A stretch of 20,070 nt of DNA from a virus, in the IMG/VR virus record IMGVR_UViG_3300043410_000949, positions 1-20,070 of that record; one strand, 5' to 3'. Below are positions 1 to 20,070 of the stretch, piece after piece. A model generated the notes under the pieces. That model was not told the origin of the DNA. It saw nothing but the letters and a program-made list of their open reading frames with translations, and made no database searches. Positions within the stretch are counted from its first letter, which is position 1. Every line of letters begins with the position of its first letter. The position numbers and the translations under genes are program-made.

Positions 1-2
1 TA

Positions 3-731
3 CGTCTGCTAGAGAGATTCCTTATCAGTGTAAGAGAATACTGGCAAAAAGATCAGCTGGCCTCAATACTGGTAATATTCAACGACAAATATCAGTACTA
101 TGAAGAATGTGTTAGCCTGCTAGACACGTTTGATGACTTGCCCATACTGTTAAAGTGGAGCAATCACATGTGGCCCGAGCAGGAGTCCTACAGCTGGTAC
201 ACACAACAACAGCTGAAACTGCTCGCGGCAGATTATATAAACACCAGCTGGTACATCATACACGACAGCAAAGACTACTACAAAGACCATGTGAACGTTG
301 ACAGTTTCTTTGACAGAACTGTGGGCAGTTGTTTGCTGAGTCCTAGTCGTCGTTTCAAAGACACCTGGTGGGCACCTGGCGGCCTACTTGCTACACAATA
401 CAAAAACGCATACAATCTATTTGGCATTGACATACGTGATGTCAACTTTGCCTTGCGTACACGTGTGGCCAGTGTGTTTCCTGCCAACACGCAGACAGTG
501 CGTGACCTATTAGAATTCTTAAGAGCAAAGTTTGGTATTATGTTTCCGTGGTTGTTGTTATTGCAGATGAATGACGAGCCACTGTTTACAGAATACGCAT
601 TGCTCAGTGCTTGGTATGCAAGCAAAGGTAACACATATGAACACTACATGCCTGTGTACATTGACGAAAGTTTTGTGTTCTTGAATCGTGTTGCCTGCGA
701 TAAAAGTTTACGAGGGAAGTTAGAAATATGA
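3..731 (+). CDS. Glycosyltransferase-like protein, 5' end outside the window
   Basis: The reading frame is open from the first full codon of the window, so the start lies upstream; 242 residues are visible. The segment WYTQQQLKLLAA, then a short strand ending in DSK, then TWWAPGG, resembles the DUF6492 group of GT-A-like glycosyltransferases, where a DSD metal-binding motif would stand at the DSK position. If the resemblance is right the last acidic residue is lost, so activity is doubtful. The stop overlaps the next start as ATGA (728-731), which indicates translational coupling. The deacetylase and cupin genes downstream fit a sugar-related role. The family assignment rests on remembered sequence pattern only; an unrelated phage protein is possible. 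Confidence 0.6.
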   Translation, partial: RLLERFLISVREYWQKDQLASILVIFNDKYQYYEECVSLLDTFDDLPILLKWSNHMWPEQESYSWYTQQQLKLLAADYINTSWYIIHDSKDYYKDHVNVDSFFDRTVGSCLLSPSRRFKDTWWAPGGLLATQYKNAYNLFGIDIRDVNFALRTRVASVFPANTQTVRDLLEFLRAKFGIMFPWLLLLQMNDEPLFTEYALLSAWYASKGNTYEHYMPVYIDESFVFLNRVACDKSLRGKLEI

Positions 732-1228
732 GAATATTAACATTAGACAATACAGCGTTTGAGATGGATGAGATCCCAGACGAAGTTGAGGACTTGAGAT
801 TTTGTGTGTTTGACAACAGCAATCCTAAAGACCCCGACTACTTTTTTATACCACTGATCTTTTTAGAAAGTTTCAACAGTCCTGCACTGGTACTGCGTAT
901 TGGACAGCACACAATCAAGATGCCTGCAGACTGGCAGATACTGATCGGTGAACATGACTTTGGTGACCTAGAAGTTGTGCCGTTGACCAGTATCAACGAT
1001 CGCGGCTTTTCAGTGTTTACATTCAATCCGTTGAAAAGTTTCAAGCCAGAGTTTTTCCCAATTGAGATTGTGGACATCTATCATGACACCAAATGGTACT
1101 TCCCTAAACTGCGTCCAGGCCAACTGTTGGCCATTCCACTGACCACCGGAGACAATCCTGTGTGTGCATACTTTGTCAAAGAGATCAGCAGACAGTGTGA
1201 AGTAGTTGACTACGGAAAGTGTTGGTAA
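728..1228 (+). CDS. Conserved phage protein of unknown function
   Basis: A 166-residue, acidic, soluble-looking protein without signal peptide or membrane segment. It is rich in hydrophobic-aromatic pairs (YFFIPLIFLESF near residue 38, KWYFPKLRPGQLLAIPL near 122), suggesting a compact beta-rich fold. I recognise no catalytic motif. Proteins of very similar wording occur, from memory, in marine T4-like phages, so it is probably a conserved gene and not a chance frame. The start overlaps the previous stop (ATGA) and its TAA overlaps the next ATG (TAATG at 1226-1230), so it is translated as part of the same messenger as its neighbours. Confidence 0.75.
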   Translation: MRILTLDNTAFEMDEIPDEVEDLRFCVFDNSNPKDPDYFFIPLIFLESFNSPALVLRIGQHTIKMPADWQILIGEHDFGDLEVVPLTSINDRGFSVFTFNPLKSFKPEFFPIEIVDIYHDTKWYFPKLRPGQLLAIPLTTGDNPVCAYFVKEISRQCEVVDYGKCW

Positions 1229-1761
1229 TGGACATTGCTGTATTTGTAGCACATCCTGACGATTGCGTTATATATGCATATCCGTTGATAGAGGCCATGC
1301 CGCAACATACCTGGCACATAGTCTACATGACCTACACACCAGAGTCTCCACGTGGACGTGAGATAAGTGCGTTTTGGCAAGCAAGAAATGTACGCACATC
1401 CTTTTTAGGGTGGCCTGACACACCAGGCGAATATGAAGCAAACAAAACATTGTTGAATCCGCAATTGGTAGCAGACTCATTTCATGCTGATTGCGAATAC
1501 ATTCTAACACACAACATGCTGGGCGAATATGGACATGTGCATCATCGTGTGGTGCATCATGCGGCGGAACTGTTGTCACAGCCAAAGATCTATTTTGCCA
1601 ACAATATGAAATGGCCGCATGTTGCAATAGAATGTAAAAACATGTACAATACTCAAGACTTGCCACTGCACGGCAGAGTAGTTGAGATGTTTACAGATAG
1701 AAATATTGGAAAATACATACTACCAGAAGGTGTAACTTATGATCAAATATACAACGCATGA
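1228..1761 (+). CDS. LmbE/PIG-L family zinc-dependent deacetylase
   Basis: A 177-residue protein beginning with a beta strand followed by AHPDD (residues 8-12), the zinc-binding signature of the LmbE/PIG-L family, whose members remove N-acetyl groups from GlcNAc-type sugars. The second signature is GEYGHVHHRVVH (from about residue 99), supplying the third zinc ligand and the HxxH pattern. The start is placed at the ATG overlapping the upstream TAA (TAATG); a GTG nine bases earlier is less likely. It is shorter than typical free-living members (about 220-270 residues), so it is a minimal catalytic core. Neighbours (glycosyltransferase-like, cupin) suggest modification of a sugar or nucleotide sugar, perhaps for DNA or surface-glycan modification; the substrate is unknown. 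Confidence 0.85.
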   Translation: MDIAVFVAHPDDCVIYAYPLIEAMPQHTWHIVYMTYTPESPRGREISAFWQARNVRTSFLGWPDTPGEYEANKTLLNPQLVADSFHADCEYILTHNMLGEYGHVHHRVVHHAAELLSQPKIYFANNMKWPHVAIECKNMYNTQDLPLHGRVVEMFTDRNIGKYILPEGVTYDQIYNA

Positions 1762-2080
1762 AATTGGTGGGGAAATTGTCAAGGACAATGAAACCTACCT
1801 GCTTAGAGATAACAAAACCCTAAACAATCTTGTACTCAGCCAAACACGATTGTATCGTGGACAAAGCACCAGAGGACATAGACATCCAGGACAAGAGGAA
1901 GTATACTTCTTTGTACAAGGCTCAGGCAAAATGATTGTGGGCGAAGAAGACACTGAGCCATTTCCAGTTGTGGGCGGTGACGTTGTTCTAATTCCAGACG
2001 GCGCCTTCCATCGCGTGATCAATGATGGTGAAATGAATTTAACTTTCAACTGTGTATTCGATGGCAAGCGGAACCATTAA
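1739..2080 (+). CDS. Cupin-domain protein
   Basis: A 113-residue single-domain cupin. Motif 1 is visible as GHRHPGQEEVYFFVQGSG (residues 46-63) with metal ligands H47, H49 and E53 or E54; motif 2 is in PDGAFHRVIN, with its histidine near residue 93. This is the small beta-barrel fold used by phosphomannose isomerase-type and dTDP-sugar enzymes and by many metal-binding sensors, so the exact reaction cannot be read. The gene starts 23 bases inside the deacetylase gene, again showing coupling. In context it could be a sugar isomerase, epimerase or binding partner for the deacetylase and glycosyltransferase-like proteins. Confidence 0.85.
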   Translation: MIKYTTHEIGGEIVKDNETYLLRDNKTLNNLVLSQTRLYRGQSTRGHRHPGQEEVYFFVQGSGKMIVGEEDTEPFPVVGGDVVLIPDGAFHRVINDGEMNLTFNCVFDGKRNH

Positions 2081-2297
2081 AAAAATCACTACCATAAACA
2101 TCATGCACTATGACCGTGGTGACGTGGTGTATATCAAGCATCCAGATCTACAGGAAATGGTAGAGGCGGATGCTTTGCATGATCTAAGCGACTTCATTGA
2201 CATGATGTTTGATGCACGTTTTCGAAATGATGTAGCATTGCAAGAATGCTTGGAACGTGCTAAAATACTCTACACTCTGAAGAAACAACATGGATAA
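2061..2297 (+). CDS. Small acidic phage protein, unknown function
   Basis: About 78 residues from the ATG at 2061, or 64 residues if the ATG at 2103 is used. The second start gives a cleaner N-terminus (MHYDRGDVVYIKHPD) and avoids overlap with the cupin gene, but neither has a clear ribosome-binding site. The first half reads as a short beta hairpin; the second half (from about ALHDLSDFIDMM) is helical and charged. No known motif. The stop overlaps the next start by 8 bases, which supports it as a translated gene of the run. Confidence 0.6.
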   Translation: MASGTIKKITTINIMHYDRGDVVYIKHPDLQEMVEADALHDLSDFIDMMFDARFRNDVALQECLERAKILYTLKKQHG

Positions 2298-2751
2298 GCT
2301 AAACATCAACAATGAAATGGCACAGCTGGATCGTAAGAACCGCGAGTTTTACGATGAGCTCACTGACGAAGAACGCAAAAAGTTTAGCCTGTATCTGATG
2401 TTGCGTTGGTCAAGTGCTGTGCAGGCAGATGCCAAAGTACAAAGTTATTACGTTATGAGTTGTAACGAAAACCTTAACAAAAATTACTTTACTATCAGCA
2501 AGCATCCTAAACTGCAATGGCTGTGTGCAACAGCAGTAAGTCCTGGCATTGGTACATTCAAGCATCAGTGGATCGCTCCTAAAAAGCGCGAAGGCACAGA
2601 CAACAAGGCAACTAAGTTTTTAAGAGAAATATATCCACTGCTCAAGGACGATGAAATTGAATTACTCAGAAAGCTCAACACTAAAGACGATCTTAAGCAG
2701 TTGGCTAGAGAGCACGGATGGGATGACAAGCGAATCAAGTCTGACTTATAA
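2290..2751 (+). CDS. Probable DNA polymerase clamp-loader small subunit (gp62-like)
   Basis: A 153-residue, charged, helical protein. The pattern AQLDRKNREFYDEL, LYLMLRWSS, an NxNK-like stretch and KHPKLQWLCATAVSPG followed by KHQWI and a lysine cluster resembles the small clamp-loader subunit of marine T4-like phages (T4 gp62), which works with gp44 to load the sliding clamp. T4 gp62 has the same order of features (a phenylalanine-tyrosine helix, an Asn-rich helix, then a basic K-R-x-x-K-W segment), but identity to T4 is low. The clamp and large loader genes are not in the window. The neighbouring endonuclease VII and zinc-finger genes fit a replication-recombination block. The call rests on remembered pattern and could be wrong. 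Confidence 0.5.
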   Translation: MDKLNINNEMAQLDRKNREFYDELTDEERKKFSLYLMLRWSSAVQADAKVQSYYVMSCNENLNKNYFTISKHPKLQWLCATAVSPGIGTFKHQWIAPKKREGTDNKATKFLREIYPLLKDDEIELLRKLNTKDDLKQLAREHGWDDKRIKSDL

Positions 2752-3424
2752 ATGCAAGTATTGCGAAAAAGATTTCCGCAAGGAATCAACTCTTGCGGCG
2801 CATCTGTGTGAACAAAAACGTCGTTGGCAACAAGAAAAAGAAACAGGGGTGCAACTGGGTCTACGTGCCTATTTGCAATTTTATGAAACCACTCAAGGCA
2901 GTGCTCGATTAAAAAGTTATGAAGATTTTGTTACCAGTCCTTACTACAATGCTTTTGTCAAGTTTGGGCGATATATGGTTGCTCTCCGGGCTATCAATCC
3001 TGTTAGTTTTACTAGCTGGCTCCTAGCACACAACAAGAAACTGGACTACTGGTGCAAGGACAGTTTCTATGAAGAATGGTTACACGAATATCTACGCAAA
3101 GAAAATGTGCAGGATGCATTGGAACGCGGCTTAAAGGAAATGCAGGATTATGCAGACACTCACCCAGATCTTAAAAATGGTTTTAGGGATTATTTCCGCT
3201 ACGGTAATGCTAACCGTATTTGCCACCACATTGCTACCGGTCGCATTAGCCCTTGGATTGTGTATAATTGCGACAGTGGTATTGCTTTTCTCGAGTCTCT
3301 TGATGAGGCTCTTTTGGCCATTGTTCTGCATTGGATTGATCCTGATCATTGGCATCATAAGCTACAAGACTACTTGGCAGACGCCGAATGGTGCAAACAC
3401 ATACTGGGAGAAGCAGGGTTATGA
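2723..3424 (+). CDS. C2HC zinc-finger phage protein, probably nucleic-acid binding
   Basis: A 233-residue protein that starts at the ATG at 2723 inside the previous gene; the frame stays open further upstream, but this ATG places the finger at the N-terminus. The finger is C11-x2-C14-x12-H27-x-C29 with the aromatic and leucine residues usual for C2H2-type fingers. The rest is alpha-helical and rich in W, Y and K, with NANRICHHIATGRISPW and VYNCDSGIAFLESL near the C-terminus as the most distinctive stretches. I believe close relatives occur in marine T4-like phages next to replication genes, but I know no tested function. Binding of DNA or RNA is inferred from the finger. The stop overlaps the endonuclease VII start (ATGA). 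Confidence 0.75.
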   Translation: MTSESSLTYKCKYCEKDFRKESTLAAHLCEQKRRWQQEKETGVQLGLRAYLQFYETTQGSARLKSYEDFVTSPYYNAFVKFGRYMVALRAINPVSFTSWLLAHNKKLDYWCKDSFYEEWLHEYLRKENVQDALERGLKEMQDYADTHPDLKNGFRDYFRYGNANRICHHIATGRISPWIVYNCDSGIAFLESLDEALLAIVLHWIDPDHWHHKLQDYLADAEWCKHILGEAGL

Positions 3425-3801
3425 CCACTAAAGTATGTGCAAAGTGTGGGCAAACAAAACTGTTTGCAGATTTTTGCAAAGCCAGCGGAGGCAATTATCT
3501 TAGATCAGAATGCCGTAGTTGCGAAAAAGATTTAGGAAGAATTAGAAAACTGATTAAAGAAACAGCACCGCCTGTGCCGGACAATTACACGTGTCCTATA
3601 TGTCATCGTGACGAAGAACAGGTTCGAGGCCGAGGCGGGAAAAAGTCTGGTACCTGGTGCATGGATCATGACCATGTAACAAACAAATTTCGAGGATGGC
3701 TGTGTCATCAATGTAACAGAGCATTGGGCGGAATGAACGATAGTATAGAGCGATTACAATTGGCGATTGAGTATTTAGAAAATGCAAAAATTTCAAAGTG
3801 A
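3421..3801 (+). CDS. 49: Recombination endonuclease VII (Holliday-junction resolvase)
   Basis: A 126-residue HNH-family nuclease of the T4 gp49 type, which cuts branched DNA such as Holliday junctions before packaging. Visible: an N-terminal zinc knuckle C6-x2-C9 with C31-x2-C34; then the endonuclease VII core with zinc cysteines C58, C61, C95 and C98, and the catalytic block WCMDHDHVTNKFRGWLCHQC (residues 79-98), where D82-H83-D84-H85 and N99 are the expected active-site residues. T4 gp49 is 157 residues and lacks such a clear N-terminal double CxxC, so the domain order here is knuckle plus short C-terminal helix. The start is the ATG overlapping the previous TGA; an in-frame ATG at 3388 is less likely because it lies within the previous gene. 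Confidence 0.9.
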   Translation: MTTKVCAKCGQTKLFADFCKASGGNYLRSECRSCEKDLGRIRKLIKETAPPVPDNYTCPICHRDEEQVRGRGGKKSGTWCMDHDHVTNKFRGWLCHQCNRALGGMNDSIERLQLAIEYLENAKISK

Positions 3802-4375
3802 CATTGACATTGACTTTGCTGATCGTGATCAGATACTCAAGCTGATCAAGTACACACCTGCAAGCATACTCAAAGACAAACAATTAACAGCGCATAATAC
3901 TGGTGTGTATGTTACCAGCATTCCGCAGGATCCATTTACAGGCTTGGCCAGTTTGGATTACAAGATAGCAGAAGACCGCGGATACTTGAAGCTGGACTTT
4001 TTGAATGTTAACCTGTATCAGCGTGTGTCCAGTCCTGAACATTTGGAACAGTTGATGCAACAGACTCCAGACTGGAATCGTTTGAACACAGATCAACAGT
4101 TCTTTGAGCAGTTGATTCATGTAAACAATCACTGGAATGTGCTAAAGAAAATGCCCGAAGCTGTGGATAGTATTCCACGGCTGGCTATGTTTTTGAGTGT
4201 GATTCGTCCTGCCAAGAGACATTTGATTGGACAAAGTTGGAAAGATGTATCCGCAACTGTGTGGGAACGACCTGAAGATGACACCTACTATTTCAAGAAG
4301 AGCCATGCTGTTGCTTATGCTCACCTTGTTGTAGTTAACATGAATCTAATCAGTTTTGCGAACCAAAACAATTGA
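3782..4375 (+). CDS. Miniature Pol III alpha (C-family DNA polymerase)-like protein
   Basis: A 197-residue protein whose conserved blocks follow, in order, the palm and neighbouring segments of bacterial DNA polymerase III alpha: SDIDIDF at residues 6-12 (compare PDxDxDF, which carries two catalytic aspartates), HNTGVYVT at 38-45 (compare HAGGVVI), YLKLDFLNV at 68-76 (compare LVKFDFLGL with the third catalytic aspartate), LSVIRPAKRHL at 138-148 (compare ALFRPGP) and FKKSHAVAYAHL at 171-182 (compare FNKSHSAAYAL). The PHP, thumb, most finger and C-terminal domains are absent; the full protein would exceed 1,100 residues. Candidate catalytic residues D9, D11 and D72 are kept. The start lies 20 bases inside the endonuclease VII gene. 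Whether it polymerises DNA or has another role is unknown. I am fairly sure of the homology, unsure of activity. Confidence 0.65.
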   Translation: MQKFQSDIDIDFADRDQILKLIKYTPASILKDKQLTAHNTGVYVTSIPQDPFTGLASLDYKIAEDRGYLKLDFLNVNLYQRVSSPEHLEQLMQQTPDWNRLNTDQQFFEQLIHVNNHWNVLKKMPEAVDSIPRLAMFLSVIRPAKRHLIGQSWKDVSATVWERPEDDTYYFKKSHAVAYAHLVVVNMNLISFANQNN

Positions 4376-4720
4376 ACGACGTTTGGTTTTTTTAGCCGCA
4401 ATTTCTTTTAGGCTCACGTAAGGTCCTGCTTTGATTTCCACGTCCCTGCTGTTCATGGTTTTGAGACTGTAGCGGTATGGACCCCAGTCGTTGCGTAGGA
4501 AAACATTAATAGGAATGGTCCTATTGCTTTCCCACCACCAGGTCTCTCCCAGTGTAAGGAATTGGATTTTCTCTTGTTCAGAACGTAGGCTACCGTAATC
4601 GTATACGCAGGTGAGGATATCATCAACATTTTGTATGATGCCGATGTACTCATTGCCTCCGTAGACTACGTAGCTGAGAAATGGATATTTTTTAATAAAT
4701 TCTTTTAGTATGTCGTCCAC
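4346..4720 (-). CDS. Conserved phage protein, only minus-strand gene
   Basis: A 124-residue soluble protein, starting at a GTG (4718-4720) because the frame meets a stop shortly upstream and offers no ATG. The N-terminal half looks like a small beta fold (YVVYGGNEYIGIIQNVDDILTCVYDYG would be hairpins); the middle has LGETWWWESNRTIPINVFL; the basic C-terminus has KKTKRRSIVLVRKTD. The tryptophan triplet and basic tail suggest nucleic-acid or protein binding, but I recognise no family. Similar proteins occur, from memory, in marine T4-like phages. Its 3' end overlaps the convergent mini-polymerase gene by 30 bases, and it diverges from the primase gene. Being on the opposite strand it must have a separate promoter. 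Confidence 0.7.
   Translation of the reverse strand: MDDILKEFIKKYPFLSYVVYGGNEYIGIIQNVDDILTCVYDYGSLRSEQEKIQFLTLGETWWWESNRTIPINVFLRNDWGPYRYSLKTMNSRDVEIKAGPYVSLKEIAAKKTKRRSIVLVRKTD
4361..4393 (+). terminator. Possible weak terminator at the convergent gene ends
   Basis: AACCAAAAC (4361-4369) can pair with GTTTGGTT (4381-4388) with one bulged A, an 11-base loop and a following run of T. It ends the + strand run and lies in the last codons of the minus-strand gene. The stem is AT-rich, so the signal is weak. Confidence 0.35.
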
Positions 4721-4804
4721 TAGATGGCCCGCTATAAATTACCAAATATTTACCGATTTGCCAAGCCGCTTGATTTTTCTTTTGTATTATGTTAGACTGT
4801 TACG
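4721..4804. promoter_or_regulatory. Divergent intergenic region with candidate promoters
   Basis: This 84-base AT-rich gap separates the minus-strand gene from the primase gene and must hold starts for both. On the + strand TTGATT (4770-4775), 17 bases, then TGT-TAGACT (-10 at 4793-4798) would be a weak sigma70-type promoter, but the transcript would start at about the primase ATG itself. TATAAATT (4733-4740) differs by one base from the T4 late box TATAAATA. On the minus strand TTGGCA followed at 17 bases by TAATTT is weaker. No clear ribosome site precedes either start. Confidence 0.35.
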
Positions 4805-5908
4805 ATGCAAGATTTGATACAGCAAGAAGTTCTTAACCTACTGCCAGCTCGAAAAAAGAAATCCGGAGACTGGATCAGCTTCAATGCGGTTTGCTGTGTC
4901 CATAATAGCGAAACACCAGACACACGTGGACGTGGCGGTATGCGTCCTAATGCTGATGGTAGTGTGAGTTATCATTGTTTCAACTGCGGCTTCAAGACAG
5001 GTTTCTATCCTGGAAGGCCCATGGGCTTTAAGTTTCGTAAACTGTTAAGCTGGCTAGGCGCAGACAACAACACCGTACAGCGACTGGTCATGGAAGCCTT
5101 GCGTATCAAGGACCTGGTACCTGTAACAGAACGTGTGCCTGTACCAGAAGTTGAAGTTACATACAAGCCACGCCCACTGCCAGAAAATAGTGCTACTATT
5201 CTAGAGTGGGCAACTATGATCCGGTTAGGCCTGCCCTACAATGAAGATGGCACAGTTGAGTGGAAGGACTTACAAAAGGCTGTACCTCAACAGTTAACTG
5301 AAGCAGTTGAGTATCTGCACCAGCGTAAAATCGACATAAAGAAGTATGACTTTTATATAACAGATGAAGAAGCGTACAACTTGCACAAGCGAGTCATTAT
5401 TCCATTCTACTGGAAAGATAAAATCATTGGTTACACTGCTAGGGCGATAGAAGATGATGTCAAGCCCAAGTATCACAATAACCACGATCCTAATTTTGTG
5501 TTCAATATGAACAACCAATTGGCAACTAGCAAGTTTGTCTTGGTAATGGAAGGGCCGTTTGATGCAATGAGCATAGATGGAGTGGCCATACTGGGCAATG
5601 AATGTAGTGATGTGCAAGCAGACATCATTGAAAGCCTGGGTCGTGAAGTTATTGTTGTTCCTGACTTTGATGCACATGTGAATCCAAAGAATAACAAAAA
5701 GGTATGGGCAGGCAAGAGTCTAGTAGATGCCGCTGTTAGATATCATTGGTCTGTGAGCTTTCCTATCTGGGCAGAAGAATACAAAGACGTTGCCAGTGCT
5801 GTGGAACACCTGGGCAAATTGTTTGTGCTGAAAAGCATACTGGATGCTCGTGAGACGAACGCCTTTAAGATTGAACTCAAGGGCAAAGCAATATATAATA
5901 AGCTATGA
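4805..5908 (+). CDS. 61: DNA primase, T4 gp61-like
   Basis: A 367-residue DnaG-type primase that makes RNA primers for lagging-strand synthesis with the helicase encoded just downstream. The N-terminal zinc-binding domain shows C31-x-H33 followed by C58-x2-C61 in YHCFNCGFKTG. The Toprim catalytic domain shows VMEGPFDAMS (E249) and VPDFDAH (D287 and D289), the acidic residues that bind magnesium. T4 gp61 is 342 residues with the same two-domain plan. There is no C-terminal helicase-binding domain of the bacterial DnaG type. No Shine-Dalgarno-like sequence is seen before the ATG. The stop overlaps the helicase start (ATGA), so the two subunits are made together. Confidence 0.92.
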   Translation: MQDLIQQEVLNLLPARKKKSGDWISFNAVCCVHNSETPDTRGRGGMRPNADGSVSYHCFNCGFKTGFYPGRPMGFKFRKLLSWLGADNNTVQRLVMEALRIKDLVPVTERVPVPEVEVTYKPRPLPENSATILEWATMIRLGLPYNEDGTVEWKDLQKAVPQQLTEAVEYLHQRKIDIKKYDFYITDEEAYNLHKRVIIPFYWKDKIIGYTARAIEDDVKPKYHNNHDPNFVFNMNNQLATSKFVLVMEGPFDAMSIDGVAILGNECSDVQADIIESLGREVIVVPDFDAHVNPKNNKKVWAGKSLVDAAVRYHWSVSFPIWAEEYKDVASAVEHLGKLFVLKSILDARETNAFKIELKGKAIYNKL

Positions 5909-7308
5909 CTAAAGAATTTAATGCTGACCTACAGAAGTTGTTTCTGGAAATGATGTTGCATGACGCACAGAACTATGTGCGTGTGCAGAACATCTACAAT
6001 GAGGAAAACTTTGATCGCAGTCTAAGAGCCGCGGCAAAGTTTATCAAAGAACATGGCAACAAACATCACACGTTGCCCACCATTGATCAAATACGTGCCA
6101 CCACTGGTGTAGAACTTAAATCTATTCCAGACATGAACGAAGGTCACCAAGACTGGTTCATGGCAGAGTTTGAAACATTTACCAAGCAAAAAGAACTAGA
6201 GCGAGCTATTCTCAAAGCCGCTGACATGATTGAAAAGGGCGACTTTGACCCAGTTGAAAAGCTGATCAAGGATGCTGTGCAGATCAGCTTGACAAAAGAT
6301 CTAGGCATGGACTTCTGGGCAGATCCAGAAGGCATGATCACACGCTACTTTGATTCAGGCGGACAAGTAAGCACAGGCTGGCCACAGCTGGACAAACTGC
6401 TCTATGGTGGATTCAGTCGTGGCGAACTAAACATCTTTGCAGGTGGCTCAGGTTCAGGTAAGTCATTGGTTATGATGAACATTGCGCTGAACTGGGTACA
6501 ACAGGGCTTGCAAGGAGTGTATATTACACTGGAACTTAGTCAAGAGCTAACAGGCTTGCGTACCGCGGCCATGCTTACTAATATGAGCACAAAAGACATC
6601 CGCAAGGACAAAGAAACCGCGGCATTGAAGGTCAAGATGGTGGGTAAAAAAGCAGGCAGCTATCAAGTTAAGTCCCTTCCAGCACAGAGCAATATCAATG
6701 ACATCCGTGCGTTCTTGAAAGAATATCAGATTCAAACAGGACGCAGAGTAGACTTTATGATGGTAGACTACCTGGACCTGCTCATGCCAGTTAGTGCCAA
6801 GGTCAGTCCCAATGACTTGTTTGTTAAAGACAAGTATGTGAGTGAGGAACTGCGTAATCTGGCCAAGGAACTGGGCATACTGTTGGTCACAGCAAGTCAG
6901 TTGAATCGTGGTGCGGTGGACGAAATTGAATTTGATCACAGTCATATCTCGGGCGGTATTTCAAAGATTAACACAGCAGATAATGTGTTTGGTATCTTTA
7001 CGTCACGTGCCATGCGTGAGCGCGGACGCTATCAAATTCAGTGTATGAAGAGTCGTAGTTCAACAGGTGTGGGCAATAAGATTGATTTAACCTACAACAT
7101 TGAAACCATGCGTATCACTGATGAGGGCGAAGAAGATGCAGGCAACAGACAGTCTGCCCCATCATCAATTATGAGTCAGATCAAAGCACGTGCTACTGTG
7201 GACGAAAGCACGGGCGAAGTAGTAGACAGTGCCCCAGTTAAAGCAGACTTTGGCGGCAACAACAAGCTGAAACAGATGTTGGCCAGCCTTAAAGGGCAAA
7301 CACAATAG
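5905..7308 (+). CDS. 41: Replicative DNA helicase, T4 gp41/DnaB-like
   Basis: A 467-residue ring helicase; T4 gp41 is 475 residues. The N-terminal 140 residues are helical, as in DnaB N-terminal domains. The RecA-like domain starts near residue 150 (STGWPQLDKLLYGGFSRGEL) and has Walker A GGSGSGKS at residues 180-187, the H1a-like glutamate in TLELSQE, Walker B FMMVDYLDLL (D288), sensor-type TASQLNR and the DnaB H4 region with SGGISK and a nearby arginine-rich MRERGRYQ segment. The last 60 residues are polar and loose. It unwinds the lagging-strand template 5' to 3' and works with the coupled primase. It is the last gene before a gap with a late-type promoter box, so it probably closes an early or middle transcript. 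Confidence 0.95.
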   Translation: MTKEFNADLQKLFLEMMLHDAQNYVRVQNIYNEENFDRSLRAAAKFIKEHGNKHHTLPTIDQIRATTGVELKSIPDMNEGHQDWFMAEFETFTKQKELERAILKAADMIEKGDFDPVEKLIKDAVQISLTKDLGMDFWADPEGMITRYFDSGGQVSTGWPQLDKLLYGGFSRGELNIFAGGSGSGKSLVMMNIALNWVQQGLQGVYITLELSQELTGLRTAAMLTNMSTKDIRKDKETAALKVKMVGKKAGSYQVKSLPAQSNINDIRAFLKEYQIQTGRRVDFMMVDYLDLLMPVSAKVSPNDLFVKDKYVSEELRNLAKELGILLVTASQLNRGAVDEIEFDHSHISGGISKINTADNVFGIFTSRAMRERGRYQIQCMKSRSSTGVGNKIDLTYNIETMRITDEGEEDAGNRQSAPSSIMSQIKARATVDESTGEVVDSAPVKADFGGNNKLKQMLASLKGQTQ

Positions 7309-7342
7309 GGGTTAAATTGATAGCGTCCATCCTGCGGGTTTC

Positions 7343-7350
7343 GATAAATA
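7343..7350 (+). promoter_or_regulatory. Candidate T4-type late promoter (GATAAATA)
   Basis: GATAAATA fits the NATAAATA late-promoter box known from T4-like marine phages. It lies in the 63-base gap after the helicase gene, and the next start is 22 bases downstream. It would open the late block 7372-13829. Confidence 0.5.
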
Positions 7351-7371
7351 ATAAAGAATTGGAGCCCGATC

Positions 7372-7635
7372 TTGCTTAAAAAAACTCGTAGCATCCTAGA
7401 GGAACTGGATAGTCATTTTCTGGAAAAAGACAAGGAAAATGTACTAGAAAGTCGTGCTGATCACGTAATACAAGGTGCTATACATCTAATCAACATGATT
7501 AGAGAAAATTATGATAGCGAATCTGCGGCTGAACTTGAGCGTCGTTTGTTAAACAGTATACGAGCTCAAGACCCAAATAAATTTACAAGAGGGATCAGGA
7601 GAATTCGCAGTGAAAATAACACATCTAACAAATAA
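7372..7635 (+). CDS. Small conserved phage protein with TTG start
   Basis: An 87-residue, highly charged, all-helical protein (KKTRSILEELDSHFLEKDKENV at the start is more than a family hint: this opening is familiar from marine T4-like phages, function unknown). The TTG start is supported by GGAG at 7361-7364 with a 7-base spacer, and there is no ATG near it. The N-terminus contains ILEE and VLES but neither fits the [L/I]-x-E|[A/G/S] cleavage rule seen in the following genes. The 3' end overlaps the next gene by 26 bases. A role in head assembly is possible from position only. Confidence 0.75.
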   Translation: MLKKTRSILEELDSHFLEKDKENVLESRADHVIQGAIHLINMIRENYDSESAAELERRLLNSIRAQDPNKFTRGIRRIRSENNTSNK

Positions 7636-10330
7636 CGAAGAATTTGATATAGCGGCAAATCCGATATATCACGAGACAGTTCAACTGGTTCGCGAATTCA
7701 ACATGTTGTGTGAAGGACAAGCACTAAGTCCTGAACAAGTTAATCAGCTGTTTACAGCCGCTGAAGAAACAATGAACAGCACCAACAAGAATCGCACCAT
7801 GGCGGGCAAAGCAGGGGAACTGCTAGGCAAGCTGGGACAAAAGATTCAATCAGGCGCACACTGGTTACAAGATACAACTGGTGTTAAGTTTCTTGACAAA
7901 GGATTCAAAGAACTCAAACAAGGAATTACACAACGCCTAGGCAACACAGAAGGTGGCGCCGCTCTATTAAGAAAACTAGACTACTGGGCACAGCTACATC
8001 AAAAGTATCCTACAACCAGCAAATTCTTTTACAACACCATTGCAGTACTAACTGGTGGTTTGTCACAAGGTTTAACAGCACCTGCACTATTGAGTCTTGC
8101 TAAAACAGCAGACGGTGTTTTGCAAGGTGAACAATTAAGTACAGCGTTTGGTCGTGGTGTTGCCACTGGTTCAAAAGCATTGGCTGTTAGCAAAGGTATT
8201 GATGCTGCCAAGGCAGCTGGTCACTATGCCGCAGACGTTGGCGGAGACATTGCACAAGGTATTGGTAACCTTGGTGCTGCCGCTAAAGCCAAAGCAGGTG
8301 CCGCCGCTGATGCAGTCAGAGCAGGCGCACACAAATTTGCACAGTCTACACAAGACTTGATTCCTAATGCAAATGCAGACACTATTACCCCAGGGGGCGG
8401 CGAAGCACCTCCAGCTGTTGTGCCACCTAAGCCAGCAGTAGTACCACCCAAGCCAGCTGATGTGCCCGGAGGCGGAGGTGACGCACCTGTAGTACCACCT
8501 AAGCCAGCAGTAGTACCACCCAAGCCAGCGGATGTTCCGGGAGGTGGTGATACCCCTGCAGGTGGCGAAGTTGTTGTTGCAAAAGGTGACCAAATTGGAA
8601 AACTAGCTGCCGCCAAAGGACAGACTGCACAACAATGGATTGATGCCAATCCTGAAATGGCCGCAAAGTTAAACAAGGCAGGTACAAACCTACCAATTGG
8701 TACAAAATTACAAGTTCCAACTGCACCAAAGCCAGCTGGTTCAAATGTATGGACAGGATACAAAGGCGGCCTGGCCAATGAAGCATATATTATTCCTGGC
8801 AAAGGACTATTAGAAGGTTTCAGCATTGTTAGTTTGCCATTGTCGCAGTTTGTTGACCGTCAGCTAACAGAACAAAAGAGTACTCTAAATAAATCTCTAG
8901 GTCGTAGCGTTAACAGTATTTCTCTAACACCAGTTGGTGTACAGACAATCTTCTTTAACGTAGAAAAACTACACGAACATGTTATAGCACAAGAAGCACG
9001 CCGTAACAGATTTGGTCGCGAAACAAGTACAGCGTTGGGCAGACAAGCTGGTAAGAGAGGTCAGACTGCACAGCAGTTTGCACAATCAAACCCAGTAGGA
9101 GCCGCTACCACGGCAATGACCAACCCAACAACCAATGACTATCGTATGGATCAGCCTGCTGACCCAATGTCAACTCGTCAACCTGGTGATGTAGCGGCAA
9201 TGAACCGAGGCATGGATCGTTATAAGTTAAACATTGATAACAGACCAAAACCTAAACCAGGTGAAGATCCAACAATGGATGCTGTACCAGGGGATGATGT
9301 TACACCTGGGGCAGATACTGCACCAGCACCAAATCTTGATACCACACATAAAGGTCCGGTTGGAGGCAGCTTCCTAGACCGTGTTGAAAAAGGTTTGAAC
9401 TATGCAGGTGGCAAGATATCTGATGCATGGAAATATGCAACTACCAAAGTCACTGCTGAACGTTTGCAGAACATTTGGAAAGACATGGGCTCCAAGGCAG
9501 ACTCTGACCAGGTAGCACAAGTTCTATTGCGTGGCGGCGTTCCTGTAGACATGATACAAAGTTTGTATTCACAAATGGGATTGCCAGAGCCTCAGAATCT
9601 TACACCACCAGCTGGTGCCGCACAAACTGATGATGAAATCACAGCAGCCGCAAATGCCGCACTACGTGGTGGACCTCCATTGACCATGGCGCAAAAGGTT
9701 CGCTTGGATATGATGCGTAAGAAACAAGGTCTAAGACCAATAGATAATATTCCAGTGGACAGAGGCGATGGTGCTAGTACTAGCAGTACAGTTGGTAGCT
9801 TGAGCTCTCCTAATGCATCATCAGGTGGTGCTAGTGCAAGCACAGACACAGGCGGAGCAGAAACAGGAACCACAACTTCTAGTAGTTCCGGCGATGGTGT
9901 CACAGCACAAGCAACAAATACTATATTGCCACAGATCGCACGTATGGTTGGCACACAGTATGCAGATGACTTAATTACAATTATTGACACTGCAATGAGT
10001 GTACTACAACGTAGTGCTCCAACTGCCTATAGAGAAAAACTAATGGCATTGCGTGGACAAACAGCTGGCGAACAACTTGAGAAGCCACAAGAGATTGTAA
10101 AGAGAACCACTGCTCCAAGAAATAAAAAAGCTCCGTTGAAAGTACCTAAGAGAAAACTTGGACCAACTGGTGTAGTCGGCACACCGACTCCAACATCAAC
10201 TCCAACAGCAGAACCTGCAACAGGTACTCTTGGCGAGTCACGTAGAGTCTACGGTGGCAAATACATCAAGGAATCTATTGATAAAAAGTTATCAAGAGAA
10301 TTTGAAAACTTCTTATTGAAAATGGAGTAA
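7610..10330 (+). CDS. Large Ala/Pro-rich virion-type protein with LysM-like domain
   Basis: A 906-residue protein starting at GTG 7610, supported by AGGAG at 7597-7601. Residues 1-36 include MLCE|G, a prohead-protease-type site at E35. Residues 60-245 are alanine- and glycine-rich helices. Residues 269-317 hold two copies of a proline-rich repeat with PPKPAVVPPKPADVPGGG. Residues about 320-370 look like a LysM domain (VVVAKGDQIGKLAA at its start, IGTKLQVP at its end), a peptidoglycan-binding fold. Then come long low-complexity linkers and a helical C-terminal part with ILPQIARMVGTQYADDL near residue 770. The C-terminus has two further sites (LGE876|S and IKE888|S). It is probably a structural or injected virion protein; no enzyme motif is seen. 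The function is inferred from composition and place. Confidence 0.8.
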   Translation: MKITHLTNNEEFDIAANPIYHETVQLVREFNMLCEGQALSPEQVNQLFTAAEETMNSTNKNRTMAGKAGELLGKLGQKIQSGAHWLQDTTGVKFLDKGFKELKQGITQRLGNTEGGAALLRKLDYWAQLHQKYPTTSKFFYNTIAVLTGGLSQGLTAPALLSLAKTADGVLQGEQLSTAFGRGVATGSKALAVSKGIDAAKAAGHYAADVGGDIAQGIGNLGAAAKAKAGAAADAVRAGAHKFAQSTQDLIPNANADTITPGGGEAPPAVVPPKPAVVPPKPADVPGGGGDAPVVPPKPAVVPPKPADVPGGGDTPAGGEVVVAKGDQIGKLAAAKGQTAQQWIDANPEMAAKLNKAGTNLPIGTKLQVPTAPKPAGSNVWTGYKGGLANEAYIIPGKGLLEGFSIVSLPLSQFVDRQLTEQKSTLNKSLGRSVNSISLTPVGVQTIFFNVEKLHEHVIAQEARRNRFGRETSTALGRQAGKRGQTAQQFAQSNPVGAATTAMTNPTTNDYRMDQPADPMSTRQPGDVAAMNRGMDRYKLNIDNRPKPKPGEDPTMDAVPGDDVTPGADTAPAPNLDTTHKGPVGGSFLDRVEKGLNYAGGKISDAWKYATTKVTAERLQNIWKDMGSKADSDQVAQVLLRGGVPVDMIQSLYSQMGLPEPQNLTPPAGAAQTDDEITAAANAALRGGPPLTMAQKVRLDMMRKKQGLRPIDNIPVDRGDGASTSSTVGSLSSPNASSGGASASTDTGGAETGTTTSSSSGDGVTAQATNTILPQIARMVGTQYADDLITIIDTAMSVLQRSAPTAYREKLMALRGQTAGEQLEKPQEIVKRTTAPRNKKAPLKVPKRKLGPTGVVGTPTPTSTPTAEPATGTLGESRRVYGGKYIKESIDKKLSREFENFLLKME
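8423..8529 (+). repeat. Two 35-base exact repeats with 72-base period, coding for PPKP repeats
   Basis: Bases 8423-8457 and 8495-8529 are identical. They encode PPKPAVVPPKPA twice, in frame, 24 codons apart. Each copy itself contains two near copies of a 21-base unit. Such arrays change length by slippage or recombination. Confidence 0.85.
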
Positions 10331-10333
10331 GCA

Positions 10334-11104
10334 ATGCAGTTAAGTGAAGGCGGAAATGCTATTCCTACATCCGTGCCTGTTGCTCGCGCGGATGTAGCAA
10401 AGATTGTATCAACAGCCAAACGTTTATTGCCTGCTGAACTATTAAAGCGTATTCAAACAGACATTGGCAGTGCTGGATACAAAGTTGAATCTGGTGACAT
10501 TGATGTCATGGTAGAAGCTGAAGATGTTGTGGCGTTGTTTCAAACACAAAGCGAAAAGAATCCTGTGTTGGCCGCTAAGAAAGCCTTGGAAGCCTACTTC
10601 CGTGGCAAAGGAATTGAAGCCAAAGTAAACGGTAACAATGTCAGCATTGGTATTCCGTATGGCAAAGCAGTAGCACAGGTTGACGTCATGGTCATACATG
10701 ATGCCGCATTGGTTGCGCCATATCACCAACATGGCCCACGTGGCAGTTACAGCGATGCTGATTTCAAAGGACAAGCAATCTTTGTATTGATGAACAGCAT
10801 TGGTAAAGCACTGGGCTACAAGTTTGATGCATTTGGTGCTAAACTCATGCGCCGTGATGACAACACAGTTGTTGCACGTGACAGAGATGCTGTTGCCAAA
10901 GCATTGTTGAATCCTAAAGCCACTGGCGATGATCTTAACAGCGTGAAAAGTATCATGCGAGCATTAGAAAACGATCCAATGCGTAACGAAAAACTGGCAC
11001 AGGCACGTGAAGATGAAAAGAAAGGTTTTATTTCATTGCACGAACCTTTGGCAGAAGGATCAGCACCTTGGTTCCGTATGATGCAAAGTATCTTGGTGCA
11101 ATGA
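10334..11104 (+). CDS. Nucleotidyltransferase-fold protein 1, likely capsid cargo
   Basis: A 256-residue protein with the pol-beta nucleotidyltransferase signature: a helix, then SGDIDVMV at residues 53-60 (two metal-binding aspartates D55 and D57) and a third acidic residue at D117 in AQVDVMVI. This fold transfers nucleotides to RNA, proteins or small molecules. The very N-terminus, MQLSE|GG, fits the T4 prohead-protease site [L/I]-x-E|[G/A/S]; another, LAE241|G, lies near the C-terminus. From memory, cyanophages carry related proteins starting MQLxEGGN. The expected GS motif before the aspartates is weak (GSAGY at 45-49). It follows the 906-residue gene after 3 bases and abuts the second nucleotidyltransferase gene with no gap. 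The target is unknown. Confidence 0.75.
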   Translation: MQLSEGGNAIPTSVPVARADVAKIVSTAKRLLPAELLKRIQTDIGSAGYKVESGDIDVMVEAEDVVALFQTQSEKNPVLAAKKALEAYFRGKGIEAKVNGNNVSIGIPYGKAVAQVDVMVIHDAALVAPYHQHGPRGSYSDADFKGQAIFVLMNSIGKALGYKFDAFGAKLMRRDDNTVVARDRDAVAKALLNPKATGDDLNSVKSIMRALENDPMRNEKLAQAREDEKKGFISLHEPLAEGSAPWFRMMQSILVQ

Positions 11105-12124
11105 ATGAAAAGTTGGGAATTTCTTACTGAGGGTGGATGGGACACAACTGTCACACAAGGCACAGTTATTAAACCCGCGGTTGTAAAAACTGCACTTGGT
11201 GTTGTACAAAACTTTGTCAAAGACTTCAATCGTTTTTTAGCCGCACACAATCAAGGACCAGTTGAAATGGGTCGCCCCACTGGATCCAGCGCATATCACG
11301 AGCGTGATCAAGAAGCAGACCCAGACAAGATCTATGGTGACATTGATCTACAAATGATTGCTCCTCCGGTTGAAGGACTAACCTACGGTCAGTTTACAAC
11401 TCACTGGAACAAACTAGCAGATGAATTTGTTCGTACACAAACTCCTAGTTATGTACACAACACTGAAAGCAAACCAGGACATCCTATATTTCAAATTGGT
11501 CCTAATGCCTATGTACAGGTAGACTTCATGTGGCACGAAGAACGTTTGCGTGACTGGGGTGCCACTCGTGTAACACCAGAGCATGGTGTTAAAGGTTTAC
11601 TAACAGGTAATATGTACAGCGTGTTTGGTGAGCTGATGGATCTAAGTATTCAACATGCAGGCGTACAATTAAAAATACAAGATGGTCAGCATGTGCCTTT
11701 TAGCAAACAAAAAGGCACACAGGTTATCACAGTTACCACAAGCCCAGGTACTTTTATATTAGATACATTTAGATATCTTGCAGAACAACTGGGCATACAC
11801 GATCCACAGATAAGTCCGTTGTTAAAACAGTTTCCGGGCAATGACATCAATGATGTACGTATTGAGAAATTGGTGCAAGGTGTTAAAGGATTTGCAGCCA
11901 GCGCAGAAGCAAATGGTATGTTTGGTAAAGGCGCACTGGCTAAGTATAGTTCAGCTGGCGATTTTATGTCTGCATTCTGGAATCGCTACAAAGAAAAAGC
12001 CATGATTGATGTTGAGGGCAAAAAGCGTGACAAGGCACAGACACCTGACGCTATTGCACGTGCAGACAACGATCGCAAGAAAATTTTACAAGGACTAAAA
12101 ATGGTCCAAGGTTATTTCCAATGA
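11105..12124 (+). CDS. Nucleotidyltransferase-fold protein 2, likely capsid cargo
   Basis: A 339-residue protein with a clearer pol-beta-type active site: a GS motif in RPTGSSAY (residues 57-64), YGDIDLQM at 77-84 with aspartates D79 and D81, and a third aspartate D140 in VQVDFMWHE. The helical C-terminal half ends in a basic region (GKKRDKAQ). The N-terminus MKSWEFLTE|GG closely resembles the capsid-targeting leader of the T4 internal proteins and carries a prohead-protease-type site after E9. The start directly follows the stop of the first nucleotidyltransferase gene, and its stop overlaps the ligase-like gene (ATGA). The two transferases differ in length and sequence, so they are not a recent duplication. 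Substrate unknown. Confidence 0.78.
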   Translation: MKSWEFLTEGGWDTTVTQGTVIKPAVVKTALGVVQNFVKDFNRFLAAHNQGPVEMGRPTGSSAYHERDQEADPDKIYGDIDLQMIAPPVEGLTYGQFTTHWNKLADEFVRTQTPSYVHNTESKPGHPIFQIGPNAYVQVDFMWHEERLRDWGATRVTPEHGVKGLLTGNMYSVFGELMDLSIQHAGVQLKIQDGQHVPFSKQKGTQVITVTTSPGTFILDTFRYLAEQLGIHDPQISPLLKQFPGNDINDVRIEKLVQGVKGFAASAEANGMFGKGALAKYSSAGDFMSAFWNRYKEKAMIDVEGKKRDKAQTPDAIARADNDRKKILQGLKMVQGYFQ

Positions 12125-13275
12125 AGATATTTGAAGTATTTGAACGCAAGCCAGAGCCTCGCTTTATAGTTGAGGGCATTGTGCATCCAGAAGACCGTGT
12201 GTGGACTGATGGCATTGCCGGCGCCAAGCGTTCTGTTGCTGAGTTATCTGGCATGACATCCGGCAAGGAATTAACCACAATCAAGTGGGACGGGTTTCCT
12301 GCACTGGTGTTTGGTCGCAACGTAGACGGCCAGCTATTGGTAACTGACAAGCACATGTTTGAAAAGAAAGATGGATCAGGTCGTGTGACCAGTCCAGAAG
12401 AATTTCAACAGTATGATGTCAATCGTGGTGCTGACCGTTCAGACCTGTATGGCAAAATTAACATACTGTGGCCAGCACTGGAAGCAATCATTCCTTCAAA
12501 CTTTAGAGGATTTTATTTTGGCGACTTGTTGTATGCAGGCCGTTTGCAACCAGCAAATGGTGTGTACACATTCAAACCTAACACAGTGACATACCGAGTT
12601 CCTCTTAAACTAGGCAACCAGCCTAATCCAGTGGCAGAAAAAATTGCAAGTAGCATTGGTGGAATAGCGGTACACAGTTTCATTCCTGGCATTGGCGAAC
12701 CAGACCAGCCACTGAAAGGCACAGGCGGATTGCCAACTGATGGTAATCCAATTTGGTTTGTAACAGGTGAAATGCCTGTTCCCAAAGTAACCATTGCACC
12801 TGCTTCACAAAAAACAGTAAATGCAGTAATAGACAAATACGATACCGCGGTAACAGACTTCCTAGGACAACTTACCGCAATGAAAGCCAAAGGAATAATT
12901 GGCTTGGCCAGCAAATACATTACCAGCAAAATCACAGCAGGTAATTTTGATCACATGCTGGAAGGCTTCTACGCATACCTAAATGCCAACTTGTCTCCAG
13001 GCGCTAATCAAAAGTTGCTGGGTGGCGGACAAGGATGGTTGTACAAAGAAGGTAGAGCAGGACTCGAAGGCATGTTTGCTATATGGGTAGCATTGTACAA
13101 TTTCAAACTTGAAATTAAAAAGCAAATTGATGCACAGCAAGCATCCAGTGGAGTACAGGCATTCACAGGCAGCGATCCTGGACACGAAGGATATGTTGTA
13201 GGTGGTGGTGCAGACAAGTTTAAGTTAATTGACCGACTGGGATTTAGTAAAGCAAACTTTGCTAAAAATGGATAA
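12121..13275 (+). CDS. DNA/RNA-ligase-fold protein (DUF6267-like), likely capsid cargo
   Basis: A 384-residue protein with the ordered motifs of the covalent nucleotidyltransferase (ligase and capping enzyme) family: motif I TIKWDGFPA with K55 as the nucleotide-accepting lysine, a motif III-like GFYFGDLL at 130-137, motif IV HEGYVV with E356, and motif V KFKLID at 366-371. The KWDGxPAxVFGR wording matches phage proteins I recall as DUF6267. The distance from motif III to IV is long (about 220 residues), so there is a large insert and the protein is not a standard ligase. The leader MKIFEVFERKPEPRFIVE|G carries a prohead-protease-type site after E18. Both ends overlap neighbours (ATGA and TAATG). 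It may seal or adenylate nucleic acid on entry into the host; the reaction is not proved. Confidence 0.75.
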   Translation: MKIFEVFERKPEPRFIVEGIVHPEDRVWTDGIAGAKRSVAELSGMTSGKELTTIKWDGFPALVFGRNVDGQLLVTDKHMFEKKDGSGRVTSPEEFQQYDVNRGADRSDLYGKINILWPALEAIIPSNFRGFYFGDLLYAGRLQPANGVYTFKPNTVTYRVPLKLGNQPNPVAEKIASSIGGIAVHSFIPGIGEPDQPLKGTGGLPTDGNPIWFVTGEMPVPKVTIAPASQKTVNAVIDKYDTAVTDFLGQLTAMKAKGIIGLASKYITSKITAGNFDHMLEGFYAYLNANLSPGANQKLLGGGQGWLYKEGRAGLEGMFAIWVALYNFKLEIKKQIDAQQASSGVQAFTGSDPGHEGYVVGGGADKFKLIDRLGFSKANFAKNG

Positions 13276-13829
13276 TGTTTGACTTTATAAAAGAAGAAAT
13301 ATTTGAAGCACGTATGTTTCGCACACCAGTGAGTGTCAGCGGGCGCACAGCCGCAGATCTTGCACGTGTGTTGTATGTGTCTTTGCTTGCAGTAGAACTG
13401 GTCAGACAAATAGATGAGCGCACAGCACAACACTATGCCGCACTCACAATACAGTGGGGCGACTTTGATCACATACGCGGCAGTGCAACAGACTTGGCCA
13501 ACATAATTGCTGTACTAAGCAACCAGCGTGACTTTGAAAAATATGTAGAGCCCAACTATGACATCAGCGCACCTGTGCTACAGATTAAAAGTTACCTGCG
13601 TAGCGTATGGCAGGGCTACTGGTTTCACGGACGTGATAGACAAGCGTTTATGAACATAGAAACCATGCTGGGCATCAGCGACAGCACACTGAGTCAAATA
13701 CGCAGAATTGTGCTGGACTGGAAACTGTATGAAGTCAATGATCACAAAACAGCAGTTCATAATATACGCAGAGAATTGTCCCGTCATGCAGTGCGTTTAG
13801 ATCTAATTGAATTCTTACCAAACCTCTAA
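13275..13829 (+). CDS. Unknown helical protein with capsid-cargo leader
   Basis: A 184-residue mostly helical protein, rich in arginine and aromatic residues (SVWQGYWFHGRDRQAF near 111). The start MFDFIKEEIFE|A fits the prohead-protease site after E11, as in its three upstream neighbours. The region IETMLGISDSTLSQIRRIVLDWK (about 128-150) looks like a helix-turn-helix, but I cannot name a family. The ATG overlaps the ligase-like gene's TAA, so it belongs to the same translation unit, and the unit ends here before a late promoter box. It may be a partner of the three enzymes. Confidence 0.7.
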   Translation: MFDFIKEEIFEARMFRTPVSVSGRTAADLARVLYVSLLAVELVRQIDERTAQHYAALTIQWGDFDHIRGSATDLANIIAVLSNQRDFEKYVEPNYDISAPVLQIKSYLRSVWQGYWFHGRDRQAFMNIETMLGISDSTLSQIRRIVLDWKLYEVNDHKTAVHNIRRELSRHAVRLDLIEFLPNL

Positions 13830-13844
13830 CTTTTTTAGTCAGAT

Positions 13845-13852
13845 CATAAATA
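13845..13852 (+). promoter_or_regulatory. Candidate T4-type late promoter (CATAAATA)
   Basis: CATAAATA fits the NATAAATA late box. It lies in the 68-base gap before the gene at 13898, leaving room for a leader of about 35 bases. A perfect palindrome CTACATGTAG (13854-13863) lies just downstream, around the expected start of transcription. Confidence 0.55.
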
Positions 13853-13885
13853 TCTACATGTAGCGCATAGACGCTCATTAAATTT

Positions 13886-13891
13886 AGGAGA
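13886..13891 (+). promoter_or_regulatory. Strong ribosome-binding site (AGGAGA)
   Basis: AGGAGA with a 6-base A-rich spacer to the ATG at 13898. It is the best Shine-Dalgarno sequence in the window; most other genes rely on overlap coupling. Confidence 0.75.
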
Positions 13892-13897
13892 AATAAA

Positions 13898-14398
13898 ATG
13901 GCAGTATTTACAAGAACCCGTGGTGGTGTTGGTGTAGAAGGTAAAATCAACGGCGATAACAATGCGTCCTCAACCTTCCGTGGTAACCAAATTGGTGCAT
14001 CATTAACTTTTTACAAAATTCTAGTTAAAGATGGTAGCAATGCCGCAGTTGATCTACGTGGCGAAATGGCAGCAGATGTACGTGCTCCAGGCAGCAACGG
14101 TAGCGAAGGTGGTACAGGTCTAGCTGTTGAAGCTATTCTACGTGCTCTACCAAGCCAAGTTTTGTCTTACTCTGTTGTTAACGACAACACTGGTGCAATC
14201 CACGTTATTTGCGACGGTCACGCCGCACCTAGCTCAACCAATGCAGAAGGTACTACATCTGGTACAGGCCAGAACTTCAACAGCAATGGCGAAAGCGTAC
14301 AAGGCAACATTCGTCGTCTAGGTACAGCAGTTGGTACTAACAACATCGACGTTAGCGGTACAACAGTAACACTAGGCACAAGCTACGTAATTTCTTAA
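13898..14398 (+). CDS. Probable abundant virion protein, unknown family
   Basis: A 166-residue Gly/Ser/Thr/Asn/Ala-rich protein with no cysteine-rich or catalytic motif and a beta-strand-like alternation, typical of structural or decoration proteins. It has its own late promoter box, the strongest ribosome site in the window and a strong terminator, so it can be a single-gene transcript. Codon use leans to GGT, CGT, GAC and AAC, as in highly expressed phage genes. The protein has only one cysteine (in HVICDGHA). I cannot match it to a named T4 protein; a capsid decoration or tail tube-associated protein is possible. It shows no prohead-protease site near its N-terminus. Confidence 0.75.
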   Translation: MAVFTRTRGGVGVEGKINGDNNASSTFRGNQIGASLTFYKILVKDGSNAAVDLRGEMAADVRAPGSNGSEGGTGLAVEAILRALPSQVLSYSVVNDNTGAIHVICDGHAAPSSTNAEGTTSGTGQNFNSNGESVQGNIRRLGTAVGTNNIDVSGTTVTLGTSYVIS

Positions 14399-14430
14399 TC
14401 AACTGTTCGTTTGCAGTTAAGAAAGCAGAG

Positions 14431-14455
14431 AAGGCACTTTTACAGTGCCTTTTTT
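14431..14455 (+). terminator. Rho-independent terminator
   Basis: AAGGCACT (14431-14438) pairs perfectly with AGTGCCTT (14444-14451) around a 5-base loop, followed by a T run. A weaker hairpin, AACTG/CAGTT (14401-14418) flanked by TTTCTT/AAGAAA, lies directly before it at the gene end. Confidence 0.88.
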
Positions 14456-14474
14456 GTTGGCCATAAGTAAGTGT

Positions 14475-14909
14475 ATGAGCACAAGAGATCAAGTCATCAC
14501 AGCATTTACATTGGTGGACATAACACAGACAGGTGTTATACGTGACACTGACGGGCGTGAGCTTGAAAGAAATCAACAGCGTAACTGGGAAACAGTATTA
14601 CAATGCATTGGTATCCGAGCACAGCCTATGAACATTCAGATGCCGCCGGGACCAATTGAACATGCTGAAATGAAAAACTACGAGTTTGGAGAATTCTTCA
14701 CAGGCGAACACAAGGTCTGGGCATTTAGTTTTTCAGTTGAACATCCAGATGTTTTCCACGATGGGAAAAGCCGCTTGGGATACCTGGAAGATTCATTTAA
14801 TGAAGTTCCTATCATAAGCTATCTGACAGAAACTGCACGTTTTATGTTGCCTATCTTTTATACTCATGGCGCTATCAAAAACATATATTTTAAGATACGC
14901 GAAATTTGA
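14475..14909 (+). CDS. Conserved phage protein, unknown function
   Basis: A 144-residue protein starting at the ATG at 14475 (MSTRDQVITAF); a non-ATG start 30 bases earlier would lie in the terminator tail and is rejected. Distinctive stretches are RNQQRNWETVLQCIGIRAQP and ETARFMLPIFYTHGAI. No membrane segment or catalytic motif is clear. I recall similar proteins in marine T4-like phages next to capsid genes. No strong ribosome site is seen, so low expression by read-through past the terminator or an internal promoter is possible. Confidence 0.75.
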   Translation: MSTRDQVITAFTLVDITQTGVIRDTDGRELERNQQRNWETVLQCIGIRAQPMNIQMPPGPIEHAEMKNYEFGEFFTGEHKVWAFSFSVEHPDVFHDGKSRLGYLEDSFNEVPIISYLTETARFMLPIFYTHGAIKNIYFKIREI

Positions 14910-14916
14910 TTAAATA
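14909..14916 (+). promoter_or_regulatory. Weak late-promoter-like box (ATTAAATA)
   Basis: TTAAATA differs by one base from the CTAAATA form of the late box and sits at the start of the 64-base gap before 14974. The same gap holds a direct repeat AAGGCTCA at 14951-14958 and 14963-14970. Confidence 0.25.
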
Positions 14917-14973
14917 GTATAGATGTCCTGGCATCCATTGGCAACTTATTAAGGCTCATATCAAGGCTCAAAA

Positions 14974-15264
14974 ATGGCGTCGTATAATAACATACGGAGC
15001 AAGTCGGTGTCGACAAATATTGAAAAAACCAACCTTGAAGCCCACGTAGAGCTGTGCGCGGAAAGGTATGAGAAATTGGAAACAAAACTACAAAACGTTG
15101 AGAGTAAAGTTGAACGTTTAGAATCTCACGTGCTTGAAATTAAACAGGCACTAGCAGGCGCTGGAGACAAGCAAAGCAAACAGTTGATTGCTATCGGTAC
15201 TGCTATTATCAGTGTATTAATAACCGGACTGATTACAGTCCTTGTACATTTTATCAACAAATGA
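14974..15264 (+). CDS. Coiled-coil membrane protein, XhlA-like
   Basis: A 96-residue protein with two parts: residues about 20-62 form a heptad-type coiled coil (LETKLQNVESKVERLESHV), and residues about 70-94 form a single C-terminal membrane segment (IAIGTAIISVLITGLITVLV) with lysines before it and a final K. This is the layout of the haemolysin XhlA family, small phage membrane proteins linked to lysis or to holins. The opening MASYNNIRSK is familiar from marine phages. No endolysin is present in the window, so a lysis role is inferred only. The stop overlaps the next start (ATGA). Confidence 0.75.
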   Translation: MASYNNIRSKSVSTNIEKTNLEAHVELCAERYEKLETKLQNVESKVERLESHVLEIKQALAGAGDKQSKQLIAIGTAIISVLITGLITVLVHFINK

Positions 15265-15470
15265 AAGTCGTTGAGGTCATTCCAGGCTTGTCCATGCCTT
15301 TAACCAACGAGGAGAGTGACCTCTTATCAAAATTCCATGAGGGAAACAGCGTGTCTCGTAAAGAGCTAAATGAAAGACAAATTGTTATTGCCAACAATTT
15401 AGTTAACAAAGATGTGCTGTATAGAAAGAATCAAGATGGGCACGTCACATACTTCAAAAAAACGCCGTAA
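15261..15470 (+). CDS. Small phage protein, possible winged-helix
   Basis: A 69-residue protein with a helix-helix-hairpin arrangement: LTNEESDLLSKF, SRKELNERQIVIANNLVN, then VLYRKNQDGHVTYFKK as a beta hairpin. This resembles a minimal winged-helix DNA-binding fold, but no family can be named. The start overlaps the previous stop (ATGA) and the end overlaps the next gene by 35 bases, so it is part of the coupled run. Confidence 0.65.
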   Translation: MKVVEVIPGLSMPLTNEESDLLSKFHEGNSVSRKELNERQIVIANNLVNKDVLYRKNQDGHVTYFKKTP

Positions 15471-16029
15471 GAAGCCTACTAAAAATTTGGTAGAACTAGC
15501 TAACACACAAGCGGCAACAGAAACCATAGCCCAATTACTTGCTAGATTATTAGACAAGTGGACTAAATCAGAATTAAGCAGACTGGTAGCAAACAATCGG
15601 CTGGTATGCATTGATCTATCAAAAAATCTGTACAGAATAGGCAACCATACCCTGCAAAAACACAAAGACCAAAGCTGGTCGGTGCGCGGTATAGACGGCC
15701 AGTTTGTACACAGTTTTATAAGCAAACACGCCGCTGTTTTTTACTGTTTGTACGAAAGCAAGCGCATGTATCATAAATCCAGAGAGTTCCTAAACATGGA
15801 CGCAGAGCTGGATAGAATGTCAAAACAAGTCACAGAATACGTAACTTATCTGAAGTTAGCTATAGAGCACAAAGACACGTTCAAGCAGGATCTGTACATA
15901 GCCCGTTTGAGCTATGCGGCTCCCAAGCTAGAATTGTTGGAAACTAATCTACAGAAAAGTATTATCAGTGCTAAATACTCTAAAGTTTGGGAATTTAATA
16001 ACCATGAAACTACAAGAACTCGCCACTAG
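15436..16029 (+). CDS. Conserved basic phage protein, unknown function
   Basis: A 197-residue protein starting at ATG 15436 (MGTSHTSKKRRKKPTKN); a GTG 24 bases upstream is possible but the lysine- and arginine-rich opening is the natural N-terminus. The first 25 residues are strongly basic and could bind DNA. The rest is helical with a central beta part (NLYRIGNHTLQKHKDQSWSV) and a C-terminal pair of long helices (AELDRMSKQVTEYVTYLKLA). No known motif. It overlaps both neighbours (35 and 26 bases). Confidence 0.7.
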   Translation: MGTSHTSKKRRKKPTKNLVELANTQAATETIAQLLARLLDKWTKSELSRLVANNRLVCIDLSKNLYRIGNHTLQKHKDQSWSVRGIDGQFVHSFISKHAAVFYCLYESKRMYHKSREFLNMDAELDRMSKQVTEYVTYLKLAIEHKDTFKQDLYIARLSYAAPKLELLETNLQKSIISAKYSKVWEFNNHETTRTRH

Positions 16030-16711
16030 ACCAACATCACGTAAAATCAATCGCATCAACGAAAGCCGTTTTGGCTTCAGCATTGATTACAACAATTTAA
16101 CCGTAAACAAGGCACGCAAGCTAAGTCATGCACTTAGCGAAAGCCTTGGCAAGCTCAAGCAGAGCTTTGGTGTACACACCGCACAAAAGAATCCAAAGTA
16201 CATGGAATTGCTTATGGTGCGCGAAGGACTCAATCGCTGGATTGACGAAAACCGCCCACTGACAGAAAGCGAAATTGCCAAGTCCGGCGCTATTCTAGCT
16301 GCCAAGGATATTGTTGACAGCTTCCAAGACATGTTGGAAGATATCAGCAAAATGCAGAACGAACAACTGCCTGCATTGCTAGACACAATTCGTGACCAAA
16401 TTGGTCAGCCACAGGCTGATGCATTCAAGGGCACAGTTGTACCATTGCTACAAGAACTTGTAGGACAACTACAAACAGCTCGTGAAACAGCCGACGGAGC
16501 CGCACGTACATTGGCAGGCGAACAAGTTGCCGCACCAATGGGCATGCCAGGCGCTGATGCTGGTATGGGTGGTATGCCACCTGCACCAGGTGGTGACATG
16601 GGCGGTGCTCCTGCTCCAGACATGGGCAGTGACCTTGACGCAGGCGATGAGTTTGGCGCAACAGATGCTGCCGCTGGTGGCCCAGAGAATCTAGGCCGCG
16701 GCAAGAGGTAA
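16004..16711 (+). CDS. Probable prohead core / capsid-internal protein
   Basis: A 235-residue protein. The basic leader ends in RINE|SRFG (site after E20), fitting the prohead-protease rule. Residues 25-170 are helical and coiled-coil-like (LEDISKMQNEQLPALLDTI); the last 60 residues are a Gly/Met/Ala/Pro/Asp-rich acidic tail. Helical body plus acidic low-complexity tail plus cleavage site is the pattern of T4 prohead core proteins, which are cut and leave or stay in the head. I recall close relatives in cyanophages beginning MKL-x-ELATRP. Further matches (LSE|S and LTE|S) occur inside. The start is the ATG at 16004, within the previous gene; six bases separate it from the next gene. Confidence 0.78.
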   Translation: MKLQELATRPTSRKINRINESRFGFSIDYNNLTVNKARKLSHALSESLGKLKQSFGVHTAQKNPKYMELLMVREGLNRWIDENRPLTESEIAKSGAILAAKDIVDSFQDMLEDISKMQNEQLPALLDTIRDQIGQPQADAFKGTVVPLLQELVGQLQTARETADGAARTLAGEQVAAPMGMPGADAGMGGMPPAPGGDMGGAPAPDMGSDLDAGDEFGATDAAAGGPENLGRGKR

Positions 16712-16717
16712 TCGGCC

Positions 16718-17104
16718 ATGCGAGTTCGAGAGCTGTTTGAAAGCGACTCGACTGCACAACTCAAAGCTCAGATTTTAACTGTGCTTGATTTTCTGCGTAA
16801 CCGAGATCACAATAAAAAGTTATTACCCAAGCACACCACCCTTAGCGTTATCAACATGGTAAACAACGCAATGGGTGGTGAAATTCTTACCTATGAACTG
16901 TTGGATCAAATGAAATCGAACAACAGCGAAATAGGTGGGTTGATTACCAACATGGATCGAAACACTATCAGTCTCAAACCATTTGGTGACGAGCCTGGTG
17001 CACCACAAGAGCCAACTGATGCTGAAGGCGGTGGTGGTAATGCCAAAGATCCAACTGCCATTGTTAACAAAATGGCACAACGTGCAGCCTCAAACCGTCA
17101 ATAA
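16718..17104 (+). CDS. Small capsid-associated phage protein
   Basis: A 128-residue protein with leader MRVRELFE|SDS, a prohead-protease-type site after E8. Residues 12-85 are helical (LKAQILTVLDFLRNR; LSVINMVNNAMGG), then ISLKPFG and a Gly/Glu/Asp/Pro-rich linker, and a short basic C-terminal helix. Similar small proteins follow the preceding core-type protein in marine T4-like phages, as far as I recall. It is the last gene before a late promoter box. A role as a minor prohead component is inferred from leader and position. Confidence 0.72.
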   Translation: MRVRELFESDSTAQLKAQILTVLDFLRNRDHNKKLLPKHTTLSVINMVNNAMGGEILTYELLDQMKSNNSEIGGLITNMDRNTISLKPFGDEPGAPQEPTDAEGGGGNAKDPTAIVNKMAQRAASNRQ

Positions 17105-17119
17105 TCATTGACATAAGCC

Positions 17120-17127
17120 TATAAATA
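17120..17127 (+). promoter_or_regulatory. T4-type late promoter (perfect TATAAATA)
   Basis: TATAAATA is identical to the T4 late-promoter box. It lies in the 53-base gap before the 2OG oxygenase gene and is 30 bases from its ATG. It would drive the oxygenase-iscU-iscA-exonuclease block. Confidence 0.65.
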
Positions 17128-17137
17128 TTTTATTATA

Positions 17138-17152
17138 TTCCTATTATAGGAA
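17138..17152 (+). promoter_or_regulatory. Palindrome covering the ribosome site
   Basis: TTCCTATTATAGGAA is a perfect 7-base inverted repeat around one T. Its right arm contains AGGA (17148-17151), the ribosome site of the gene at 17158. A hairpin in the leader would hide the site; a dimeric DNA-binding protein could also use the palindrome. Confidence 0.5.
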
Positions 17153-17157
17153 AATCT

Positions 17158-17760
17158 ATGGGCGAAGAAATATCAATAGAAAAACATGAGTTCCCCAACC
17201 TTGGCTATATTGTAGCCGACGTTCCGCGTGAACTGCTGGACGAAATACAACAGCGACTGAACAACTTTGACAGTGGCAAAACAAAATTAAAAAAATTCAA
17301 TCATAGATTGGTTGGACAACTCAAAGAAGAATGGGAATTAGATCTCAGCGACAGAGCTATTGATCTAATAGAGCTGATTTGTAATCAGTGGTTTACGGAA
17401 CATGACATGGAGCCTGACCACAAGATACAGTTGATGGAAATCTGGGTCAATAGACAACGCAAGCATGAGTTTAATCCTATACACAATCACACTGGTGTGT
17501 TGAGTTTTTGTATCTGGTTCAAGATTCCCTATGAACTGGAAGATGAATTAAAAATATACCCTGACTCTGCTGATCAACATGTCAGCATGTTTGAATTTGT
17601 ATACACATCCACAGTGGGAAAGATTACCACACTACCGCTGAAGATTGACAAGTCATGGGAAGGTAAGATGGCTGTCTGGCCTGCACAGATGAGCCACTTG
17701 GTGCATCCTTTTTATACAAGTGATGACACAAGAATAAGCATTGCAGGCAACTTAGGATAA
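17158..17760 (+). CDS. Putative 2OG-Fe(II) oxygenase
   Basis: A 200-residue double-stranded beta-helix protein of the phage 2-oxoglutarate-Fe(II) dioxygenase type. Visible: IWVNRQRKHEFNPIHNHTG with H109 and H111 as candidate iron ligands, a beta stretch LSFCIWFKIPY, and WPAQMSHLVHPFYTSDDTRI with distal histidine H180 and R192 (2-oxoglutarate-binding) followed by SIAGN. Such enzymes are common in marine T4-like phages; substrates are mostly unknown and may be proteins or bases. It has its own late promoter box and precedes two iron-sulfur assembly genes, so the block has an iron theme. The first ligand motif is the less certain part. Confidence 0.82.
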   Translation: MGEEISIEKHEFPNLGYIVADVPRELLDEIQQRLNNFDSGKTKLKKFNHRLVGQLKEEWELDLSDRAIDLIELICNQWFTEHDMEPDHKIQLMEIWVNRQRKHEFNPIHNHTGVLSFCIWFKIPYELEDELKIYPDSADQHVSMFEFVYTSTVGKITTLPLKIDKSWEGKMAVWPAQMSHLVHPFYTSDDTRISIAGNLG

Positions 17761-17764
17761 AAGT

Positions 17765-18211
17765 ATGGCATACTCAGACAAAGTAATCGATCATTATGAA
17801 AACCCACGCAACGTGGGCAAGCTGGAAATTGACGACACCGTTGGTACTGGCATGGTTGGAGCACCTGCCTGTGGTGACGTCATGAAACTGCAAATAAAGG
17901 TACAAGATGGAATCATCACAGACGCCAAATTCAAAACATATGGTTGTGGTTCTGCGATTGCGTCGAGCTCTCTTGTTACAGAATGGGTTAAAGGCAAGAC
18001 ACTGGACGAAGCAGGATCTATCAAGAATAGCGACATTGCTGAAGAGCTTGCTCTCCCACCCGTGAAGATACATTGCTCTATTCTAGCAGAGGACGCTATC
18101 AAAGCGGCCATTGAAGACTACAAAAAGAAACATGTGGATGATGAGCTTGAAGCGTACAAGCGACAAGCACAAGAGCTATGGAATGATTCTTGCACATCAG
18201 TGAGATCATGA
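17765..18211 (+). CDS. iscU: IscU-type iron-sulfur cluster scaffold
   Basis: A 148-residue IscU homologue on which new Fe-S clusters are built before transfer to target proteins. All key residues are visible: PACGD (C36, D38), YGCGSA (C61), and LPPVKIHCS (97-105) with H103 and C104. LPPVK is the motif by which IscU is recognised by the chaperone HscA. Bacterial IscU is about 128 residues; here a helical, charged tail of about 20 residues follows, with an extra cysteine C143. No cysteine desulfurase (IscS) is encoded nearby, so sulfur must come from the host. The stop overlaps iscA (ATGA). As an auxiliary metabolic gene it probably supports Fe-S enzymes during infection. Confidence 0.95.
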   Translation: MAYSDKVIDHYENPRNVGKLEIDDTVGTGMVGAPACGDVMKLQIKVQDGIITDAKFKTYGCGSAIASSSLVTEWVKGKTLDEAGSIKNSDIAEELALPPVKIHCSILAEDAIKAAIEDYKKKHVDDELEAYKRQAQELWNDSCTSVRS

Positions 18212-18534
18212 TAACCTTAACCGAACGTGCGGCAAACAAAGTACTCAAGGCCTTGGATCAACGTGGTCGAGGCGTGGGCATACGCATAGGTGTTAAAACC
18301 ACTGGTTGCTCTGGCTTGGCTTATGTGTTAGAATACATAGATGCTGTGCCAATCACTAGAGACTGGTTCAAGTATGAAAGTCATGGAGCCACTGTTTGGG
18401 TAAACGGTAAAGATATATTTTACCTCAATGGGCTAGAAGTCGATTATGTTCGTCAAGGACTCAATGAAGGGTTCGAATTCCGCAATCCCAACGAACGTGA
18501 TAAATGTGGATGCGGAGAAAGTTTTAGAGTATAA
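18208..18534 (+). CDS. iscA: IscA/HesB-type iron-sulfur carrier protein
   Basis: A 108-residue A-type carrier, the usual family length. The three conserved cysteines are present: C34 in TTGCSGLAY, C100 and C102 in DKCGCGESF, at the spacing of E. coli IscA. A-type carriers receive clusters from IscU and pass them to apo-enzymes. The ATG at 18208 overlaps the iscU stop (ATGA), and the TAA overlaps the next ATG (TAATG), so scaffold and carrier are produced together. HesB-like genes are known in marine phages. Adjacency of both genes argues for function as a pair. Confidence 0.95.
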   Translation: MITLTERAANKVLKALDQRGRGVGIRIGVKTTGCSGLAYVLEYIDAVPITRDWFKYESHGATVWVNGKDIFYLNGLEVDYVRQGLNEGFEFRNPNERDKCGCGESFRV

Positions 18535-19244
18535 TGATAGTTCAACGATACGATTACACGCCCTTGGATAGAACCACGCTGTCAGGCAAAAGACATTACT
18601 GTTTGCCTGATGGAAGCAAGGTTCCCAGCGTAACTACCATACTGGATAAAACCAAGCCAGAGGAAGCCAAGCAGAAACTGCAAGAGTGGAAAAATCGTGT
18701 GGGGGTAGAACGTGCTCAACAGATCACCACAGAAGCTGCCAATCGAGGCACACGTATGCATGCCTATTTGGAATCATACATCCTACAGGATGACATGAAA
18801 CCCTTGCCCACCAATCCCTATGCACACCCCAGTTGGTTCATGGCCGCAGAGGTTATTCTCAAAGGACTTGTGAATGTAGACGAGTTCTGGGGATCAGAAG
18901 TTCCTGTGTATTATAGTGGGTTATATGCAGGCACCACAGACTGTATTGGTGTGTGGAAAGGCCGGCCTGCAATCATGGATTTCAAGCAAACCAACAAGCC
19001 TAAGAAGCGTGAGTGGATTGGCGATTACTTCATGCAACTTGCGGCCTATGCAGAAGCACACAATGACACACATGGTACCAACATACAAGACGGCGTAATT
19101 TTGATGTGTGCCCAGCCTAAATTGCTGGAAGATGGCACCTACAGCACCCCAGAATACCAGGAATTCACCATTGAAGGCAGCGAGTTTGCCTACTGGCGCG
19201 AGGAGTGGTTAAAGCGTGTGGAGTTGTATTACCTAATGAGCTAA
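18534..19244 (+). CDS. PD-(D/E)XK exonuclease, RecB/Cas4-like fold
   Basis: A 236-residue nuclease. The conserved blocks are in order: RGTRMHAYLE (H76), EVPVYY then YAGTTDCIG (D136), IMDFKQTNK (D149 and K151, the D-x-K of the motif) and QLAAYAEAH (Q168, Y172). This matches the single-strand DNA exonuclease group common in marine T4-like phages. It has only three cysteines (C23, C137 and one near 192) and lacks the four-cysteine cluster of AddB or Cas4, so it is probably not an Fe-S enzyme in spite of its coupling to iscA (TAATG). A role in DNA recombination or host DNA breakdown is likely. Confidence 0.88.
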   Translation: MIVQRYDYTPLDRTTLSGKRHYCLPDGSKVPSVTTILDKTKPEEAKQKLQEWKNRVGVERAQQITTEAANRGTRMHAYLESYILQDDMKPLPTNPYAHPSWFMAAEVILKGLVNVDEFWGSEVPVYYSGLYAGTTDCIGVWKGRPAIMDFKQTNKPKKREWIGDYFMQLAAYAEAHNDTHGTNIQDGVILMCAQPKLLEDGTYSTPEYQEFTIEGSEFAYWREEWLKRVELYYLMS

Positions 19245-19247
19245 ATA
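19240..19247 (+). promoter_or_regulatory. Candidate late promoter (GCTAAATA)
   Basis: CTAAATA is the variant late box reported for marine T4-like phages. It overlaps the end of the exonuclease gene and is 23 bases from the tail-spike ATG; GGGG at 19257-19260 may be its ribosome site. Confidence 0.45.
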
Positions 19248-19270
19248 CACCATACAGGGGTTTTTAGCAA

Positions 19271-20070
19271 ATGGCCGTCATTCAGATATCAAGAATTCAG
19301 CACCGTAAAGGGCTACAACAGGATTTGCCACAATTGGCAAGTGCAGAAATTGGCTGGGCTGTTGACAGCCGCAGATTGTACATAGGTAATGGTACCATTG
19401 CAGAGGGTGCTCCTGCAACAGGTATCACAGAAATCCTAACACAGTATTCAGACCTACTGAACATCAGTAACGCCTACACATTTAAGGGTAGCCAGTCTGG
19501 ATACACCAGTCGTACAGGTCCCACAACTGATGCACCTATTAAACGTACTCTACAGCAGAAGCTAGACGACTATGTAAACGTGCGTGACTTTGGTGCAACT
19601 GGCGACGGTAACACAGACGATACACTGGCGTTACAACGTGCAATTGACGAAATTGAATTTGGTAACTTTGCATTGACCACGCCACGTTTGCGTCGCGTAA
19701 TTCACATGCCTGCAGGCATTTATCTAATCAGTGCAAGTTTGAAATTGCCTAGCTATGTGTACATTCAAGGCGAAGGCAAAGGACGCACAGTTATTCGTCA
19801 GAGTAGCAACTTGTATTCTGCGTTCCAACTCAAAGACAGTGAAAACAAGATTAACACTGACTATGGTACTGGTAGTGCAACACCTGCCAAAGATATTACC
19901 ATGGTAGAACTCACCATTGAACATTTGCAAAACCAAGACCTCATGAGATTGGATACAACAGAGCGTGTGGAATTTATTCGCGTGGTATTCAAAGGCAGTC
20001 AGAGTTTTCCAAACAGTACATCATTGACCGCACAGAATGCTGTGTATGCTCGTCCGCATGCCACTGGCGG
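19271..20070 (+). CDS. Tail spike/fibre with pectate-lyase-like beta helix, 3' end outside
   Basis: The frame opens at ATG 19271 and runs off the window end; 266 residues are visible. Residues 1-42 (LASAEIGWAVDSRRLYIGNG) form an N-terminal module common on phage tail fibres. A linker of about 50 residues follows, then VNVRDFGATGDGNTDD (about 103-117), the hallmark start of the Pectate_lyase_3 right-handed beta-helix, followed by beta-helix rungs (PSYVYIQGEGKGRTVIRQ). Such proteins bind and often cut host surface polysaccharide. Catalytic residues would lie beyond the window, so enzyme activity is not shown. A late promoter box precedes it. Confidence 0.85.
   Translation, partial: MAVIQISRIQHRKGLQQDLPQLASAEIGWAVDSRRLYIGNGTIAEGAPATGITEILTQYSDLLNISNAYTFKGSQSGYTSRTGPTTDAPIKRTLQQKLDDYVNVRDFGATGDGNTDDTLALQRAIDEIEFGNFALTTPRLRRVIHMPAGIYLISASLKLPSYVYIQGEGKGRTVIRQSSNLYSAFQLKDSENKINTDYGTGSATPAKDITMVELTIEHLQNQDLMRLDTTERVEFIRVVFKGSQSFPNSTSLTAQNAVYARPHATG

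Follow-up and report, generated by a model that had tools for sequence, protein, structure and literature searches.

The closest described counterpart of the gene studied here is the 'split, minimal Pol III alpha' that Iyer et al. (2021; PMC7824862) reported for the group 2.2 jumbo phages and proposed as a model of an ancestral polymerase. Our literature search found no experimental study of a split Pol III alpha. In the bacterial enzyme DnaE, D401, D403 and D555 serve as metal ligands, while D405 is constant in DnaE and an Asn in PolC (PMC3919608), and for H760 of the E. coli enzyme a steric-gate role is proposed (PMC8485763). In the E. coli sequence, these residues lie in the blocks P400-D401-F-D403-V-D405, K553-F-D555 and K758-S-H760, and R639 belongs to an RPGP block.

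The window that we analysed is a virus fragment of 20,070 bases. Based on its PHROG family, its predicted fold, its invariant residues and the Pfam matches of its homologues, the gene at positions 3782..4375 (+) is assigned as the C-terminal half (C half) of a split minimal Pol III alpha, comprising the palm strands with the metal-binding aspartates and a short fingers segment. The split arrangement is already published (PMC7824862), and the window gene is an additional member from an uncultured phage.

Gene family and kinship with C-family polymerases

The open reading frame at 3782-4375 (+) is intact, with an ATG at 3782, 197 codons and a stop ending at 4375, exactly as the earlier note had it. 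Residues 3-191 of the protein match PHROG_11778, annotated as 'DNA polymerase' (E 1.4e-60). Homologues were detected by tblastn in 63 phage records, which include Phosso, Atu_ph07, PA5oct/Paride, SCTP-2, 121Q, GAP32, RaK2 and CBB as well as two 141-kb Alishewanella phages, and a profile scan of environmental virus contigs yielded at least 599 confirmed relatives. The nearest relatives share about 76% identity or less with the window protein, except for one contig that encodes an identical protein. PHROG_11778 is a real and widespread family, and very common in such contigs.

Sequence comparisons of the window protein with known polymerases gave marginal results. Neither Pfam, which returned nothing relevant for the window protein alone, nor a search of PDB sequences with this one protein, which returned no match, connected it to Pol III alpha. 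In a PDB hmmsearch with the C-half profile, DnaE ranked first at E 2, with weak but collinear blocks, and hhalign against the single E. coli DnaE sequence gave a probability of 14%, a comparison that is underpowered because a single target sequence has no diversity. However, Pfam DNA_pol3_finger matched within the homologous gene of 7 out of 12 isolate phages, in two of them above the curated cut-off. An AlphaFold2 model of the C half, built from 43 sequences of viral contigs only, reached a pLDDT of 94.4 and a pTM of 0.82. Over residues 1-197 this model aligned with the 11 listed Pol III alpha/PolC chains with Z scores of 6.4-9.5 over 173-192 residues, as assessed by residue ranges and Z, and the best unrelated chain reached a Z of 3.3. 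The highest-scoring chain was PolC of Geobacillus kaustophilus (3f2b), with a Z of 9.5 for 189 aligned residues. Foldseek placed seven Pol III chains on top, none of them below E 0.001. Thus the whole chain of the predicted structure aligns to Pol III alpha and has the palm and fingers fold of a C-family polymerase. Since Pfam finger matches, a confident model and a whole-length fold alignment coincide, the C-family identity of the window protein can be considered settled. The match goes well beyond chance, the C half shares common ancestry with DnaE, and the earlier proposal of a heavily reduced derivative of the Pol III alpha catalytic core is borne out by the PHROG match and by fold alignments with Z up to 9.5.

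Alignment with E. coli DnaE equates D7 with D401, D9 with D403, D11 with D405, K70 with K553, D72 with D555, R142 with R639 and H175 with H760. The metal-binding pair D7-I8-D9 is encoded at 3800..3808 (+) and D11 at 3812-3814; the codons of K70-L71-D72, with the third catalytic aspartate and the lysine two residues before it, lie at 3989..3997 (+), that of R142 in the IRP block at 4205..4207 (+), and those of K173-S174-H175, with the proposed steric gate, at 4298..4306 (+). The catalytic aspartates are therefore D7, D9 and D72, and the assignment D9, D11 and D72 in the earlier note was numbered one aspartate too far. D7, D9, D11, K70 and D72 are identical in 215 of 215 unique homologues, whose identity to the window protein ranges from 30 to 76%. 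R142 and H175 are invariant in the same set, but their blocks overlap the patterns used in the search and are partly ascertained, so that ascertainment bias is absent only from the counts for the aspartates and the lysine. The Asp found in all 215 sequences at the D405 position, where PolC has Asn, indicates that the phage family is DnaE-like at its active site.

In comparison with the 1160 residues of E. coli DnaE, the 197-residue window protein is drastically reduced. It consists of palm strands with D7, D9 and D72 and of short fingers that end in the putative steric-gate H175, and it has almost no thumb. The distance from D405 to H511 in DnaE, mostly thumb, is 106 residues, whereas D11 to H38 in the window protein spans 27; R639 to H760 spans 121 residues and its counterpart 33; and 22 residues follow the steric-gate histidine instead of 400. 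Common to both proteins are the palm/fingers fold, D401/D403/D555, D405, K553 and the H760 block, whereas the PHP, clamp-binding, OB and tau-binding regions of DnaE are absent. The PHP domain (PF02811) was not found in 12 related isolate genomes either. A protein of 197 residues that lacks PHP and a complete thumb, fingers and C-terminal region does not qualify as a conventional Pol III alpha subunit. Also, the window protein begins at the PDxDxD motif and is therefore without the preceding palm segment with GRGS, which in the phage system resides in a separate protein. With the thumb gone, a firm hold on DNA is difficult to account for unless helpers take part.

The partner gene and the split point

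When four phage genomes were searched with Pfam DNA_pol3_alpha, one distant gene was found above cut-off in each of them. This gene encodes the N-terminal half (N half), which forms PHROG_11127, has a length of about 170-180 codons and ends with '...GVGRGSSVASYVLFLIGxHKxxSIxYxLDxxEFLK-stop'. The GxGRGS motif is invariant in 80 of 80 N halves, and every catalytic residue of DnaE is retained across the two proteins. In the sequence record of Phosso, both halves are labelled 'DnaE-like DNA polymerase III alpha'. The N and C halves are gp56 and gp16 in 121Q, and XYS97297 and XYS97594 in Phosso.

For the N half, similarity to DnaE is significant already at the sequence level, with an hhalign E-value of 2.4e-6 against DnaE 323-393 and a PDB hmmsearch match to DnaE at E 3e-4. 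Its AlphaFold model (pLDDT 93.3) aligns from residue 65 to the end with DnaE 279-393 with a Z of up to 11.9, and all 16 matches listed are C-family chains. As the N-half alignment ends at E. coli residue 393 and the C half aligns from about residue 396, the break is confined to the short stretch that separates ERFL(N) from PDFDVDF. In relatives of the window phage, a second, distant gene therefore supplies the GxGRGS-bearing palm segment and terminates at the point where the C half begins. The first approximately 65 residues of the N half of L029 (7211-7741, +) and its relatives are confidently folded and lie outside the Pol III matches found; they are a candidate DNA- or partner-binding part.

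Joint inheritance and gene neighbourhoods

The inheritance of the two halves is linked. All 13 genomes or contigs that were selected by their C half contained the N half as well, and the C half was present in 6 of 8 records selected by their N half; it was not detected in the contigs L124 (G009, 543 kb) and L139 (G010, 359 kb), including by a search with a divergent C profile. Both of these long contigs carry the N half and a B-family polymerase (PolB) and may be incomplete. Among the listed C-half tblastn records, 56 out of 60 were also found, by eye, among the listed N-half records, and a profile search added two more. Fused or adjacent halves were not encountered: an N half was absent from the surroundings of all 283 C loci. 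Pairwise distances of N and C halves correlate with an r of 0.90 in 18 genomes, a value without control for shared descent that would also be expected from shared descent alone and that we do not count as evidence for binding.

A B-family polymerase was seen in all 21 related records, which agrees with the earlier expectation that such an enzyme accompanies the gene. Within the 20-kb window, itself a fragment, neither an N half nor a B-family polymerase was seen. L037, a 141-kb Alishewanella phage, has both halves and PolB, and the split enzyme is therefore not confined to jumbo phages. Both halves are also carried by Pseudomonas phage Paride (OR805295), for which replication in dormant cells is reported (PMC10761892). 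DnaQ-like exonucleases (RNase_T) were found above cut-off in 9 of 12 genomes and could serve as a proofreader, although without a specific link.

Each half has fixed genomic partners, as judged from 123 C loci flanked by 3.5 kb or more on each side and from 59 N loci. Downstream of the C half, the window encodes a DnaG-type primase (4805..5908, +; PHROG_47, E 2.1e-34), present at this side in 108 of 123 loci, and a DnaB-type replicative helicase similar to T4 gp41 (5905..7308, +; PF03796, E 6e-21; PHROG_19, E 3e-64), present in 74 of 123. Upstream are genes for two proteins of unknown function, a PHROG_11758 protein (2290..2751, +; 120/123 loci) and a PHROG_11058 protein with a weak C2H2-like motif (2651..3424, +; 119/123 loci). 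PHROG_11058 occurs in 59 records, much the same phages as the C half, and is a possible extra subunit or a lineage marker. For the N half, a clamp-loader gene (gp44-like) follows downstream in 54 of 59 loci. The earlier note had placed an endonuclease VII and a clamp-loader-like gene next to the C half. The former is indeed there (3388..3801, +; PF02945, E 4.6e-15), but as a local insertion seen in 2 of 123 loci, whereas the latter was not found; primase and helicase are nearest, and clamp loaders adjoin the N half.

The 3' end of the C-half gene is overlapped on the opposite strand by a gene for a PHROG_11637 protein of unknown function (4346..4720, -), an arrangement found in 122 of 123 loci. 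The protein contains the motifs WWWESNR and KRSKRRSITLVRK, and its family occurs in 58 phage records, much the same phages as the C half. A convergent pair is thus strictly kept inside a co-directional replication cluster. Elsewhere in the window, genes for a PIG-L-type deacetylase and, directly after it, a cupin (1219-2080, +) may possibly serve in sugar or surface modification, and a 2OG-Fe(II) oxygenase gene (17158-17760) precedes adjacent NifU-like and IscA-like iron-sulphur assembly genes (17765-18534, +).

Possible function and comparison with known systems

Taking these results together, we consider it probable that large T4-like phages possess a minimal Pol III alpha of the DnaE type in two parts, that the window gene encodes the C-terminal one, and that the two halves reassemble as an accessory DNA polymerase. 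A likeness to Pol III alpha by chance or convergence, with the C half unrelated to that enzyme, would be in line with the weak direct profile comparison to E. coli DnaE and with the absence of a Foldseek match under E 0.001. Such a reading is extremely improbable, as only C-family polymerases top the whole-chain fold match, the Pfam fingers matches sit in the right place and a partner with significant similarity to DnaE ends at the split point; judged from the predicted fold and the fingers matches, it appears largely refuted. The protein might also be a complete miniature polymerase on its own, the self-contained core that the earlier note had in mind, since it unites three catalytic aspartates and the fingers histidine in one chain and is predicted to fold confidently without a partner. 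However, the nucleotide-binding palm segment is missing from it and is encoded, in relatives, by a distant, co-inherited gene that ends where the C half starts, and we therefore regard self-sufficiency as highly improbable and the protein as the C-terminal half of a split domain.

Two further readings accept that the protein belongs to the C family and differ in what it would do. A relic without catalytic activity, with a structural or regulatory role in binding nucleotide, the clamp loader or the host replisome, would suit so short a protein, whose GRGS half is not in the same chain, and inactive relatives of bacterial polymerases exist (PMC12926913). In decoys, however, metal ligands are normally lost, whereas D7, D9, D11, K70 and D72 do not vary even among homologues of 30% identity, and every partner half keeps GxGRGS. 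Because all catalytic residues persist, both across the 215 divergent homologues and in the partner half, the decoy or regulator idea of the earlier note is disfavoured, and we judge a relic distinctly unlikely. Somewhat less unlikely, though still against our expectation, is that the halves do assemble and the product is something other than a DNA polymerase, namely a template-independent or signalling nucleotidyltransferase, or a maker or extender of RNA primers working with the primase. The lack of the DNA-gripping thumb, of much of the fingers and of PHP, the constant presence of a B-family replicase and the location of the C-half gene beside a primase would all be compatible with such a product. 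On the other hand, the family retains the H760-equivalent histidine together with its IRP and KKxHxxxY blocks, although these are partly ascertained, and a sugar gate and fingers helix fit template-directed DNA synthesis.

For the accessory DNA polymerase that we favour, the N and C proteins would associate in the infected cell and rebuild one nucleotidyltransferase active site, in which GRGS would hold the dNTP phosphates, the aspartates two Mg ions, and H175 would check the sugar. The complex, we infer, makes DNA beside the phage's own B-family replicase; for the window phage, that enzyme and the partner half are assumed to be encoded outside the 20-kb fragment. Its likeliest task may be short primer extension or gap/repair synthesis at the fork, as the C half lies with primase and helicase and the N half with the clamp loader. 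A thumbless core would need another grip on DNA, perhaps the unmatched N-terminus of the N half, the clamp, or the PHROG_11058 or PHROG_11637 protein. A more specific proposal, which we put forward only tentatively and hold to be rather unlikely in its full form, is that a C-family polymerase of about 370 residues is built in trans for one fork step, such as extension of the RNA primer before hand-over to the B-family enzyme, with the PHROG_11637 and PHROG_11058 proteins as subunits or regulators.

Added here to the published arrangement are the exact split point, the corrected catalytic residues, the absence of PHP, and the fixed neighbourhoods of both halves together with the convergent overlapping gene. 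The main value lies in the corrected residues and the exact split point, by which the 2021 prediction becomes sharply testable, and a direct test is feasible with a pair of small proteins from E. coli phages of the 121Q group, which can be cultured. If the halves form an active enzyme, no more strongly reduced form of the bacterial replicative polymerase fold would be known, PHP, thumb and clamp-binding region would be defined as dispensable parts of Pol III alpha, and the phage would run two polymerases in parallel, one of bacterial and one of eukaryotic type.

Among known enzymes, Pol X and small nucleotidyltransferases of the Pol beta fold have the Pol beta-type palm in common with the split enzyme and are similar in size to its two halves summed (about 370 residues). 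Unlike them, the split enzyme has the sequence motifs and the fingers helix of the C family. The system of Iyer et al. (2021) is by its description the same family, with the same reduction and, as seen in relatives of the window phage, the same two distant genes and co-occurrence with a family B polymerase, and the window gene, as in their definition, encodes a separate short C-terminal protein with the Mg- and template-binding elements of palm and fingers. In comparison with that system, the sequence reported here is new, the N half is not on the 20-kb fragment, and the split enzyme extends to a non-jumbo Alishewanella phage of 141 kb.

Follow-up and report, generated by a model that had tools for sequence, protein, structure and literature searches.

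The DNA analysed here, hereafter the window, is a fragment of 20,070 nt (positions 1 to 20,070 of the IMG/VR record IMGVR_UViG_3300043410_000949), and the row of genes that it carries belongs to a T4-like bacterial virus. Four ORFs, A, B, C and D, occupy positions 10334-13829 on the + strand, the strand of all the features described below, and their tight coupling, claimed in an earlier note on this DNA, is confirmed, the A–B, B–C and C–D junctions being of 0, -4 (ATGA) and -1 (TAATG) bases, respectively. Since comparison with homologues gives pN/pS values of 0.15–0.40 for all four ORFs, indicative of purifying selection, A–D are real genes. An upstream ORF of 906 aa (7610-10330), itself bearing a leader site (LCE before G), stops 3 bases before A, and a small protein encoded at 7372-7635 is a homologue of the virion structural protein gp259 of PA5oct (phmmer 5.9e-22); genes for a primase and a helicase adjoin the block. 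PADLOC returned no match, and a scan for the T4 late-promoter-like sequence TATAAATA yielded 20 occurrences vis-à-vis 17.8 expected, which is not above chance.

Gene A (10334..11104) encodes a protein of 256 aa in which a GS-x7-GDID catalytic motif (residues 45-57; 10466..10504) is followed by a third Asp, D117 (10682-10684), the SGDID residues with D55 and D57, as well as D117, being invariant in 61 homologues. Its AF2 model (pLDDT 91.9, pTM 0.85), when compared with the PDB by Foldseek, finds PolX enzymes in each of the top 50 matches (best E 4.2e-6, ~200 of 256 residues aligned), DNA polymerases lambda and mu and bacterial PolX being matched specifically. By the modelled pol-beta palm with its GS...DxD...D signature plus a thumb, A is a PolX-like nucleotidyltransferase of predicted activity, and its relatives constitute a PolX-like phage family that is new and escapes Pfam, PHROGs and NCBIfam; the PolX thumb profile PF14791 gives a weak match in only 2 of the 61 members (best E 0.075). 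A shares with the family X DNA polymerases (pol lambda, pol mu, bacterial PolX) the predicted fold and the GS...SGDID...D motif but differs from them in having neither a significant sequence-profile match nor a lyase domain and in that its family was found here in phage sequences only. Identification of A with RlaP (PF10127) was rejected by the profile, which is absent from the 61 A members and likewise unmatched in 31 B members and ten kin records. Searching the PDB sequences with profiles of A, B and C brought no match.

Gene B (11105..12124; 339 aa) is a divergent relative of A, of pol-beta type according to its sequence: hhalign aligns the two with a probability of 85.5% (E 5.6e-6), and the GS...GDID motif (residues 60-81; 11282..11347) and the third Asp (D140; 11522-11524) are in place, D79, D81 and D140 being invariant in 31 homologues. 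The fold match of A and the profile homology between B and A bear out the previous proposal that the block encodes two relatives of the pol-beta-type nucleotidyltransferases.

Gene C (12121..13275; 384 aa) is a member of DUF6267 (PF19782, T4-like GC 71 of cyanophages), the profile of which it matches with 102.3 bits (E 4.9e-29), above the curated cut-off of 27 bits, as do all 66 of its aligned homologues. DUF6267, relatives of which the present search retrieved from 469 phage records, is common in cyanophages and had no assigned function before. Among the 66 homologues 19 columns are invariant, and these include the covalent-nucleotidyltransferase motifs in their proper order, namely motif I (KxDG; K55-W-D-G58, 12283..12294) with the predicted nucleotidyl-accepting Lys55, motif III (GDL with D135; 12520..12528), motif IV (EGxV, here EGYV with E356, G357 and V359; 13186..13197) and motif V (Lys368 in KLIDR; 13222-13224), a helical insert of residues 227-341 (12799..13143) separating the motif III/IIIa region from motif IV in the model. 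The catalytic residues of A, B and C are therefore conserved throughout their homologues, a point on which the earlier note had made its proposal depend; its description of C as a ligase-fold protein with motifs I, III, IV and V holds as far as the motifs are conserved, with the reservation that motif III has an Asp in place of the usual Glu.

The AF2 model of C (pLDDT 94, pTM 0.90) points in the same direction. In the PDB, 37 of the top 50 Foldseek matches are ligases or capping enzymes, with DNA ligases prominent among them, none being singly significant (each E >= 0.17, TM ~0.2), and in BFVD the matches include a protein of PA5oct belonging to a family here termed C' (E 2e-4) and an Atu_ph07 protein named RNA ligase (E 7e-3, prob 0.90). 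On the strength of model and invariant motifs, C is a covalent nucleotidyltransferase of the ligase type (RNA/DNA ligase), its activity being predicted. In DNA ligases motif V is followed by an OB-fold domain containing motif VI; the modelled chain of C lacks such a domain and ends in a single helix 16 residues after K368. No direct sequence-profile link joins C to T4 Rnl2-like or phage DNA ligases, the hhalign probability being 0.3%, without signal.

The sequence connection of C to the RNA ligases passes through the C' family of jumbo phages (PA5oct gp256, Atu_ph07 gp066, Phosso 446), whose members, missed by single-sequence scans and found by an alignment scan, are homologous to C (HMM E 2e-7; hhalign 96.6%, E 7e-10). 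Five of 14 C' members match DUF6267 and six match the Pfam RNA_ligase family PF09414, the latter below the cut-off (best E 0.0013); none of the 66 C members matches PF09414, which is reached only by way of C'. C' differs from C in its EKxDGS motif I and in a motif III that has Glu as in RNA ligases. In most loci C' lies directly upstream of A, with D nearby in some, giving the order C'-A(-D). Gene D (13275..13829; 184 aa) encodes a helical partner, without a Pfam match, whose homologues adjoin A in the jumbo phages Atu_ph07 and Phosso (HMM E 3e-27 and 1.4e-20).

A and C are strongly paired: all 28 informative A loci have C next to A, and fusions of A to C number 24, a protease-type site being present in the linker of 20 of the 21 fusions in which the linker is readable. 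As to B, 17 of its 18 loci contain A and 17 contain C. A survey of whether the four genes always occur together, recommended at the outset, gave a negative answer; C also occurs in the absence of A, and the presence of D and B is more variable.

Each of the four products has at its N-terminus a short leader, which ends in the prohead-protease motif of T4, (L/I)xE before G or A, in keeping with the (L/I)xE consensus of the T4 prohead protease gp21 (PMC9026906). The predicted cuts follow MQLSE in A (10334..10348; after LSE and before GG), MKSWEFLTE in B (11105..11131; before GG), MKIFEVFERKPEPRFIVE in C (12121..12174; before G) and MFDFIKEEIFE in D (13275..13307; before Ala). A site of the form [LIVM]xE[GASN] is present within the first 30 residues in 94%, 87%, 72% and 87% of the non-redundant homologues of A, B, C and D, respectively, compared to 20% of the remaining long ORFs on the contigs concerned and 12.5% of internal stretches of 30 residues. 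The S77 prohead protease (PF03420) is encoded in 9 of 11 records, i.e., in 8 of 10 kin and in T4, which served as control. The virion location of some relatives of the A–D set is supported by the proteomics of others: PA5oct gp253, a homologue of A (E 8e-18), is annotated as a structural protein detected by ESI-MS/MS, and T4-GC190 of S-SM1, which overlaps the DUF6267 gene and starts with MKKFSAFLNE before A (Ala), was found in the virion (PMC3037559); for the C' protein of PA5oct, detection by MS is not indicated. Thus, the capsid-cargo leaders previously ascribed to all four genes are upheld by the statistics and by the virion evidence for related proteins, with the qualification that in C the leader is specific to certain lineages. 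Cyanophage members of DUF6267 come without this leader and without A and B, a HIGH-type transferase being coupled or fused to them; in the jumbo-phage copies read, neither A nor C' showed such a leader.

Taken together, models and sequences suggest as the likeliest reading, though at a level that we would place somewhat short of even, that A–D form a virion-delivered module able to add nucleotides to broken nucleic acid and to seal it. The N-terminal leaders would take the four proteins into the prohead core, where a protease of the gp21 type would remove them, and the mature proteins would then accompany the DNA into the cell. Inside, A and B, as PolX/pol-beta-type enzymes, could add nucleotides to 3′ ends, C could form a Lys55-NMP adduct, transfer the nucleotide to a 5′ phosphate and seal the ends, and D would presumably act as a helical accessory protein, so that, as infection begins, nucleic acid cleaved by the defences of the host might be restored and resealed before phage gene expression. 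As substrate, RNA (e.g., cleaved tRNA) is somewhat favoured over the incoming DNA since C is devoid of the OB domain found in DNA ligases and has sequence links to the RNA_ligase families. Counting against repair of RNA, A resembles DNA polymerases and not the known RNA-end transferases, and there is no match to RlaP. In 14 records no 2H end-healing enzyme was recognisable and no PNK phosphatase matched above the cut-off, and an RNA-repair set of this classical kind was rejected.

The same enzymes may instead repair the phage genome, A and B filling gaps and C sealing nicks or 5′-P/3′-OH breaks in incoming DNA damaged in the particle or cut by restriction or CRISPR systems, a reading akin in kind to the case of viruses carrying PolX plus ligase. 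We consider this explanation unlikely, albeit the best placed of the alternatives. It would agree with the specific match of A to DNA polymerases lambda and mu and bacterial PolX, with the DNA ligases among the fold matches of C, with the adjoining primase and helicase genes and with the lack of an RNA end-healing partner above cut-off; furthermore, no DNA ligase is recognisable in C-bearing cyanophages, and the missing gp30 is remarked on in a review (PMC2984593). On the other hand, the absence of an OB domain after motif V and a sequence bridge that leads to RNA_ligase are not what a DNA ligase would display, and a DNA_ligase_A_M gene, distinct from C, is present in five of the seven long kin from IMG/VR.

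It is rather improbable that no enzyme is injected at all and that A–D are components of the head core, or act in replication or packaging within the producing cell, the leaders merely placing them in the prohead. Such roles would suit the leaderless cyanophage C, widespread near replication genes, and the products of the PA5oct block, annotated simply as structural proteins; yet the invariance of the catalytic residues in A, B and C is unlike that of purely structural proteins, and the leader-bearing internal proteins of T4 are packaged and then passed into the cell (PMC9026906, PMC3012670).

Least probable is covalent modification, whereby host proteins, RNA ends or small molecules would receive nucleotides from the transferases and C (AMPylation, capping, NAD chemistry) in the manner of the injected T4 Alt, with the HIGH-family transferase coupled to C elsewhere supplying or recycling the nucleotide cofactor: C is indeed fused or adjacent to a PF01467 cytidylyltransferase-like (HIGH) domain in many relatives, and comparative genomics, for which T4 is the precedent, has led to the proposal that ADP-ribosyltransferases are packaged in myovirus heads (PMC9503650), but neither the window nor any of the 28 informative A loci contains the HIGH domain, and a transferase of the PolX type fits polymer ends better than protein targets.

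To return to the add-and-seal module, the claim that no system of this make-up had been described proved too strong, since pairs of a Polbeta transferase (RlaP) and an RNA ligase are a recognised repair theme, in which lost nucleotides are proposed to be restored before sealing (PMC7824862). The present genes share with RlaP and the Rnl-type RNA ligases of phages the coupling of a Polbeta-fold transferase to a ligase, and differ in that A and B are without PF10127 in any member, that C is a DUF6267 protein and not Rnl1/Rnl2 and that all parts here have capsid leaders. What appears to be new is the packaging of such a transferase–ligase pair as capsid cargo, along with these protein families. 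More doubtful is the broader premise that a widespread set of T4-like as well as jumbo phages injects a ready-made polymerase-plus-ligase machine, as separate cargo or as a protease-cleaved polyprotein, repairing nucleic acid cut by host defences before gene expression, with DUF6267 as the sealing enzyme and a possible stand-in for the missing ligase of cyanophages. DUF6267 gains a testable function, the question of the missing cyanophage ligase becomes directly testable, and it is suggested that phages could deliver nucleic-acid repair enzymes with their genome as a counter-defence acting before transcription.

Finally, the set is comparable to the T4 internal proteins IPI-III and Alt in having short N-terminal leaders ending in (L/I)xE and, in its kin, a prohead protease. 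The predicted cargo here is on the other hand a nucleotidyltransferase/ligase set, and some of its relatives are A+C polyproteins with an internal protease site.

The window is a fragment of 20,070 bases from a T4-like phage, in which the four coupled genes described in an earlier note are confirmed on the plus strand as A (10334–11104, 256 aa), B (11105–12124, 339 aa), C (12121–13275, 384 aa) and D (13275–13829, 184 aa), with junctions of 0, −4 and −1 bases. Their pN/pS values (0.15–0.40, against homologues 60–85% identical) show that each of the four is under selection at the protein level. C is the only one having a library match (DUF6267, PF19782, E 4.9e-29; phrog_455, function unknown); for A, B and D nothing convincing turned up in Pfam, PHROGs or PADLOC, nor for A in NCBIfam. 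The simplest reading of the cassette is that of a putative delivered add-and-seal module.

The 50 best PDB matches of the A model (pLDDT 91.9, pTM 0.85; 61-sequence alignment) belong without exception to DNA polymerase family X (lambda, mu and Thermus PolX). The best E is 4.2e-6, ~200 of the 256 residues of A are aligned, and G54, D55, D57, D117 and R174 are invariant in the 61 sequences. The profiles of B and A align across GDID and QVDFM (probability 85.5%, E 5.6e-6), the invariant residues of B being D79, D81 and D140.

The C model (pLDDT 94, pTM 0.90; 66 sequences) has, by our count, DNA/RNA ligases or capping enzymes as 37 of its top 50 PDB matches, none individually significant (best E 0.17). 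Its 19 invariant columns include K55-W-D-G58, D135, E356-G357, V359 and K368, which are arranged along the chain like ligase motifs I, III, IV and V; a mostly helical segment (residues 227–341) separates the motif III/IIIa region from motif IV, and the chain stops 16 residues past K368, leaving no OB domain. When the C profile was compared directly with T4 Rnl2 and with phage DNA ligases, neither gave a signal. Searching by tblastn with a divergent A domain uncovered relatives in three jumbo phages that have been cultivated, PA5oct, Atu_ph07 and Phosso. A gene lying close upstream of them, C′, has the motifs EKxDG, Glu, EGxV and K. In Atu_ph07 and Phosso, A is followed by a D homologue, and in most of 15 IMG/VR C′ loci an A homologue directly follows C′. 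On sequence and modelling grounds C is assigned to the ligase-type superfamily through a chain of links: the C profile picks up C′ (E 2e-7; hhalign probability 96.6%, E 7e-10), among 14 C′ proteins, 6 match RNA_ligase in Pfam (best 0.0013), 5 match DUF6267 and 1 weakly matches RNA_lig_T4_1, and the C model matches, in a viral structure library, PA5oct C′ (E 2e-4) and a protein of Atu_ph07 that bears the name RNA ligase (E 7e-3, prob 0.90).

Linkage was counted at loci flanked on either side by 3.5 kb or more, among the best 80 matches of each pattern scan, hence not as an unbiased census: C is near A in 28/28 loci, A and C are each near B in 17/18, whereas A is near C in only 11/24 and a HIGH-type transferase (PF01467) in 7/24. 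C is thus the constant part, upon which A and B depend. In at least 24 loci A and C form a single polypeptide, one of which (a 1,116-aa ORF, L037:1653–5000, in a relative's record) also contains a HIGH-type transferase and has IAE/G before C (the stroke marks the predicted cut). A [LIVM]xE[GASN] site lies between A and C in 20 of the 21 fusions with a readable linker, as would be expected were the two parted by the prohead protease. In some relatives other, differing leader-bearing genes are found between B and C (L004:1576–3102, L009:8449–9420, L015:10999–11376), which suggests cargo swapping, the cassette behaving as an exchangeable load.

In T4, short leaders at the N terminus direct proteins into the head (PMC9026906; PMC3012670), and gp21 cleaves after (L/I)xE (PMC9026906). 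A protease-type site occurs within the first 30 residues in 72–94% of non-redundant A–D homologues vs 20% of other long ORFs, the homologues being of common ancestry and their counts therefore not independent; an S77 prohead protease is present in 8 of 10 kin records searched. The surrounding block is syntenic with the PA5oct virion-protein block (7372–7635, 14445–14909 and 15968–16711 matching gp259, gp250 and gp247), in which gp253, the A homologue, is annotated as a structural protein by ESI-MS/MS and C′ (gp256) has no such annotation. In cyanophages DUF6267 itself has no leader; the gene overlapping it in S-SM1, T4-GC190, starts MKKFSAFLNE/A, and its product was found in the virion (PMC3037559).

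What the module acts upon could be either nucleic acid, since points for both stand. In favour of RNA, C is linked to RNA_ligase and lacks an OB domain, and Polbeta transferases of the RlaP type have already been described as partners of RNA ligases (PMC7824862). DNA is favoured by the predicted PolX fold of A, the neighbouring replication genes, the failure to find RNA end-healing enzymes above cut-off in 14 phage records, and the lack of a recognisable DNA ligase in the DUF6267-carrying cyanophages P-HM1 and S-PM2 and the related methylophage Melnitz, T4 being positive for DNA ligase; cyanomyoviruses without DNA ligase had been noted earlier (PMC2984593). These three genomes show no recognisable RNA ligase either. 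Against DNA, a separate DNA ligase is present in 5 of 7 long IMG/VR kin. The prediction that D is an accessory protein is based solely on its co-occurrence with A and C.

Polbeta–ligase pairs and capsid cargo are known separately. To our knowledge and in the literature searched, where DUF6267 is not mentioned, it is new to find the two combined; also new are the family of PolX-like A proteins, the placing of DUF6267 in the ligase-type superfamily and A–C polyproteins with protease sites.

Other genes deserve mention. A 906-aa ORF with an LCE/G leader site (7610–10330) ends 3 bases before A; it contains PPKPAVV repeats as well as a stretch resembling LysM, diverges rapidly among relatives and is possibly a head-core protein. 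Leader-like starts are seen at 15968–16711 (MKLQEL...INE/S; its match gp247 was detected by ESI-MS/MS, and it also matches phrog_14154, virion structural protein) and 16718–17104 (MRVRELFE/S). In Agrobacterium phage Atu_ph07 the tandem genes gp063–gp058 (L261:7588–12333), several with near-identical MRWHQLxEA leaders and YRG motifs downstream, may represent an injected, perhaps ART-like, effector family. A PIG-L family deacetylase (PF02585, E 2.9e-8) is encoded at 1219–1761, and the adjacent genes 17765–18211 and 18190–18534 encode, judged by eye, IscU-like and IscA-like Fe-S assembly proteins.
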